Assembly (NCBI GenBank): GCA_943846685.1
Contig: OX044363.1
Location: 1,530,001-1,594,000 of the forward strand
Direction of reading: 5' to 3'
Source of the DNA: an uncultured Pseudomonadales bacterium
GTDB taxonomy: Bacteria > Pseudomonadota > Gammaproteobacteria > Pseudomonadales > Porticoccaceae
DNA: 64,000 bases
The translations under genes were made by a program, and so were the position numbers. Under the pieces are notes generated by a model. That model had not been told where the DNA came from, did not search any database, and saw nothing but the letters and a program-made list of their open reading frames with translations. Positions 1 through 64,000 of this stretch are shown here, in pieces (positions within the stretch are counted from its first letter, which is position 1; each line of letters opens with the position of its first letter).

Positions 1-137
1 GTGAAACCTATCTGCCGGATGAATTGGCCGACAAGCAATACTACTTTCCCACTGACCGCGGGCTGGAAAAAAAGATAGCTGAAAAACTCGACTATTTACG
101 CTCGCTAGATAACCCCAATAAAAAGGATAAAAAATAA
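1..137 (+). CDS. rarA: Replication-associated recombination protein RarA (MgsA), C-terminal end only
   Basis: Only the last 44 codons are in the window, ending at TAA 135-137. The frame reads ETYLPDELADKQYY early and RGLEKKIAEKL later, which resembles the C-terminal tetramerisation region of RarA/MgsA, the AAA+ ATPase that acts at stalled replication forks and ssDNA gaps. The stop overlaps the crcB start (TAATG), so the two are probably cotranscribed. The neighbourhood rarA-crcB-serS-cysG matches the order in Pseudomonas. The catalytic domain lies outside the window, so the call rests on the tail and the synteny. Confidence 0.75.
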   Translation, partial: ETYLPDELADKQYYFPTDRGLEKKIAEKLDYLRSLDNPNKKDKK

Positions 138-508
138 TGCACTGGTTAGCTGTTGCCATTGGCGGCGCACTGGGGGCTATGGCTCGTTACGCTGTAAGCA
201 CCTGGATATTTAATGCTACAAGCCATAAATTCCCCTACGCGACTCTAACTGTCAATGTCCTGGGTAGTTTTGTAATGGGCATATTGTTTGTGATTATTGT
301 TGAAAGAGCCGCCTTGCCGGCAGAGATGCGCGGTCTGTTAATGATTGGCTTTCTCGGTGCCTTTACAACCTTCTCAACATTCTCGCTTGATGCCCTAGGT
401 TTGTGGCAAAATGGCCACCTTTTTCTGGCGCTAGTTTATGTGCTGGCAACCGTTGTTCTGTGTCTTGTTGCCATTAGCTGTGCAATCTGGCTTGCTCGTT
501 TAATATAA
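137..508 (+). CDS. crcB: Fluoride ion channel CrcB (Fluc)
   Basis: This 123-residue inner-membrane protein has four hydrophobic helices. Family motifs are visible: GGALGAMARY at residues 9-18, TVNVLGSF around 38-45 (with the conserved Asn) and GFLGAFTTFSTFS at 71-83, whose Phe/Thr residues line the fluoride pore. CrcB exports fluoride passively as an antiparallel dimer. The length is normal for the family. The ATG overlaps the rarA stop, so no fluoride riboswitch can sit directly in front, and expression probably depends on rarA transcription and coupling. serS follows after 33 bases. Confidence 0.93.
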   Translation: MHWLAVAIGGALGAMARYAVSTWIFNATSHKFPYATLTVNVLGSFVMGILFVIIVERAALPAEMRGLLMIGFLGAFTTFSTFSLDALGLWQNGHLFLALVYVLATVVLCLVAISCAIWLARLI

Positions 509-526
509 TTTTGTTTTCAAAAATAG

Positions 527-1817
<1,291 letters not shown>

Positions 1818-1819
<2 letters not shown>

Positions 1820-1850
1820 CATATTGAGTGTCAGAGACACTCAATATGTC
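1818..1850 (+). terminator. Perfect 15-bp hairpin at the serS stop codon
   Basis: Bases 1818-1832 and 1836-1850 are exact reverse complements around the 3-base loop AGA. The stem begins inside the TGA stop of serS. No T-run follows on the plus strand, so it may be a transcript 3'-end stabiliser or a factor-dependent terminator rather than a classic intrinsic terminator. Confidence 0.5.
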
Positions 1851-1914
1851 ATCCTGACAGAGCGCAGCAACGAAGGATCTAGTCATCCTGACAGAGCGCA
1901 GCGACGAGGGATCT
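1849..1914 (+). repeat. Two tandem copies of a dispersed 'TCATCCTGA...GGATCT' repeat
   Basis: Two 32-base copies (1849-1880 and 1883-1914) differ at only two positions (A/G in GCAACGAAGG versus GCGACGAGGG). A related sequence lies in inverted orientation near 45012-45040 (AGATCCTTCGACTTC, then AGGATGACA). Short intergenic repeats of this style are common in proteobacterial genomes. The copies separate serS from cysG. Confidence 0.7.
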
Positions 1915-1969
1915 CCTGCAGACCTCTCCGATCTACATAAAGTTAAAAACATTAAACCAAAGAGAAAAA

Positions 1970-3382
1970 ATGGATTACCTGCCACTATTTCACAACCTTA
2001 AAGGCCGCAATATTATGGTCGTCGGCGGCGGTGAAATCGCCCTGCGCAAAGTACGTCTGGTGCAAGAAGCCAGCGCCATTATTACCATCGTCGCCAAAGA
2101 CTTCTGCCCAGACCTTTTAGCAATGGATGCCGCCGATAAGAAGCATGGCTGCAATGGCCTGCATCTGGTTACCGCCGCTTACGAACATCAGCATATGTTG
2201 GATATTCCCAATATAGTTATGGTGATTGCCGCGACCAATGATCGCGATCTTAACCGCCTGGTATCAGAGCATGCCCAAAGCGCCAATATCCTCTCCAATG
2301 TGGTCGATGACCCGGGTTTCTCAACGGTTATCTTCCCCTCAATTGTCGATCGCTCACCGATTCAAATCGCCATCTCCAGCGGTGGTGATGCGCCGGTACT
2401 AGTAAGACTATTGCGTACCAAGTTCGAGGCTCTACTCCCCGCAGGTATGAGCAAGCTCGGCGCACTGGCCGGCAGTTTTCGCGAGCGGGTAAAAGCCAAG
2501 TTTTCCAATGGCGCAGACCGCAAGGCGTTTTGGGAAGAGGTGTTTTATGGCCCAATCGCCGAGCAGGCCTATGCCAACAATCTCGACGAAGCCGAGCGCC
2601 TGTTAACCGATAAACTCGATAACACTGATGAATTTAAAACCGGTGAAGTCTATCTGGTTGGCGGAGGCCCCGGTGATCCTGATCTGCTGACCTTTAAAGC
2701 TCTACGCCTAATGCAGCAGGCCGATATCGTTCTATACGATCGTCTGGTCTCACCGGAAGTACTCAATCTGGTACGCCGTGATGCCTCGCGTATCTTTGTG
2801 GGTAAAACCGCTGGTGACCACCCGGTAACCCAGGAGAATATTAATCAAAAGCTCGTCGACTACGCCCTCGAAGGCAACCGCGTGGTGCGCCTCAAAGGCG
2901 GCGATCCGTTTATCTTTGGCCGCGGTGGCGAAGAGATTGAAACCCTTGCCGAACACAATATTCCCTTTCAGGTAGTGCCGGGCATCACCGCTGCCTCTGG
3001 CTGTGCAAGCTATGCCGGTATACCGCTGACCCATCGAGATCATGCCCAGTCAGTACGCTTTATCGCCGGTCATCTGCGCTCAGGAAAGATGGATCTAAAC
3101 TGGCCTGAATTAGTCCAGCCTAACCAAACTCTGGTGTTTTATATGGGTTTAAGCGGTATGGAAACTATCTGCCAGCATCTTAAAGATCACGGCCTTGCCG
3201 CAGATACACCTGTAGCTCTGGTTGAAAAGGGCACAACGGATAAACAGCGCGTGTTTACCGGCGATCTGGATACACTGCCGGCAATCGTTCGCGAGGCTGG
3301 TGCCAAAGCGCCAACCCTGATTATTGTTGGCCATGTGGTCAGCCTGCATAACAAACTCAACTGGTTTAACGTAAAGGACTAG
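1970..3382 (+). CDS. cysG: Siroheme synthase CysG (SUMT / precorrin-2 dehydrogenase / ferrochelatase)
   Basis: This trifunctional cytosolic enzyme of 470 residues makes siroheme, the cofactor of sulfite and nitrite reductases, from uroporphyrinogen III. The N-terminal NAD-binding dehydrogenase/ferrochelatase module carries VVGGGEIALRK (17-27) and SSGGDAPVLVR (137-147). The C-terminal SAM-dependent methyltransferase module begins at GGGPGDPDLLT (231-241) and has RLKGGDPFIFGRGGEE (307-322). Length and domain order match E. coli CysG. It functions with the cysH/cysB sulfur genes at 18-20 kb. An AGAGAAAAA stretch precedes the ATG. A broken gor gene follows 5 bases downstream. Confidence 0.96.
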   Translation: MDYLPLFHNLKGRNIMVVGGGEIALRKVRLVQEASAIITIVAKDFCPDLLAMDAADKKHGCNGLHLVTAAYEHQHMLDIPNIVMVIAATNDRDLNRLVSEHAQSANILSNVVDDPGFSTVIFPSIVDRSPIQIAISSGGDAPVLVRLLRTKFEALLPAGMSKLGALAGSFRERVKAKFSNGADRKAFWEEVFYGPIAEQAYANNLDEAERLLTDKLDNTDEFKTGEVYLVGGGPGDPDLLTFKALRLMQQADIVLYDRLVSPEVLNLVRRDASRIFVGKTAGDHPVTQENINQKLVDYALEGNRVVRLKGGDPFIFGRGGEEIETLAEHNIPFQVVPGITAASGCASYAGIPLTHRDHAQSVRFIAGHLRSGKMDLNWPELVQPNQTLVFYMGLSGMETICQHLKDHGLAADTPVALVEKGTTDKQRVFTGDLDTLPAIVREAGAKAPTLIIVGHVVSLHNKLNWFNVKD

Positions 3383-3387
3383 GATAG

Positions 3388-4748
3388 ATGGCCACTGAAT
3401 TTGATTACGATCTATTTGTTATTGGCGCCGGTTCCGGCGGTGTGCGCGCTGCCCGTATGGCGGCGTCCAAAGGCAAAAAAGTCGCAGTGGCAGAAGATCG
3501 CTATCTTGGCGGCACCTGTGTGAATGTTGGCTGTGTGCCGAAAAAGCTGTTTGTCTATGCCTCGCAATTTCCTGAGTTCTTTCACGCCAGTAAGGGCTTT
3601 GGCTGGACTATTTCCGGGGCGCCTAGTCTCGACTGGGCGACACTGCGGGATAACAAAACCGCTGAGATTGAGCGCCTAAATGGCATCTACAACAATCTGA
3701 TCGACAATAGTGGTGCCGATCTCTTCGATGGCCGAGCAACGGTTGCAGGGCCTCATCTTGTCAGCTGTTAATGGCGAGACTTATAAAGCCAAAAATATTC
3801 TTATAGCGACCGGCGGTTGGCCTTATATACCAGAGTTTCCCGGTAGTCAGCACGCAGTTAGCTCTAACGAGATGTTTTCTCTGGATAAGCTACCCAAAAC
3901 CGCCGTGGTAGTCGGAGGCGGTTATATCGCGGTTGAATTTGCCGGTATTTTAAATGGTCTGGGTGTCGAGACCCATCTAGTTTATCGTGGCCCACAGCTA
4001 CTTAAGTCCTTCGATCGCGAAATGAGCGATAAGGTAAAAGAGGGTATGCAGGCCAAAGGGGTGAATATTCACCTCAATACTCAAATCAATGAGATTAATA
4101 AAACCGCTAATGGATTGTCTGTAGACCTACATACAGGCTCATCACTGGATACTGAGCTGGTTCTCTATGCCACCGGCCGTCAGGCGAATACGGCTAATCT
4201 GGGCCTGGAAAAGACTGCTGTCGTCATGCGTGACAACGGCTCAATTGTGGTTGATGAGTATTTTTCCACGGCAGAGCCGAGTATTTATGCATTGGGCGAT
4301 GTGATTGATCGCGTTCAGTTAACCCCAGTGGCGATTCAGGAAGCTATGGTGCTGGTCGATCATCTCTATGGTGATGGCAGTGCGCAAGATTGATTACAGC
4401 GATATTCCAACGGCCGTGTTCTGTCAGCCAGAGCTGGGCACTGTTGGCCTAAGTGAAGAGCAGGCGCGCTCTGAGTACGCTGATATAGCGGTTTATACCT
4501 CAGACTTTAAGCCAATGCTGCAAACCCTGGGTGGCGGCGCAGACCGTATCACCATGAAACTGGTTGTAGATACAGAGACCGATAGGGTAGTTGGCTGTCA
4601 TATGGTCGGTGAGCATGCCGCAGAGATTATTCAGGGGCTGGGAATTGCGCTTAAAGCCGGTGCCACTAAGGCTCATTTTGATGCCACTGTGGGGATTCAC
4701 CCCTCAGCAGCAGAAGAGTTTGTCACCATGAGAACTCAGGCTAGATAG
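3388..4748 (+). pseudogene. gor: Glutathione-disulfide reductase, broken by two frameshifts
   Basis: Three consecutive reading-frame pieces (3388-3771, 3710-4393, 4368-4748) together give a complete glutathione reductase. Piece 1 has the FAD motif GAGSGG (13-18) and the redox disulfide [13 protein letters not shown] (Cys44, Cys49). Piece 2 has the NADPH-binding GGGYIAVEFA. Piece 3 has the C-terminal dimer-interface active-site motif HPSAAEE. Each junction is explained by one extra base: near 3768 (skipping an A gives HLVAVNGE) and near 4384 (skipping a C gives GSAKIDYSD). No other stop interrupts the chain. It is therefore either a very recently inactivated gene or a sequencing artefact. The enzyme would keep glutathione reduced with NADPH. 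Confidence 0.9.
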
Positions 4749-4827
4749 AAAATTCCCGACTTCAATTCGATATATATCAATAAGATAGCTGGATTTAATA
4801 AAGCATTTATCTCCTCTGTGGAACAGC

Positions 4828-5457
4828 TTAAAACTGACTCTTAGCGCGCTCAAGCAGGCATAGACTTAAATATTTAAGATCATTTAAGGTTTTAAGGCTA
4901 TCAGCTTTACTCTGATTCACCACCAGCAATAGCATTGCATGATTGATCTCATGATAGGCAAGCCCAAGCCTAGACAGCTCAGCAGGGCGCTCAGCAACCT
5001 CCACCCGCTCAAACATTCGCGCCATAGCGCTAATAATCAGGCTGTTGTAGGTACCATCCAAATCCTTTAATTCCGGAACCCCTTTCATGGCCTGCACCAG
5101 CGGCAATAGGCCACGCTGCGCCGTATAGGCCGCCAGCATTCGCTCTACGCAACTCTCCACAAAGCGCTTGAGACTTAGAGATTCAACTCTAAAGCCCTCC
5201 AGCTCCTGCAGTGCGATCTCAATCTCCTCAAGCCACTGCTCACCGAGAGCATGAAGAATCGCGTATTTATTGGGAAAGTAGTGGTAGAGCGTGCCCACAG
5301 AGACCTCTGCGCGCTTGGCGACCAGAATAGTTGTCAGGTCATCCTGACCAACCTCCTCAAGCAGTAGGGCGGTTACCTGAAGAATACTAGCCCTGCGCTC
5401 GAGGGCGCGCTTTTGGATTGGCTCAGATCTTGGGGTTAACTTTCTAGTGCTCGACAT
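4828..5457 (-). CDS. TetR/AcrR family transcriptional regulator
   Basis: This 209-residue protein has an N-terminal TetR helix-turn-helix at about residues 22-66 (motif SVGTLYHYFPNKYAIL) and a helical ligand-binding/dimerisation domain of unknown specificity. It acts as a cytosolic dimeric DNA-binding repressor. A 38-bp double palindrome 110-150 bases upstream overlaps its probable promoter, which suggests autorepression. The C-terminal pattern (Leu-rich, NHAMLLLV) does not identify a ligand. It sits between the broken gor and a recombinase gene, so its usual regulated neighbour is not evident. Confidence 0.85.
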   Translation of the reverse strand: MSSTRKLTPRSEPIQKRALERRASILQVTALLLEEVGQDDLTTILVAKRAEVSVGTLYHYFPNKYAILHALGEQWLEEIEIALQELEGFRVESLSLKRFVESCVERMLAAYTAQRGLLPLVQAMKGVPELKDLDGTYNSLIISAMARMFERVEVAERPAELSRLGLAYHEINHAMLLLVVNQSKADSLKTLNDLKYLSLCLLERAKSQF

Positions 5458-5554
5458 ATCATCACTCTAATAGGTTTTTTAACTTCAGCTCTGCAAGCTT
5501 CAAATCATCTGTAAGGCCTGCTATTGCTGAAATATAAGGTTTTCAATGGATGCT

Positions 5555-5606
5555 AGAATAGCACCTTATTGAATCATTATTCAAATATTATTGAATAATG
5601 ATTCAA
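5555..5606 (-). promoter_or_regulatory. TetR-gene promoter with double-palindrome operator
   Basis: Bases 5569-5584 and 5591-5606 are exact 16-bp reverse complements (TTGAATCATTATTCAA and its partner) separated by ATATTA. Each arm is itself nearly palindromic (TTGAAT...ATTCAA), as expected for a site that binds two dimers. On the minus strand, TTGAAT (5584-5579), an 18-base spacer and TATTCT (5560-5555) make a plausible sigma-70 promoter whose -35 box lies inside the operator. This is consistent with autorepression of the TetR gene at 4828-5457. Confidence 0.65.
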
Positions 5607-5844
5607 TAAATTGCGAAAAATCAAAAGTTTTATACAAGCTGTGGATAGACTGCAATCTAGCTATGATCAGAATGAATAGTGATTACTTACAATTATTTGC
5701 TAAAAAGGACTGAAACAGGCGTCCAACAGCACCTATATTAGGCACTGGGGAGGCTACTTTGACTGTTGGATGGAGACTGTATTTAGAAAGTGATTCTGGT
5801 CTTACGCGACAAGGCTAAGCTACTGTAACTATTTGAAGCTATAA
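5607..5844. other. Intergenic stretch upstream of the TetR operator, no gene seen
   Basis: No coding frame is supported here. The stretch holds a short inverted repeat, TCCAACAG (5722-5729) with CTGTTGGA (5763-5770). It also holds the 10-mer TCTAGCTATG (5656-5665), which recurs on the other side of the recombinase gene at 7210-7219. Its position at the 3' end of the recombinase gene makes it a candidate element boundary. Confidence 0.35.
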
Positions 5845-7122
5845 CTAAACATCGCGCTTCTTGCCTGATCTGGCACGTTCTTTCATATCCGATTGAATAT
5901 AGACTTGGTCCGTAGTGCCCATGCTGGCATGGCCCAAATCATCAGCCATATGCTTTAAGGGTCTGGTGGCGATATCCTGTGAAGCACCGGTATGACGCAA
6001 CCAGTGCGTGGTGGCTTCCCGCAACGCCTTGGCCTCATCTTTAAAGCCCTCGGTAATCATCTTGTCATAAGCCAAATCAAAGGCCTCCTGAACAATACGT
6101 CGCAGCTGGCGTGAGGTCATACCGCCAACACCGCGGTTCTTGGCCACTAGCGTCGAGTTAACACCAAAGGTTGAGCTAATCGATGCGCGGTATTTCTGGT
6201 AGCGATCAATATAGGGAGAAAGGGCACTTGGCACTGAAACATCGCGCATCTTATTGCCTTTACCCAGCACCTTAAGCCATCGATTGCCGTCCGTATCCAG
6301 CCAGAAATGCTTCCACACTGGCTGCCAATTGGTTCTATCAGATAGCTCAGAGACTCTTAAATAGAGGGTTTTAAGCATGGCGATCACAAATAGCGTGCGC
6401 TCATGAGTAGCCGAGTCATCTGCCGCTTTCTGTGCGCAATCGAGAACATATTCCCACTGTAGATCAGAGAGGCGCTTTATATTTTTTTGCGTGGCACCTT
6501 TAATAAGGAATGGCGACTGCTTGCGAATCGCCGGGATTGGATTACCAAAGGCGTAACCCTCATCCGTTAAATAGTCGTAGTAACAGGAAATTGCTGAATA
6601 GCAGATCTTCATCGCCTCATGAGATAGCAGGTGCCCGTCCCGGCTAACTTCGACACTCAGGCCCTCAGATAAGGCTTCTTTACGGTCTTCCTTGGCGATT
6701 CTTACGGCAAATGGCCGCCAGTTTTCATTTTGACGGGACTCTCCGCCGATTATTTTAAAGCGATCCTGGACTGAACTGCCGACCCAGGCTGATGCTGGAC
6801 TGTGGACAAAATCAAAGTACGCTTCAAGATCTGGCCGCTTAAGCTGGATAACGCTCTTATTGGCGATAGTCCATGCCCACAGCAATAAGCGCTCAACTTC
6901 ATTGCGGTAACCACGAAAAGTCGCTTCAGATTTTCGGCTATAACTTTTAAGGAACGCCTGAGTATGCAAAAGATCCTGACGCACATCGGGAATGGTTTCG
7001 CAGAGTGTTTCAATAAACTGTTTTGAATCCGGGTACCCGTCGAGCATGGCCATGCCCATAGGTAAGCGGACAAATGCTTTATGAGCATCAAACAGTGGAG
7101 TCGCTTTAAACTTGCTGGCCAT
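5845..7122 (-). CDS. Tyrosine site-specific recombinase / phage-type integrase
   Basis: This 425-residue protein has an N-terminal SAM-like core-binding region (about 50-210) and a C-terminal catalytic domain. The catalytic set of tyrosine recombinases is complete: Arg256 (LYLRVSEL), Lys288 (GKGNK), His373 and Arg376 (HWLRHTG), His398 (LGHAS) and the nucleophile Tyr408 (QVYIQSD). It would cut and rejoin DNA through a 3'-phosphotyrosine intermediate. No phage, excisionase or cargo gene is adjacent, so it is either a solitary integrase or the relic of a mobile element. It lies immediately beyond the TetR operator. Its target site is unknown. Confidence 0.88.
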   Translation of the reverse strand: MASKFKATPLFDAHKAFVRLPMGMAMLDGYPDSKQFIETLCETIPDVRQDLLHTQAFLKSYSRKSEATFRGYRNEVERLLLWAWTIANKSVIQLKRPDLEAYFDFVHSPASAWVGSSVQDRFKIIGGESRQNENWRPFAVRIAKEDRKEALSEGLSVEVSRDGHLLSHEAMKICYSAISCYYDYLTDEGYAFGNPIPAIRKQSPFLIKGATQKNIKRLSDLQWEYVLDCAQKAADDSATHERTLFVIAMLKTLYLRVSELSDRTNWQPVWKHFWLDTDGNRWLKVLGKGNKMRDVSVPSALSPYIDRYQKYRASISSTFGVNSTLVAKNRGVGGMTSRQLRRIVQEAFDLAYDKMITEGFKDEAKALREATTHWLRHTGASQDIATRPLKHMADDLGHASMGTTDQVYIQSDMKERARSGKKRDV

Positions 7123-7427
7123 TGGTATCAGATATCCTGAGTAGCTATTAATAGCGGCTAGATGCCGTGGATTTATTGCTATGCACTGTAACAGCCTGTT
7201 TTCCTACTGTCTAGCTATGTCCACTAATTGAGATTAGAGGACATAATATAAGCCTCACCTACCTCGCTTTCTAAAAGAGCTAACACCGCATTCGAAAAGA
7301 GCTAACACCGCATTCGAAAAGCAGCAGCCCAACTCTATCTAAATGAGGAGTTTGAGAAGAATTGCGTTGTCTATATTACTTATATTCACTTCTGGTAAAC
7401 TTAAGCATCCAGACAAGGAAATTAACC
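7123..7427. other. Intergenic region between recombinase and prc, with repeats
   Basis: No gene is supported in this 305-base stretch. It contains the 10-mer TCTAGCTATG (7210-7219), shared with the far side of the recombinase, and a tandem 22-bp repeat at 7273-7316. The promoters of the leftward recombinase gene and the rightward prc gene must lie here. An open frame runs back to 7362 ahead of prc but has no ribosome binding site. Confidence 0.5.
7273..7316 (+). repeat. Tandem 22-bp direct repeat
   Basis: Two identical 22-base units, AAAAGAGCTAACACCGCATT plus CG, occupy 7273-7294 and 7295-7316. The start of a third (AAAAG) follows. They lie between the recombinase gene and prc. They could be a recombinase-binding iteron pair or a replication-slippage duplication. 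Confidence 0.85.
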
Positions 7428-9647
7428 ATGCAGCGCGTTATCGTCATTCTTCTTTTAAGTTTTATCAGTGTCACTACTTTATATAGCTCTATCTACGCAT
7501 CCACAGATGTCGGACTAGGGCCAATAGAAAAACAATCGGAGCAAACCGCACTCTTCCGTGAAATTCTCGATCGACTGGCAACTCGCCATTATCACGGTCA
7601 GAAGATTAATGACGAGCTCTCTGAGCGCTACCTGACAACTTACATTGAAATGCTCGACCCGCTTAAAAGCTATTTCCTGCAGTCTGATATCGAAGAATTC
7701 TCAAAGTGGAAGACCAAGCTCGACGATCTCGCCCGTCGAGGTGATGTAAACCCCGGCTTTATTATGTTTAACCGCCTGCGGACTCAGGCTATTGCCCAGC
7801 ATCAAGCCAATATCGAGCTACTCGAAAGCGACTACGAGTTCGACTTCACCGCTGACGAAACCATTGTATTAGATGGTGAAGAGCGTGACTGGCTGGAAAA
7901 CCCTCTGCAGCGCGATGAATACTGGCGCAAGCGTATTAAAGACTCAATGATCCGCTTACTGCTCAATGATAAAGAGCCCGCTAAAGCCCGAGAATTGCTG
8001 ATTAAGCGATTCACCAACCAAAAAAAGCAGATGCAACAACGCGATAGTCAGGACGTATTCCAGCTCTATGTCAACGCCCTAGCCTCGCTCTATGACCCGC
8101 ATACAGCCTATTATTCACCGCGCACCACAGAGAACTTTCAGATCAATATGTCGCTCTCCCTTGAGGGTATCGGCGCTGAGCTGACCATTGAAGATGAATA
8201 TACAAAGGTCGCGCGGATTATTCCCGGTGGCCCAGCAGATCTGCAGGGACTTCTAAAAGCTGAAGATAAAATAATTAGTGTCGGCCAGGATGATAAAGAA
8301 CTGGTCGATGTGATTGGCTGGCGCCTTGACGATGTGGTCGATCTTATACGCGGGCCCAAGGATTCAACGGTTCGCCTTGAGCTGATTAATGGTGCCAGCG
8401 ACTCAGCAGATAGCACAGAGGTTATTGCCATTGTTCGCGACAAGGTAAAACTCGAAGAGAAATCTGCCCAGAGCAAAATTATCAATATCAATCAGAATGG
8501 GGTTGAAATGCGCCTTGGGGTGATTGATATCCCTGCCTTCTATATGGACTTTGAAGCCTATCGCAAGCGCGACCCGGAATACAAAAGCACTACCAGAGAT
8601 GTCTACAAACTGTTGATGGAGATGCGTGAGGAGCGAGTTGACGGGATTATTCTCGATCTGCGCAACAATGGCGGTGGCTCCCTTCACGAAGCCACCATGC
8701 TTACCGACCTGTTTATTGATTCTGGCCCGGTAGTGCAGATTCGCAATGCCTATCAGCAGGTATCCCGCGATCAACGGGCTACCTCGCGAGCAGTCTATAA
8801 CGGCCCTCTTCTGGTTATGATCAATCGCCTTAGCGCCTCGGCCTCGGAGATTTTTGCCGGTGCAATTCAGGACTATGACCGTGCCTTAGTGGTTGGCAGT
8901 CAAAGTTTTGGCAAGGGCACGGTCCAGGATGTTACCGGCCTTAGCAGTGGCCAGCTTAAGCTGACTATATCCAAGTTTTACCGCGTCTCTGGCGATAGCA
9001 CCCAACATCGCGGCGTACTGCCTGATATAGAGTTTCCCTCGCTTTACAACAAAGAAGAAGTCGGCGAGAGCCACAAGGACAATGCCCTGCCCTGGGATAA
9101 TATTCATGCCGTGCCATTTAAGCGCTCTGCGGGTGTTAAGCAATATGTACCGTTGTTAAATACAGCCCACCAGCAACGTATAAGCAGTGATCCTGACTTT
9201 GTTCATCTGGTTAAACAGCTTGAGTTTAGCGATAGCTGGGATGCCGATAAAACAATCTCTTTAAGTATTGAAAAACGCCGTTTGCGTTCCGCCGAATGGG
9301 ATAATCAGCAGCTGCTATTGGAAAACCAGCGCCGCAAGAGCAAAGGGCTAGAGCTCTATGCTGACCGCGATGCATGGAAAGCGGCCAATAAAGACGATGA
9401 TGAAGATGAGGTTAAAGATGAAGTTAAAGAAGGCCTCGAAGACAATAAGCCGAAAGCCAAAGAAAACCAAATGGTAGCCGACGAAAAAGAAGCTAAAAAC
9501 AAGGAGGAAGAGGAGGAGGAAGAAGATATTGCTGAATCTGACCCCATGCTTCAGGAAGCCGGCTATATCCTTTCTGACCAGATTCGAATAGTTGAAAAAC
9601 CCAATAATAAGCAACTGTTAGTGTTGCGCCAGAATGGAGAGAAATAG
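7428..9647 (+). CDS. prc: Carboxy-terminal (tail-specific) protease Prc
   Basis: This periplasmic S41 serine protease of 739 residues degrades proteins with nonpolar C-termini and regulates cell-wall hydrolases. The start at 7428 is chosen because AAGGA precedes it and it opens a signal peptide (MQRVIVILLLSF, cleavage near SIYA-S). Next come a helical N-terminal domain, a PDZ domain (about 238-330) and the protease core. The catalytic Ser is near residue 471 (NRLSASASEIF) and the Lys near 496 (SFGKGTVQ). A DUF3340-type C-terminal helical domain follows. A 50-residue highly acidic insertion (Glu/Asp/Lys, around residues 655-705) is unusual. xthA follows after two bases. Confidence 0.95.
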   Translation: MQRVIVILLLSFISVTTLYSSIYASTDVGLGPIEKQSEQTALFREILDRLATRHYHGQKINDELSERYLTTYIEMLDPLKSYFLQSDIEEFSKWKTKLDDLARRGDVNPGFIMFNRLRTQAIAQHQANIELLESDYEFDFTADETIVLDGEERDWLENPLQRDEYWRKRIKDSMIRLLLNDKEPAKARELLIKRFTNQKKQMQQRDSQDVFQLYVNALASLYDPHTAYYSPRTTENFQINMSLSLEGIGAELTIEDEYTKVARIIPGGPADLQGLLKAEDKIISVGQDDKELVDVIGWRLDDVVDLIRGPKDSTVRLELINGASDSADSTEVIAIVRDKVKLEEKSAQSKIININQNGVEMRLGVIDIPAFYMDFEAYRKRDPEYKSTTRDVYKLLMEMREERVDGIILDLRNNGGGSLHEATMLTDLFIDSGPVVQIRNAYQQVSRDQRATSRAVYNGPLLVMINRLSASASEIFAGAIQDYDRALVVGSQSFGKGTVQDVTGLSSGQLKLTISKFYRVSGDSTQHRGVLPDIEFPSLYNKEEVGESHKDNALPWDNIHAVPFKRSAGVKQYVPLLNTAHQQRISSDPDFVHLVKQLEFSDSWDADKTISLSIEKRRLRSAEWDNQQLLLENQRRKSKGLELYADRDAWKAANKDDDEDEVKDEVKEGLEDNKPKAKENQMVADEKEAKNKEEEEEEEDIAESDPMLQEAGYILSDQIRIVEKPNNKQLLVLRQNGEK

Positions 9648-9649
9648 CC

Positions 9650-10462
9650 TTGCCCGAACGTATTATTTCATTTAATGTCAATGGCTTACGCTCCAGACTT
9701 CATCAATTACAAGCAGTTATCGACGAGCACTCTCCGGCCATTATTGGCCTTCAGGAGACCAAAGTCAGCGATCAGGAATTCCCCATCGAGGCGATTAATG
9801 ACATGGGCTATCAGGTCGTATACCACGGTCAAAAAGGCCATTATGGGGTTGCCCTGCTAAGCAAAAACCCCGCGCTGTCGGTAACCCGCGGTTACGCCAG
9901 CGATGATGAAGAAGCCCAGCGGCGTATGATTCATGGCCAGTACTGCATTGACGGCCAAACGGTTCATGTTATTAACGGTTACTTTCCCCAGGGTGAAGGA
10001 CGTGCCCACCCGACCAAATTCCCCGCCAAAGAGAAGTTTTACGCTGACCTGCTCGACTATCTGCAGAATAACTTTAGCACTGAAGACCTGGTTCTGGTGA
10101 TGGGTGATATGAATGTTGCGCCAGCGGATATAGATGTCGGCATTAAACCTGAGAATGCCAAGCGCTGGATTAAAACCGGCAAATGCGCCTTTTTACCGGA
10201 AGAGCGACAATGGTTACAAAACCTCAAAGACTGGGGCCTGCAGGATAGCTTTAGAGCAATGAATGGTGAAGTCAATAGCTACAGCTGGTTTGACTACCGC
10301 AGCCGTGGTTTTGAGCAGGAGCCCAAGCGTGGTCTGCGTATAGATTTAATTCTGGCGACACCTGCGGCCATGCAATTGCTCAGCGCCACCGGTATCGACA
10401 GCGATGCCAGAGGGTTTGAAAAGCCCTCCGACCACTGCCCTATCTGGGCTGATTTGGGCTAA
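9650..10462 (+). CDS. xthA: Exodeoxyribonuclease III
   Basis: This 270-residue cytosolic AP endonuclease and 3'-5' exonuclease works in base-excision repair. It starts MPERIISFNVNGLRSRL, and has the metal ligand Glu in LQETKV (about residue 37), VMGDMNVAP (about 150) and the C-terminal catalytic SDHCPIWAD. A TTG start at 9650 fits best: GGAGA (9637-9641) is 8 bases upstream, and a later ATG would remove the first beta strand. It starts 2 bases after the prc stop and is likely cotranscribed with it. Confidence 0.94.
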   Translation: MPERIISFNVNGLRSRLHQLQAVIDEHSPAIIGLQETKVSDQEFPIEAINDMGYQVVYHGQKGHYGVALLSKNPALSVTRGYASDDEEAQRRMIHGQYCIDGQTVHVINGYFPQGEGRAHPTKFPAKEKFYADLLDYLQNNFSTEDLVLVMGDMNVAPADIDVGIKPENAKRWIKTGKCAFLPEERQWLQNLKDWGLQDSFRAMNGEVNSYSWFDYRSRGFEQEPKRGLRIDLILATPAAMQLLSATGIDSDARGFEKPSDHCPIWADLG

Positions 10463-10582
10463 CTTTCACTCCAACGGAATAACGCCAACAATATAATTCC
10501 AACATATTAATTCCTTATCAGGGTCAACCAATCTCCACAGCTGTCGTTGTATATCGCGACACTTTAGAACAAGGAGAAAGGT

Positions 10583-10996
10583 ATGAGGCAGGCACTGATT
10601 GCATTGACCCTAAGCGCGGGACTGCTAGCTTATCCAGCCACGGCGTTGGCTGATTCTGATAAATCCCACAAACATAAGAAATTCAGCGACCACAGCCATC
10701 TAAAGCATGATCGAGCTATTCATAACGCCAGATCTGAGCGACGGCTTAATCGTGAGCATCGAAAAGCTATAAAAAGACAGCACAGAATTGCCAAATACCG
10801 CCACTACAGCGGCCACAACTATAAAAAATGGCAGGCGCGCAGGCATTATCAGGCCCACAATCATTATCGCCACTACCACAGCAAGCAGCACAGACGATCA
10901 CTCAAGCACAGGCATTCCAGCCATGATAATGACTATCTTGAATGGATCGCTATTATGCTTCTGCTCGATGAAGCTTTAGACGATGACTATCGCTAA
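10583..10996 (+). CDS. Histidine/arginine-rich small exported protein
   Basis: This 137-residue protein is of unknown function. A signal peptide (residues 1-23, cleavage after TALA) leads to a mature chain very rich in His, Arg, Lys and Tyr (motifs HKHKK, NHYRHYHSKQ). A short hydrophobic acidic C-terminus follows (YLEWIAIMLLLDEALDDD). AAGGAGAAAGG lies just before the ATG. The composition suggests periplasmic metal or polyanion binding, but this is inference. It stands 46 bases upstream of an ECF sigma factor open frame on the same strand and may belong to its regulon. No family was recognised with confidence. Confidence 0.75.
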   Translation: MRQALIALTLSAGLLAYPATALADSDKSHKHKKFSDHSHLKHDRAIHNARSERRLNREHRKAIKRQHRIAKYRHYSGHNYKKWQARRHYQAHNHYRHYHSKQHRRSLKHRHSSHDNDYLEWIAIMLLLDEALDDDYR

Positions 10997-11132
10997 CAGG
11001 TGATTCTTTACAGATCAAAAGCAAAGAGAGCTGGCTATAATAATGAATATAATGACTCAACAAGCATCAGGTGATTTCACAGGCGAGTATTCTGTGAGCC
11101 AGCCCACCTCTACACGGCTAAGGGATACGCCT

Positions 11133-11663
11133 ATGGAGCAGTTCCTTAAAGATATTGAACGACGAGCATTCCATATGGCGCGAATGGCTACCGGCAGCCG
11201 TGATGATGCACTAGATATAGTTCAGGATGCGATGTACAAACTGGTCGAAAAGTACTCAGCCAAATCAGCCGATGAGTGGCGACCACTGTTTTATCGTATT
11301 CTCAATAGCAAAATCACCGACTATTATCGTCGCAATGGGGTTAAAAGTAGACTTATTAGCCTCGCCAGTTGGGGTATGAAGCCCGATGAAACTGGCGGCG
11401 ACCTAATAGACCGCGCAGAGGGCCGCAATTCAGAGACACCAGATCAGATGCTGGTTCGCGAGTTGCAAATTAAACAGTTAACCGCAGCGGTTAAAAAGCT
11501 CCCAACCCGTCAGCGCGAAGCCTTTATGCTGCGTTGTTGGGACGGTATGAGTACAGCCACAACCGCTAAAACTATGGGCTGCACTGAAGGCAGCGTAAAA
11601 ACCCATTACTCAAGGGCAATGCACTCGCTGCGTAATTCACTGGAGGATTATTGTTATGACTAA
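11133..11663 (+). CDS. ECF-type RNA polymerase sigma factor
   Basis: This small sigma-70 family factor has region 2 (ERRAFHMARMATG...DALDIVQDAMYKLVEKY) for -10 recognition and region 4 (LPTRQREAFMLRCWDGMSTATTAKTMGCTEGSV, with a helix-turn-helix) for -35 binding. The start at 11133 is preferred: AAGGGA precedes it at good spacing, and the sequence reaches region 2 at once as in relatives. The open frame extends to 11043 without a good ribosome binding site. The gene overlaps the next by 8 bases, the classic arrangement of an ECF sigma gene and its membrane anti-sigma factor. Target promoters are unknown. Confidence 0.88.
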   Translation: MEQFLKDIERRAFHMARMATGSRDDALDIVQDAMYKLVEKYSAKSADEWRPLFYRILNSKITDYYRRNGVKSRLISLASWGMKPDETGGDLIDRAEGRNSETPDQMLVRELQIKQLTAAVKKLPTRQREAFMLRCWDGMSTATTAKTMGCTEGSVKTHYSRAMHSLRNSLEDYCYD

Positions 11664-12003
11664 GCCTGAAACCACTATCAGCGACAAACAACTCGCAGCC
11701 AATCTCCGCGACAATCTGCTCGAAGAGGAACGCGAGACCGCCACTGAAGATCTATTTCGCCTTACCCAAGCGCGTAACAGCGCCCTCTCCCAGTCACGCC
11801 AGGGCAGAAAACCCTTCTTCTGGCCCGCACTGGCAACCTCACTGGCCTCAGTTGCGCTTATTACTGCAGTATTGATCAATCCTGTGGAGCAAATAGAGCC
11901 ATCTGGCAATATCAGTATTACCGAAATTCAGGCTGATGAGCCTCTTATTGATCTCTACGAAGATCTCGATTTTTACGACTGGCTAGCCAGTGCAGAAACC
12001 TAA
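11656..12003 (+). CDS. Putative anti-sigma factor (DUF3619-like single-pass membrane protein)
   Basis: The protein has 115 residues: a cytosolic N-terminus of about 55 residues (KQLAANLRDNLLEEE), one membrane helix (about 56-76, PALATSLASVALITAVLI) and an acidic periplasmic tail ending LYEDLDFYDWLASAET. Topology, size and the 8-base overlap with the upstream ECF sigma gene support an anti-sigma role, sequestering the sigma factor at the inner membrane. The canonical HxxxCxxC zinc motif of ZAS anti-sigma factors is absent. Function is inferred from context. Confidence 0.7.
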   Translation: MTKPETTISDKQLAANLRDNLLEEERETATEDLFRLTQARNSALSQSRQGRKPFFWPALATSLASVALITAVLINPVEQIEPSGNISITEIQADEPLIDLYEDLDFYDWLASAET

Positions 12004-12020
12004 CTTCAGGAAAGCAACTG

Positions 12021-12470
12021 ATGATAAATAAAGCGATCACTAGAACATTATTACTTGCCGCAGCCCTTGGTATCAGCGCCCTTCCGGCCTATGCCGACCA
12101 GCCTATTGAAGCTGTAGATTGGGACAATCTCCCGGCTGAAACCCGTGAAAACTTGGCACCTATGGAAAAACGTTGGGATAAATTAAAACCCCATCAGCAG
12201 CATAAGCTACTGCGCAGAGCTCAGGATAAAAACTTTAAAAACCGCGCTGAACGCTGGAAAAAGCTTAGCCCTGAAGAGCGAAAGCGCATTGTTAAAGCCC
12301 GTGAACGCTTTAAGGATATGCCTCCGGAAAAGCGTAAAGAGCTGCGCAAGCGCTGGGAAAATATGACTGATGAAGAAAAGCGTGAGGCGAAAAAGAAACG
12401 GCTGAAAAAGCACGAAAAGGGCAATAAAGAAAACAAGAAAAAAGATAAAAAGCAAGATAAGAAAGACTAA
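12021..12470 (+). CDS. DUF3106-type exported basic protein
   Basis: This 149-residue protein has a signal peptide (residues 1-25, cleavage after AYA). The mature chain is charged and helical, with repeated W-x-x-L/M-x-P/D-E-x-R units (VDWDNLPAETREN, RWKKLSPEERKR, RWENMTDEEKRE), which is the pattern of DUF3106. It ends in a poly-Lys tail. Biochemical function is unknown. It lies 17 bases after the anti-sigma gene and is the last member of the cluster before a strong terminator, so the ECF system may act on a periplasmic stress involving this protein. CAGGAAAG acts as ribosome binding site. Confidence 0.8.
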   Translation: MINKAITRTLLLAAALGISALPAYADQPIEAVDWDNLPAETRENLAPMEKRWDKLKPHQQHKLLRRAQDKNFKNRAERWKKLSPEERKRIVKARERFKDMPPEKRKELRKRWENMTDEEKREAKKKRLKKHEKGNKENKKKDKKQDKKD

Positions 12471-12492
12471 GTAAGAACGATTAAAGAGAACT

Positions 12493-12520
12493 AAAAAAGG
12501 CTCCATCAGGAGCCTTTTTT
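12493..12520 (+). terminator. Bidirectional intrinsic terminator
   Basis: A 12-bp stem AAAAAAGGCTCC / GGAGCCTTTTTT closes on the loop ATCA, with T-runs on both strands. It can end the sigma-factor operon on the plus strand and the etfBA operon on the minus strand. Confidence 0.92.
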
Positions 12521-12566
12521 GGTCTTACAACCTTCCATATAACTTAATATAACAATGGGTTACGGG

Positions 12567-13496
12567 TCAAACCGCAGAATCTATCTCAGGTAATACAGTA
12601 AACAGATCAGCAACCAAACCATAGTCGGCAACCGAAAAAATCGGTGCCTCTTCATCCTTGTTAATCGCCACAATCACCTTACTGTCTTTCATACCTGCCA
12701 AGTGTTGGATAGCACCGGAGATACCCACCGCAATATACAGATCCGGCGCAACAATCTTACCAGTCTGACCCACCTGCATATCATTGGGTACAAAACCCGC
12801 ATCAACCGCTGCTCGAGAGGCGCCAACCGCAGCCCCAAGCTTATCAGCCAAACTGTAGAGCATATCGAAGTTCTCGCCATTGGCCATACCACGACCACCA
12901 GAGATAATAATCTTCGCCGCGGTTAATTCCGGACGGTCAGAGGCAGCCACCTCTTCACCGACAAACTCGGAGACACCGGCACTATGACTAGAGCTGATCG
13001 CTTCAATAGTAGCCGAACCACCTTCCGCTGCAGCCCCGTCAAAAGCTGTGCCACGCACTGTTAGTAGCTTAATCACGTCGCTGCTCTGTACAGTGGCGAT
13101 CACATTACCCGCATAAATTGGGCGCTTAAAGGTATCGGCACTGACAACCGCACTGATCTCAGAGATCGCCTGAATATCCATTAAAGCCGCAGCCCTAGGC
13201 ATAATATTCTTAGCAGTCGTCGTCGCTGTAGCCAGAATATGGCTATAACCGGCACCCACCTCGGCAATCAAAGGCGCAACATTCTCAGCCAGAGCATGGT
13301 TATAAGCTGCATCATCAGCAACCAGCACCTTATTGATACCAGCAACCTGAGCGGCCTGCTCTGCCGCTGCCTGACAAGCGCTACCGGCAACCAGAATATC
13401 GATATCACCACCAATTTCCTGAGCGGCGGTGACCGAATTTAACGTAGCAGGCTTAAGGCTGTTGTTGTCGTGTTCCGCGATAATTAAAATACTCAT
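12567..13496 (-). CDS. etfA: Electron transfer flavoprotein subunit alpha
   Basis: This 309-residue FAD-binding subunit of ETF accepts electrons from acyl-CoA and amino-acid dehydrogenases. The N-terminal domain starts [16 protein letters not shown]. The C-terminal FAD domain shows [49 protein letters not shown] and [12 protein letters not shown], all family signatures. Its start overlaps the last base of etfB, indicating translational coupling. Electrons go to ETF-ubiquinone oxidoreductase, encoded divergently at 14537-16177. Confidence 0.97.
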
Positions 13497-14245
13497 CAGA
13501 TCACCTTCGCTTCATTTTTAAGTTTATCCACCAGCATAGCCACATCATCAACTTTAATACCTGCCTGACGCTGAGCGGGCATCTCAACTCCCAGTAACTT
13601 CACACGAGGCGTGATATCCACTGATAAATCAGCAGGCGTGGTGTTGTCCAGCGGCTTGCGCTTGGCTTTCATAATATTGGGTAGAGAGGCATAGCGCGGC
13701 TCATTGAGGCGCAGATCAGAGGTCACCACCGCTGGCAGCTTCAATGCCACGGTCTGTAAACCACCATCGACTTCACGAGTCACCTTAATCTTGTCGCCAT
13801 CGACAACCAGCTCCGAAGCAAAGGTACCCTGCCCGCAACCCAGCAGCGCCGCCAACATCTGACCAGTCTGGTTGTTGTCGCCATCAATCGCCTGCTTGCC
13901 CATCAGGACAATATCCGGTGATTCAGAATCACAAACCGCCTTAAGGCATTTGGCAATCGCCAATGGCTCGAGGGTTTCATCAGTATTGACTAAAATCGCT
14001 CGATCAGCACCTAGCGCCAACGCTGTGCGCAGTTGCTCTTGAGACTGCTGAGGACCTACAGAAACCGCAACCACTTCAGTAGCTACACCCTTCTCTTTGA
14101 GTCGGACAGCTTCTTCAACGGCAATTTCACAGAATGGATTAATCGACATTTTTACATTGGCCAAATCGACATCTGTTCCATCCGACTTGGGCCTAACCTT
14201 GACGTTGTAATCAACGACACGTTTAACGGCTACCAGAATTTTCAT
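13496..14245 (-). CDS. etfB: Electron transfer flavoprotein subunit beta
   Basis: This 249-residue subunit binds AMP and docks dehydrogenases. It begins [16 protein letters not shown] and carries the ETF-beta signature [20 protein letters not shown] (residues ~142-161), with VRLKEKG around residue 47. It is the first gene of the etfBA operon. AAAGGATATCC precedes the ATG. The divergent ETF-QO gene across a 291-base intergenic region completes the pathway from fatty acid oxidation to the quinone pool. Confidence 0.97.
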
Positions 14246-14536
14246 GGATATCCTTTTTCTTTTATTAAATTGATTAAGTTATTACTTAAACTGGGTGATT
14301 TTAAAGCCTTTTAAAACGCTCTAAAACAGCCAAATTAACAGGCCTCATAGTGCCTAAACAGGTAGTGCAAATCAAGCTTGTAGAGCCGCTCAGAATTAAC
14401 GAATACGACCGGCGAGTCAGCTTGAATAGCCCGCCTGTTTGTTAAATTGCGGCTATTTATGGTGAATATGGCTATGCTTGCATCAAGTGATTAAAATAAC
14501 CTAATAAAACATTCTAATAATAGTCGGAGAATTAGC

Positions 14537-16177
14537 TTGGAACGTGAATATATGGATTACGATGTTGTTATCGTAGGCGCTGGCCCCTCAGGTCTTGGCG
14601 CTGCTTGCCGCCTCAAACAGGTCAACCCGGATATCTCCGTCTGCGTGGTTGAGAAAGGCTCCGAAGTCGGTGCGCATATTCTCTCCGGCGCAGTGTTTGA
14701 GCCAACACCCTTAAATGAATTATTCCCTGACTGGAAAGCCATGGGTGCCCCACTGCTAACGCCAGTGACCGGCGATAATATTTACGTTTTCAGAGATGCT
14801 AGTAAAAGCATCAAAGTGCCCAATTTCTTTGCCCCGAAAACCATGCATAACCACGGCAACTACATTATCAGCTTGGGCAAGCTGTGCCGCTGGCTAGCGG
14901 AGCAAGCGGAAAACCTCGGGGTTGAGATATTCCCCGGATTTGCCGCCGCAGAAGTTCTCTATGGTGACAGTGGTGAAGTGCTGGGCATTGCCACCGGCGA
15001 TATGGGCATAGGGCACGACGGCGAGCACAAGGGCTCCTATATGCAGGGTATGGAGTTACGCGCCAAGTACACCCTTTTTTCCGAGGGCTGTCGAGGTCAT
15101 CTGGGTAAGAAGTTAATCGACAAATACCAACTCGATACGGGCAAAGATCCCCAGCACTACGGTATCGGTATCAAAGAATTCTGGAAAGTACCGGCAGAAC
15201 AGCATCAACCGGGACTTGTGGTTCACTCCGCGGGTTGGCCTCTGGATGAAAGTAAATCTCTGGGTGGTGGATTTTTATATCACCTCGAAGACAATACAGT
15301 GGCGCTGGGACTCATCACCAATCTCTCCTACACCAATCCCCATGTTAGCCCCTATGATGAATTTCAACGCTACAAGCATCACCCGCAAATTGCCAAGCAT
15401 ATTCAGGGTGGAGAGCGCCTTACCTACGGTGCACGGGCGCTGTTAAAAGGTGGCTTGCAGTCACAGCCAAAAATGTCATTCCCCGGTGGATTGCTGATTG
15501 GCGACGATGCAGGAACCCTTAACTTCGCCAAGATTAAAGGCAGCCATACGGCGATGAAATCCGGTATGGTCGCCGCAGAGACGGTAGCTGCAGCGCTAGC
15601 CGCAGACCAGAACAACACAGACCTGGTTGAATACGCAGCGGCTTACAAGAGCTCCTGGGCCTACAAAGAGCTTCATATACAGCGTAACTTTGGCCCAGCT
15701 CAGCATAAGTTTGGCAATATCCTCGGATCAGCTTACGCATTTATCGATATCAATATCTTTAATGGGTTATTGCCCTGGACTCTTAAGGATAAGGTCGCGG
15801 ATCATGAGACCCTAAAACCGGCTTCTGAGTGCGCTAAAATCAACTACCCAAAATACGATGGCATATTAAGTTTTGATAAGGCTTCCTCGGTATTTATGTC
15901 CAATACCAATCATGAAGAAGATCAGCCCTGCCATCTGGTACTGGCCGACCCTCAGCTACCAATCAGTAAAAATCTGGAACTCTACGACGAACCCGCGCAG
16001 CGCTACTGCCCTGCCGGCGTCTATGAAGTGATTGCCAATGATGATGGCAGCAAGCGTTTTCAGATCAATGCGCAAAACTGCGTCCACTGTAAGACCTGTG
16101 ATATTAAGGAACCTAGTCAGAATATTAACTGGGTGGTGCCCGAGGGTTCTGGTGGACCAAATTATCCGGCTATGTAA
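14537..16177 (+). CDS. Electron transfer flavoprotein-ubiquinone oxidoreductase
   Basis: This 546-residue peripheral inner-membrane enzyme oxidises reduced ETF and reduces ubiquinone. It has an N-terminal FAD motif (VVIVGAGPSGLGAA, ~9-22), a ubiquinone-binding region in the middle (GYIS-type segments, SFPGGLLIGDDAGTLN near 316) and a C-terminal [4Fe-4S] module with CVHCKTCDIKEP, with another Cys earlier (RYCPAGVY). TTG at 14537 is taken as the start since GGAGA lies 6 bases upstream. An ATG at 14552 is an alternative. It diverges from etfBA, and a terminator follows. Confidence 0.96.
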   Translation: MEREYMDYDVVIVGAGPSGLGAACRLKQVNPDISVCVVEKGSEVGAHILSGAVFEPTPLNELFPDWKAMGAPLLTPVTGDNIYVFRDASKSIKVPNFFAPKTMHNHGNYIISLGKLCRWLAEQAENLGVEIFPGFAAAEVLYGDSGEVLGIATGDMGIGHDGEHKGSYMQGMELRAKYTLFSEGCRGHLGKKLIDKYQLDTGKDPQHYGIGIKEFWKVPAEQHQPGLVVHSAGWPLDESKSLGGGFLYHLEDNTVALGLITNLSYTNPHVSPYDEFQRYKHHPQIAKHIQGGERLTYGARALLKGGLQSQPKMSFPGGLLIGDDAGTLNFAKIKGSHTAMKSGMVAAETVAAALAADQNNTDLVEYAAAYKSSWAYKELHIQRNFGPAQHKFGNILGSAYAFIDINIFNGLLPWTLKDKVADHETLKPASECAKINYPKYDGILSFDKASSVFMSNTNHEEDQPCHLVLADPQLPISKNLELYDEPAQRYCPAGVYEVIANDDGSKRFQINAQNCVHCKTCDIKEPSQNINWVVPEGSGGPNYPAM

Positions 16178-16198
16178 CTGTTCTATAGCGTCGACTGT

Positions 16199-16232
16199 AA
16201 AAAAATACCTGCTGAAAATGCGGGTATTTTTT
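16199..16232 (+). terminator. Intrinsic terminator after ETF-QO
   Basis: The stem AAAAAATACCTGC / GCGGGTATTTTTT contains one G-T pair around the loop TGAAAAT and is followed by T residues. It lies 21 bases after the stop of the ETF-QO gene. The A-run on the other side could also end transcription from the left. Confidence 0.88.
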
Positions 16233-16244
16233 TATCTAATGAAT

Positions 16245-16811
16245 CTAGGAAATCTGACCAAGTAAAAAGCGCTCACCCATACTAGACAGATAAAGCCCCT
16301 GCTCAGAGCTGTTATCACCTGCGGCCTCAATAGCCCAGTCCACTAGCTGATAGTAGATATTACGGCTTATCAACGCCGTTAAATTAGCCCGAACCTTGAG
16401 CATTGGAAGCTCTGATTCTGGGTCAATAAAGACCGGATGATCCCTATCCACCACCACAGTGTCCCCTGTTAGGGTTGTTAGGCATATGGCCTGAACCCCA
16501 GCCCGCAATTCTCGACTGGCAGAAATTGCAAACAGCGGTGCCACATCGACCTTGATTCGCCACTTCTCTACCGGCGTAACCAGAAAATACTGATCCCCTT
16601 CGCAGGTTAAAATCGAGGTAAATAACTTAACCAGCGAGGCGCGTTTAATCTCGTCGCCCTCGTGAAACCAGCGTCCTTCCCGATCGATAACAATATCAAT
16701 ATCGCCGCTTAGAGGAGGATTCCACAGATGCACAGGAGGAAGATCATTCGAGGATTGTTGCTGATAGGCAAACAGGTCGGAAAAGAGCTTATCCAGATGA
16801 CTGGAACCCAC
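16245..16811 (-). CDS. DUF1285 domain protein
   Basis: This 188-residue cytosolic protein matches the DUF1285 family seen in Pseudomonas-type proteobacteria. Motifs are PPVHLWNPPLSGDIDIVIDR at about 24-43, EGRWFHEGDEIKR, YFLVTPVEKWRIKVDVAP and the C-terminal SSMGERFLLGQIS. Structures of the family show a two-domain beta-rich fold, and the function is unknown. It lies 5 bases downstream of a TetR regulator on the same strand and is probably cotranscribed with it. Confidence 0.85.
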   Translation of the reverse strand: MGSSHLDKLFSDLFAYQQQSSNDLPPVHLWNPPLSGDIDIVIDREGRWFHEGDEIKRASLVKLFTSILTCEGDQYFLVTPVEKWRIKVDVAPLFAISASRELRAGVQAICLTTLTGDTVVVDRDHPVFIDPESELPMLKVRANLTALISRNIYYQLVDWAIEAAGDNSSEQGLYLSSMGERFLLGQIS

Positions 16812-16816
16812 GAGAG

Positions 16817-17518
16817 CTAGGATTTACCAGAATCAGACTTGGAGCCTGAGGATTTAACCTTGGATGGATCGCGATACTGACCTCTATTACCAATGGTTAC
16901 CCCAACACCGGTTATAAACTTCATCAGCTCTTCGCTATCCAGACGGTAGTTCCAGCTGCGACTAAAGCACAGCTCTACGGCACCCTGAGCTAGAGCCCAG
17001 CAAGCTAGATAATGATAATGGGGCGGCACATCTTCAAGCACACCACGGTCGATCAGGCGGGTAATCATGCTGTTGAGAGAGTCTTCATTGGAGCGCCGCA
17101 TAAGGTGCAGCTGTTCCAACTGGGGCGCCACATCTTCAGAATCGATCAGGCGAACTTCCAGATGCTGAACCAGACGATCCAACTCGGGACGCTGCAGACG
17201 GGAATCAAAGTAGGCTTTGGCCGCAGCACCGGATTCGCCAGCTTCGGCTTTGGCAATACCAGCGGCCAAAGTGCGCGTTATACTCTCTTCATAGTCGAGC
17301 ATAATGCGTACTAAGATCTCATTTTTAGTCAGGAAGTGCTTGTAGACCGTGCCCTTGCCAATACCCGCTTTCACGGCAATGCTAGAGACGGTTACACGAT
17401 CGATACCATCGGATAAAAACAGCGCCAGTGCAGCATCAATAATCTTCTGCTCTCGATTCAGAAAAAGCTTTTTCTTTTCGCGGATTCTGTCTGCAGCACT
17501 GGGGGTTTTACTATTCAT
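16817..17518 (-). CDS. TetR/AcrR family transcriptional regulator
   Basis: This 233-residue protein has a TetR helix-turn-helix at about residues 24-70 (IIDAALALFLSDGIDRV and GIGKGTVYKHFLTKNEIL). A C-terminal ligand domain has DSRLQRPELDRLVQHLEVRL, and the tail is rich in Ser and Lys. It resembles regulators found next to DUF1285 genes, and the two genes are in one transcription unit here. Ligand and targets are not apparent. No clear palindrome was found in its 5' region. Confidence 0.85.
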   Translation of the reverse strand: MNSKTPSAADRIREKKKLFLNREQKIIDAALALFLSDGIDRVTVSSIAVKAGIGKGTVYKHFLTKNEILVRIMLDYEESITRTLAAGIAKAEAGESGAAAKAYFDSRLQRPELDRLVQHLEVRLIDSEDVAPQLEQLHLMRRSNEDSLNSMITRLIDRGVLEDVPPHYHYLACWALAQGAVELCFSRSWNYRLDSEELMKFITGVGVTIGNRGQYRDPSKVKSSGSKSDSGKS

Positions 17519-17585
17519 ATTTACAACTATATCGATGAACGTTTAAGCACTCTATTAGAAACCGAAAACCAGCCAATAACAATAA

Positions 17586-18203
17586 TTAAAGGCTTAAATC
17601 TCGGTTACTGGCGCGGATAAATTCAGCCTTTAGATCGTCAAAGGTCTGCACAGCTGGAAACTGTGGGAACTCGTTGATCACATTTTCTGGCGCATGGAAC
17701 AAAATACCCGCATCGGCTTCAGCAAGCATTGTTGTATCGTTATACGAATCACCAGCCGCAATAGTTCTATAGTACATACTCTTAAAACCAACAACTGCCT
17801 GACGTTTTGGGTTGGCCTGACGCAGGTGATAATTAACCACCGTGCCATCTTCGGCAGTCTCTAGCTTGTGGCAAAGCAGGGTCGGATAGCCAAGCTGCTT
17901 CATCAGCGGGCTGGCAAACTCGTAGAAAGTGTCAGAGAGAATCACCACCTGAAAACGCTCGCGCAACCAGTCGACAAATTCAATCGCACCGGGCAGTGGC
18001 TCCAGCGTTGCAATCACTTCCTGAATCTCATTTAAGCCAAGACCATTCTCACGCAGAATATCCAGTCGATATTGCATCAGAACATCGTAGTCAGGCTCAT
18101 CGCGAGTGGTTTTCTTTAACGCTTCTATGCCAGTCTTTTCAGCAAAGGCGATCCATATTTCGGGTACCAGAACACCCTCTAAATCTAAACATGCAATTTC
18201 CAC
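17586..18203 (-). CDS. thrH: Bifunctional phosphoserine phosphatase / homoserine phosphotransferase ThrH
   Basis: This 205-residue HAD-superfamily enzyme can move phosphate from phosphoserine to homoserine or hydrolyse it, linking serine and threonine synthesis. Motif I is near the N-terminus (CLDLEGVLVPEIW, nucleophile Asp7), motif II is VVILSDTF, the Lys is in QANPKRQAVVG and motif IV is AAGDSYNDTTML. The length and sequence fit the Pseudomonas ThrH family rather than SerB. The gene order thrH-cysH-cysB is conserved with Pseudomonas. Confidence 0.93.
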   Translation of the reverse strand: MEIACLDLEGVLVPEIWIAFAEKTGIEALKKTTRDEPDYDVLMQYRLDILRENGLGLNEIQEVIATLEPLPGAIEFVDWLRERFQVVILSDTFYEFASPLMKQLGYPTLLCHKLETAEDGTVVNYHLRQANPKRQAVVGFKSMYYRTIAAGDSYNDTTMLAEADAGILFHAPENVINEFPQFPAVQTFDDLKAEFIRASNRDLSL

Positions 18204-18311
18204 AGATAAAACTCCCCAGTAAATTTGATCCGCACTTTACGTGGTTACCAAGAACGGTGCAATTAGCATCTGCTAAAACAAAAAGTTATAAGCCTATAGC
18301 TGCTTATTATT

Positions 18312-18339
18312 TTTACACTGGGTGGGCTTTTGTTATAGT
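18312..18339 (+). promoter_or_regulatory. Sigma-70 promoter of cysH
   Basis: TTTACA (18312-18317), a 16-base spacer and TATAGT (18334-18339) stand 34 bases before the chosen cysH ATG at 18373. The longer open frame would begin between the two boxes, which supports the 18373 start. Confidence 0.7.
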
Positions 18340-18372
18340 GCCGCCCTTTTCAACTGGTCGGAAATTTTATTA

Positions 18373-19098
18373 ATGGGCAACATAACCAACATCGTCGATA
18401 TTGACAGCGAACTGGCAGTACAGACACCGCAGGAAATCCTTCAATACGCATTAGAGAACCATGACAATATTGCCATCTCATTCAGCGGCGCTGAAGATGT
18501 GGTTCTGATTGATATGGCTTACAAGATTCGGAAAGACCTGCAGGTATTCTCGCTGGATACTGGCCGTCTGCACGCCGAGACCTACCGCTTTATCGAACAG
18601 GTTCGCAAGCACTACAACATCAATATCGACGTGGTATACCCAGAGGCCAGCCGCGTAGAAAAGCTGGTTAAAGAGAAAGGCCTGTTTAGTTTTTACGACG
18701 GCGACCATAAAGAGTGCTGTGGTATTCGCAAAATTGCACCACTGCGCAAGCAACTGTTAACCGTAGACGCATGGATAACCGGCCAACGCCGCGACCAGAG
18801 CCCGGGCACCCGCGCCGCGGTACCGGTGATGCAGGACGATAAAGCCTTTGCCCGACCAGACGACAAATTAACCAAGTTCAACCCCCTTGCTAACTGGACA
18901 TCCAAGCAGGTGTGGGACTACATTCGCGCCAACGACGTGCCCTACAATGAATTGCACGATAAAGGCTTTATCAGCATTGGCTGTGAACCCTGCACCAGAC
19001 CTACTGGCCCCGGCCAGCACGAACGTGAAGGTCGCTGGTGGTGGGAAGAAGCCACACTGAAAGAATGTGGTCTCCACGCTGTAAACATACAGAAGTAA
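18373..19098 (+). CDS. cysH: Assimilatory adenylyl-sulfate (APS) reductase, iron-sulfur type
   Basis: This 241-residue enzyme reduces activated sulfate to sulfite with electrons from thioredoxin or glutathione. The PP-loop is at SFSGAEDV (about 37-44). The four [4Fe-4S] ligands are Cys115-Cys116 (ECCGIRK) and Cys204/Cys207 (GCEPCTRP). The catalytic Cys232 is in ECGLH. Presence of the CC...CxxC set marks the APS-reducing class (Pseudomonas, plants), not the cluster-free PAPS reductase of E. coli. The start at 18373 follows the promoter. The siroheme made by CysG serves the next enzyme, sulfite reductase. Confidence 0.95.
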
Positions 19099-19103
19099 GC
19101 CCT

Positions 19104-19448
19104 ATGACAGTATCGACAAAGCTAACAATGGTTAAAAAGATCTTCGCCGATGGCTCACCGTGCAAAAAGTGCGGTGAAGTCGAAGAGAAGATGCGTGATG
19201 CCGGACAGCTGGAACAGCTCGACAAGATTGTTATTGCCTATGAAGCCGATCCGGAATCAGAAGGTATGCAGCTTGCAGCTCAGCACAGTGTGGATCGCGC
19301 GCCGTTCTTTATTGTTGAGCGCGATGGTCAGGATGCGGAAATTTATACGGTTTATTTTAAGTTTGTAAAAGAAGTGCTGAATGCCAAGACCAGTGAAGAT
19401 GAAGAGCTGAAAGAAATTATGAATGATGTAGATTTGGATTTTTTGTAG
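19104..19448 (+). CDS. Small thioredoxin/glutaredoxin-like CxxC protein next to cysH
   Basis: This 114-residue cytosolic protein has a redox-type motif near the N-terminus (DGSPCKKCGEVEEK, Cys at about 17 and 20) and a cis-Pro-like segment VDRAPFFIVERDG, consistent with a thioredoxin fold. It starts 5 bases after the cysH stop. A second ATG at 19128 is possible. Position and motif suggest a dedicated electron donor or accessory for APS reductase, but this is inference. A hypothetical gene stands in the equivalent place in Pseudomonas. Confidence 0.72.
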   Translation: MTVSTKLTMVKKIFADGSPCKKCGEVEEKMRDAGQLEQLDKIVIAYEADPESEGMQLAAQHSVDRAPFFIVERDGQDAEIYTVYFKFVKEVLNAKTSEDEELKEIMNDVDLDFL

Positions 19449-19502
19449 GTTTTTTTCTGCTGCTACATTTCAGCATCACCACCGTTATACCAACCTAGAA
19501 AC

Positions 19503-19630
19503 GTCACCCCAGCGAAGGCTGGGGCCTCCATCTAGTGTTGCCGATTCCTGTTCCGAACACCCCAATACCGTTATTCCAGAGAAAGATGGAATCACCAATA
19601 GATACCAGCCTTCGCTGGTATGACGGTGGT
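19503..19630. repeat. Intergenic hairpin repeat element between cysH operon and cysB
   Basis: Two mirrored hairpins bound the stretch: CCCCAGC-GAAG-GCTGGGG (19507-19524) and TACCAGC-CTTC-GCTGGTA (19603-19620). Flanking sequence is also loosely inverted (CGTCACC on the left, TGACGGTGG on the right). This 'CAGCGAAGGCTGG' element looks like a dispersed palindromic repeat or small MITE. No coding frame is present in the 193-base gap. Confidence 0.6.
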
Positions 19631-19641
19631 GGAATGACGCA

Positions 19642-20625
<984 letters not shown>

Positions 20626-20801
20626 TCAGCAAAAGGTTTCGTACTGATCGGCTATTGCTAATGCCAAACAATTTCAATACTTAAAACATACGCCTATCTA
20701 TACGATAAAGCTATAAAAATATGCAAAACTATTACTTCTTAGAATACTTTGACCTTGCTAGAGTGATCGATCTGTTTAATCCAAAAGTAGAAAAAATAAT
20801 A

Positions 20802-21584
20802 ATGATAATAGATATTTTGCTTTATATAGCTGCCGGAGCCGGTGTTGGCCTGGCTATCGGGTTGACCGGTGTCGGCGGTGGCTCGCTGATGACACCGTTG
20901 CTGATTCTGTTTGGCTTTCCCTATAACGTGGCGATTGGTACTGATTTGCTCTACGCTTCCATTACTAAAGCTGGTGGCGTGGTCAGTCATCATAAGCAGA
21001 AAAGTATTGAGTGGCGCACTGTAAAGATGTTGGCACTGGGTAGTGTTCCGGCATCGTTTCTCACTGCTATTGTCCTCAGCCAGGTATTTACCGATTCCTC
21101 TGAGTACGAGGGAATTCTAACCCGCAGTCTCGGGGTGATGTTGGTGCTGACCGCTTCGGTTATTCTGTTAAACGGTCGTTTAAAGCAGAAGGTTAAAGTG
21201 GCTGAGCCCAAGCCTGAAACTGGTTCAAAAGATTCGATTATTTTTCTGGTGGGTATTTTCCTGGGTATCTTTGTCACTCTCTCATCTGTGGGTGCGGGGG
21301 CTTTCTGTGCTGCTGTCTTAATGGTGCTCTACCCGCGTATGCCGGCTCTGCATATTGTCGGCACTGATATTGCTCATGCGGTTCCACTTACGTTGGTGGC
21401 TGGGCTGGGGCATTTATTCTGGCTGGGTAATGTGGATTTTATGTTGTTGGCCTGTTTGTTGGTGGGTTCTCTGCCAGCGATTCATTTGGGTACGCGGTTG
21501 GCGCGTAATATTCCCGGACGTATTTTGCAGACGGTGATTGCGACTATGTTGTTGGGGATGGGGATTAAGTTTGCGGCGTTTTGA
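20802..21584 (+). CDS. TauE/SafE-family membrane transporter (probable sulfite/organosulfur exporter)
   Basis: This 260-residue inner-membrane protein has about eight hydrophobic segments. The first TauE repeat signature is GLTGVGGGSLMTPLLILFGFP (split by the membrane). The second repeat has TLSSVGAGAFCAAVLMVLYPRMPALHIVGTDIAHA spread over two segments. The start at 20802 opens the first membrane helix directly; an in-frame ATG at 20721 would add an unusual polar extension. Divergence from cysB suggests a role in sulfur anion transport, which is inference. Confidence 0.85.
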   Translation: MIIDILLYIAAGAGVGLAIGLTGVGGGSLMTPLLILFGFPYNVAIGTDLLYASITKAGGVVSHHKQKSIEWRTVKMLALGSVPASFLTAIVLSQVFTDSSEYEGILTRSLGVMLVLTASVILLNGRLKQKVKVAEPKPETGSKDSIIFLVGIFLGIFVTLSSVGAGAFCAAVLMVLYPRMPALHIVGTDIAHAVPLTLVAGLGHLFWLGNVDFMLLACLLVGSLPAIHLGTRLARNIPGRILQTVIATMLLGMGIKFAAF

Positions 21585-21682
21585 TCCATCGTAAGGCATC
21601 TCTTTGATATATTTATACTATTCTAATGAGGTCTCGCCCACGGTCTTCAATAACAGTTTGTCCCAACAGAGGAGGTTCACAA

Positions 21683-22573
21683 ATGCTAAAGTTTTTTATT
21701 CCATTCATGGCACTGATTCTGGTTGCTTGCAGCCAAGAGGCAGCACCACCAGCCCAGCAGGAAACCACAGTAGAACCGTCTACAGCTGCAGTAGCCAAAG
21801 CAGTAACTGATGCATTTTCAGCACAACCGGAAGACATTCAGGCGCGTTATGTATATCGTCACCCCAAAGAAACCTTGGCGTTTTTCGAAATTAAGCCGGG
21901 CATGACCGTTGCCGAAGCTCTTCCAGGAGGTGGCTGGTATTCAAAAATTCTGCTCAATCATCTGGGAGCCAGCGGCAAGTTGATTGGCGTTGACTACGCG
22001 CTGGATATGTTTCCCAGATTCGGTTTTTTTAGCGCCGAATACCTTGAAGCAAAAAAAACCTGGACAGCAACATGGACTGCAGATGCCAAATCCTGGCGTA
22101 ACGACAGCAGTGCCCAAGTATCAGCCTTTGTATTTGGTTCAATGCCGAAATCCACTCAAGGCGTGGCCGATGCCTTTTTGTTTATACGTGTACTTCATAA
22201 TCTGAACCGCTTTGAAAAAGACGCTGGCTATCTCACCACCGCTTTAAAAGATGCCTTTGAGGTTTTGAAGCCCGGGGGTATTGTTGGTGTTGTGCAGCAT
22301 ATGAGCCCGGAAGATAAATCTGATGATTGGGCAGATGGCTCGAAGGGCTATTTAAAAAAATCACTGGTTATTAAAAAGTTTGAGGAAGCAGGTTTTAAAT
22401 ATGTGGACTCCTCTGATATTAACAATAATCCCAAAGACCAACCCGGCGCAGATGACATTGTCTGGCGACTTCCCCCCAGCCTGTCCACCAGTCGTGATAA
22501 CCCCGTATTGAAAGAGCAATTAGTGGAAATCGGTGAATCTAACCGTATGACATTAAAGTTTCGAAAGCCTTAG
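21683..22573 (+). CDS. Lipoprotein with class I methyltransferase-like fold
   Basis: This 296-residue protein starts with a lipoprotein signal peptide (lipobox LVAC, Cys16) and an Ala/Pro/Thr-rich linker. A Rossmann methyltransferase-like domain follows: GMTVAEALPGGGWYSKIL in motif I position, then LIGVDYALDMF, a LKPGGIVGVVQH post-II segment, and a C-terminal strand NRMTLKFRKP. AGGAGG 7 bases before the ATG at 21683 fixes the start. A SAM-binding fold outside the cytosol is odd because SAM is not known to be available there. Related exported 'methyltransferases' exist in marine bacteria without known function. Confidence 0.78.
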   Translation: MLKFFIPFMALILVACSQEAAPPAQQETTVEPSTAAVAKAVTDAFSAQPEDIQARYVYRHPKETLAFFEIKPGMTVAEALPGGGWYSKILLNHLGASGKLIGVDYALDMFPRFGFFSAEYLEAKKTWTATWTADAKSWRNDSSAQVSAFVFGSMPKSTQGVADAFLFIRVLHNLNRFEKDAGYLTTALKDAFEVLKPGGIVGVVQHMSPEDKSDDWADGSKGYLKKSLVIKKFEEAGFKYVDSSDINNNPKDQPGADDIVWRLPPSLSTSRDNPVLKEQLVEIGESNRMTLKFRKP

Positions 22574-22590
22574 TGCGGCCAGTTAGAATT

Positions 22591-22626
22591 TGGTGGGATT
22601 TTGTTTCGTGGTGGGATTTTGTTTCG
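22591..22626 (+). repeat. Tandem 18-bp direct repeat
   Basis: TGGTGGGATTTTGTTTCG occurs twice without spacing (22591-22608, 22609-22626), and a third partial copy begins TGGCGG. It lies immediately in front of a long inverted repeat. Confidence 0.85.
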
Positions 22627-22634
22627 TGGCGGAA

Positions 22635-22790
22635 TAGGCCCTGCGTCTATCCTTGAGATCGGTCCCATGGGTACAGGTATTTCCAGCGTTCGCACAACTC
22701 GCTGCGCTCAAACAAGTGCTCTCTCTATCTGGAAATACCTGTACCCATAAGCCGGGCCCTGATTGATCTCAAGGATAGACGCAGGGCCTA
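22635..22790. repeat. Long two-part inverted repeat (156-bp hairpin element)
   Basis: The outer arms 22635-22660 and 22765-22790 are 26-bp perfect reverse complements. The inner arms 22668-22685 and 22730-22747 are 18-bp perfect reverse complements. Short asymmetric segments separate them, and the centre (22686-22729) contains GCTGCGCTCAAACAAG. No coding capacity is seen. The form is that of a MITE-like element or a large structured RNA between the convergent methyltransferase-like and small membrane protein genes. Confidence 0.85.
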
Positions 22791-22852
22791 TTTGAACTAT
22801 CTGAGTACGCCAGAAAATTGTTATACGCTCCGATCTTGACGGTACGGGTGCG

Positions 22853-23104
22853 CTAGATGAAATCCCCACCAAAGCGCAGTAAAAAGAACAAAAACAAGAC
22901 AAGATAAAAGAGATAGTAAAGTGTTGAGTGACGCGCTTTTTTACGGTTATCGTCAATCACCCCAGTAGCTTGGGTCTGCAGATTTCGCTGATCAATCTCT
23001 ATCTGCAAAAAATGCAGGCTCTCCCCTACTGGCTCTTGAGCATAGAGCTTGAGTATCTCGTTATCATCGAGCTTGGAATATTTTCTTGAACGCAGTACAG
23101 CCAT
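22853..23104 (-). CDS. Small single-pass membrane protein, unknown
   Basis: The frame encodes 83 residues: a charged N-terminal half (SKLDDNEILKLYAQEPVGES) and a C-terminal membrane helix (about 60-78, LYYLFYLVLFLFFLLRF). It begins 11 bases after the stop of the 5'-nucleotidase gene on the same strand and could be its operon partner. No family was recognised and the ribosome binding site is weak, so it may be spurious. Confidence 0.45.
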   Translation of the reverse strand: MAVLRSRKYSKLDDNEILKLYAQEPVGESLHFLQIEIDQRNLQTQATGVIDDNRKKARHSTLYYLFYLVLFLFFLLRFGGDFI

Positions 23105-23115
23105 AGAGAAAACCG

Positions 23116-24021
23116 CTAGTTTTTCTTCTCATTGGCGACACCATGAGGAACATGGCCCGTGGCGACATGCTCGCTGGCAGAGGTACAGTGCACCTGCTGG
23201 TCATCAAAGAACACATCAGCACCGAAAGACTTAAGGAAGTCGCCTTTGCTTAGGCCGCCGAGGAACAGGCTCTCATCAATTCTAATATCCCACTCGCGCA
23301 GTGTACGTACCACCCGCTCATGAGCCGGAGCAGCGCGTGCAGTTACCAGCGCGGTGCGAATTGGACACTCATCAACAGGAAACTCAGCCTGCAGACTGTG
23401 CAAGGTTTGCAGAAAGTTTTTAAACGGGCCCGGATCCATGGGCATTCTCGCCGAGGCTTTTTCATTCTCGGTAAAGGCATCCAGACCGCGCTCTTTAAAG
23501 ATACGTTCCGAAGCATCAGAGAACAGCACTGCATCTCCATCAAAGGCAAAGCGCAGCTCATCTGAGGCATTATTAGAGCCGCTCTGCGATGGCAGCAAGG
23601 TTGCCGCAGCCATGCCGCTCTCCAGAGCGCTGCGAACATCCTGAGCATGGGTTGAGAGAAATAGATGGCAGGCAAAGGCCGAGACATATCTATAGGGAGA
23701 CTTGCCACCAGAAAAGGCTGCTCTGGTAATATTTAAACCATGGTGAGCGATTGAGTTAAACACCCGCAATCCAGTATCAGCCGAATTGCGCGATAGCAGA
23801 ATAACTTCTACCCGCGGCTCACCACCAAGCTTTTCATTAATGCGCAATAACTTGGTAACCAGCGGAAAGGCTTCGCCCGGTTCGAGAATATCTTCTTCAT
23901 GTTCACGCTGGTAGTTAGCATAGACAGCAACGCCCTGAGTTTCATAAATATCGTGACTCTCACGCATATCAAACAGTGCGGTTGAAGAGATCGCTATTAC
24001 CAGTTTGGGTCCATTTTCCAT
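23116..24021 (-). CDS. Cytosolic-type 5'-nucleotidase (NT5C1 family)
   Basis: This 301-residue protein resembles the 5'-nucleotidase family related to eukaryotic cytosolic 5'-nucleotidase IA. It has LVIAISSTALFDMRESHDIY at 7-26, VILLSRNSADTGLRVFNSI, FSGGKSPYRYV, ELRFAFDGDAVLFSD (the acidic metal-binding segment) and a late VFFDDQQVHC. It would dephosphorylate nucleoside monophosphates. It lies downstream of an alanine symporter gene on the same strand (15-base gap), with a small membrane protein after it. Confidence 0.85.
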   Translation of the reverse strand: MENGPKLVIAISSTALFDMRESHDIYETQGVAVYANYQREHEEDILEPGEAFPLVTKLLRINEKLGGEPRVEVILLSRNSADTGLRVFNSIAHHGLNITRAAFSGGKSPYRYVSAFACHLFLSTHAQDVRSALESGMAAATLLPSQSGSNNASDELRFAFDGDAVLFSDASERIFKERGLDAFTENEKASARMPMDPGPFKNFLQTLHSLQAEFPVDECPIRTALVTARAAPAHERVVRTLREWDIRIDESLFLGGLSKGDFLKSFGADVFFDDQQVHCTSASEHVATGHVPHGVANEKKN

Positions 24022-24036
24022 AATTTAAATCCCGGA

Positions 24037-25410
24037 TTAACCGGCTTTTTCCTGAGTTATATCAGTACTGCCCTGAGATGTTTCCTCATCGGCAAAGTAT
24101 TCCCTGGTAAGACGAAAAACCACTGGCGCCAATAAAACCAGAGCGATTAAGTTGGGTATCGCCATCATGCCATTTAGTGCATCAGACATCTTCCATACCA
24201 GCTCGAGACTCATCTGAGTGCCGAGAAATACGCCAATCACCCAGAGTATTCTAAAGGGAACAATAACCTTGGGGCCGAGCAAAAATTCCGCGCAGCGTTC
24301 GCCGTAGTAACTCCAGCCAAGCATAGTGGTAAAGGCAAACAGCACAATACAACCAGAGAGAATAATATCGCCATAGGGCAACTCGGCTTTAAATGCCGAG
24401 AGCGTCATCGCAGCCCCCTGGGGCTCACCATTCCAGACACCGGTTACTACAAGAACCAAACCGGTCATGGTGCAGATAATCAAAGTATCGATAAAGGTAC
24501 CGAGCATGGCGATAGTGCCCTGCCGAACCGGACTGTTGGTTTCAGCCGCAGCATGAGCAATCGGCGCAGAACCGAGACCGGATTCATTGGAGAAAATACC
24601 CCGCGCAACACCCATACGCAGCGCCAGCATAATCGTTGCACCGGCAAAGCCTCCAGTAGCTGCCGCGCCATTAAAGGCGCTGTCGACAATAAAGACGATA
24701 GCTGCTGGCAGCTCAGTAACATTTAAAAGCAGAATAGATAGCGTGGCGAGGAAATAGACAATTGCCATAAACGGAACCAGCTTGCCGGCCACTTCGGCGA
24801 TACGCTTAATACCACCGAGCAGGACTATGCCGACCAGAACAGCCATCAGGATACCGCTAAACAATGTGGGTACATGGAAGTTGCTTTGCAAGACCTGCGA
24901 GACAGCGTTGGATTGCACTGTATTGGCCAGACCAAAGCCGGCCAGTGAACCAAAGATAGCAAAGGCAACACCCAACCACCGCCATTTTTTGCCAAGACCA
25001 TTTTTAATGTAGTACATGGGCCCGCCAACTTTTTTGCCCAACTCATCGGTCTCGCGAAAGTTAACCGCCAGTACCGCTTCAGAATATTTAGTCGCCAAAC
25101 CTACCAGCGCTGTACACCACATCCAAAACAGAGCACCCGGGCCACCAATACCTATGGCGGTGGCCACACCGGCAATATTACCGGTGCCGACAGTCGATGA
25201 GAGCGCGGTCATCAATGCATTGAACGGACTGATCTCACCTTCGCCATCACCTTTGCGACCCTTAAACAGCTGACGGAAGGCATAGGGAATATGGGTAATG
25301 CTCATACCCTTGAGGCCGATGGTCAGATAGATACCTGTGCCCAACAGCAATATCAGCATCACAGGGCCCCAGACAGCGCCATTAATGGTGTCGATTATCT
25401 GTTCAAACAT
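24037..25410 (-). CDS. Sodium/alanine symporter (AGCS family)
   Basis: This 457-residue inner-membrane transporter has about ten hydrophobic helices. Family features include TALSSTVGTGNIAGVATAI, the signature GGPMYYIKNGLGKKW near 130-144, RMGVARGIFSNESGLGSAPIAHAAA around 265-289, and TMLGWSYYGERCAEFL. It takes up alanine or glycine with Na+, fitting a marine lifestyle. It is the first gene of a short minus-strand unit with the 5'-nucleotidase. Confidence 0.94.
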   Translation of the reverse strand: MFEQIIDTINGAVWGPVMLILLLGTGIYLTIGLKGMSITHIPYAFRQLFKGRKGDGEGEISPFNALMTALSSTVGTGNIAGVATAIGIGGPGALFWMWCTALVGLATKYSEAVLAVNFRETDELGKKVGGPMYYIKNGLGKKWRWLGVAFAIFGSLAGFGLANTVQSNAVSQVLQSNFHVPTLFSGILMAVLVGIVLLGGIKRIAEVAGKLVPFMAIVYFLATLSILLLNVTELPAAIVFIVDSAFNGAAATGGFAGATIMLALRMGVARGIFSNESGLGSAPIAHAAAETNSPVRQGTIAMLGTFIDTLIICTMTGLVLVVTGVWNGEPQGAAMTLSAFKAELPYGDIILSGCIVLFAFTTMLGWSYYGERCAEFLLGPKVIVPFRILWVIGVFLGTQMSLELVWKMSDALNGMMAIPNLIALVLLAPVVFRLTREYFADEETSQGSTDITQEKAG

Positions 25411-25430
25411 AATTAACCCTTTTTATTATT

Positions 25431-26432
25431 TTAATATCCCAAGTGTTGCTGCTGAGCAAATAAGCCAAATAAGCCACCGGTATGCACAAATACAATATCG
25501 CGATTGGCAGCATTGGCGTATTTGCCCTTTTTAATATCTTCTATCAGACCAAAAAATGCTTTGCCAGTGTACACCGGATCAAGCAGTATGCCCTCCATTG
25601 CCGCCAACTGTTTTATAAACTCAAAAACCTCCGGATCCGCCTGCCCATAACCCGGCCCGATATAGTCATCGCAGGTCTCCGCTTGCAGTTCACTAATATC
25701 TATCTCTGAGGGATATCGACTCTGCCAATCCCTGAGATCAGCATTAATCTTATCGGCAAAATAGGCACTGTTATCACAGACCGCATAGGCTTTAACCGCT
25801 GTATCTATGCCGTGCAGAAGGCAGCCGAGCATCAGGCCCGCCTGAGTGCCGCCGGAACCGCTGGCATGGACAATCGCCTGAGGCTTCATATTATGCCGGG
25901 CAAAGTCCGCGGCAAGTTCTTCAGCAGCACTGACATAACCCCAGATACCGGTGCCATTACTTCCACCTGTGGGTATCGAATAGGCTTTACTGCCCTGCTG
26001 CTGATAATGTTCAGTCCAGTGCTTAAACAGGCTGTCGAGGCGTTTAAACTCCTTGACGCTGTAATAACTGATAGTGGCACCAGCAAGCTGGTCGAGGAGT
26101 AGATTGCCGACCGCTTGTGGCTCAGAATCAGTGCGCAGTAGCAGATGAACCTTAAGACCCAATTGGGCGCCGAGAAGCGCCACCGCACGGCAGTGATTGG
26201 ACTGCACACCACCACTGGTAATCACAGTATCGCAGCCATTGGCTAAAGCTTCAGCGAGAAGAAATTCAAGTTTGCGGATTTTATTGCCAGAGGTGGCAGC
26301 GCCGGTCAGGTCGTCACGCTTAATCCAGATGCGCGCGCCGTCCAGCTCTTTTAACTGCGCAGAGAGACGCTCAAGGGGATAGAACGGCGTCGGCGTCTGA
26401 GCGAGATCTAACTTATCGGGATAGGCAATCAT
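25431..26432 (-). CDS. PLP-dependent D-cysteine desulfhydrase / ACC deaminase-like enzyme
   Basis: This 333-residue fold-type II PLP enzyme has the Schiff-base Lys in SGNKIRKLEFLLAEA (about residue 51), preceded by IWIKRDDLTG. SGGVQSNHCRAVA is near 76-88 and GSGGTQAGLM binds phosphate. The sequence fits the D-cysteine desulfhydrase/ACC deaminase family. The substrate (D-cysteine, ACC or another D-amino acid) cannot be decided here. The ATG at 26432 is preferred because the longer frame to 26471 starts inside a hairpin that ends yajC. Confidence 0.85.
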   Translation of the reverse strand: MIAYPDKLDLAQTPTPFYPLERLSAQLKELDGARIWIKRDDLTGAATSGNKIRKLEFLLAEALANGCDTVITSGGVQSNHCRAVALLGAQLGLKVHLLLRTDSEPQAVGNLLLDQLAGATISYYSVKEFKRLDSLFKHWTEHYQQQGSKAYSIPTGGSNGTGIWGYVSAAEELAADFARHNMKPQAIVHASGSGGTQAGLMLGCLLHGIDTAVKAYAVCDNSAYFADKINADLRDWQSRYPSEIDISELQAETCDDYIGPGYGQADPEVFEFIKQLAAMEGILLDPVYTGKAFFGLIEDIKKGKYANAANRDIVFVHTGGLFGLFAQQQHLGY

Positions 26433-26449
26433 AAGCTTGATACTAGCAG

Positions 26450-26473
26450 AAGTGGCTGCCGAAGCAGCCACTT
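26450..26473 (-). terminator. Hairpin after yajC
   Basis: AAGTGGCTGC / GCAGCCACTT pair perfectly around a TTCG tetraloop on the minus strand, 11 bases beyond the yajC stop. No T-run follows, so it may be a weak terminator or an RNA 3' stabiliser. Confidence 0.6.
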
Positions 26474-26483
26474 ATCGACCAGA

Positions 26484-26813
26484 TTAGATCGCTTTGATAG
26501 TGCCCTTAGGCAACACTGCATGAACTGCAGATATCTGGAATTTCAGTTCGAGGTTATTGTTAACTTCAAGAACCACATAATCCCCTTCAAGCTTGGTGAT
26601 TTTACCAAGAATACCACTGGTCATAGTGACTTCATCGCCTTTGCTAAGGCTGCCGAGCAAATCATTATGCTCTTTTTGACGCTTGCGCTGAGGGCGAATA
26701 ATAAACAGGTACATAAAGATAAAGAGGCCACCGAACATTATCAGTGAACCCATCATTCCTGGATCACCGGTTGGAGCGGCTGACTGTGCATGTGCACTGG
26801 AAATAAAAAACAT
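26484..26813 (-). CDS. yajC: Preprotein translocase subunit YajC
   Basis: This 109-residue inner-membrane protein has a short N-terminus, one membrane helix (about residues 19-39, MMGSLIMFGGLFIFMYLFIIRP) and a cytosolic domain with RPQRKRQKEHNDLLGSLSKGDEV and GGILGKI-type strands. YajC is an accessory of the SecDF complex. It is usually found between tgt and secD, but neither is present here, and its neighbours are bcp and a PLP enzyme. AAGGGTTAATT precedes the ATG. Confidence 0.92.
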   Translation of the reverse strand: MFFISSAHAQSAAPTGDPGMMGSLIMFGGLFIFMYLFIIRPQRKRQKEHNDLLGSLSKGDEVTMTSGILGKITKLEGDYVVLEVNNNLELKFQISAVHAVLPKGTIKAI

Positions 26814-26868
26814 AATTAACCCTTAACGTTTTTGGTTGGTTAGTAAATTTAAAACTACATTAGAAAGC

Positions 26869-27342
26869 TTAAAGATTTTCCTTAATCCAATTCAGCACAT
26901 CCTCGTGATGGGTTTTGGTCTTAACCTTGCCCATCACATATTTGATCGTACCGTCTTTGCCGATAATAAAGGTTGAGCGAAGCACACCCATATATTCACG
27001 ACCCATAAATTTCTTCATATCCCAAGCGCCATACTGCTCAGTGATTTTATGATCTTCGTCGGACAGCAGAGTGAAATTCAGTTCCTGCTTATCTTCAAAT
27101 TTCACCAGTCGGTCTACGGAATCGGGACTCACCGCCATCACCACCGTATCCACGGCTTCAAATTCGGCTTTGCTATCGCGGATACCACAGGCTTGAACGG
27201 TACAGCCTGGGGTCATGGCTTTCGGATAAAAATAGAGAACAATATTTTTCTTACCGCGATAATCTTTTAGGCTGACTTGCTCGCCGCGCTGATTCAGCAG
27301 TGAAAAATCACTGGCGGTTGTTCCTACCTCGGCAAATGCCAT
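26869..27342 (-). CDS. bcp: Thioredoxin-dependent thiol peroxidase Bcp (peroxiredoxin Q)
   Basis: This 157-residue cytosolic peroxiredoxin has the peroxidatic Cys in TPGCTVQACGIRD (about Cys46) and the resolving Cys five residues later, the atypical 2-Cys arrangement of Bcp. YFYPKAMTPGCT and VLRSTFIIGKDG are family motifs. The start at 27342 is fixed by AAGGAGT six bases upstream; the longer frame from 27420 has no ribosome binding site. It detoxifies H2O2 and lipid peroxides. Confidence 0.95.
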   Translation of the reverse strand: MAFAEVGTTASDFSLLNQRGEQVSLKDYRGKKNIVLYFYPKAMTPGCTVQACGIRDSKAEFEAVDTVVMAVSPDSVDRLVKFEDKQELNFTLLSDEDHKITEQYGAWDMKKFMGREYMGVLRSTFIIGKDGTIKYVMGKVKTKTHHEDVLNWIKENL

Positions 27343-27445
27343 ACAAGACTCCTTAAAAAGCTTAAAATAGACGCATAAATAATATGAACGGTACTGTAGC
27401 AAACTATTCAGTCTGGGCAACCCGTTTGCGGGCAGTTAAAAACAA

Positions 27446-27482
27446 AAAAACCGCTTATCCAGTCATAAATAAGCGGGTTTTT
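27446..27482 (-). terminator. Intrinsic terminator after mdh
   Basis: AAAAACCGCTTAT and ATAAGCGGGTTTTT form a stem with one mismatch around CCAGTCATAA. It lies just beyond the mdh stop in the transcript direction, with A/T runs on both sides, and separates mdh from bcp. Confidence 0.85.
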
Positions 27483-27510
27483 CCAATACTGCATTTCAGA
27501 CAGCTAACTT

Positions 27511-28491
27511 CTAGGGCAGCAAGTGCTGAACAGCATCGCGCTCTTCAGTCAGCTCCTGTTCCGTCGCTGACATCTTAGCGCGGGAGAAATCATTGATTTT
27601 CAGACCCTGAACAATCTCCCAGTCACCGTCTTTACAGGTGCAAGGGAAAGAGTAGATAAGGCCTTCAGCAATACCGTAACTGCCATCGCTGTAGACACCC
27701 ATGCTTACCCAATCACCCTCGGCAGTGCCAAGCGCCCAGCTGCGCATATGGGCAATCGCCGCATTCGCTGCAGAAGCGGCACTGGAAGCGCCACGAGCTT
27801 TAATAATCGCTGCACCACGCTGTTGAACAACGGGAATAAACTCTTCTTCGTACCAAGTCTGATCAACCATATCAATTGCCGGTGAACCGTTGACCTTAGT
27901 CTGGTGGATATCTGGATACTGAGTCGCTGAGTGGTTACCCCAGATAGTCATATGAGTAACGTCATTGATTGTAGTGCCAGTCTTATTGGCAATCTGAGTC
28001 AGTGCGCGATTGTGATCAAGTCGAGTCATTGCAGTGAATTGACGCGGGTTGATATCTGGCGCATTGCGCTGAGCAATCAGCGAGTTGGTGTTAGCGGGAT
28101 TGCCAACAACCAGTACTTTGATATCTTTCGAAGCATTGTCGTTAAGCGCCTTACCCTGAGCAGAGAAGATTGCCGCATTGGCTTCCAACAAGTCCTTGCG
28201 CTCCATACCTGGGCCACGTGGACGTGCGCCAACCAGCAGTGCGTAATCAGAGTCTTTAAAAGCAACGGCTGCATCATCAGTGCAGACCATGCCTGCCAAC
28301 AGTGGGAATGCACAGTCTTCCAATTCCATCGCCACGCCCTTAAGCGCTTCTAGGGCTGGTGTGATTTCAAGCATCTGTAAAATAACCGGCTGCTTTGGGC
28401 CAAGCATTTCGCCAGCGGCAATACGGAATAATAAAGAATAGCTAATCTGGCCTGCGGCCCCTGTAACTGTTACGCGAACGGGTGAATTCAA
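27511..28491 (-). CDS. mdh: Malate dehydrogenase
   Basis: This 326-residue NAD-dependent TCA cycle enzyme interconverts malate and oxaloacetate. It is of the long cytosolic-like type rather than the E. coli type. The NAD motif is [13 protein letters not shown] (8-20), the mobile loop [13 protein letters not shown] is near 93, [14 protein letters not shown] is near 155, and the catalytic His is in [12 protein letters not shown] (about 188). A terminator follows. The region upstream of the ATG to the dUTPase stop holds no gene. Confidence 0.96.
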
Positions 28492-28637
28492 GGTGTATCT
28501 CCGTAGAAGTTAATAACGTCAAAGTTTAAGTCGGCGCTATTATAAGGCGGCATAAATAAAATGCATCTCCAGAGCACTAATGAAGGCTATTTATACCGCC
28601 AATAGTGCTCTTTTGATTGATTTTGGACATGTTTCAG

Positions 28638-29258
28638 CTACACACAGAGCTTTTTGTAGGTTTCTAGCATGCGACTGTAGAGCTCGTCTTTAAAGTTACT
28701 CGCCCCGGTATCCAATTGCGCGACAATCTCCACCAGATGCTCATTGTCTTCAACGCCGCCCCACTGCTTTTGATAGCTGCCATCTTGATAGCCGTGATCT
28801 TGACGGAAGAAGTTGAGCACATTTTTGCCCACATAGCCGACATAGAGCTGTTCAAAATCCATATCGATGCCCTTCATCAACTTGGCAAAGCGCGCCACCT
28901 CAAAACCCTTACTGGCAAGCGTATGGTGGGTAAAGTCTTCAAGATCGAGTTTAAAGTCAGCGCTCTGTTGCGGCACTGAGAAAGCTTCAATTACATGGTC
29001 GGCAATCACCTCTGGGGAATCGCCCTTAAGCAGTAACAGGCTTAAACCAAAGTGCCAGATATCCACCAACTCCAGCTCAATCTGGCCTATATCGGGATTC
29101 TGCTTCTTCCACCACTTCCAACCGTAATGATCGAGCAGCTCGGCACATTCCACCCAGATGGCGCGATACCATTCAAAGTTTTGCTGTTTCCAGTCCGCAT
29201 GGACTTTGGTGTTCATATCGCTCTGCAGTTCGAGCATGGTTATCAATTGCTGTTTCAT
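28638..29258 (-). CDS. Dimeric (all-alpha) dUTP diphosphatase
   Basis: This 206-residue protein belongs to the all-helical dUTPase family (MazG-like superfamily), which hydrolyses dUTP and dUDP to dUMP. Metal-binding acidic motifs are EWYRAIWVECAELLDHYGWKWW (about 29-50) and IELELVDIWHFGLSLL. HGYQDGSYQKQWGGVEDN near the C-terminus contacts the nucleotide. It is unrelated to the trimeric Dut. This lies at the 5' end of the minus-strand stretch, beside an MBL hydrolase. Confidence 0.9.
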   Translation of the reverse strand: MKQQLITMLELQSDMNTKVHADWKQQNFEWYRAIWVECAELLDHYGWKWWKKQNPDIGQIELELVDIWHFGLSLLLLKGDSPEVIADHVIEAFSVPQQSADFKLDLEDFTHHTLASKGFEVARFAKLMKGIDMDFEQLYVGYVGKNVLNFFRQDHGYQDGSYQKQWGGVEDNEHLVEIVAQLDTGASNFKDELYSRMLETYKKLCV

Positions 29259-29296
29259 TGCTTTTCCCTATGGGTTTTTTATCTCTAATCGGTTTG

Positions 29297-29965
29297 TTAG
29301 TTGACGCCGCGGACAAAGTTATTGGTCTGCTTTTCAAGACCAATCCTGGTACTGGGGCCATGGCCAGTGATCACCACAGCTTCATCATCGAGGCTGTAGA
29401 TACGCTCACTGATCGACTTCTTAATCTCTTCAAAATCACCACCGGGTAAATCCGTGCGGCCAATACTGCCCTGAAATAAGGTATCTCCGGCAATTAAGGT
29501 TTTGTACTCATCAAACCAAAAGCTCACTGAGCCCGGCGTGTGGCCCGGGGTGTGGATGGCAACACCACCACAGCAGTCGAGCGCCTGATCATCGTTTATA
29601 TACTGGTCTGGCTCTGGCAGGCTGACTTTCGGCACCCCGAACATCGCGCACTGCTGCTCAACCATATCCCACAAAAACTGATCGCCCTTGTGCAGATAGA
29701 TTGGCGCACCGGTAGCCTTCTTGATTTCACCGGCGGCGAGTATATGGTCGAGATGAGCATGAGTATGAATAATTGCCACCACCGAGAGATTCAGCTCCTT
29801 GAGCAGAGCCATAATCTTGTCCGCATCACCACCGGGATCCACAACCAGTGCTCGGCCACTAAGACTGTCGCCAATCACCGAACAGTTGCACTGCAACGGC
29901 CCCACCGGAAAGGTGCGAATAATAAAATTAGACTCAGGAGTATCAGTATTGGTCAGTTGTTCCAT
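29297..29965 (-). CDS. MBL-fold hydrolase, glyoxalase II-like (YcbL type)
   Basis: This 222-residue metallo-beta-lactamase fold enzyme has the zinc motif HTHAHLDH (about 67-74), HTPGHTPGSVSFWF, AGDTLFQGSIGRTDLPGG and VITGHGPSTRIG. It lacks the C-terminal substrate domain of GloB and resembles E. coli YcbL, a small hydroxyacylglutathione hydrolase-like enzyme. The true substrate is not known. It begins 8 bases after the tatD stop on the same strand. Confidence 0.87.
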   Translation of the reverse strand: MEQLTNTDTPESNFIIRTFPVGPLQCNCSVIGDSLSGRALVVDPGGDADKIMALLKELNLSVVAIIHTHAHLDHILAAGEIKKATGAPIYLHKGDQFLWDMVEQQCAMFGVPKVSLPEPDQYINDDQALDCCGGVAIHTPGHTPGSVSFWFDEYKTLIAGDTLFQGSIGRTDLPGGDFEEIKKSISERIYSLDDEAVVITGHGPSTRIGLEKQTNNFVRGVN

Positions 29966-29973
29966 AGCGGTCT

Positions 29974-30750
29974 CTATCTGGGTATCTGAAATAGGCGATG
30001 AAAGTTTTCTGTAGTGGCCGCAGCCAACTGCTCAAGGCTAATACCTCGCAGGTCAGCCATGCACTGGGCAACTTCGCGAACATATTGGGGCTCATTCTGT
30101 TTACCCCTATGAGGCACCGGAGCCAGCCAGGGTGAATCGGTCTCGACAAGAATACGATCCAGTGGCACTTTAGTCGCCACATCTCTTAACTCATCGGCAC
30201 TGGCAAAGGTAACAATACCTGAGAAGGAAATATAAAAGCCTAGCTCCAAGGCCTGCTCGGCCATCTCCCAGCTCTCGGTAAAACAGTGCATAACACCAGC
30301 GGCACTGGGTGTGTATTGACGAAGTAAATCGATTGTTTCATCACGGGCATCACGGGTGTGGATAATCACCGGCTTATTAATCTGCTGACTGGCTTTCAGG
30401 TGATTGATAAAACTCGCTCGCTGCCAGTCGATAGTCTCGCTGCTATAAAAATTGTCCAGTCCGGTTTCACCTATGGCAACCACTCGTGGCTGTTGCGCAA
30501 GCGCCACCAACTCGTCGACTGAGGGAACTTCCTGCTGCACTTTTTGCAGTGGATGAGCACCCACAGAAGAATAGACATTACTGTGTTTGGCAGTCAGATC
30601 AATAAGAGATTTTGAGGTCGGCATATCTACCGCAACACTCAGAAAATGGGTAATGCCGCGGGCTTTGGCAGCCTCTAAAACAGCAGTGATTCCACCCTCC
30701 CGATCAGTGATATCCAAATGATCGAGATGGCAGTGAGAGTCTACCAGCAT
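29974..30750 (-). CDS. TatD-family metal-dependent hydrolase (YcfH type)
   Basis: This 258-residue TIM-barrel metal enzyme has DSHCHLDH (3-10), GETGLDNFYS, IHTRDARDE, VMHCFTES and the C-terminal VETDSPWLAP. Family members are 3'-5' DNases or deacylases. In gammaproteobacteria the gene follows holB-pilZ, as here, which supports a YcfH-type assignment. It reads into the MBL hydrolase gene. Confidence 0.93.
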   Translation of the reverse strand: MLVDSHCHLDHLDITDREGGITAVLEAAKARGITHFLSVAVDMPTSKSLIDLTAKHSNVYSSVGAHPLQKVQQEVPSVDELVALAQQPRVVAIGETGLDNFYSSETIDWQRASFINHLKASQQINKPVIIHTRDARDETIDLLRQYTPSAAGVMHCFTESWEMAEQALELGFYISFSGIVTFASADELRDVATKVPLDRILVETDSPWLAPVPHRGKQNEPQYVREVAQCMADLRGISLEQLAAATTENFHRLFQIPR

Positions 30751-30781
30751 AGGTTATTACATCTTTTATTAGAAAATTGGG

Positions 30782-31126
30782 CTACATTGTCAGTGTAGGT
30801 TTATGAGAGTGTACCGTACCGGTCAAAGCCTGTTCAATATCAACTTTCAATTCCGCCTGCTCTTCACCCAATTGCACCCCTACCCCTTCTTTTTTAAAGC
30901 TGCCTGAACCCTTGTGCGTTACCCACACCACCTTGCCGGTCATGGGGATAGGTTCAGGGCGCAGATAGATACTTAAAAGGAAAAAAATATCATCGCCCAG
31001 TTCATAACTCTTTTTCGTCGGAACAAACAAACCGCCGCCGTCGACAAAAGACATATAGTGTTGATAGAGCAGATTTTCATCATTGATATCGACGGTTAAA
31101 ATACCGCCCTTGCCACCGTTAAACAT
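30782..31126 (-). CDS. pilZ: PilZ-domain protein (type IV pilus assembly)
   Basis: This 114-residue cytosolic protein has a PilZ domain with GGGLFVPTKKSYELGDDIFFLL and VVWVTHKGSGSFKKEGVGVQL. Like the original PilZ it lacks the RxxxR arginine motif for c-di-GMP, so it probably does not bind the dinucleotide and works in pilus biogenesis through PilB/FimX-type partners. An ATG at 31126 is chosen since GAGGTG lies six bases upstream; GTG at 31135 is less likely. The gene sits between holB and tatD as in Pseudomonas. Confidence 0.9.
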   Translation of the reverse strand: MFNGGKGGILTVDINDENLLYQHYMSFVDGGGLFVPTKKSYELGDDIFFLLSIYLRPEPIPMTGKVVWVTHKGSGSFKKEGVGVQLGEEQAELKVDIEQALTGTVHSHKPTLTM

Positions 31127-31168
31127 ACAGATCACCTCTCCTTGTGTGCTTCTATGAGCTTAGCATAT

Positions 31169-31188
31169 AAAAAATCACCGGCGATTTT
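31169..31188 (-). terminator. Possible short terminator after holB
   Basis: On the minus strand AAAATC-GCCGG-TGATTTTTT forms a short palindrome ending in a T-run, 20 bases beyond the holB stop. The stem is short, so this is tentative. Confidence 0.4.
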
Positions 31189-31208
31189 CAGGCTACTCAA
31201 CAGGCAAC

Positions 31209-32138
31209 TTATCGACGTTTGGCAAACACCATCAACCAGTCCATAAACAGCTCTTCCCAAAGCAGTTGCGGATTGGGGTTATTACCGCTGACAACCCAGT
31301 TGCGCGCCTGTAGTAATTTATCTGAAAAACCAAACAGTGCAGGAATCGGCTGATCGGCTAAATCGGTAGTGGCCAGACGATGGATGTAACTGCTGAACCA
31401 GTCGATAGATTCAGTGCTGTCGAGTTTCTGGGCCTGTTGCGCCGCATCCAATGGCGAGATATCACCGGCTCTTACCTGGGCAATCAACTCTTCGAAGCTC
31501 TGTCGCTGCTGAAGGTTATCGCTCTGTAAATAATCTAACGCCAACAGTGGTTTTCCGGCGGCGAGAAACAACACTTTATCCACTGCCGACTGATCACCGG
31601 TAACCTCTGTCAGCCACTGATTGGCCACCGCAGTATCCGGAATTGGCATATTAATTTTTTGACAGCGACTGCGAATAGTCGCCGATAACAGACTGGGTCT
31701 ATGGGAAACCAAAATCAGCAGAGTTTTCGGCTGGGGCTCCTCAAGATTTTTTAGCAGCGCATTGGCCGCATTAATATTCATCGCTTCGGCAGGGGCAATA
31801 ATCGCCACCTTCCAGCCACCCTGTTGAGCGGTTTTACTCAGTGACTCACAGAGCGCACGTACTGGATCAATCTTTATCGGCTTGCCCGGCTCTTCCGGTT
31901 CTAAGTAGGTAATATCCGCATGGCTACCCGCAGCCAATAGCTGACAGCCTTTGCAAGAACCACAGGCGTATTTGGTCATTTCTGCGCTACACAGCAGATG
32001 CTGGGCAAGGGCTTTCGCCAAACGAACTTTACCTATACCACTGGGGCCACTGATTAAAATGGCGTGGGGCAAGCGCTCCTGCTCAATACTGGTATTAAGA
32101 GTATCCCAGAGAGTTTCCTGCCAGGGTAACGGAAGCAC
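31209..32138 (-). CDS. holB: DNA polymerase III subunit delta'
   Basis: This 309-residue clamp-loader subunit has an AAA+ N-terminal domain with GPSGIGKVRLAKAL near 31, zinc-binding Cys residues in CSAEMTKYACGSCKGC (about 50-65), and SHRPSLLSATIRSRCQ (the SRC motif). It starts with GTG overlapping the tmk stop (TAGTG), so the two are translationally coupled. It helps load the beta clamp onto DNA. Confidence 0.94.
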   Translation of the reverse strand: MLPLPWQETLWDTLNTSIEQERLPHAILISGPSGIGKVRLAKALAQHLLCSAEMTKYACGSCKGCQLLAAGSHADITYLEPEEPGKPIKIDPVRALCESLSKTAQQGGWKVAIIAPAEAMNINAANALLKNLEEPQPKTLLILVSHRPSLLSATIRSRCQKINMPIPDTAVANQWLTEVTGDQSAVDKVLFLAAGKPLLALDYLQSDNLQQRQSFEELIAQVRAGDISPLDAAQQAQKLDSTESIDWFSSYIHRLATTDLADQPIPALFGFSDKLLQARNWVVSGNNPNPQLLWEELFMDWLMVFAKRR

Positions 32139-32764
32139 TAGGGGGTCTCCAAAAAGCGGGTTAGCGCTTTCTCAATTTGCGCCTGAACGCCAGTAAGGGA
32201 TTGAGAGGCATCGATAATAACGCAGCGTTCGGGGCTCTCTTCGGCGATCTGTAGATAGCGTTTGCGAACCCGCTCAAAGAACTCAATCTGCTCAAGTTCA
32301 AAGCGATCTGGCGTACTGCGCTCACCGGCACGCTGCAGACCAATCTCTACCGGAATATCCAAAATTAGCGTCAGGTCAGGACGCAGGCTGCCCTGCACTA
32401 AAAGCTCAAGCTCAGAAATCAGGTCATTGCGCATATGTCTTCCCGCGCCTTGATAGGCGTAGGTGGCATCGGTAAAGCGATCACAGAGCACCCAGGCGCC
32501 CTCTGCGAGCATCGGTTCTATCACCTGATTAAGATGCTGGGCACGGGCGGCAAACATCAGTAATAGTTCGGCAGTGTTACAGACCTTTTCTTCGCGTGGG
32601 GCCAATAGCAACTCACGGATCTGTTCCGCCAGAGGCGTGCCACCGGGTTCGCGGGTCGTGGCAAAGGCCAGCTGGTTTTTTTCCATCCATGACTGGATAA
32701 ACTGAATATTGGTGGTCTTACCCACACCTTCAGTACCTTCAATGGTTATAAATTTCCCGCGCAT
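32138..32764 (-). CDS. tmk: Thymidylate kinase
   Basis: This 208-residue kinase phosphorylates dTMP to dTDP. The P-loop is EGTEGVGKTTNIQ (about 9-21), the DR motif is VLCDRFTDATYAYQGAGR, and TTREPGGTPLAEQIR binds dTMP. The ATG at 32764 matches the usual family start (MRGKFITIEG). An ATG at 32779 would add five residues. It is flanked by mltG upstream and holB downstream, as in E. coli and Pseudomonas. Confidence 0.95.
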   Translation of the reverse strand: MRGKFITIEGTEGVGKTTNIQFIQSWMEKNQLAFATTREPGGTPLAEQIRELLLAPREEKVCNTAELLLMFAARAQHLNQVIEPMLAEGAWVLCDRFTDATYAYQGAGRHMRNDLISELELLVQGSLRPDLTLILDIPVEIGLQRAGERSTPDRFELEQIEFFERVRKRYLQIAEESPERCVIIDASQSLTGVQAQIEKALTRFLETP

Positions 32765-32845
32765 AGTTGTTTCCCGCATTATTGTCCCCGAACCTGCTTT
32801 TTTATTTTACCAATTATTATTCTGTAACAGCTTATTAATCTGAGC

Positions 32846-33892
32846 TCATTTCACTTTAGGCGCAGATCGATAATCCTCAGCGCGCCGCTCTATCTGGTAT
32901 TTACGCACCGCCTTTTGGTGCTCCGCCAGAGTCTCGGAAAAGTAGTGACCACCATCACCGCGTGCAACAAAGTAGAGACTGGTGCCGGCCAGTGGATGTA
33001 ATGCCGCTTCAATAGCAGCGGCACTGGGCATGGCAATAGGTGTTGGCGGCAAGCCCTTAATCATATAGGTATTGTAAGGGCTATGGGTTTTCAAATGTGA
33101 ACGTTTAAGGTCGCCGCGATAGGCAGCGCCCAAACCGTAGATAACGGTTGGGTCTGTCTGCAAGCGCATACGCTTATTAAGGCGACGAACAAAAACGCCG
33201 GCTATCTCGGGTCGCTCCTCAACCAGTCCAGTCTCCTTCTCGATAATCGAGGCCATAATCAGGGCTTCGTAAGCGGAGCTGTAGGGAATATCCGCCGAGC
33301 GATTTTGCCATGCATGATCTAAAACCTGCTGCATTTTACTGTGAGCGCGAGCGAGAATATCAATGGCTGTATCTGAGCTTATATAGCTGTAGGTATCTGG
33401 AAAAAGCCATCCCTCCGGATGGGATTTATCGATACCCGCCGCACTCATAATCTGTGCCTGATTGAGCTCGCTAATAGCAGAAAACTGCTCGACACTGGCA
33501 AGATGCTCCAGCCACTGTTGATAAGACCAACCTTCGGGAAAGGTTATTTGAAAGTTGATAACCTCGCCGCGATTAAAGCGCTCTAATAGGGTTTTGGCGC
33601 TATCGCCGGCACTAATTTGATAAAGACCGGCCTTAATAGCCGTCTGGCCGCTAAGTCGCCCATAGAAGCTTAACAGTCGCGGATGGCTAACAATATTTTC
33701 CTGATAAAGCTGTCGATTGACGCCACTGAGACTCGCACCTTTATCGATAGACCACTGCACTGTGTTATTAGACAGAGTTAAGGGTTGTTCAAGAAAGCGC
33801 TGGGCAGTGCCTAGCAGGACTGCAAGACAGACCGCGGCAAGCAGTATAAGAACAGTGCTGATTTGCAACAGACGCTTTAGCTTTTTTAACAT
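32846..33892 (-). CDS. mltG: Endolytic murein transglycosylase MltG
   Basis: This 348-residue inner-membrane YceG/MltG protein has one N-terminal membrane helix (about 8-28), a LysM-like subdomain and the catalytic domain. IMASIIEKETGLVEERPEIAG is split around the catalytic Glu, with RLQTDPTVIYG and SPYNTYMIKGLPPTPIAMPS following. It cleaves nascent glycan strands and terminates peptidoglycan elongation. The ATG at 33892 overlaps the pabC stop, indicating translational coupling; TTG at 33901 is possible. Confidence 0.95.
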   Translation of the reverse strand: MLKKLKRLLQISTVLILLAAVCLAVLLGTAQRFLEQPLTLSNNTVQWSIDKGASLSGVNRQLYQENIVSHPRLLSFYGRLSGQTAIKAGLYQISAGDSAKTLLERFNRGEVINFQITFPEGWSYQQWLEHLASVEQFSAISELNQAQIMSAAGIDKSHPEGWLFPDTYSYISSDTAIDILARAHSKMQQVLDHAWQNRSADIPYSSAYEALIMASIIEKETGLVEERPEIAGVFVRRLNKRMRLQTDPTVIYGLGAAYRGDLKRSHLKTHSPYNTYMIKGLPPTPIAMPSAAAIEAALHPLAGTSLYFVARGDGGHYFSETLAEHQKAVRKYQIERRAEDYRSAPKVK

Positions 33893-34779
33893 AGGTAACA
33901 ATCATAGAGATCAAACAGCGCTGATTGAAGCAGTTTTGTCTCAGGGCCAATAGACCAATGGCCCAAGTCTTTTATGTCAGTCACTGGTATAAGCCCACGA
34001 ATAGAACTGCAGATAAAGATTTCCGAGGCAGAGGCCAGTTGCTGTGGATTAATCCGGCACTCTTTTACGTTTAAACCGGATTGGTTAAATAGTCTCTCCA
34101 ATAACAACCCACGCATAACACCGAGGACACCAGATTGATCGAGCTGAGGCGTTAGCCAGCCCATTTCCGGTGTTTTAATAAATATATTGGCGCAGGTGGT
34201 TTCGATCAGATTAGAGTCATGGCTAAACATAACGCCGTCCGTATAAGGAGCCCCCTGTTGTTTCAGCTCTGCAGCCGCCAATACCTGATCGAGACGATTA
34301 AGGTGCTTAATACCCGCCAATACCGGATTGGTAGGCAGAGCATACTGACACTGAATAAGGGCGACGCCCTTCTGTCGTAACTGCACAAGATTATTTGGCA
34401 GCGGTGAGAATTGGCAGATTATCTGTGGGGCCATTTTTTCCGGTGAGGCGTAACCGCGACCGCCAGTGCCAGCAGTAACCATTATTTTAATAATGCCGCT
34501 GCTCTGTGACTGCTGCGCCAACAGCTGTAAAAAATTTGCCAGATTATCCTCAAGGGACTTTTCGCTGATACTCAGCCCAAGGATTGGTGCATCACTGACT
34601 AGGCGCCCTAGGTGACGCTGCCATAGAGGCACAGCCCCATCGCTAAACAGCATGGTTTCAAATAGACCATGACCGTAGCTGGTTCCGCGATCGGCAGCCG
34701 GCAGCGAACCGCCCTCAACACCATTGACGGTGGTCAGGCCTGCTGAGATATTATCGGGGCGGCTTGTCGCGCTATTCAT
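33886..34779 (-). CDS. pabC: Aminodeoxychorismate lyase
   Basis: This 297-residue fold-type IV PLP enzyme converts aminodeoxychorismate to 4-aminobenzoate for folate. RGTSYGHGLFETM near 31 and the PLP Lys in IKHLNRLDQVLAA (about 157) are typical. ETTCANIFI and RINPQQL come later. pabB, the preceding enzyme in the pathway, lies at 59.6 kb. The gene directly follows acpP here, whereas fabF normally intervenes. Confidence 0.93.
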   Translation of the reverse strand: MNSATSRPDNISAGLTTVNGVEGGSLPAADRGTSYGHGLFETMLFSDGAVPLWQRHLGRLVSDAPILGLSISEKSLEDNLANFLQLLAQQSQSSGIIKIMVTAGTGGRGYASPEKMAPQIICQFSPLPNNLVQLRQKGVALIQCQYALPTNPVLAGIKHLNRLDQVLAAAELKQQGAPYTDGVMFSHDSNLIETTCANIFIKTPEMGWLTPQLDQSGVLGVMRGLLLERLFNQSGLNVKECRINPQQLASASEIFICSSIRGLIPVTDIKDLGHWSIGPETKLLQSALFDLYDCYLC

Positions 34780-34844
34780 GGACTAACTCTTGATCGCCTA
34801 ACAGGTGAATATACGGGCGTCTATTAAACATAAATTTTAGCCAT

Positions 34845-34874
34845 AAAAAAACCGCCCCAAGGAGCGGTTTTTTT
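34845..34874 (-). terminator. Intrinsic terminator after acpP
   Basis: A7-CCGCCCC-AA-GGAGCGG-T7 folds into a stem with one C/A mismatch, 17 bases after the acpP stop. It separates acpP from pabC-mltG-tmk and probably raises acpP expression relative to those genes. Confidence 0.88.
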
Positions 34875-34891
34875 AATGCGAACAATCAATA

Positions 34892-35125
34892 TCAGCCGTT
34901 AGCGGTGATATAAGTGATCGCGTCTTGTACTGTAGCAATTTTCTCAGCTTCTTCATCAGGAATCTCAGCATCAAATTCCTCTTCCAAAGCCATGATCAAC
35001 TCAACTGTGTCGAGTGAATCAGCACCCAGATCTTCAACAAAAGAGGAAGTTGTTTTAACATCTTCTTCTTTTACACCCAGTTGCTCTGCAACCATTTTGA
35101 TAACGCGCTCTTCGATGTTACTCAT
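34892..35125 (-). CDS. acpP: Acyl carrier protein
   Basis: This 77-residue acidic four-helix protein carries growing acyl chains. The phosphopantetheine attachment Ser37 is in [13 protein letters not shown]-terminal [17 protein letters not shown] is typical. AGGAGTAGATAT precedes the ATG. It lies downstream of fabG and is followed by its own terminator. Confidence 0.98.
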
Positions 35126-35287
35126 CGTATATCTACTCCTGTTAACGGATATTTAAAGTGTTTTGCCGCCGAACAAATTTGCTCTAGCAACGATATTCTG
35201 TGTTTACGGGCGCGCATTCTACCTTAGAACTTACAAAATACTAAACCCCAATTTAAAAAAGGATAATTCCTCCTTTAAATCAAACAC

Positions 35288-36031
35288 TTATGCCATGTAC
35301 ATACCACCATTTACATGAATTGTCTCACCAGTTATGTATGCTGCACCCTCTCCAGCGAGGAAACAGACCACCGAAGCGATCTCTTCAGGAGCACCTAATC
35401 GGGCCAGTGGAACCTGAGTCAGCAGAGCCTCTTTATTAGCCTCTGGCAGATCTTTGGTCATATCAGTATTGATAAAACCCGGGGCAACTGTATTGACAGT
35501 AATATTTCTTGAACCCAGCTCTTTTGCCAATGCTCGTGCAAAACCACCGACACCTGCTTTGGAAGCAGAATAATTACTCTGCCCGGCATTACCCATGGCG
35601 CCAACCACTGAACTGATATTGATAATTCTGCCCCAGCGCGCTTTGGTCATTGGACGAACGCAGGCCTTGGCTAGACGGAAGACCGAGGTGAGGTTAGTCT
35701 CCATCACATCGATCCACTCTTCGTCTTTCATACGCATAAGAATATTGTCTTTGGTAATACCGGCGTTATTAACCAGAATAGTCGGCGCGCCGAACTGATC
35801 TGAGATCGCCTTGATAACCTCATTGACTGAGTCAATGCTGGTCACATCGAGAACCATGCCAACACCAGCAATATTATTGTCTTTAAAACGCTGAGTAATT
35901 GTCGCCGCACCGGCTTCGCTAGTGGCAGTACCCACAACAGTGGCGCCCGCTTCCCCCAGACCTGCGGCAATCGCCGCACCAATACCACGAGTTGCGCCGG
36001 TAACCAGAGCGACTTTTTCATTAAGACTCAT
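35288..36031 (-). CDS. fabG: 3-oxoacyl-[acyl-carrier-protein] reductase
   Basis: This 247-residue NADPH-dependent SDR enzyme has TGATRGIGAAIA near 10-21, NNAGITKDNILMRM near 87, a catalytic Ser in NISSVVGAMGN (about 138) and Tyr/Lys in SNYSASKAG (about 151/155). It catalyses the first reduction of each fatty acid elongation cycle. fabD lies upstream and acpP downstream on the same strand. Confidence 0.97.
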   Translation of the reverse strand: MSLNEKVALVTGATRGIGAAIAAGLGEAGATVVGTATSEAGAATITQRFKDNNIAGVGMVLDVTSIDSVNEVIKAISDQFGAPTILVNNAGITKDNILMRMKDEEWIDVMETNLTSVFRLAKACVRPMTKARWGRIINISSVVGAMGNAGQSNYSASKAGVGGFARALAKELGSRNITVNTVAPGFINTDMTKDLPEANKEALLTQVPLARLGAPEEIASVVCFLAGEGAAYITGETIHVNGGMYMA

Positions 36032-36072
36032 TTGATATTCCTATAATTATTAAATTTATTATCTGTATAAAA

Positions 36073-37005
36073 TTAAACGGATGTCAGCGCGTTTTCAAGA
36101 CTGGCAACATCATCGGTCGCCAGTGAGGTCAAGCCGCGATCAATACGCTTTGAGAGACCGTTGAGAACTCGACCCGGACCGCATTCAATCAATATTTCAG
36201 CACCGCGACTGGACAGACCATTGACACAGTCAACCCATAGAACCGGATGATAAATCTGCTCTAGCATCAGGGTTTTAATCGCCTCGGGATCGCTTTCCGG
36301 CTGAGCGTGAACATTGTGCAAGACCGGTATCTGTGGCGCGGAGAAAGTTGTCTGCTGAACCAGCTCAGCCAGATTATCTGCCGCTGGACGCATTAGAGAG
36401 GTATGGAAAGGTGCGCTAACCGGCAATTCAACCGCGCGCTTGGCACCGGCTTTCTTGCAGATATTAATGGCCCGTGCCACCGCTGCTGCATCACCGGCGA
36501 TAACTACCTGACCCGGTGCATTAAAGTTAACCGCAGCAACAATCTGATCCCCTGCCGCTTCCGTACACGCATCGACCACTATTTCATCGTCTATACCCAT
36601 AATCGCCGCCATAGCCCCTACACCTACAGGCACTGCCTGTTGCATAAAGGCGCCACGAGCGCGAACAATTTCTACCGCATCGCTAAAGCTAACCACGCCG
36701 GCACAGACCAGCGCCGACCATTCACCGAGACTGTGTCCGGCCATCGCAGCTGGCTGTGGGCCACCCTGCTGTTGCCAGAGACGCCAGATAGCCACACTGG
36801 CAGTCAACAGGATTGGCTGAGTGCGTTCGGTGAGATTAATATCTTCCTGCTCGCCCTCCTGGATAAGCTTCCAGGCATCGTAGCCCAATACTTCTGAGGC
36901 TTCTTTAAAGGTCTCTTCGACCAGTGGGTTGGCTGCGGCAAGGTCTGCGAGCATACCAATTTTTTGTGACCCTTGACCGGGGAAAACAAAAGCTAATTTA
37001 TTCAT
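36073..37005 (-). CDS. fabD: Malonyl CoA-acyl carrier protein transacylase
   Basis: This 310-residue enzyme loads malonyl groups onto ACP. It has FPGQGSQKIGML (8-19), the nucleophile Ser92 in GHSLGEW (the same position as in E. coli), the active-site Arg in RGAFMQ and the His in SAPFHTSLM (about 201). The ATG overlaps the plsX stop by four bases (ATGA), and GAGGAA within the end of plsX is its ribosome binding site. fabH, present at this point in E. coli, is absent. Confidence 0.97.
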   Translation of the reverse strand: MNKLAFVFPGQGSQKIGMLADLAAANPLVEETFKEASEVLGYDAWKLIQEGEQEDINLTERTQPILLTASVAIWRLWQQQGGPQPAAMAGHSLGEWSALVCAGVVSFSDAVEIVRARGAFMQQAVPVGVGAMAAIMGIDDEIVVDACTEAAGDQIVAAVNFNAPGQVVIAGDAAAVARAINICKKAGAKRAVELPVSAPFHTSLMRPAADNLAELVQQTTFSAPQIPVLHNVHAQPESDPEAIKTLMLEQIYHPVLWVDCVNGLSSRGAEILIECGPGRVLNGLSKRIDRGLTSLATDDVASLENALTSV

Positions 37006-38057
37006 AATTCCTCTAAATTTATCTGTTGGTCCATTTTCTGCTTATGTACAAGTATAGGTGACAAAACCTCGGGCAAGTTATGCTCTGCCGCATCAATAGC
37101 TACATCGAGGGCGTGAACAAAGGCCGCCTGAGAGGCGCCGCCATGACTTTTAACCACCACTCCATTTAAGCCCAGAAAATAGGCGCCGTTATAGATCGCC
37201 GGGTCAAGCTGAGCTTTTAATTTAAGCAGAGGTGTTTTTAATAACATCAGCGCTAGCTTGGCCAACCAGCTATTGCCGACCGCCTCGCGAAACATTGTGC
37301 TGACCATGGCGGTTAAGCCTTCGCTGGTTTTAAGCGCGACATTGCCGGTAAAGCCATCGCAAACCACCACATCGGTACCCCCTTGGAAAATTCCACTACC
37401 TTCTATATAGCCAGAGTAATTAATTAGCGGTTCGGCTTCGAGTAAAGTCGCAGCTTCCTGAATATAGGCATGACCTTTATTATCTTCTTCACCAACATTG
37501 AGCAGTCTCACCACCGGTGAGGCTATATTGTCGAGCTCCTGTGCCATCAGTGAACCGAGCAAGGCAAACTGGTGGAGCTGCTTCGCCGAGCAGTCGAGAT
37601 TGGCCCCCAGATCGAGTACATAGCTGCGACCCGTTGATGTCGGAATCGCGGTGCAGATTGCCGGACGCGAGATACCCGGCAAGGGTTTCACATAATAGAG
37701 CCCCAGCGCCATCATCGCGCCGGTATTGCCGGCACTGACAAAAGCATCGGCTTCATTATTGGCCAGCGCTTGCAGCGCCAGACCCATAGAGGAGTCGCGT
37801 TTATTGCGGATAACAGTGGAGGGCTTATCGGTGTCGGCGACACAGCAGTCGCTGTGGCGAACTTCTATTCGAGATACCACACTGGTATCTGAATAGTTCT
37901 TTAACTGGGACGCCAACTCGTCTCTGTCGCCAAACAACAATGCTTTTACATTGCTGTGCTGACTTAGAGATTCAAGTAGCGCAGATACTATTACGCGAGG
38001 ACCGTGGTCCCCGCCCATAGCATCGACGGCAATTCTGAGTGAATTTGCCAAAGACAA
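37002..38057 (-). CDS. plsX: Phosphate acyltransferase PlsX
   Basis: This 351-residue peripheral membrane enzyme makes acyl-phosphate from acyl-ACP for phospholipid synthesis. It opens with IAVDAMGGDHGPRVIV near 8-23. Later come FVSAGNTGAMMALG and VVCDGFTGNVALKTSEG. It follows rpmF (10-base gap) and overlaps fabD, giving an operon that couples ribosome and lipid synthesis as in other gammaproteobacteria. Confidence 0.96.
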   Translation of the reverse strand: MSLANSLRIAVDAMGGDHGPRVIVSALLESLSQHSNVKALLFGDRDELASQLKNYSDTSVVSRIEVRHSDCCVADTDKPSTVIRNKRDSSMGLALQALANNEADAFVSAGNTGAMMALGLYYVKPLPGISRPAICTAIPTSTGRSYVLDLGANLDCSAKQLHQFALLGSLMAQELDNIASPVVRLLNVGEEDNKGHAYIQEAATLLEAEPLINYSGYIEGSGIFQGGTDVVVCDGFTGNVALKTSEGLTAMVSTMFREAVGNSWLAKLALMLLKTPLLKLKAQLDPAIYNGAYFLGLNGVVVKSHGGASQAAFVHALDVAIDAAEHNLPEVLSPILVHKQKMDQQINLEEL

Positions 38058-38067
38058 ATATTGTCAG

Positions 38068-38247
38068 TTATTCGGCGTCTAGCTCGACAACTTTGCGTCC
38101 ACGGTAAAAACCGTCCGCAGAAACATTGTGACGAAGGTGCTTTTCACCGCTTACTGAATCCACTGAAAGAGTGGGTGCAGTCAACGCATCGTGTGAACGA
38201 CGCATTCCGCGCTTGGATCTTGTCTTGCGACTTTTCTGAACAGCCAT
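38068..38247 (-). CDS. rpmF: 50S ribosomal protein L32
   Basis: This frame encodes 59 residues beginning [20 protein letters not shown], with SGEKHLRH and [11 protein letters not shown] later, an unmistakable L32. It lacks zinc-binding cysteines, as in E. coli. AGGAGTAAT just upstream of the ATG at 38247 is the ribosome binding site. It lies between the YceD gene and plsX, the usual gammaproteobacterial order. Confidence 0.97.
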
Positions 38248-38283
38248 AGATTACTCCTGAGCAATAATCTTGTGCAGTCGAAG

Positions 38284-38802
38284 TTATTTCTTCAACTGCT
38301 GTAAAATATTAAAGGGATTGTCAGCGACAATCTCGTCGTCTTTCTCTTTATTACTGCGCCCGTCCTCGGAAAGAAAGGTGTCCCCGGTACACATACCATC
38401 TTCATGGTAGTTCACCAGAGGCAGAGCTAATAAAATCTCATCTTCGAGCAGCTCATTGAGACTGGCCATTTTATCGACCACAATCCAAGGCTCTCGATCA
38501 CTGGGTACATTGACTAGTTGATCTTCGGACCAGATGATCTGTGCAGCAAAATCTGTGCTCAGAGCAACGGTGACCGGATTCAGACAACGCTGGCACTGCG
38601 CCAACACTGAAACACTCAACGTTCCACTTGCAACCTTGGCCCTTGACTCATCGATTCCAAACTTAACCAGAGCCGACAAAGGGGTCTCTATGTCAGTGAC
38701 TGCTGCGGCTAAACGCGGCAAATGCTTAACATGAAATTGACCTTCGAGGACAATTCCCTGGTTCGCAAGCTTACGCGGATCTATTAGAGTTGGCAGTGCC
38801 AT
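38284..38802 (-). CDS. yceD: YceD / DUF177 protein
   Basis: This 172-residue protein of the DUF177 family is normally found before rpmF, as here. It is implicated in 23S rRNA processing or ribosome assembly in plants and bacteria. Possible metal ligands are LAQCQRCLNPV (CxxC near 83-86) and a later Cys in EDGMCTGD. Starting at 38802 gives the usual N-terminus MALPTLIDPRKLA; the longer frame to 38844 is unlikely. Confidence 0.9.
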   Translation of the reverse strand: MALPTLIDPRKLANQGIVLEGQFHVKHLPRLAAAVTDIETPLSALVKFGIDESRAKVASGTLSVSVLAQCQRCLNPVTVALSTDFAAQIIWSEDQLVNVPSDREPWIVVDKMASLNELLEDEILLALPLVNYHEDGMCTGDTFLSEDGRSNKEKDDEIVADNPFNILQQLKK

Positions 38803-38942
38803 AAATACAGGTGGTACCCAGTTAGGCGCGCATGATAGGGTCAAGACGTTGATCTGTCAAAGAAAATTGATCAAAATGCCCGGCTTTTGGGCACTAAATA
38901 CTCCCCACTGCGGGCCTTTAAATACAAACAGACAACTGATCC

Positions 38943-39527
38943 ATGAATAAACTGATTTTAGCCTCCTCATCGGCCTACCGAAAAGCCCTGCTCGAACGCC
39001 TGCAACTGCCCTTTGAATGCTGCTCGCCAGCTATTGACGAAAGCCCTCTTAAAGCAGAGACGGGTCACCAGCAGGCTCAGCGTCTAGCCCTGCAAAAGGC
39101 ACGCGCTGTGGCAGAGAAATACCCCGAGGCGATTATTATTGGCTCCGATCAGGTAGCTGAGTTAAAAGTATCAGATAAACCGTGCGCTATTCTCGGCAAG
39201 CCAGGCAATCATGTTCAGGCGGTAAAACAGCTAGCCGCCCAATCCGGCCAAAGCGTTTCCTTTCATTCGGGATTAGCGGTTATCTATGGCGGTGTAGAGA
39301 AGTCAGTGGTCGACAGCACAGAGGTTGAATTCAGGGAACTGACAGAAGAGCAGATTGAGCATTACCTGAGCATTGAGAAACCCTACGACTGCGCCGGCAG
39401 CTTTAAAGCCGAGTCACTGGGTATCAGCCTGTTTAAAGCGGTAAATAGCAATGACCCCAGCTCATTAATCGGCCTGCCGTTAATTGCTCTCTGTAAGCTA
39501 TTGCGAGAATTTGATATAGAGATATAG
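38943..39527 (+). CDS. Maf-family nucleotide pyrophosphatase (YceF type, 7-methyl-GTP)
   Basis: This 194-residue enzyme has ILASSSAYRKALLERL (5-20), the substrate motif FECCSPAIDE, IIIGSDQVAEL around 64-74 and YDCAGSFKAES. This set, with the S-D-Q motif, fits the YceF subfamily that hydrolyses m7GTP rather than dTTP/UTP. It diverges from yceD-rpmF, the same arrangement as in E. coli. Confidence 0.92.
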   Translation: MNKLILASSSAYRKALLERLQLPFECCSPAIDESPLKAETGHQQAQRLALQKARAVAEKYPEAIIIGSDQVAELKVSDKPCAILGKPGNHVQAVKQLAAQSGQSVSFHSGLAVIYGGVEKSVVDSTEVEFRELTEEQIEHYLSIEKPYDCAGSFKAESLGISLFKAVNSNDPSSLIGLPLIALCKLLREFDIEI

Positions 39528-39537
39528 AAGAGAAGGT

Positions 39538-40182
39538 TTAGAGAGCCGTTTTAATGTCAGCAAAAAGATCCAGACAGGCAAGCGGCTTAAACGCCCGCAA
39601 ACGGTCAATATGATGGGCACCGTAACTCACCGCTATTCTCGGCATAGCCGCATTTTCCGCCATCTGCATATCAAACTCAGTATCACCGACCATAATCGCC
39701 TGCGACGCCGAGACACCAAATTCAGCCATTAACTCTTCAAGCATTAACGGATTAGGTTTCGACAGCGTTTCATCGGCGCAACGTGAACTGTGGAAAAAAC
39801 CCTCCATATCAAGTGCCTTTAGAACCCGGTCGAGACCTGCCCTACTTTTACCTGTAGCCACCGCCATCGGATAACCCTCTGCACGCAACTCCTCAAGGGT
39901 CTGCATAACCCCGGGAAAGAAATCACAGGGCTGATGATCTTCGGCACGGTAATGTTTTGAATAACTGGCCTGCAGCAAACTGGATTCATAATGAGAAGAA
40001 CTGGGAAACAGGCGCATAGTCGCCTCATGCAAACCGAGACCGACAATCTCGGCAACATCTGCATACTCGGGAACCGGCAGAGAATATTCCTGCGCAGCCA
40101 TCTGCATACATTTGGCAATACGCGCTACCGAATCCGACAGCGTGCCATCCCAATCAAAGATTAATAGTTTCCGTTCAGTCAT
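39538..40182 (-). CDS. HAD-superfamily phosphatase (phosphoglycolate phosphatase-like)
   Basis: This 214-residue protein has HAD motif I IFDWDGTLSDS (nucleophile Asp9), motif II VATGKSRAGL, the Lys region SKPNPLMLEEL and motif III MVGDTEFDMQMA. It resembles the HAD-IA phosphatase found next to rluC in pseudomonads. The physiological substrate is unknown. It lies 13 bases downstream of rluC and converges with the maf-like gene. Confidence 0.88.
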   Translation of the reverse strand: MTERKLLIFDWDGTLSDSVARIAKCMQMAAQEYSLPVPEYADVAEIVGLGLHEATMRLFPSSSHYESSLLQASYSKHYRAEDHQPCDFFPGVMQTLEELRAEGYPMAVATGKSRAGLDRVLKALDMEGFFHSSRCADETLSKPNPLMLEELMAEFGVSASQAIMVGDTEFDMQMAENAAMPRIAVSYGAHHIDRLRAFKPLACLDLFADIKTAL

Positions 40183-40195
40183 AGCTTCCGTTTAC

Positions 40196-41173
40196 TCATA
40201 GCTTCTTTAATACCTTACTTAAATCATCCGGCAGCGGCGCTTCCACCTCAACCCAGTCACCAGACAGTGGATGCTTAAAGCGTAGACTCGCCGCGTGTAA
40301 AAACAGTCGCTTTAAACCGGCTTCTTTAAGACTCTCATTAAAATGCTCATCACCATACTTACTATCACCGGCAATCGGCTGACCGGCAAACTGACAGTGC
40401 ACGCGAATCTGATGGGTGCGACCAGTTTCCAATTTGATATCCAGCAGCGTCGCAGCGGCAAATTGCTGCTTGATCTTAAAATGAGTGACAGACGCCTTGC
40501 CCGCCGCATCGACACGCACAACCCGCTCACCCGACTCAACCGTATTTTTAAGCAGCGGTGCATTAATCGTGTTTTTACCTTTTGGCCAGCGGCCTTTGGC
40601 AAGGGCTATATAGCGCTTATCAATGCGGTTGTAACGCAGGGAATTCTGCAGCTCGAGCAATACCGCGCGCTTTTTAGCCAGTATTAGGCAGCCAGAGGTA
40701 TCCCGATCGAGACGATGGACCAATTCAAGGTATCTGTACTGCGGATATTCCGCGCGCAGCGCTTCAATAACCCCAAGAGATAAACCACTGCCACCGTGAA
40801 CCGCTAGCCCGCTAGGCTTATTAAGGATAAACAGCCCCTCATCCTCAAAGAGAATATTGTTGGCTATATAGTGCTTTAACTGCCGCCCAACCACTGCCGG
40901 AGCGCCGCGCTCGGCTACTCGAATCGGCGGTAGACGCACAATATCCCCTTCCTTTAAGCGGCTATCGGCCTTGACGCGGCCTTTATTAACCCGCACCTCA
41001 CCTTTGCGCAACAGTCGGTAAATACGCGACTTGGGAACACCTTTAAGAGTTTTTATCAGGAAATTATCGAGACGCTGGCCAGCCTGCTCGGGGCCAATAT
41101 CGATAAAGGATACTTTACTAAAGCTTGAAAGGGTCTCGGAAGGAGTTTGTGAGGAGTTCTGCGATTCGCTCAA
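40196..41173 (-). CDS. rluC: 23S rRNA pseudouridine(955/2504/2580) synthase RluC
   Basis: This 325-residue enzyme has an N-terminal S4 RNA-binding domain (about 32-90, GQRLDNFLIKTLKGVPKSRI, RKGEVRVNKGR) and a RluA-type catalytic domain with the nucleophilic Asp in HRLDRDTSG (about 154). Divergence from rne across a long spacer is the arrangement of E. coli and Pseudomonas, supporting RluC over RluD. Confidence 0.94.
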   Translation of the reverse strand: MSESQNSSQTPSETLSSFSKVSFIDIGPEQAGQRLDNFLIKTLKGVPKSRIYRLLRKGEVRVNKGRVKADSRLKEGDIVRLPPIRVAERGAPAVVGRQLKHYIANNILFEDEGLFILNKPSGLAVHGGSGLSLGVIEALRAEYPQYRYLELVHRLDRDTSGCLILAKKRAVLLELQNSLRYNRIDKRYIALAKGRWPKGKNTINAPLLKNTVESGERVVRVDAAGKASVTHFKIKQQFAAATLLDIKLETGRTHQIRVHCQFAGQPIAGDSKYGDEHFNESLKEAGLKRLFLHAASLRFKHPLSGDWVEVEAPLPDDLSKVLKKL

Positions 41174-41792
41174 AATAGTCGGCTACTTGTGATGATTTCG
41201 GCGGGCATTGTACCTACCGAGAAACAATCTTCCCAACTAATATTCACTCTATACATTGTAGGCCATAGCAATTGTTGTTATATTGCGCGCCAAGTTCCCT
41301 ACTGCCCAGCCAAAATTGAAGCTGCCCAGAGGTTGAACTGACCGCTAAAAAGGCAATTGCCGAGCGGGTAAAGAATATAGGAGAGTCAGGCCAATAAGGG
41401 CCGACCCTCAAAGACAGCTGAGCGAGCTGCATAGAAAAGACAAGTTAAAACAGGTTTCAAAAGTTAATCGCAACAGAGAAAGACGTACCCATAGAGGCCT
41501 ATCTCTCTCTTAGCAAAAACGCTTTTTACAGACGAATAAGCCTTTATATACAGGCTGTATCCAGATAAAAAGTACGTTCGATTAACCGAATACAAGACAC
41601 GATCAAAGGATAGCAATCCCGCACCAACTGCGCTGTAAGCCAGTCACTGTCGGGCAAAGGAGTAACTGGCACGCCGCAATTACGCGCTGTGTCGCTTTTT
41701 ACACTTTATCTATACCTAGTTGCTTGGTTCACCCCACCTCTCTTTCCTTCTCTTCACTACTGCTCCCTCTCCACAATGAGTAAAGGTGAAAT
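41174..41792 (+). promoter_or_regulatory. Long intergenic leader region of rne (rluC-rne divergent control region)
   Basis: This 619-base gap contains no supported gene. In E. coli the corresponding rne 5'-UTR is about 360 bases and lets RNase E autoregulate its own mRNA. The same arrangement (rluC divergent, long AT-containing leader, ATG at 41793 preceded by AAAGGTGAA) suggests the same control here. TATATT at about 41280 with an upstream TTGTTG-like element is a weak promoter candidate. Confidence 0.6.
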
Positions 41793-44630
41793 ATGAAACG
41801 TATGTTAATAAATGCATCGCACACTGAAGAAGTGCGCGTCGCTATGGTTGATGGTCAAAAACTCTATGACCTGGATATTGAAAACCGCACAAGAGAACAA
41901 AAGAAAGCCAATATTTACAAAGGCAAAATCACAAGAGTAGAGCCCAGTTTAGAAGCGGCATTTGTCGATTACGGCGCAGACCGCCACGGCTTCCTCCCCC
42001 TTAAAGAAATTTCCCGCGAGTACTTCAAGAAAAAATCCTCCGATGGCGGCCGAGCCAAAATTCAGGATGCGATTAAAGAAGGTCAGGAAGTACTGGTTCA
42101 GGTAGAGAAAGAAGAGCGCGGCTCTAAAGGCGCTGCCCTGACAACCTTTATCAGCCTCGCTGGACGCTACCTAGTATTAATGCCTAACAACCCAAGAGCC
42201 GGCGGTATCTCCCGTCGTATCGAAGGTGATGAGCGTGCAGAGCTACGTGAAGCAATGCGCGGTCTGAATATTCCCGAAGGTATGGGCGCGATTGTTCGCA
42301 CCGCCGGCATTGGCCGCGCGACCGAAGAGCTGCAGTGGGATCTCGACTACCTATTACAGCTTTGGAACACCATCAACGACGAAGCTGCTGATGCCAAAGC
42401 CCCGCACTTCCTGTTCCAGGAAAGCAACGTTATTGTTCGAGCGATTCGCGACTACCTGCGTCAGGATGTTGGCGAAGTTATCGTCGACAGCGAAGAAGCC
42501 TTTAATCTGGCCGCAGCCTTTATTGGCACGGTAATGCCCGACTTCAGCAACAAGGTAAAGCTCTATAAAGACCAAATTCCGCTGTTCAATCGCTACCAGA
42601 TTGAAAACCAGATCGAGACCGCATTCTGTCGTGAAGTCAGCCTGCCCTCAGGCGGCTCAATCGTTATTGATATCACTGAAGCAATGGTCTCTGTAGATAT
42701 CAACTCAGCCCGCGCAACCAAGGGTGGCGATATTGAAGAGACAGCGTTTAACACTAACAAAGAAGCTGCAGAAGAAATTGCCCGCCAATTGCGTCTGCGC
42801 GATGTTGGCGGACTGATCGTTATCGACTTTATCGATATGCTCAACAGCCGACACCAGAAAGAAGTTGAAAACAAAATCCGCGATGCACTAAAGATTGACC
42901 GCGCACGGGTTCAGGTAGGACGTATCTCAAGATTTGGTCTGTTGGAAATGTCACGACAGCGCCTGCGCCCATCACTCGAAGAAACCATGTCTAAAGTCTG
43001 CCCACGCTGTAAGGGTCAGGGCACTATTCGTGGCACTCGCTCACTGGCACTGTCAATTCTGCGCCTGATTGAAGAAGAGGCTCAAAAAGAATTCAGCAAA
43101 GAGATTCGCGCTATAGTGCCAGTCTCTGTGGCAACCTTCCTGCTCAATGAAAAGCGTTCTGAGATCTCTGATATTGAAGTGCGCAACAAGATCAATGTTC
43201 TAATACTGCCAAACACGCAGATGGAAACACCGCACTTCGAAGTGGTAAGAATTCGTACCCAGGACGAAGATAGCGAAACAGACTTTAGCTACAAACTGGC
43301 TCACGAACTGAGCAACAGCGAGCAACCAGAACATGAACTGGAGAGCAGCAGCGCACCATTGCCAATCTCTCAGCCCGCAGTAAAGACGCTGGTACCCAAC
43401 ACCCCTGCCCCGAAAATGCCGCCTAAAGAAGCACCTGTGGCTAAAGCAACCACGGCACCGAAAAAGCCCGGCCTGCTGAAAAGACTTATCAGCAGCCTGT
43501 TTGGTGGTGACAAAACTGAAGCTAAAACTGACAGTAAAGATCAGAAGAAAACCGGCTCAGGAAATGCCAACCGCCGTCGCGGTGGTCAGGATAGCCGCAA
43601 TCGTCAAGGCAACCGCCGACCAAACAATCGCAACCGCAATGAAAATCAGCGCGACGGCGAACGCACCAATAACCGTCAGAAGAATAACAAGCCCTCTGAC
43701 AACCGTTCCAATAAAGGTCGCAACGAACAGCCGCAAAAAACCGCCGCTGTCGAAAGCACCACTCAAGCTAAAGAAACCACCCAGGCGCCAACTCAGCGCC
43801 CGGATGCAGATGGTAATCAGCTAAAGAAACGCCCTAGTGACAAGCGTCGCGGCCCCCGCCGTCGTCGTCAGAGACAGGATGTTCCCGGTGAAGTATTAGA
43901 TAAAACTGCACTGACCACAGAAGCGGCTATTGAAGGTTCTACAGAGACTAAAGTTGAAAGTAAAACTACGCCTGTCGAAAGCACTGCTAAAGAAAGCACT
44001 ACTACAGATAATACAGCCGCAGAAAAGCCCAAGCGCAAGCGTGCACCACGCAAGCCAAGAGCTAAAAAAGAAACCACTGAAGCGACCACTGATTCAGCCG
44101 CTACAGAGACAACCGCAGCCACCAGTGGCGAATCAAGCGAAGCAGCGCCGAGCACAGATAAGCCTGCCCGCAAGTCTCGTCCACGCAGAAAACCCGCTGC
44201 CAAGGTATCGGAAGAGTCGGCTGCTGAAAGCACTGGCACTGAAGCACCAAAGCCAGCGGCAAAAGCAAAAAACGAAACCAAGCCTCAGGAAACTGTTGAA
44301 GCGGCTAGTCAAGAGTCAAAGCCTGCAAAGAAGAAAGCAGCACCAAAAGCGAAACCTGCAGCAATTGTTAAAGACGCTGCACCCGCTGATGGAACTGCCC
44401 CCAGAGCAAGCAATGACCCACGTAAAAAGCCCAAGCCAGTCAGCGATGTAGTAGTTAGCACCGAGCGTCGTAAAACTGAACAGCCAAAGCCTCAGGACAC
44501 TCCTGCGCCAGCAGCTGCACCAGCACCAGTTGCCGCAGAAAAACCCAAGGTTGCACGAGCTTCAAATGACCCAAGAAAGAAGCGCAAAGCAGAAAATTCT
44601 GAACCTAACCCATCGGCTGATGGTAGTTAA
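41793..44630 (+). CDS. rne: Ribonuclease E
   Basis: This 945-residue endoribonuclease is the core of the RNA degradosome and matures rRNA and tRNA. The catalytic half has an S1 domain (about 35-120), 5'-sensor and DNase I-like regions ([21 protein letters not shown]) and the Zn-link CPRCKGQG (Cys403, Cys406, nearly the E. coli positions). After residue 515 it becomes disordered, rich in Lys, Ala, Thr, Glu and Arg-Asn ([20 protein letters not shown]), as expected for the scaffold half. A hydrophobic segment near 555 ([12 protein letters not shown]) matches the membrane-targeting amphipathic helix. Two ASNDPRKK motifs lie near the C-terminus. Confidence 0.96.
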
Positions 44631-44663
44631 GCGAAAGAAATTAGCCCAAACAGTAATTGGGGC

Positions 44664-44691
44664 TTGTTCTAGTTAAAAGGCGCTGTATAAT
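44664..44691 (+). promoter_or_regulatory. Promoter of tRNA-Ser(UGA)
   Basis: TTGTTC (44664-44669), a 16-base spacer and TATAAT (44686-44691) stand just upstream of the tRNA. A GC-rich discriminator (CGCGCCC) follows, as in stable RNA promoters under stringent control. Confidence 0.8.
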
Positions 44692-44704
44692 CGCGCCCTT
44701 AATT

Positions 44705-44795
44705 GGTGGGATGGCAGAGCGGTTGAATGCACCAGTCTTGAAAACTGGCATACGTTAATAGCGTATCTAGGGTTCGAATCCCTATCCCACCGCCA
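44705..44795 (+). tRNA. tRNA-Ser (anticodon UGA)
   Basis: The acceptor stem GGTGGGA pairs with TCCCACC and CCA is encoded (44793-44795). The anticodon stem CCAGT/ACTGG closes the loop CTTGAAA with anticodon TGA (44739-44741). The long variable arm (CATACGTTAATAGCGTATC) is typical of tRNA-Ser, and the T-arm has GGTTCGAATCC. Total length is 91 nt. Confidence 0.97.
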
Positions 44796-44801
44796 CACAA
44801 T

Positions 44802-44830
44802 AAAAGGCCCCTTTTTAAGGGGCCTTTTTT
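44802..44830 (+). terminator. Intrinsic terminator after tRNA-Ser
   Basis: AAAAGGCCCCTT-TTT-AAGGGGCCTTTT forms a 12-bp stem followed by Ts, 7 bases after the CCA end of the tRNA. Confidence 0.93.
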
Positions 44831-44834
44831 GTGT

Positions 44835-44967
44835 CCGGTGGGATAGGGTGAGAACCCTAGCGGGTTCGACAAAACACATCGTGTTTTGGACGCCGAAGGC
44901 GGTCCGCAGGACTGTTTATTAGCCTTCAGGCTAATAAACATCAATCCCTTCTACACGATCCCACCGG
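44835..44967. repeat. Nested hairpin element downstream of tRNA-Ser
   Basis: Outer 10-bp arms CCGGTGGGAT (44835-44844) and ATCCCACCGG (44958-44967) enclose three hairpins: CAAAACAC/GTGTTTTG (44870-44888), a GGACGCC/GGCGGTCC hairpin with a bulge (44888-44905), and the 12-bp TGTTTATTAGCC/GGCTAATAAACA (44913-44940). The left arm and following bases resemble the complement of the tRNA-Ser 3' end (GGTGGGATAGGG...GAACCCT), suggesting an origin by inverted duplication of the tRNA tail. Confidence 0.75.
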
Positions 44968-45011
44968 CAATCATTAAAAGCACCAATAAAAGACCCGGCA
45001 GACGGACGAAG

Positions 45012-45040
45012 TTAGAGATCCTTCGACTTCACTCAGGATG
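45012..45040 (-). repeat. Dispersed 'TGTCATCCTGA...GGATCT' repeat, third copy
   Basis: On the minus strand this reads TGTCATCCTGAGTGAAGTCG then AAGGATCT, a variant of the tandem pair at 1849-1914. It lies between tRNA-Ser and the end of the CotH-domain gene. Confidence 0.65.
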
Positions 45041-45110
45041 ACAGCTTTTATTTATTCGAGAGAGCATTAACAAACCTGATTGGGCTACAGCTTGCTAAAG
45101 TTACCCAGCA

Positions 45111-46205
45111 CTAAAGATCACCCAGAGCCTCATTCAACCAATTCATACGCTGAACATACCAATCCTTCATATGATCAACCTCTTCCTGATAGGTGTCGTA
45201 AACAACCGGATTAGGCCACACATAGCTACCAATGGTCTGCCACTTATCATTGTTCTCCTGCTGCGCCCATTTTAATTGAGTCGCATAGGTATCAATTTTT
45301 TCCAGCATTGTGGCCTGGTTATCTCTAAAGTACGCAAAGCGATCCTGCACCAACGCAACAAAAGCCGGATCCTGAAATAACCTGCTATACCAGGGGTTAT
45401 TCTTAATCCAAAAACCCTCTGCATAACGACTATCGGCATAGTCAACATTGCCGAAAGACAGATCGAAATCCCACAGCGGCCCCATCTTAATCTTTTCATT
45501 GGGCATGACATTTAGATAGATACTGGAGAACGAAACGGAATCGACATTCTTGGTGATTTCACTGATCAGGTACCAATCAATAAAACTCGGCAAATCAATA
45601 AACGAGGCATAACCTATGGTTGGATCCATAAAGTTACTGCCGAACAAAGCTGTTTCAAAGTTGTTGATAAGGTCGCGGATATAAACGAATTGGGCATCAT
45701 TAGCGACCAGACTGGGCTCTTTGATATTGAGTAAGAAAGTCCCGGTTTCAAAATAGACATCATCCGGGTCGAGTCTAAATATCTGGTCAATTTCCAATAG
45801 ATAGCCTGTATCCCCAAGGGCTACACGCCTATTGGTCTCTTCAACCTTTTGAACAATATTATAGGTGCCATTATATTGGTTATTGATAAACACTTCGGCA
45901 AAAGTGCTCTCAGGTGTCCAGTCGAGATCGCTGATATAGCCCATCTCAAACGCAATACGATTTCTCAATAAGGTTTTATCAGAGTACTCAGCAAGAAAAA
46001 TCCATTTCTTATCTTTGGGCATATCAAGGAATTCTTCCTTGCCTTCAAACTTCATCTGGTAGGGTTTTTTCGGGTGCTCCCCAAGTTGAATTACCCCTGC
46101 CCCTGATTTCAATAGCCAGTTCAGGAAAATCAGTGAAACCACGACCACCATCGACAGAAACTGTGCCCAGTACATAGTCATCTTTGGAATCAATGCCAAC
46201 ACCAC
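45111..46205 (-). pseudogene. CotH kinase domain, 3' part of the frameshifted RCC1/GH16/CotH gene
   Basis: From about 46080 leftward this frame encodes the body of a CotH-type secreted kinase domain: HPKKPYQMKFEGK, KDKKWIFLAEYSDKTLLRNRIAFEMG, SIYLNVMPNEKIKMGPLWDFDLSFG (a DxD metal motif equivalent to DFG) and a long C-terminal helical tail ending LNEALGDL. Its N-terminal strand (AIEIRGRGNSTW) lies in the neighbouring frame of fragment 46045-46539. One extra G in TGGGGAG near 46080 accounts for the break. CotH proteins phosphorylate Ser in partner proteins. The amino acids encoded before 46085 in this frame are spurious. Confidence 0.8.
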
Positions 46206-46539
46206 CCAGAGTATTAATATTTACAATCGGCAAGCCGGTAAATTCAGCCAGATCCACTGCAATAGTAGCCTCAAGACCGTCATTACCTACAATCGTATAA
46301 TTGAGAGGATTGCTAAAATCGTTGCTTGTAACACCATCAGACTGATCTATACCATCGACAGAGATAGATTCACCAGCTTGCTGAAAACTGGCAACCAGAT
46401 TGTCGACGCTATCGCCAATCGCTGCCCTTCCCGATAAGACCCCATTCTCCAAACTGAGATTAATATCAGAACTTAGACCGGGATTATCAGACTGCAGGAA
46501 CGAGAATTGAGCTAAGCGTTGGCTGGTAGACACGCACAT
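46045..46539 (-). pseudogene. DUF5018-like linker domain and start of CotH, middle part of the frameshifted gene
   Basis: This frame, meaningful from about 46515 to 46085, encodes QFSFLQSDNPGLSSDINLSL, then DGVTSNDFSNPLNYTIVGNDGLEATIAVDL, the cadherin-like DUF5018-type domain that often precedes CotH. PIVNINTLGGVGIDSKDDYVLG and the CotH opening motif IEIRGRGNSTW follow. It joins the GH16 end in fragment 46487-46810 by one extra base near 46505-46520. It leaves the frame just after the Trp. Confidence 0.75.
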
Positions 46540-46810
46540 AGTCCACCTGCATCTGCTGAGGGAAGCTGGTGCTGTTATCGGGATAACCGGGCCACTGACC
46601 TCCGACGGCTACATTCATTATAAAAAAGAACTCTTCGTGGAACTCTGTCCTATCTGACGAGGTTATCTGCTGGGACGCAAACTCAACGCCATCCACCAGC
46701 CACTTAATAGACTGGCTATCCCACTCAATACTAAAGGTATGGAAAGCATCGGCAAAAGTGTTGGCACAACCAATTGCCTGACAGGAAACAAGGCCAACTG
46801 AATCACCCAC
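46487..46810 (-). pseudogene. C-terminal half of the GH16 glucanase domain, part of the frameshifted gene
   Basis: This frame continues GH16: GDSVGLVSCQAIG, FADAFHTFSIEWDSQSIKWL, VDGVEFASQQI, FFFIMNVAVGGQWPGYPDN and the closing strand MQVDYVRVYQ, all typical of bacterial GH16 laminarinases. It is separated from the first half by one missing C in a run near 46819-46821. Restoring it gives AEITAPHQYVGDSVG. Confidence 0.85.
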
Positions 46811-49800
46811 ATATTGATGGGAGCCGTTATTTCAGCGTAGTGAATAGTGCCGTGAATGGTATCCTCACGACCATCACCACCAATCATTTCCATAATATCT
46901 ATCTCGCCAGATGCGGGCCAACCTACAGAGTCAAAGCGCTCACCCAACATCCAGATAGCCGGCCACAGGCCCTGCCCTTGTGGTAGCTTGGCACGAACGT
47001 CTATACGACCATATTTAAACGACTGCTTACCTCTGGTTATCAATCGCGATGAGGTGTATTCGGCACCATTAAAGTTCTCTTCTTTGGCTTCAATTGTTAA
47101 CAGTCCATTGGCAACCGTAGTATTTTCTTCGCGGTAGAACTGGGACTCTTGATTACCCCAACCATTACTCCCTCGACCTGTTTCAAAGGTCCAGTCAGAC
47201 TTATTAACAGCACTGCCATTAAACTCATCACTCCAGGCCAGAGAATAGCCGCTGTATGAAGTTGGCGTGTAATCTACTTGCGGCTCAGATGCCCCCTCCT
47301 GCACCTCCCAGCGGATATTATCCAGTTGATAAACTGTATTAGCCGCCGCTACGGGCCAGATAACCAGGCCAGTACTTACACTGGTTAAATCAAGTCCGTT
47401 ACTGGTCAATGTAGAGACCGGAATACTAACGGTCTGCCAACCGGCGCTGCCCTGACTACCCAGATCAATATTGTTGGAGGCACAGGGATATACACAGTCG
47501 ACTTTGGCTACGAAGTTGCTATCACCGGCAACAGACTTAATATCAAAAACAAGATTGCCATTGGCAGCGGCGCTAAAATCACGTCCAGCACTGGAAGCGA
47601 AATACATACCCACATAGATGCCGGTATCTGCGTGACTGACTTGCAGCACATCGCCGCGCTCCGAATCGCTGACTAGAGACCAGGAAACATTGGGGCAGCC
47701 TGCGCCATTGTCATTGTAACAACTGGCATAATCCTGACCGGAATCAAAGGCCGCCAGACCAACATCCCAGCCGTTGTCGACAATACCATTGGATAACACA
47801 TTGGCTAGAACAGTGGGCTGAGGTTGCGGATCTACGATGACAGAATCCGAGCAGGCATTAGCAACAGCCCCTGAAATTTCCCCGGAACCAACAATCCATT
47901 GTCGGTTTGTAAAGCTGAAATAGTCGGTGACCATTGCACCGCTATTTATTTCGTTTGAACATTCTGCATTGGCAGCGTTGGAGATAAGATTCTCTTGAAT
48001 ACCATCAATCACCCAGAGGTATTCCATATCTTCAGCCGGCATAGGATCCAATATCACAGACCATGTGCCGTTATTGTTGTTAGTAGCCACTGGACCAGCT
48101 GCGACATCCCAGCCCCACAATGGACCCGTTATTCGTACAGAACTGGCGCTATCCGCGCGGACGGTCATAGTGAGCTGCGAGGAACCTGTTCCGCCGCCTG
48201 TTATATCATCGGCAATACAGGTGCCGGCAATATCATCAGTTACAACCCCCCTATCGGGATTCCAGATACGGTTAAACCAAGTATCTGCATAGCCTGCAAA
48301 ATACACCGAAGAACATTCCCCAGCTCGGTAATCACTTGAAAAGTCCTCCTGAATATCATCAACTCGCCATTTGTAATCGACCTGTGATGTCCACGAGGGA
48401 TCAACAATCAAAGTCCAGGTGCCATCACCGTTATCGCTAGCAAAACTATCGGCACGGCCAATTTCCCAGTTGTAAACACTCGCCTGCATAGACACAGAAG
48501 ATGCACCGGGTGCAGATACCGTAAATGAGGTTGTATTGAGGTTCGGGGGATGTGCATTGTCGCCAAGTCCATCGCCATTTGAATCGGTAGTTTCTGTTGG
48601 ATCCAGCGGAAAGTTGTCGAGGGTATCCGAGACGCCATCGCTATCATTATCAGTGACATACTCAAGCGCTGGAACTGTGCGCTTACCTTTATCGTCATTA
48701 CCCCAACATACCGCTCCAGTATCATCCTGAGCACAGGCGTGATTGTAACCCACACTTAGCTGAGTTGGATTCGACAGGCTTGGAACATTAACGATGTTTG
48801 GAGCACCCCAACAGGTCACACCATTATCATCAATGGCACAGGTTGAGAAACCACCGGCACTGATCGACGTTGGGTTAGACAGGGCAGGAACTGCAATGCG
48901 TGAGTCCTCCTGTCCCCAACAGGTCACCCCGTTGTCATCGAGCGCGCAGGTATGGATATAACCCGTTGTTACCTGTGTTGGATTAACCAGACCCGCTGGT
49001 ACTTTGCGCTGCTTCTTGTGGTTACGACCCCAACACTCAACACCGTTGTCGCCAATCGCACAGCTGTGCTCAACACCCGCATCAATCTGCGTGGCATTAA
49101 TCAGGCTTGCCGGTACAGTCGAGCGCTTAAAGGCGTCAGAGCCCCAACAGACAACACCAGTATCATCGAGCGCACAGGTATGGATCTTGGAAGCGGCAAT
49201 CGCTGTCGGGTTAGACAAAACCGGAACGGTAGCCTGTCCCTGGTGATCACGACCCCAACAAACTACACCAGTGTCATCGATTGCACAGGCGTGCTCGAAG
49301 CCAACAGACAAGGTAGTTGGGTTAGACAGTACAGGAGCAGCACGTTGACCGTACTGGTTAGCACCCCAACAGGACACACCGTTGCGATCCATTGCACAGG
49401 TGAACTTGTTACCGGCACCCACATAGTAGTCAACCGCTAATGGATTACGACCCGTTTCATTTTCCAGAACATCGGGAATACCGTCGTTATCATCGTCTGT
49501 ATCGGCGTTGTTACCAATGCCGTCGCCATCCGTATCTGCAGATTCATCTGCATCAAGGGGCATGTAATCTGAACCATCTGGCACAGAGTCACCGTCAGTA
49601 TCAGAGACCAACATATCGGTGCCTAATAACAGTTCATCAGCATCGGAGAGTCCATCGCCATCGTTATCGGTGATATGAGTGAGAACCGCAGGCGTCCGCT
49701 TGCCCTTGTCATTGTTACCCCAACAAACGACACCAGTCATATCCTGAGCACAGGCGTGGTTGAAGCCAACACTGACCTGAGATGGATTAACCAGAGCTGG

Positions 49801-51108
49801 AACAGCAATGATATTCGCCGCACCCCAGCAAGTTAAGCCATTATCATCAATGGCACAGGTGGATAAGCCACCAGCACTGACCTGAGTTGGGTTAGATAAT
49901 GTATCGGGAACCTGACTACGGGCATCGGCGACACCCCAACAGGTCACACCGTTATCATCAACCGCACAGCTATGGATATAACCCGCCGATACCTGCGTTG
50001 GGTTAACCAGACCAACTGGAACCTTGCGCTGTTGCTTGTGGTTGCGACCCCAGCACTCTACGCCGTTGTCGCCAATCGCACAGGTATGTTCAAGACTAGA
50101 ACTGATCTGAGTGGCATTAACCACTGAAACTGGTATATCGGAGCGTTTAAAGGTATTGGAACCCCAACAGACAACACCGCTATCATCAATTGCGCAGCTA
50201 TGATCTTTAGCCGCTGAAATAGCTATTGGATTAGATAGTACCGGCGGTGTTGTTTCGCCCTTTTCGCCACGACCCCAGCAGACAACACCAGAGTCATCGA
50301 TCGCACAGGCGTGCTCGAAGCCGACCGACAGTTGAGTAGGGTTAGACAGAATTGGGGCTAAACGCTGACCGTACTGATTGGCGCCCCAACAGTTGATACC
50401 ATTGCTATCCAGCGCGCAGGAGAACTTGTTACCTGTGCCCACTGCGTAGTCAATACCCTGAGGATTACGACCTGAGGCTATTTCCAAATCATCTGGAATA
50501 CCATCGTTATCATCGTCCGCATCGAGACTATCAACGATGCCATCCCCATCTGAGTCAGGACCAGATACGCCCTGATTGATAATAATATCTGTGCTGATAA
50601 AACCAAAATCATTGGCGCCAGATATTTGTGAAAACTTTAGGGTTGTACCAGAAAAGCCAATCTGTGCGGTACAGGGCAGCGTGAAGAGAGTTGCAGGTAG
50701 AGCTACGGTAGAAGGCCAAGAAGCAGTAATACTGGCCCAAGCGACATTTAAATACTTATCAGTCGCAGCATCATTATCGTAATCATCAGTATCATTACTC
50801 AGCTGAAGCCCCATATTGGATTCAGGCAATAGATCGGTTATTGCAGTCTGATCACAGGACAGTGCTGTGCTGTCATAGTGAAGCCGTAAACCTATACCAA
50901 CCGTAGGCACTTGATCAGTAATATTATAGGTTATAGAAATAGACGTTGACTCTCCTTCGAGAATCGTCGGAGAAGATAAATCTGCCTCAATAATTTGATC
51001 TTTGGCTGAGACCCCAAAAGGAACCAATAGCAAAGAAACCGCCAAAGACAAAACAAAACTTTTGATCAGACTATTATTTAAATAGCCTATATTCAAATAA
51101 CCTAACAT
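46663..51108 (-). CDS. Secreted multidomain protein: cohesin-like, TSP3, two RCC1 propellers, CBM-like modules, GH16 (frameshifted 3' end)
   Basis: The first 1,430 codons are in frame. Order: signal peptide (1-35, cleavage at VSA-K), a cohesin-like beta-sandwich (38-180), TSP3 calcium repeats (184-205), a seven-blade RCC1-like propeller (218-477), TSP3 (478-550), a second seven-blade propeller (557-816), TSP3 (818-852), two related CBM-like domains (857-955, 975-1080), a galactose-binding-like module (1097-1270), and GH16 from 1285 with the catalytic GEIDIMEM (Glu1402 and Glu1407). After residue 1430 the frame is lost, and GH16, the linker and CotH continue in the three fragments to 45111. 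The intact form would be about 2,000 residues and probably bind and cleave beta-1,3-glucan outside the cell. Confidence 0.88.
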   Translation of the reverse strand: MLGYLNIGYLNNSLIKSFVLSLAVSLLLVPFGVSAKDQIIEADLSSPTILEGESTSISITYNITDQVPTVGIGLRLHYDSTALSCDQTAITDLLPESNMGLQLSNDTDDYDNDAATDKYLNVAWASITASWPSTVALPATLFTLPCTAQIGFSGTTLKFSQISGANDFGFISTDIIINQGVSGPDSDGDGIVDSLDADDDNDGIPDDLEIASGRNPQGIDYAVGTGNKFSCALDSNGINCWGANQYGQRLAPILSNPTQLSVGFEHACAIDDSGVVCWGRGEKGETTPPVLSNPIAISAAKDHSCAIDDSGVVCWGSNTFKRSDIPVSVVNATQISSSLEHTCAIGDNGVECWGRNHKQQRKVPVGLVNPTQVSAGYIHSCAVDDNGVTCWGVADARSQVPDTLSNPTQVSAGGLSTCAIDDNGLTCWGAANIIAVPALVNPSQVSVGFNHACAQDMTGVVCWGNNDKGKRTPAVLTHITDNDGDGLSDADELLLGTDMLVSDTDGDSVPDGSDYMPLDADESADTDGDGIGNNADTDDDNDGIPDVLENETGRNPLAVDYYVGAGNKFTCAMDRNGVSCWGANQYGQRAAPVLSNPTTLSVGFEHACAIDDTGVVCWGRDHQGQATVPVLSNPTAIAASKIHTCALDDTGVVCWGSDAFKRSTVPASLINATQIDAGVEHSCAIGDNGVECWGRNHKKQRKVPAGLVNPTQVTTGYIHTCALDDNGVTCWGQEDSRIAVPALSNPTSISAGGFSTCAIDDNGVTCWGAPNIVNVPSLSNPTQLSVGYNHACAQDDTGAVCWGNDDKGKRTVPALEYVTDNDSDGVSDTLDNFPLDPTETTDSNGDGLGDNAHPPNLNTTSFTVSAPGASSVSMQASVYNWEIGRADSFASDNGDGTWTLIVDPSWTSQVDYKWRVDDIQEDFSSDYRAGECSSVYFAGYADTWFNRIWNPDRGVVTDDIAGTCIADDITGGGTGSSQLTMTVRADSASSVRITGPLWGWDVAAGPVATNNNNGTWSVILDPMPAEDMEYLWVIDGIQENLISNAANAECSNEINSGAMVTDYFSFTNRQWIVGSGEISGAVANACSDSVIVDPQPQPTVLANVLSNGIVDNGWDVGLAAFDSGQDYASCYNDNGAGCPNVSWSLVSDSERGDVLQVSHADTGIYVGMYFASSAGRDFSAAANGNLVFDIKSVAGDSNFVAKVDCVYPCASNNIDLGSQGSAGWQTVSIPVSTLTSNGLDLTSVSTGLVIWPVAAANTVYQLDNIRWEVQEGASEPQVDYTPTSYSGYSLAWSDEFNGSAVNKSDWTFETGRGSNGWGNQESQFYREENTTVANGLLTIEAKEENFNGAEYTSSRLITRGKQSFKYGRIDVRAKLPQGQGLWPAIWMLGERFDSVGWPASGEIDIMEMIGGDGREDTIHGTIHYAEITAPINMWVIQLALFPVRQLVVPTLLPMLSIPLVLSGIASLLSGWWMALSLRPSR
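48661..49440 (-). repeat. RCC1-like array 2 of the GH16/CotH gene (7 units)
   Basis: Seven units of about 37 codons encode blades of the form HxCAxDDxGVxCWGxN...VPxL. Each unit contains two cysteines about nine residues apart. Units are closely related to array 1 (49678-50457) and to both arrays of the upstream paralog. Confidence 0.9.
49678..50457 (-). repeat. RCC1-like array 1 of the GH16/CotH gene (7 units)
   Basis: Seven units run from KFSCALDSNGINCWG to HACAQDMTGVVCWG. A TSP3 block (DTDGDSVPDGSDYMPLD) separates this array from array 2. Corresponding blades of the two arrays are more alike than neighbouring blades, showing that a whole seven-blade unit was duplicated. Confidence 0.9.
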
Positions 51109-51310
51109 TGCAGCATCTTCACCTCAATTAGAATTACCTAACGCTCTTAAATAGCTTTTTTATTATGTATTGAAGATTTAAAAATGTATATACAAACATC
51201 GATCAATCCACCCGCTGAAAAAGGCTTAAACAGGCGACGAAGGAGAAGCTGTTAGAAAAAATATTTCGAAACTGCAAGACGACTTAAGCACTCAATTTTT
51301 TTAACCCATA

Positions 51311-51346
51311 AAAAAACTCGCCATGATTTCCCATGGCGAGTTTTTT
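51311..51346 (-). terminator. Intrinsic terminator after the RCC1 paralog
   Basis: AAAAAACTCGCCATG / CATGGCGAGTTTTTT pair perfectly over 15 bp around ATTTCC, 17 bases beyond the stop of the 820-codon gene, with T-runs in both directions. It implies separate transcription of the two tandem paralogs. Confidence 0.93.
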
Positions 51347-51362
51347 CGTTCATTTCTTGAAT

Positions 51363-53825
51363 CTACTGAACAGCGGCATCAATTGGATCGCTGTCGACAG
51401 CATCTTCCACGCCATCACTATCGTTATCCGTGACATATTCAAGGGTTCCAGGAACCGTACGCTTGCTCTTATCGTTGTTACCCCAACATACCGCACCAGT
51501 ATCATCCTGAGCACAGGCATGGTTGTAACCCACGTTGACCTGAGTCGGGTTAGAGAGGTTTGGAACATTAACGATGTTTGGAGCACCCCAACAGGTCACA
51601 CCATTGTCATCAATCGCACAGGTTGAGAAACCACCAGCACTGATTGACGTTGGGTTAGACAGTGCAGGAGCTGCACTACGTGAGTCCTCTTGCCCCCAAC
51701 AGGTCACACCGTTGTCATCAATCGCACAGGTATGGATATAACCTGAAGACACCTGCGTTGGGTTAACCAGATCAGTCGGTACCTTACGCTGCTTCTTGTG
51801 GTTACGACCCCAACAAACAACGCCGCTATCACCAATCGCACAGTTATGCTCTGTACCTGCATCAACCTGCGTTGGGTTCACTAGGTTGGCTGGAACTGTT
51901 GAACGCTTAAAGCCATTCGAACCCCAGCACACTACACCAGTGTCATCAGTCGCACAGGTGTGCAGCTTACCTGCTGCTACCGAAGTCGGGTTTTCCAGCG
52001 CAGGTACTGTTACCTGACCCGCGTTATCTCGACCCCAACAAACTACACCAGTGTCATCGATCGCACAGGCGTGCTCGAAGCCAACAGACAGCTTGGTCGG
52101 GTTAGACAGTGCAGGCGCAGCACGTTGACCGTACTGGTTAGCACCCCAGCAGGACACACCGTTGCTATCCATTGCACAGGTGAACTTGTTACCTGCACCA
52201 ACGTAGTAGTCAACCGCTAATGGATTACGACCCGTTTCATTTTCCAGAGCATCTGGAATACCGTCGTTATCATCGTCCGCGTCAGCGTTGTTACCAATGC
52301 CGTCGCCATCAGTATCTGCAGTTTCACCTGCATCAAGCGGCATGTAATCTGAACCATCTGGCACAGAGTCACCATCAGTATCAGTAACTAGCTTGTCAGT
52401 ACCTAACAACAGCTCGTCAGCATCAGAGAGGCCATCGCCGTCGTTATCGGTAACGTGGCTCAGACCAACAGGAGTACGTTTGCCTTTGTCGTTGCTACCC
52501 CAACAAACAACACCAGTATCATCCTGTGCACAGGCGTGGTTGAAATCAACGCTTACCTGAGTTGGATTAACCAGAGTTGGAACAGCAATGATATTAGCAG
52601 CACCCCAACAGGTTACGCCGTTGTCATCAATGGCACAGGTTGATAATCCACCTGCACTTACCTGAGTTGGGTTAACCAACGTATCAGGAACTACAGCACG
52701 TGAATCCTGCTGTGTACCCCAACAGGTAAGGCCATTGTCGTCAATCGCACAGCTGTGGATATAACCTGCAGACACCTGCGTTGGGTTAACCAGACCAGCT
52801 GGTACCTTACGCTGTTGCTTGTGGTTACGACCCCAACACTCTACGCCGTTGTCGCCAATCGCACAGGTATGTTCAACACCCGCATCGATCTGCGTAGCAT
52901 TAACCAGAGTTTCAGGAACTTCTGAACGCTTAAAGCCGTTCGAGCCCCAGCACACTACACCAGTGTCATCGATCGCACAGGTGTGCGTCTTAGCTGCCGC
53001 AAGTGCAGTTGGGTTAGTTAGAGCAGGAACTGTGGTCTGCCCAAGATGACCACGACCCCAACAGATAACACCAGAATCATCGATCGCACAGGCGTGCTCG
53101 AAACCTACTGACAACTCAGTTGGATTAGACAGTGCAGGCGCAGCACGCTGACCGTACTGATTAGCACCCCAACAGGTCACACCATTGCTATCCAGTGCAC
53201 AGGAGAACTTGTTACCTGTACCTACTGCATAGTCAATACCCTGTGGATTACGGCCTGAAGCAATTTCCAATGCATCTGGAATGCCATCACCGTCTGAGTC
53301 GATATTAGCCACACCTTGATTGATAGTAATCTCAGCTCCGACAAAGCCAAAACCACTGGCTCCGGAACTGCGTGAGAACTTTAAAGTTGTACCAGCAAAG
53401 CCTTCAAGTGCAGTACAGGGAAGCGTATAAAGTGTAGCCGGCAGAGAGGCACTGGAAGGCCAGGCACCATTAACACTAGCCCAGGCTGCATTTAAATATT
53501 TATCAGTTGATGAGTCATTATCATAATCATCAGTATCATCACTAAGCTGCATACCTATACTGGAATCGGTTAATAGATCAGTTATCCCAGCGTCATCACA
53601 GGACAGCGCCGAGCTATCAAAGTGAAGGCGAAAACCCAAGCCGGTGGCAAGCTCTTGATTAGTGGTAGTGTAAGTCATTGAAATGGATGTTGACTCACCT
53701 GCAAGAATCGCCGAAGAAGATAAATTTGCATCGATAATTTGATCTTTTGCGCTGGCCCCGAAAGCCGCCAACGTCGAAGACAAAACAAAACTTTTAATAA
53801 GACTATTATTTAAATAACCTAGCAT
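51363..53825 (-). CDS. Secreted protein with cohesin-like domain, TSP3 repeats and two RCC1 propellers
   Basis: This 820-residue exported protein has a signal peptide (1-26, cleavage after GASA), a cohesin-like beta-sandwich (30-172), TSP3 (175-188), propeller 1 (196-455), a TSP3 block (458-525, DNDGDGLSDADELLLGTD and so on), propeller 2 (538-795) and a short TSP3 tail. It is a tandem paralog of the first 830 residues of the neighbouring GH16/CotH gene but ends after propeller 2 without any catalytic module. Each of the 14 blades has a Cys pair (CAIDD...CWG), suggesting disulfides in an extracellular protein. Function is unknown; adhesion, ligand binding or a partner for the enzyme are possible. 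Confidence 0.9.
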   Translation of the reverse strand: MLGYLNNSLIKSFVLSSTLAAFGASAKDQIIDANLSSSAILAGESTSISMTYTTTNQELATGLGFRLHFDSSALSCDDAGITDLLTDSSIGMQLSDDTDDYDNDSSTDKYLNAAWASVNGAWPSSASLPATLYTLPCTALEGFAGTTLKFSRSSGASGFGFVGAEITINQGVANIDSDGDGIPDALEIASGRNPQGIDYAVGTGNKFSCALDSNGVTCWGANQYGQRAAPALSNPTELSVGFEHACAIDDSGVICWGRGHLGQTTVPALTNPTALAAAKTHTCAIDDTGVVCWGSNGFKRSEVPETLVNATQIDAGVEHTCAIGDNGVECWGRNHKQQRKVPAGLVNPTQVSAGYIHSCAIDDNGLTCWGTQQDSRAVVPDTLVNPTQVSAGGLSTCAIDDNGVTCWGAANIIAVPTLVNPTQVSVDFNHACAQDDTGVVCWGSNDKGKRTPVGLSHVTDNDGDGLSDADELLLGTDKLVTDTDGDSVPDGSDYMPLDAGETADTDGDGIGNNADADDDNDGIPDALENETGRNPLAVDYYVGAGNKFTCAMDSNGVSCWGANQYGQRAAPALSNPTKLSVGFEHACAIDDTGVVCWGRDNAGQVTVPALENPTSVAAGKLHTCATDDTGVVCWGSNGFKRSTVPANLVNPTQVDAGTEHNCAIGDSGVVCWGRNHKKQRKVPTDLVNPTQVSSGYIHTCAIDDNGVTCWGQEDSRSAAPALSNPTSISAGGFSTCAIDDNGVTCWGAPNIVNVPNLSNPTQVNVGYNHACAQDDTGAVCWGNNDKSKRTVPGTLEYVTDNDSDGVEDAVDSDPIDAAVQ
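51441..52214 (-). repeat. RCC1-like array 2 of the 820-residue paralog (7 units)
   Basis: Seven blades run from KFTCAMDSNGVSCWG to HACAQDDTGAVCWG. Blades 4 and 6 (CAIGDSGVVCWGRNHKKQRK; CAIDDNGVTCWGAPN) are nearly identical to blades 4 and 6 in array 2 of the downstream gene. Confidence 0.9.
52461..53240 (-). repeat. RCC1-like array 1 of the 820-residue paralog (7 units)
   Basis: Seven blades run from KFSCALDSNGVTCWG to HACAQDDTGVVCWG. The position and length match array 1 of the downstream gene, showing that the two genes duplicated after both propellers existed. Confidence 0.9.
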
Positions 53826-54007
53826 TGCAGCATTTACCCCTCAGATAAACTTTATATATTTTTTATACAACTTATACAATTCTTGATTATGAGTCGAAAA
53901 TTCAAAAATGTATATAGTAAACTTAACCACTGTATAGGCGAATAAAAAACGAGAAAAATGCGCAAAAAAAAAGATAAATAACGATAAAAACTATTTGTTC
54001 AAAAAAG
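53826..54007. other. AT-rich 5' region of the RCC1 paralog
   Basis: No gene is seen in this 182-base AT-rich stretch between the start of the 820-residue paralog and tRNA-Arg. It resembles the start region of the downstream paralog around 51109-51190 (GCAGCAT followed by TTCACC or TTACCCC, then TATATTTTTTATAC-like AT runs), so the promoter was probably duplicated along with the gene. Confidence 0.5.
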
Positions 54008-54083
54008 TGGTCTCCCCTTCAGGAGTCGAACCTGAAATTCAAGCTTAGGAGGCTAGCGTGATATCCAATTTCACCAAGGGGAG
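54008..54083 (-). tRNA. tRNA-Arg (anticodon CCU)
   Basis: The acceptor stem CTCCCCT pairs with AGGGGAG, followed by discriminator A and encoded CCA (54010-54008). The anticodon loop CTCCTAA has anticodon CCT (54049-54047), and the T-arm TCAGG-TTCGACT-CCTGA is intact. The anticodon stem CTAGC/GCTTG has one T-T mismatch. It resembles E. coli argW, a tRNA gene often used as an integration site. Confidence 0.92.
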
Positions 54084-54246
54084 CGGCTTACATTATAAAA
54101 TAGTAACAAAGAATAGATAGACTCAAAATAGACGTAAAAAATATAGTTTTCAATGCTTAAAGATAAATACCTATCCAGCTAATCGAAAGACAAAAACAAA
54201 CCGCCACTTAATTACACAACCGTCAATCTACATTACAATCCCCGCC

Positions 54247-54957
54247 ATGAACTTACTCCTACTGCAAAATAACAGCCTGAGCGAAAATCTGGTTCAAATT
54301 ACTGGCCGCCAACTGCAACAGCTAACCAACCTGCAGCGGTCTGCTATTGGTGACACTCTTCGCGTGGGAGAGATCAACGGCCTTATCGGCAGCGGCACGA
54401 TTATTGAGCTCAACAGTTCCGAGGCATTACTGCAGATCAACTTATCCAGCCCACCGCCGCCGCCCATCCCGCTAACGCTAATTATGGCTATGCCGCGACC
54501 AAAAATGTTGCGCCGCAGCCTGCAGACCATCGCCGCCATGGGGGTTAAAGAGATTTATTTAATTAACTCAATGCGGGTTGAAAAGAGCTATTGGCAGACG
54601 CCTTTGTTAAAGCCCGAGGCTGTCGAGGAAGAGTTTATTTTAGGCTTGGAGCAGGCTCGCGACACCATTATGCCAACGCTGCATATTCGCAAACGGTTTA
54701 AACCCTTTGTTGAGGATGAGTTACCGGCGATTATTCAGGGAAGAAAGAACCTGCTTGCGCATCCGGTCACTGAGACCCGTTGCCCAATCGATATTCAGCA
54801 GCCCGCAACACTGGCTATAGGCCCCGAGGGCGGATTTATCCCCTACGAAGTCGAGCTATTAAATGCCGCAGGATTTGAAACCGTGCATATAGGGCCGCGT
54901 ATTCTCCGCGTTGAGACCGCGGTGCCTGCCCTGCTCTCCAGATTATTTCCCGCCTAG
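54247..54957 (+). CDS. rsmE: 16S rRNA (uracil(1498)-N(3))-methyltransferase RsmE
   Basis: This 236-residue SPOUT-class methyltransferase has an N-terminal PUA-like domain (about 15-70) and a C-terminal knot with AIGPEGGFIPYEVELL near 195 and LGPRILRVETA-type GPRILRVETAVPALL. ALPRPKMLRRSLQ-like AMPRPKMLRRSL is in the middle. It methylates U1498 of 16S rRNA. It converges with the YgiQ-family gene. Confidence 0.92.
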   Translation: MNLLLLQNNSLSENLVQITGRQLQQLTNLQRSAIGDTLRVGEINGLIGSGTIIELNSSEALLQINLSSPPPPPIPLTLIMAMPRPKMLRRSLQTIAAMGVKEIYLINSMRVEKSYWQTPLLKPEAVEEEFILGLEQARDTIMPTLHIRKRFKPFVEDELPAIIQGRKNLLAHPVTETRCPIDIQQPATLAIGPEGGFIPYEVELLNAAGFETVHIGPRILRVETAVPALLSRLFPA

Positions 54958-54969
54958 ATAAAAACGCTA

Positions 54970-57189
54970 TTAGCGTCGACGAGGCTTTAAACGCGACGAT
55001 TTTGGCTGAGCCTTTAACTGTGGCTTGGCCTTTTTAGAATCGCGACGCATCACTTCTTTCTCACGGCGTGACTCACCGGGCACTAAAAACCCATCGCCAC
55101 TACCAATCAGATCACCCCTACCCATGCGGCGCAGAGCTTTGCGCAATATTGGCCAATTCTCTGGATCGTGATAGCGCAAAAATGCCTTGTGCAGAGTCCG
55201 CTGTTCCTGACTCTTGGCACTAAATATCGTCTCACTGTTGTTTTTACCCAGCGGCTTTAGGGGATTTTTCTCGGTAAAGTACATGGTTGTAGCCGAGGCC
55301 ATTGGCGACGGGTAAAAGCTCTGCACCTGATCAACCCGGAAGCCATTGGTTTTCAGCCACAGCCCCAAACTCATCATATCCTCGTTGGTCGAACCCGGAT
55401 GAGCGGAGATAAAGTACGGAATCAGGTACTGCTTTTTGCCCGCTTCTTTGGAGAAGCGCTCAAACATTTCCTTAAATTCATAATAACTGCCCATACCCGG
55501 CTTCATCATTTTACTAAGCGGGCCGTCCTCAGAATGCTCTGGGGCAATTTTTAGATAGCCACCCACATGATGAGTCACCAGCTCCTTAACATATTCCGGA
55601 TCACGCACCGCCAGGTCATAACGCAGACCAGAGGCGACAACGACCTTTTTCACGCCGGGCAGATTGCGGGTTTTGCGATACAGCTGGGTGGTGTGCTTAT
55701 GATCGGTTTCAAGATTGACACAGATAGTCGGATAGACACAGGAAGGACGTCTACAAGTCTCTTCAATCTTTTTATCCTTACAGTTAAGGCGATACATATT
55801 GGCCGTCGGGCCACCCAGATCGGAAATAACCCCGGTAAAGCCCGGTGTCATATCGCGTATCTTCTCAACTTCGTTAAGTATCGATTCCTCAGAACGGCTC
55901 TGAATAATCCGCCCTTCGTGCTCAGTGATAGAACAAAAAGTACAGCCGCCAAAACAGCCGCGCATAATATTGACCGAAAACCGAATCATATCGTAGGCGG
56001 GAATTTTGCTCTCGCCATAGGTTGGATGAGGGACACGCTTATAGGGCTGATCAAACACCCAATCCAACTCTTCGGTCTCGAGAGGAATTGGTGGCGGGTT
56101 GACCCAGATATCATTGCGACCCTGATTCTGAACTAGCGGGCGCGCATTACCGGGATTGGTTTCACGATGGAAAATACGGTCCGCATGAGCGTATAAAACC
56201 GGATCTTTAACCACCTGATCAAAAGATGGCATACGAATAAAGGTCGTGCTCGGGTCGGTTTTGATCGCCTGAGTATCGGGAATTATCGCCAGCGGTTTTG
56301 GTTGGCTTTCAGTACCCTCAGCGCCATCAATATCTTCAAGATTGACCTGACCTGTGGCGCAGGTAGTACCTTTCTCAGCGCGCATACGAATGGTCTTGGC
56401 ATCATCGGAGTCACTAGCCTTAGAGGTCACATAGGGATTCTTGGGCTTGGACATTGGGCCAGGCTGATCCACCTGAGTAGAATCAATTTCGCTCCAACCT
56501 TTGGGAATAGTTCTGCATAAAAAGGCACTACCACGCAGATCGGTAATCTCGCGAATCGTTTCTCCGCGGGCCATTCTATGGGTCAGCTCAACCATCGCCC
56601 GCTCGGCATTGCCGTAGAGCAAAATATCCGCTGTTGAATCAATTAATACAGAACGCTTTACCGACTCTGACCAGTAATCATAATGGGCAAGGCGGCGCAG
56701 ACTGGCTTCAATGCCACCCACCACGACCGGCGAATCAGAAAAGGCTTCGCGACACTTCTGGGTATAGACAGTCACTGCGCGATCCGGACGCTTGCCACCG
56801 ACATCATCAGCGGTATAGGCATCGTCATGGCGCAGTCGGCGATCAGCGGTGTAGCGATTGATCATCGAATCCATATTGCCGGCAGTCACACCAAAGTAGA
56901 GATTTGGCTTGCCCAGCACTTTAAAGCTCTCCGCATCGCGCCAATCCGGCTGCGAGAGAATACCTACTCTATAGCCCTGAGCTTCGAGAACACGACCAAT
57001 AACCGCCATACCAAAGCTCGGATGATCCACATAGGCATCACCGGTGACCAAAATAACATCACAGCTGTCCCAGCCGAGCTGATCCATCTCTTCTCGGGAC
57101 ATCGGCAAAAACGGTGTCGGCAATAGACATTCAGCCCAGTATTTTGGGTAGTCGTAAAGAGCTGTTGGGGTTTGCTGTTTTGTTGCCAT
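54970..57189 (-). CDS. YgiQ family radical SAM protein
   Basis: This 739-residue protein of the YgiQ/UPF0313 family has an N-terminal cobalamin-like UPF0313 domain ([30 protein letters not shown], split), a radical SAM core with CxxxCxxC at Cys412, Cys416 and Cys419 ([17 protein letters not shown]) and a C-terminal DUF3362 region rich in Lys/Arg. The substrate is unknown. Length is normal and the gene is monocistronic here. Confidence 0.93.
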
Positions 57190-57344
57190 CGGTCAAATAC
57201 GCTTTTGTTGTAGGGTTAAAACGGCGCTCATTGTAACGGATTTAGACCTGCCGAGAGCGACTGTTTTACTGATTAACAGATTCATTGACCCTATACGCAG
57301 AAACCTGCGTATCTGATTAAATTGACAGTCTCAACCTTTTTTGC

Positions 57345-57364
57345 GAATGAGAATCAATATTATT
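57345..57364 (+). promoter_or_regulatory. Fur box upstream of feoAB
   Basis: TGAGAATCAATATTA (57348-57362) matches the 7-1-7 Fur consensus TGATAAT-N-ATTATCA at most positions. It lies about 64 bases before feoA, suggesting iron-dependent repression of the ferrous iron uptake operon. Confidence 0.7.
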
Positions 57365-57425
57365 AACATTTAGCCAAATCTGACGTACAATAAGATTATT
57401 GCATTACTCATCACAGGATTAACTT

Positions 57426-57668
57426 ATGACCCTCTGGGATCTTAAACAGGGAACCTCCGCTACCGTTGACAGCTTTGTCTCAACTCTTGAGAGCGGCTAC
57501 AGAACCCGTCTTAGCGAACTCGGCTTTCACCCCGGCGAATTAATCTCCTGTGTCCTCTCCCCCAGCCTTGGTGCGCCAAAACTCTACCGCGTCAATAACA
57601 GCGTTTACTCTCTCGATGATAGCGTAGCCACGTTAATCAAAGTCGGCAGCGACGAACAAGCAGCTTAA
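57426..57668 (+). CDS. feoA: Ferrous iron transport protein A
   Basis: This 80-residue SH3-like cytosolic protein has LKQGTSATVDSF near 6, then YRTRLSELGFHPGELISCV and SVYSLDDSVATLIKV, typical of FeoA. It regulates the FeoB transporter. Its stop overlaps the feoB start (TAATG), and a Fur box lies upstream. Confidence 0.93.
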   Translation: MTLWDLKQGTSATVDSFVSTLESGYRTRLSELGFHPGELISCVLSPSLGAPKLYRVNNSVYSLDDSVATLIKVGSDEQAA

Positions 57669-59503
57669 TGTCAAAAACCATCCTTATCGGCAGCCCTAAC
57701 TCAGGCAAGAGCCTGCTGTTTAATCGGCTCACTGGCCTCAACCAAAAAGTTGCCAATTTCCCGGGTGTTACGGTCAATATCAACTCCGGCAAAAGCCTTG
57801 CCCAGCCCTCCAATGAATTTCTCGATTTTCCCGGTGCCTACTCCCTGCAGACCATTTCCGGGGAAGAAAAGATTGCCGTTGAGGCCTTTTACAATGCACT
57901 GCAAGATCCAGAGATCAGTTCGGTGGTCTGCGTTGTCGACGCAACCCGGCTTGAGAAGGGATTAATCTTTGCCCTGCAGGTAATCAATGCCTGTGCAGAG
58001 CACCAGAAATCACTGATTATCGCCGCGAATATGAGCGATGTCCTCGAGCAGCATAATCTGAGCATGGATACCACCGGGCTTGAAAAGGCTCTCGGGGTTC
58101 CAGTGGTAAAAATCTCCGCAAAATCCGGCAGCGGTCTCGATCAGCTTCAAGCGCTGGCGATCAATCATCGCGATCTGCCAAGCCCCTACACCAGCGATAT
58201 TATCGCCAGTGACGAATCGCTCAATCACCGTCAAGCCCAACAGTTGGCGGAAGACTTTGGCCCCAAAGGCGATCTGTTAATTAATTCGCAGACGCGACTC
58301 GACCAGTTTTTTCTGCATTCATGGTTTGGCGGGCTAAGCTTTTTGGTGATTATGTATCTGTTATTCCAGAGCATCTTTTCCTGGGCAGCCCCAGTAATGG
58401 ACGGCGTCGAAAGCAGCCTGCAGTTTATGGCTGAAATTATTCTGCCCCTGCTTCCCGAGGGTGTTATCAGCGACTTTACCGCCGATGCTCTATTTGGTGG
58501 TATAGGCGCGTTTCTAGTTTTTGTACCGCAGATATTTGTTCTCACCCTAGTTGTAGGGATGCTTGAAGACAGTGGTTATCTGGCTAGAGCTGCAGTTATT
58601 TGCCACAAACCACTGCGACTATTTGGCCTGACCGGTAAAAGCTTTATCCCCATGCTCTCCAGTGTCGCCTGTGCTATTCCCGGTATTTACGCCGCACGCA
58701 CCGTCGACTCTCCGCGCAAGCGCTGGCTGACCTATCTGGCCATACCACTGATGCCCTGCTCTGCGCGACTGCCGGTTTACAGCCTGTTAATTGCCGCCTT
58801 TATCCCCGCCTCAAATATGTTTGGCGGACTGATTGGCTGGCAGGGACTGGCGATGTTTGGCATCTATGTATTCGGTATTCTCTGTGGACTTCTGGTTACC
58901 GCACTGGTATCCAAGACCAATAAAGGGATGCAGAGCGATCTGCCCTTTGTTCTTGAAATGCCCCCCTATCGCCTGCCCTCCTGGCGACCATTGCTGCGCA
59001 ATGCCTGGAGTCGCAGCAAACACTTTGTGACCAAAGCCGGTAAGGTGATTTTTCTGGTCACTGTGGTTATCTGGCTGCTCGGTTATTTCCCCAATCAGGG
59101 TGCCTCGCTGGGCGAGTCCTGGCTGGGTCAGATGGGCCAGTGGATTGAACCCCTATTTTCGCCCTTTGGTCTCGACTGGAAATATGGTGTAGCCATACTC
59201 ACCTCATTCCTGGCCCGCGAGGTTTTTGTCGGCACACTGGGAACCCTGTTTGGCATTGAAGGTGGCGAAGAAAATATTATCTCACTGGCGGATCATATTC
59301 AAAATAGCGGCTTACCGATTGGCGCCGGCTTTGCCCTGTTAGTGTTTTTCTCTATCGCACTGCAATGTGTTTCCACACTGGCAGTACTGCGCAGAGAGAC
59401 CGGTTCCTGGCGCCTGCCTACTCAGCTTTTTATTAGCTATAGCATCTTTGCCTATGCCGCTGCCTGGCTAACCTTTGTTATAGTGCAGGCCATCGCCGGT
59501 TAA
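57668..59503 (+). CDS. feoB: Ferrous iron transport protein B, short form
   Basis: This 611-residue inner-membrane Fe2+ transporter has a cytosolic G domain and a membrane domain. G1 is GSPNSGKSLLFN (8-19), G3 is DFPGAYSLQ and G4 is ANMSDV. Later come the membrane segments GGIGAFLVFVPQI, ARAAVICHKP and SVACAIPGIYAARTV with the conserved Cys-Ala-Ile-Pro. It is about 150 residues shorter than E. coli FeoB, mostly in the G domain/helical linker and the C-terminus. No feoC follows. Confidence 0.93.
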   Translation: MSKTILIGSPNSGKSLLFNRLTGLNQKVANFPGVTVNINSGKSLAQPSNEFLDFPGAYSLQTISGEEKIAVEAFYNALQDPEISSVVCVVDATRLEKGLIFALQVINACAEHQKSLIIAANMSDVLEQHNLSMDTTGLEKALGVPVVKISAKSGSGLDQLQALAINHRDLPSPYTSDIIASDESLNHRQAQQLAEDFGPKGDLLINSQTRLDQFFLHSWFGGLSFLVIMYLLFQSIFSWAAPVMDGVESSLQFMAEIILPLLPEGVISDFTADALFGGIGAFLVFVPQIFVLTLVVGMLEDSGYLARAAVICHKPLRLFGLTGKSFIPMLSSVACAIPGIYAARTVDSPRKRWLTYLAIPLMPCSARLPVYSLLIAAFIPASNMFGGLIGWQGLAMFGIYVFGILCGLLVTALVSKTNKGMQSDLPFVLEMPPYRLPSWRPLLRNAWSRSKHFVTKAGKVIFLVTVVIWLLGYFPNQGASLGESWLGQMGQWIEPLFSPFGLDWKYGVAILTSFLAREVFVGTLGTLFGIEGGEENIISLADHIQNSGLPIGAGFALLVFFSIALQCVSTLAVLRRETGSWRLPTQLFISYSIFAYAAAWLTFVIVQAIAG

Positions 59504-59567
59504 ACCCTGAAAATATAGGTTTAAACAGCAGGTTATATCCACAGCCAGCCGAAAAGTAATCAGCCCT

Positions 59568-60959
59568 ATGCACAGCATTACCCTTCAGGAGATCCCCTAT
59601 CAGGCTAACAGTGAAATACTGTTCGAAGCCGTGCGTGATCTGCCTGAAGCCGTCTGGCTCGATAGCGGCAAGCCTCGCAGCACTCAGGGGCGCTACGATA
59701 TTATCTCGGCGGCACCCGATGCACTGATCGAAACCCGGGGCAACCTATCGACAGTCTCCGATAGCAGTGGCACTAGCACCAGTGAACAGGATCCTTTTGA
59801 ACTGGCCCAACAGCTTTTAGAACCTCTACAGCCTTTTGATAACAGCCTCTGCAACAGCCCTTTTGTCGGCGGCCTTATCGGCTATTTTGGCTATGATCTG
59901 GGACGCCGTTTAATTGATCTGGAGGAGCGCACTGCAAGCGTAACTAGTCTGCCGGATATGCGTATTGGCCGCTATCTCTGGGCCTTGATCGTCGACCACA
60001 GTGCCAGACAGTGCCAGTTGGTATTTCACAGTCACTGCTCTGAACAACTGCGCAGCCAGATCATTCAACGCTTCACCAGAAAACCTCAGGCCACAACTCA
60101 CTCTGATCGGGAATTTAGCCTTACAGAACCGTTTAAAGCCACACTTAGCCAACAGCAGTACCAACAATCAATTCGCCGTATCAAGGACTACATCAGTTCC
60201 GGGGACTGCTATCAAACCAACTTTACCCAGCATTTTTCAGCGCCCTTTAAAGGGCAACTGTGGAGCGCTTACCTAAGCCTGCGCAGCAGTGTTGCCTCCC
60301 CCTACTCAGCCTTTTGGCAGTGGAATGATCAGGCGCTGCTATCTGTTTCACCAGAGCGTTTCGTCCAATCTCTGGACAATGTTGTAGAGACTAAACCGAT
60401 CAAAGGCACAGCCCGTCGTGGCGCCTCAGTTGCCGAAGATCAACAGCTCTCTGAACAGCTAGTTAACAGTCCCAAGGATCGGGCGGAGAATTTGATGATT
60501 GTCGATTTGCTGCGCAATGATTTAAGCAAAAACTGCGAATCCGGCTCAATCGCTGTGCCCAAGTTATTTGAACTGGAAAGCTTTGCCAATGTTCACCATC
60601 TGGTCAGCACGGTAACCGGAAAATTAGCTGACAATTCAAGTCCGCTGGATTTACTTCGCGACTGCTTTCCCGGCGGCTCAATTACCGGCGCGCCGAAAAA
60701 GCGCGCGATGCAGATTATTGAAGAATTGGAGCCGGTAAAGCGCTCGGCCTACTGTGGCAGCATTGGCTATATCAGCGCCAACAATCGCATGGATACCAAT
60801 ATTGCCATCCGCACGGTTATTGCCGACGGTGATCAGTTGCACTGTTGGGGCGGCGGCGGCATTGTTGCAGACTCCGAGGAAGACAGAGAATATCAGGAGT
60901 CCATAGATAAGATCAGCGCCCTGTTAGAAGCGCTGGAAATATTTCATACCCCTAAATAA
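59568..60959 (+). CDS. pabB: Aminodeoxychorismate synthase component I
   Basis: This 463-residue enzyme converts chorismate and ammonia to 4-amino-4-deoxychorismate for folate. The diagnostic PIKGT motif (Lys279) separates PabB from anthranilate synthase TrpE (PIAGT). GDCYQTNFTQHFSA near 211, LMIVDLLRNDL and FPGGSITGAPKKRAM complete the chorismate-binding fold. It pairs with pabC at 33.9 kb; pabA is not in the window. It converges with avtA. Confidence 0.94.
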   Translation: MHSITLQEIPYQANSEILFEAVRDLPEAVWLDSGKPRSTQGRYDIISAAPDALIETRGNLSTVSDSSGTSTSEQDPFELAQQLLEPLQPFDNSLCNSPFVGGLIGYFGYDLGRRLIDLEERTASVTSLPDMRIGRYLWALIVDHSARQCQLVFHSHCSEQLRSQIIQRFTRKPQATTHSDREFSLTEPFKATLSQQQYQQSIRRIKDYISSGDCYQTNFTQHFSAPFKGQLWSAYLSLRSSVASPYSAFWQWNDQALLSVSPERFVQSLDNVVETKPIKGTARRGASVAEDQQLSEQLVNSPKDRAENLMIVDLLRNDLSKNCESGSIAVPKLFELESFANVHHLVSTVTGKLADNSSPLDLLRDCFPGGSITGAPKKRAMQIIEELEPVKRSAYCGSIGYISANNRMDTNIAIRTVIADGDQLHCWGGGGIVADSEEDREYQESIDKISALLEALEIFHTPK

Positions 60960-60963
60960 TCGC

Positions 60964-62217
60964 CTATTCGCTGTAAGCGCGGGCAACTTCTTCAGCAATA
61001 ATCTTTACACCAGCCTGCACCACCTCAGGGTCCTGAGCATAGGAAACCCGAATACACTCCTGCTTGTGAGCCCAATCATCATTGATACCGGGAAAGAAGT
61101 TATGCCCGGGAACCACCAACAAGCCACGCTGTTTTAAACGCTCATAGAGGGCCTGACTGGTAATCGGTAAACCCTCAAACCACAGCCATAGAAAGATCGC
61201 TCCCTCAGGGCGGTGAATACGGTATGGCAGATCACCCAACGCCTGACGAAACCAGTCGACAGTTTGCTCTGCACGCTGGCGGTAAAATGGTGCAATCTGC
61301 TGACGGCTAAGGGATAAAATCTCACCACTGCTAACCAACTCTCCGGCCAGCGCCGGGCCGAGATTACCGCAGGCCAAACTGACGATAGTATTGACCTTGG
61401 TATAGGCTTGAATAATATCTTCGCGAGCAACAATAATGCCAGTTCGCACCCCGGGCAGACCCAGTTTGGAGAGACTCAAGACCAGAATGGTATTCGTATT
61501 CCAGTGCGCTTTGGCATCGTTAAAGATAATACTCGGGAACGGCAAGCCATAGGCGCCATCGAGAATAAACGGAATATTATGTTCAGTGGCTATGGCATCG
61601 AGATGCTCAATTTCACCGTCGGTTAAAACATTGCCGGTGGGATTGGTCGGTCGTGAAACACAGAGCGCCGCGGTCTGCCCAGTAATATTGAGCTTGGAGA
61701 AATCGACATGATATTTAAATAGATTATTGTCGAGCAACTCAATCTCTGGACGGGTGGCGGTAAACAGATTTTCACTCAACCCTATATCCCGATAACCAAT
61801 ATATTCTGGTGCCAGAGGCAGATGGATAGACTTATGACTACCGTCTGGCATCTCACCGGCAAACATATTGTAGAGCACGAAGAATGCCGACTGACTACCA
61901 TTGGAAACGGCGATATTGGCGGCAGAGAGATCCCAGCCAAACTGCTGCTTTAACAGCCCGGCTATCTGCTCGCGAAAGGCTTTCTCACCCTGAGGCGACT
62001 GGTAGACACCCATTAGGCTGTGCAGCTGCTTGGGGTCGGCTAAAACCTTTTCCAAACGGGCTTTAAAGACCTGCTCTACCTCGGGGATTCGGCCCGGATT
62101 ACCGCCGCCCATAAACAGCATATCGGGATTTTCATTGAGCGCTGAACCCAGATCGTCCATCAGCTCAACAATCCCGGACTGGCCGGAAAACTTTTCCCCA
62201 AACTTCGACAACTCCAC
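60964..62217 (-). CDS. avtA: Valine--pyruvate transaminase
   Basis: This 417-residue fold-type I PLP aminotransferase starts MELSKFGEKFSGQSGIVELM. It has GGGNPGRIPEVE near 38, SNGSQSAFFVLYNMF near 105 (PLP phosphate), and the PLP Lys in LSLSKLGLPGVRTG (about 246). VSYAQDPEVVQAG with a conserved Arg lies at the end. The sequence agrees with AvtA, which exchanges alanine and valine amino groups. Confidence 0.92.
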   Translation of the reverse strand: MELSKFGEKFSGQSGIVELMDDLGSALNENPDMLFMGGGNPGRIPEVEQVFKARLEKVLADPKQLHSLMGVYQSPQGEKAFREQIAGLLKQQFGWDLSAANIAVSNGSQSAFFVLYNMFAGEMPDGSHKSIHLPLAPEYIGYRDIGLSENLFTATRPEIELLDNNLFKYHVDFSKLNITGQTAALCVSRPTNPTGNVLTDGEIEHLDAIATEHNIPFILDGAYGLPFPSIIFNDAKAHWNTNTILVLSLSKLGLPGVRTGIIVAREDIIQAYTKVNTIVSLACGNLGPALAGELVSSGEILSLSRQQIAPFYRQRAEQTVDWFRQALGDLPYRIHRPEGAIFLWLWFEGLPITSQALYERLKQRGLLVVPGHNFFPGINDDWAHKQECIRVSYAQDPEVVQAGVKIIAEEVARAYSE

Positions 62218-62270
62218 TCTGTAACACTCCTTTTTCTCTTGTCTTAAATACAGACCTATAAAGTAACCGC

Positions 62271-62876
62271 TTAATTCATATAGCGAAAGGTAAAATTAAC
62301 CCGCGGCTGATTTAACTCTTTAACCTTGGCAATACGATGATGCCAGTAGCTCTGCACCCCTGCCCCCATCAGCAACAGCGAACCATGGGGTAAAGGAATG
62401 GAAATACGCTGCTTGGTCAGGGTATGACGCAACTGGAACACCCGTTCAACACCGACACTCAGAGAGGCTATCAGTGGCTCTGGCCCAAGCTCGGGCTCGT
62501 CGTCCGCGTGCCAGTCGACACTGTCCGAACCATCGCGGTAATAATTAACCAGTGCGCGATTAAAGGCCGCGCCAGTTTGCTGCTCAATAGCCAGTCGCTG
62601 TCGCTCTAAAAAGTCCGGAAAACTCACTGCAGGCAGGCAGATATTGGAATAGGTATAGCTGGTTCCCGGCTCACCAAACCACTGCTGCAAGCGCGGCAAT
62701 GGAATCTGTTTACCGACAATTTTGATACTGTCTGCACGCCAGTCGACAGCACTGATAGCGGTATCTAGTAACTTATCAGCATCAGTTGCCGACAGCCAAT
62801 TGGGCCAGAATGTAATTGAGCTTTGACGCTCGGGGGTAAGCTGTAAGGGAATTGTTTGATGATCAAAGAGATCCAT
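62271..62876 (-). CDS. Alpha-ketoglutarate-dependent dioxygenase AlkB-like
   Basis: This 201-residue Fe(II)/2-oxoglutarate oxygenase has the metal triad HAD in DWHADDEPELG and a His in SYWHHRIAK, and Arg residues binding 2-oxoglutarate in RVNFTFRYM. SYTYSNICLPAVSFPDFLERQ resembles the E. coli/ALKBH2-type repair enzymes, which remove alkyl groups from DNA bases. The start at 62876 is 4 bases after the murB stop; the longer frame to 63026 lies inside murB. Confidence 0.92.
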   Translation of the reverse strand: MDLFDHQTIPLQLTPERQSSITFWPNWLSATDADKLLDTAISAVDWRADSIKIVGKQIPLPRLQQWFGEPGTSYTYSNICLPAVSFPDFLERQRLAIEQQTGAAFNRALVNYYRDGSDSVDWHADDEPELGPEPLIASLSVGVERVFQLRHTLTKQRISIPLPHGSLLLMGAGVQSYWHHRIAKVKELNQPRVNFTFRYMN

Positions 62877-62880
62877 CAAT

Positions 62881-63954
62881 CTAGATTCCCGACCTGTCTT
62901 TTGACTGATCAACCAGACCGTAGACTCGAGGCTCGATCTCAAGACGAATTGAAAAACGCTTCCAGACCCCATCGCGCAGCTCTTCAGCCAGTGCCAATAA
63001 CTGTTCACCATTGGCGCCACCTTCACGGAGGTTATTTACTAGCACCAGCGCCTGATGCTTATGCACGCCGACGGGTCCGCGAGTAATCCCTTTAAAACCG
63101 CACTGATCAATTAACCAGGCCGCGGGAATCTTGGTTTGCTTATCCGGCTGAGGGAAATTGGGCATCTGCGGATAGCGCTCAAGCAACTGTTCAGCGGCGG
63201 CAGACTCCACCAGTGGATTTTTAAAGAAACTACCGGCATTGGGTGTAATAGTCGGATCGGGAAGTTTTTGACGACGAATCTGGCAGACTAGCTCGCTAAC
63301 CTTTTCTGGCGTCAGCGGCTCGCTGATCTGAGCATCAGCAATTGCCTGCTGCAGCGCAGGATAACGAGTATTAACCTGCGGTTTTGTACTCAGGCGCAGA
63401 GTTACATCGAGAATAATATATTGATCGCGAGCGGCATTTTTAAACAGGCTATCGCGGTAGGCAAATTGACAGTCGGCCTTAGTAAAACTGCACAGCTTGC
63501 CGCTGGCAATCTCCACAGCCCGCAGCGAGACAAAGATATCCTCCAACTCGACACCATAGGCACCGATATTCTGAATCGGTGCAGCACCTATATTGCCGGG
63601 AATCAGTGACAGGTTCTCCATACCGTACCAACCCTGCTCAAGGGTGGTTAGAACCGCCTGATGCCAGTTCTCACCAGCGGCAAAGGTCACATCAACCGAA
63701 TCGGCCTCAGCACCATTACAGTAGCTGTAGCCCTTGGTATTAAGATGGATAACCAGACCGGCTATATCGCCCGCTAAAACCAGATTACTACCGCCCCCAA
63801 GCGCGGTTACCTGAAGTTGATGGGCTCGGGCGTATGCCAGTGCAGCCAACAGATCCTCTTCACCATCAAGGGAACAGAAATACTCTGCATAGGCTGGCAG
63901 CGCCAGACTATTGTAGGGCTGCAGAGAAATATGCTGTTGAATGGAGAGACTCAA
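62881..63954 (-). CDS. murB: UDP-N-acetylenolpyruvoylglucosamine reductase
   Basis: This 357-residue FAD enzyme completes UDP-MurNAc synthesis. It is of the E. coli type with LGGGSNLVLAGD near 52-63, SLIPGNIGAAPIQNIGAYGVEL near 120, the catalytic Ser in NAGSFFKNP (about 241) and C-terminal GVWKRFSIRLEIEPRV. The start is a TTG overlapping the upstream gene's stop (TTGA). alkB-like follows. Confidence 0.95.
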   Translation of the reverse strand: MSLSIQQHISLQPYNSLALPAYAEYFCSLDGEEDLLAALAYARAHQLQVTALGGGSNLVLAGDIAGLVIHLNTKGYSYCNGAEADSVDVTFAAGENWHQAVLTTLEQGWYGMENLSLIPGNIGAAPIQNIGAYGVELEDIFVSLRAVEIASGKLCSFTKADCQFAYRDSLFKNAARDQYIILDVTLRLSTKPQVNTRYPALQQAIADAQISEPLTPEKVSELVCQIRRQKLPDPTITPNAGSFFKNPLVESAAAEQLLERYPQMPNFPQPDKQTKIPAAWLIDQCGFKGITRGPVGVHKHQALVLVNNLREGGANGEQLLALAEELRDGVWKRFSIRLEIEPRVYGLVDQSKDRSGI

Positions 63955-64000
63955 AGGCCTTTGGCCTGAATGTATTGCAGCAGCCCCTGAGAAGCCTCTT
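63951..64000 (-). CDS. C-terminal end of the gene before murB (possibly low-molecular-weight protein-tyrosine phosphatase)
   Basis: Fifteen codons plus a stop read EASQGLLQYIQAKGL. In Pseudomonas-type genomes murB follows kdsB and a low-molecular-weight phosphotyrosine phosphatase whose end looks like this (SxGLLxxL...). The stop overlaps the murB TTG. Only context and a short tail support the identity. Confidence 0.4.
   Translation of the reverse strand, partial: EASQGLLQYIQAKGL

Follow-up and report, generated by a model that had tools for sequence, protein, structure and literature searches.

A Non-Catalytic Protein with a Cohesin-Like Domain and Two RCC1-Type Propellers Lies Beside a GH16-CotH Gene in a Porticoccaceae Bacterium

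We report that a 64,000-nucleotide stretch of DNA from an uncultured bacterium of the Porticoccaceae (hereafter the window) contains an intact gene for an 820-residue protein, P0001, in which one cohesin-like domain is joined to two seven-blade propellers of the RCC1 type, and that this gene lies next to a second gene in which the same kind of front half is fused to GH16 and CotH domains. The interpretation that we favor, and that we put forward tentatively, is that P0001 would be a secreted, non-catalytic adaptor or receptor whose single cohesin docks a protein bearing a dockerin-like module while its propellers bind a glycan or a surface. The main rival to this interpretation is that P0001 acts as a plain adhesin, with the cohesin fold as its stalk, and a third option is that it is a by-product of, or a donor for, recombination. 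The features on which the analysis rests are collected in Table 1.

An Intact Gene for a Non-Catalytic Protein

The open reading frame of P0001 is uninterrupted over its full length, in agreement with an earlier description of the window that had been made from the sequence alone (the sequence-only reading). The protein begins with a signal-peptide-like segment, followed by the cohesin-like N-terminal domain (about 145 residues), a TSP3-like linker, propeller 1, a second TSP3-like linker, propeller 2, and a short acidic tail. Pfam scanning matched no catalytic domain in P0001, which bears out its description as non-catalytic. Signal peptides had been ascribed to both copies, and signal-peptide-like starts can indeed be read by eye at the N-termini of both P0001 and its neighbor; P0001 is probably secreted. 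The protein had also been described as a copy of the front half of the neighboring enzyme that then stops, and the two genes can be aligned over 2464 bp, with identities of 79.1% for DNA and 81% for protein. As to the separate terminator that had been claimed for it, P0001 is followed, between the two genes, by a perfect 15-bp hairpin with A/T flanks, which is likely to be its terminator. The weak promoter-like sites upstream of the two genes are identical in sequence, and promoter-type matches are not commoner than in shuffled sequence. A phage or viral origin of P0001 was considered and rejected, viral contigs having yielded no match to the pattern, as was a plasmid origin, the plasmid matches being distant (24 of 24 records below 60% identity).

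Table 1. Features of the P0001 locus, with positions counted from the first letter of the window
Feature	Position	Strand	Basis
P0001, non-catalytic 820-aa protein	51363..53825	-	intact ORF, Pfam domains, blade register
Cohesin-like domain of P0001	53343..53726	-	match to profile A4
Seven-blade RCC1/BLIP-II-type propeller 1 of P0001, aa 200-452	52470..53228	-	blade register, model, Foldseek
Seven-blade propeller 2 of P0001, aa 541-791	51453..52205	-	blade register, model, Foldseek
Perfect 15-bp hairpin after P0001, likely its terminator	51311..51346	.	
Weak promoter-like site TATACA-17-CATAAT upstream of P0001	53886..53914	-	
Weak promoter-like site upstream of the neighbor	51162..51190	-	
Neighbor, piece 1: cohesin-like, 14 RCC1 blades, CBM48-like, galactose-binding-like, start of GH16	46663..51108	-	
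Cohesin-like domain of the neighbor	50599..50982	-	
Neighbor, piece 2: end of GH16, frame-shifted	46487..46831	-	
Neighbor, piece 3: before CotH, frame-shifted	46045..46608	-	
Neighbor, piece 4: CotH kinase domain, frame-shifted	45111..46220	-	
Block 97.3% identical to G017, one edge at the propeller/CBM junction (48603)	44884..48603	.	
tRNA-Ser(tga), hotspot edge on the rne side	44705..44795	+	
tRNA-Arg(cct), hotspot edge on the rsmE side	54008..54083	-	

The Neighboring GH16-CotH Gene Is Broken by Frameshifts

The neighboring gene proved to be larger than had been thought, extending from the cohesin-like domain to CotH: it encodes a cohesin-like domain, 14 RCC1 blades, the additional CBM48-like and galactose-binding-like domains, GH16, and CotH. 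It had been taken for an intact enzyme but is broken here into four pieces by three single-base indels (one deletion and two insertions) as judged by comparison with the copy in a relative, G033, in which the gene is a single open reading frame of 1998 aa. The frame breaks may be real mutations or sequencing errors. The copy in a second relative, G017, is split too, at positions other than those in the window, and a third locus in the genome under study is likewise split by frame breaks.

These breaks bear on the possibility that the pair is partly an artefact of assembly, in which near-identical repeats were misjoined or broken and the indels are sequencing errors. It is the case that the G033 contigs break inside these repeats and that the giant genes of both this genome and G017 contain frame breaks. 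Against this, the tandem order with its flanks is seen independently in G033 (contigs C28 and C41), and when 48 G033 ORFs were aligned to the window (some genes being counted twice where loci overlap) a net frameshift was found in just two genes, the neighbor and that at 3396-4748. We consider an artefact to be very improbable.

Two Seven-Blade Propellers

P0001 contains 14 PF13540 repeats, which by Pfam and the blade register form two sets of seven RCC1 blades, as the proposal of RCC1 propellers would have it. Each blade has two cysteines within the core CA.DD.GV.CWG. In a model of the full-length protein the 10-residue mean pLDDT of the propeller parts ranged from 43 to 87 and was mostly above 65, and the repeats, the register, the model, and the Foldseek search all agree with seven RCC1-type blades closing a ring. 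The best Foldseek match was BLIP-II (3qi0), with an E value of 2e-18 and a TM-score, taken over the target, of 0.78; UVR8 and the ectodomains of the CR4/ACR4 receptors came next in the list, and the nearest solved relatives of the propellers by sequence are also BLIP-II. Thus BLIP-II (3qi0, 3qhy, 1jtd) is the best likeness by both sequence and fold, each being a seven-blade propeller of the RCC1 type, but P0001 differs in having two propellers in tandem and two cysteines per blade, and the binding of beta-lactamase by BLIP-II gives no reason to expect the same of P0001. When the blades were compared with those of G017, the Cys/CWG core was constant and the loop after CWG was among the most variable parts. 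RCC1 repeats are found in only six of the 50 genomes of the genus.

A Cohesin-Like Domain at the N-Terminus

The cohesin-like domain of P0001 did not itself match any Pfam family. Its relatives, 20 homologs from the genus, were aligned as the cohesin-like family profile A4: Pfam Cohesin was matched by 12 of these 20 members (best 4.5e-8), and the PF00963 cut-off was passed by A4-family relatives in five of the 50 genus genomes. A search of the PDB by sequence with profile A4 returned no cohesin and a single, unrelated match (E 6.3). Because the N-terminal domain had a pLDDT of only about 25 in the full-length model, it was also folded alone (149 aa), which yielded a nine-stranded all-beta sandwich (pLDDT 58, pTM 0.54). 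The best Foldseek match of the lone domain was a cohesin-like module of C. perfringens (2jh2, E 0.013), no match reaching an E value of 0.001 or better, and the third was a domain of the CLIPPER adhesin. In the VIA list, rows 1-27 were all cohesins or pieces of scaffoldins (Z 6.9-8.3) and were followed by the first other fold; the matches include OlpA, CipA, and the non-cellulosomal 2xdh, and, according to the note that comes with the structure-comparison tool, a Z close to 8 counts as borderline. Given a pLDDT of 58, a best Foldseek E value of 0.013, and Z scores of up to 8.3, we grade the agreement with a nine-stranded cohesin beta-sandwich as moderate and assign the domain a predicted cohesin-like fold with modest confidence. 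The sequence-only reading, which had called the domain cohesin-like and had named structure prediction as a check, is upheld on this point by the Pfam matches of family members and by the model comparisons, in which cohesins fill the top VIA rows. Four residues, D67, D72, T77, and D78, are invariant in all 20 aligned members and may bind calcium.

The domain occurs in just two copies in the genome, in P0001 and in the neighbor, with one copy per protein. It was detected in 22 of the 50 genomes of the genus and, at E 1e-5, in none of 144 genomes sampled from elsewhere in the order. A classical cellulosome was rejected, because each chain has a single cohesin and the entire genome has two. A scaffoldin would have several cohesins on a non-catalytic chain, and P0001 has one cohesin-like domain. 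A multi-enzyme scaffold cannot be built with one cohesin per chain. The scaffold/receptor pair that had been suggested gains partial support from the cohesin-like model, from five dockerin-like modules in the genome, and from the presence of a cohesin gene beside rsmE in distant congeners (see below).

The properties of the domain are also those on which the main rival draws. P0001 could simply be a surface adhesin or a binder of glycans in which the cohesin-like domain is only structural or calcium-dependent and docks nothing, all of the binding being done by the propellers. Nine non-RCC1 proteins that contain the domain were scanned from other congeners (L039-L043, L045-L048), and in six of them it stands at the head of a large protein of the HYR, cadherin, or invasin type with no recognised enzyme. 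Pilin, CLIPPER, and PrgB Ig-like domains match the model as well, mostly lower in the lists, and a calcium-binding role for the invariant residues, if they have one, would suit such a stalk. Moreover, RCC1/BLIP-II propellers are a recognised, mostly bacterial group that includes a known secreted binder (PMC9218822). What this explanation leaves unaccounted for is the co-occurrence of the domain with dockerin-like modules and the direct adjacency of cohesin and dockerin in L153-L157, both of which are presented below. We regard a plain adhesin as quite possible, if doubtful.

Dockerin-Like Modules and Their Co-occurrence with the Cohesin

A duplicated module with the pattern WD.D.NG..DALTDGLLLLRYLFG comes after the cohesin-like domain in some congeners. 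A profile, A3, was built from eight dockerin-like modules that came from cohesin proteins and their neighbors in three genomes. Its alignment displays tandem D.D..G..D repeats, which correspond to two calcium-loop-helix repeats. The best three PDB matches of A3 are type I dockerins, all of them weak (E 0.15-0.38), and its calcium loop has one residue more than that of type I dockerins. Pfam Dockerin_1 (PF00404) matched seven of the eight A3 members weakly (best 0.015), and the one member with a listed score falls below the cut-off of the family. Within the genus, Pfam Dockerin_1 is matched in three of 50 genomes, and A3 at E 0.01 in 32 of 50, including the one under study.

A search for dockerin-like partners elsewhere in the genome had been proposed as a further check. 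Pfam Dockerin_1 yielded no match in this genome, and A3 yielded five modules on five proteins: a protein with GH3, CBM6, and DHOR (di-haem oxidoreductase) domains, a protein with GH16 and TSP3, a reprolysin-like metalloprotease, an LRR_5 protein, and a protein with ubiquitin and cadherin domains. The modules are located on contig C1 of the genome at 1689058, 2095456, 1603686, 1044755, and 1111733. Three of them cover most of the profile with scores above 100 bits; the remaining two matches are partial or weak. Judged by eye, the five proteins appear to be secreted, the start of the GH3 frame being provisional.

In the adaptor interpretation that we favor, the N-terminal cohesin-type domain of P0001 would dock one secreted protein with a dockerin-like module, the five found here being the candidate partners, and the two BLIP-II-type propellers would bind a second partner, most likely beta-glucan or the surface of a cell or particle. 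Laminarin-type glucanases would in this way be kept at the substrate or at the cell. The GH16-CotH neighbor has the same front half as P0001, fused to an enzyme of its own.

The distribution of the two modules is consistent with such docking. A3 is present in 21 of the 22 genomes that have the cohesin versus 11 of the 28 that do not (Fisher p 2.8e-5; all 50 genomes, with A3 at E 0.01 and the cohesin at E 0.001), in counts that ignore descent. The cohesin copy of the one exception, G027, contains two stop codons. For the 30 genomes with a completeness of 90% or more and a contamination of 5% or less, the counts are 17 of 18 versus 4 of 12 (p 0.0006). In G008, G034, G035, G043, and G014 the cohesin and the dockerin-like module are neighbors within a single chain; such adjacency makes the co-occurrence trivial there and may reflect a structural unit. 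When the genomes judged to have both in one chain were removed, the counts were 13 of 14 versus 11 of 28 (p 0.001), a judgment made from the frames among the matches listed, where two of the 13 (G002 and G046) have no dockerin row and their assignment to cis or trans is provisional. The association is subject to ascertainment bias, as A3 was derived from cohesin proteins and their neighbors. On a tree of rsmE, which covers 35 of the 50 genomes and in which 13 of 32 inner branches are well supported, the joint pattern of cohesin and A3 calls for eight changes, at least four of which are forced by well-supported branches. The close relatives G022, with both traits, and G041, with neither, differ in both together; in several other close pairs, among them G011/G021 and G020/G040, the dockerin-like module differs and the cohesin does not. 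G041 has dockerins of the Pfam type and lacks the A4-type cohesin.

Relation to Known Cohesin Systems

Cohesin-like and dockerin-like modules were already known in a marine gammaproteobacterium that lacks a classical cellulosome, Saccharophagus degradans 2-40. The report on it (PMC2386152) describes six ORFs with cohesin-like modules and two with dockerin-like motifs, as well as beta-1,3-glucanases with TSP3 and cadherin-like modules; it has COG3488 among the abbreviations of its module table, and in 2008 it left docking by these modules for future study. The likeness to non-cellulosomal systems (S. degradans 2-40, and Archaeoglobus 2xdh) lies in having cohesin-like and dockerin-like modules and no classical cellulosome. 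The difference from the Saccharophagus system is that the cohesin is here joined either to RCC1 propellers or to GH16-CotH, and that there are a tRNA-bounded locus and a co-occurring dockerin-like module that goes unscored by Pfam in this genome.

Single cohesins on secreted carbohydrate-active enzymes also occur in C. perfringens (2jh2, GH84C 2w1n, GH33 2vo8), 2jh2 being the best Foldseek match. Unlike P0001, these modules are clostridial, have another type of dockerin partner, and are not known to come with propellers. Anchoring scaffoldins of the OlpA/OlpC type have one cohesin and no enzyme, and OlpA (3ul4) and OlpC (4dh2) were both matched by the model of the P0001 domain. P0001 differs from them in its Gram-negative host and in that Pfam scanning matched neither an S-layer domain nor any other known anchor in it. 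We take COG3488 to be a DHOR-type domain, and Peer et al. (2009) is a further cited reference for non-cellulosomal cohesin-like and dockerin-like modules.

With the terms used, open-licence PMC text yielded neither a paper that describes a cohesin-RCC1 protein nor one that describes a P0001/GH16-CotH pair in the Porticoccaceae, and within the literature searched the pairing of a cohesin-propeller protein with an adjacent cohesin-propeller-GH16-CotH enzyme appears to be new. The genome offers a small closed set: it has two cohesin-like domains, and of its five dockerin-like modules two are on GH3 and GH16 proteins. Hence the docking question raised by Saccharophagus becomes directly testable.

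Exchange of Modules Between Loci and Species

We now consider the third option, that P0001 is a by-product of, or a donor for, recombination, that is, a truncated duplicate under gene conversion that acts as a store of propellers for the enzyme or has little function of its own. The propeller DNA of P0001 is 96.4% identical over 1934 bp to that of the third locus, which lies 0.4 Mb away in the same genome, but P0001 is only 84.4% identical to its syntenic ortholog in G033 over the 1321 bp available (compared also in 100-bp steps). For the propeller part, then, it is the third locus, and not the neighbor as had been supposed, that is closest to P0001. The C-terminal end of the third locus is nearly identical to that of P0001, and Pfam matched no catalytic domain in it. 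The neighbor, meanwhile, switches modules sharply: its front half, in 200-column steps, is 88-100% identical to G033 versus 54-75% to G017, and downstream of position 48603 it belongs to the block that is nearly identical to G017 (Table 1), whereas the five genes around the block are 78-85% identical between this genome and G017. The contrast between block and flanks, with its switch at that position, indicates that the catalytic half moved between species recently, and the alignments support a probable exchange of cassettes within the locus. G017 itself has a single-gene version of the locus, without a separate P0001.

Other observations do not sit well with a mere by-product. P0001 is intact and it is the neighbor that is frame-shifted; P0001 has also kept its start region, a terminator-like hairpin, and its cohesin-like domain. 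The G033 ortholog is represented by its N-terminal 439 codons and its last 57 codons, found at contig ends in matching places and having a nearly identical tail: the N-terminus lies beside rsmE on C28, and the end lies upstream of the intact enzyme on C41. The sequence-only reading would have been undermined had the paralog been missing or degenerate in all relatives, and in G033 it has been kept. Distant congeners, too, have a non-catalytic cohesin gene beside rsmE. Finally, no tract leading from P0001 into the enzyme was found. Of the suggested reservoir for recombination, what holds is that propeller segments recur at more than one locus and that a catalytic half has moved between species; no transfer from P0001 to the enzyme was seen. 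On balance we find it unlikely that P0001 is a by-product or donor. Exchange of modules between species also constitutes a natural experiment in swapping the binding half of an enzyme.

A Hotspot Between Two tRNA Genes

The pair of genes lies between tRNA-Ser and tRNA-Arg (Table 1), and the identical tRNA pair is present at the locus in G017, G022, G041, G025, and G018. This tRNA-bounded locus is a hotspot. Fifteen stretches around rsmE were available, of which L153-L157, from five distant congeners, were picked for a prior cohesin-like match near rsmE, and of which L158 and L159 end too early. In each of L153-L157 the cohesin-like gene adjoins rsmE. In the three that could be read far enough, L154-L156, a GH16-CotH gene with a cohesin and without propellers is also present, and the order from rsmE is a non-catalytic cohesin-dockerin gene, a gene for a dockerin with a di-haem oxidoreductase, and a gene for GH16, cohesin, dockerin-like module, and CotH. 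Thus, a non-catalytic cohesin gene is found near a GH16-CotH gene in distant congeners as well. The di-haem oxidoreductase gene was matched by Pfam in L154 and has homologs in L155, L156, and L153; CBM48 was matched in the GH16-CotH gene of L154 only among the three. One further gene follows CotH in L154 and L155, and the small cohesin gene is in the opposite orientation in L156 and L157. No run of RCC1 blades was matched in L154-L156, the short matches falling in the TSP3 linkers; L153 ends inside the second gene, L157 is short, and the stretches stop before the rne side.

A broader extension of the adaptor interpretation, and one that we think rather unlikely in its entirety, is that this aerobic, free-living, marine genus has a small beta-glucan cohesin-dockerin system of its own, in which a propeller-borne, genus-restricted subfamily of cohesins would dock tagged GH3, GH16, and other proteins, with cassettes being swapped between loci and species at the hotspot. 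Within such a system, the exchange of docking and binding cassettes would allow one enzyme to gain new targets.

In 30 shorter rsmE loci a cohesin was found within 1.5 kb only in the genome under study, G033, and G017, and these three are also the only genomes in which propellers were seen at the locus. As other cargo near rsmE, G022, G039, and G044 each have a pair of genes that contain dockerin-like modules (one of them partial in G039), G025 and G038 have a subtilase, and in G041 there is almost nothing between the two tRNA genes.

Variable cargo at the tRNA locus and a replaced catalytic half

The catalytic half of the GH16-CotH gene is 97.3% identical to its counterpart in G017, another genome of the genus, whereas the flanking genes are only 78-85% identical. 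The catalytic half is thus a recent inter-species replacement, the join of which falls at a domain border. The interval between tRNA-Ser and tRNA-Arg in which the gene lies is a hotspot in the genus, and its large-protein cargo varies (L036, L162, L163, L165, and L166). In G041 the interval is nearly empty, and in its close relative G022 it holds two genes with dockerin-like modules.

Coordinates of the features described
Feature	Location	Strand	Frame
GH16-CotH catalytic half	window 44884-48603
Indel-bearing gene	window 3396-4748		453 aa, intact in G033
G017 RCC1 protein and adjoining ORF	L037 5580-9035 and 9275-10888
Third RCC1 locus	L034 4528-9397 (within G000:C1:1166000-1185000)		frame-shifted
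GH3/di-haem oxidoreductase frame	L203 148-6486 (G000:C1)	-	2113 aa, single open frame, start not fixed
Frame with ubiquitin-family match	L204 2504-5134 (within G000:C1:2091000-2101000)	-	877 aa

Related genes elsewhere

By eye, the RCC1 protein of G017 ends C-terminally in one dockerin-like repeat; the adjoining ORF presumably resembles a GH30 glucanase. In the source genome, the third RCC1 locus consists of RCC1 blades and CBM48-like repeats; no catalytic domain was found in it, and the genes downstream have, by eye, the look of molybdenum-cofactor genes.

Dockerin-like modules also occur in two other frames of this genome. One combines the module with galactose-binding-like, GH3, CBM6, and di-haem oxidoreductase domains. 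The other has a signal-peptide-like start (by eye), followed by an N-terminal part matching the ubiquitin family (E 1e-25) and then by the module and cadherin domains.

Relative to the intact G033 ORF, the indel-bearing gene in the window has two single-base indels.
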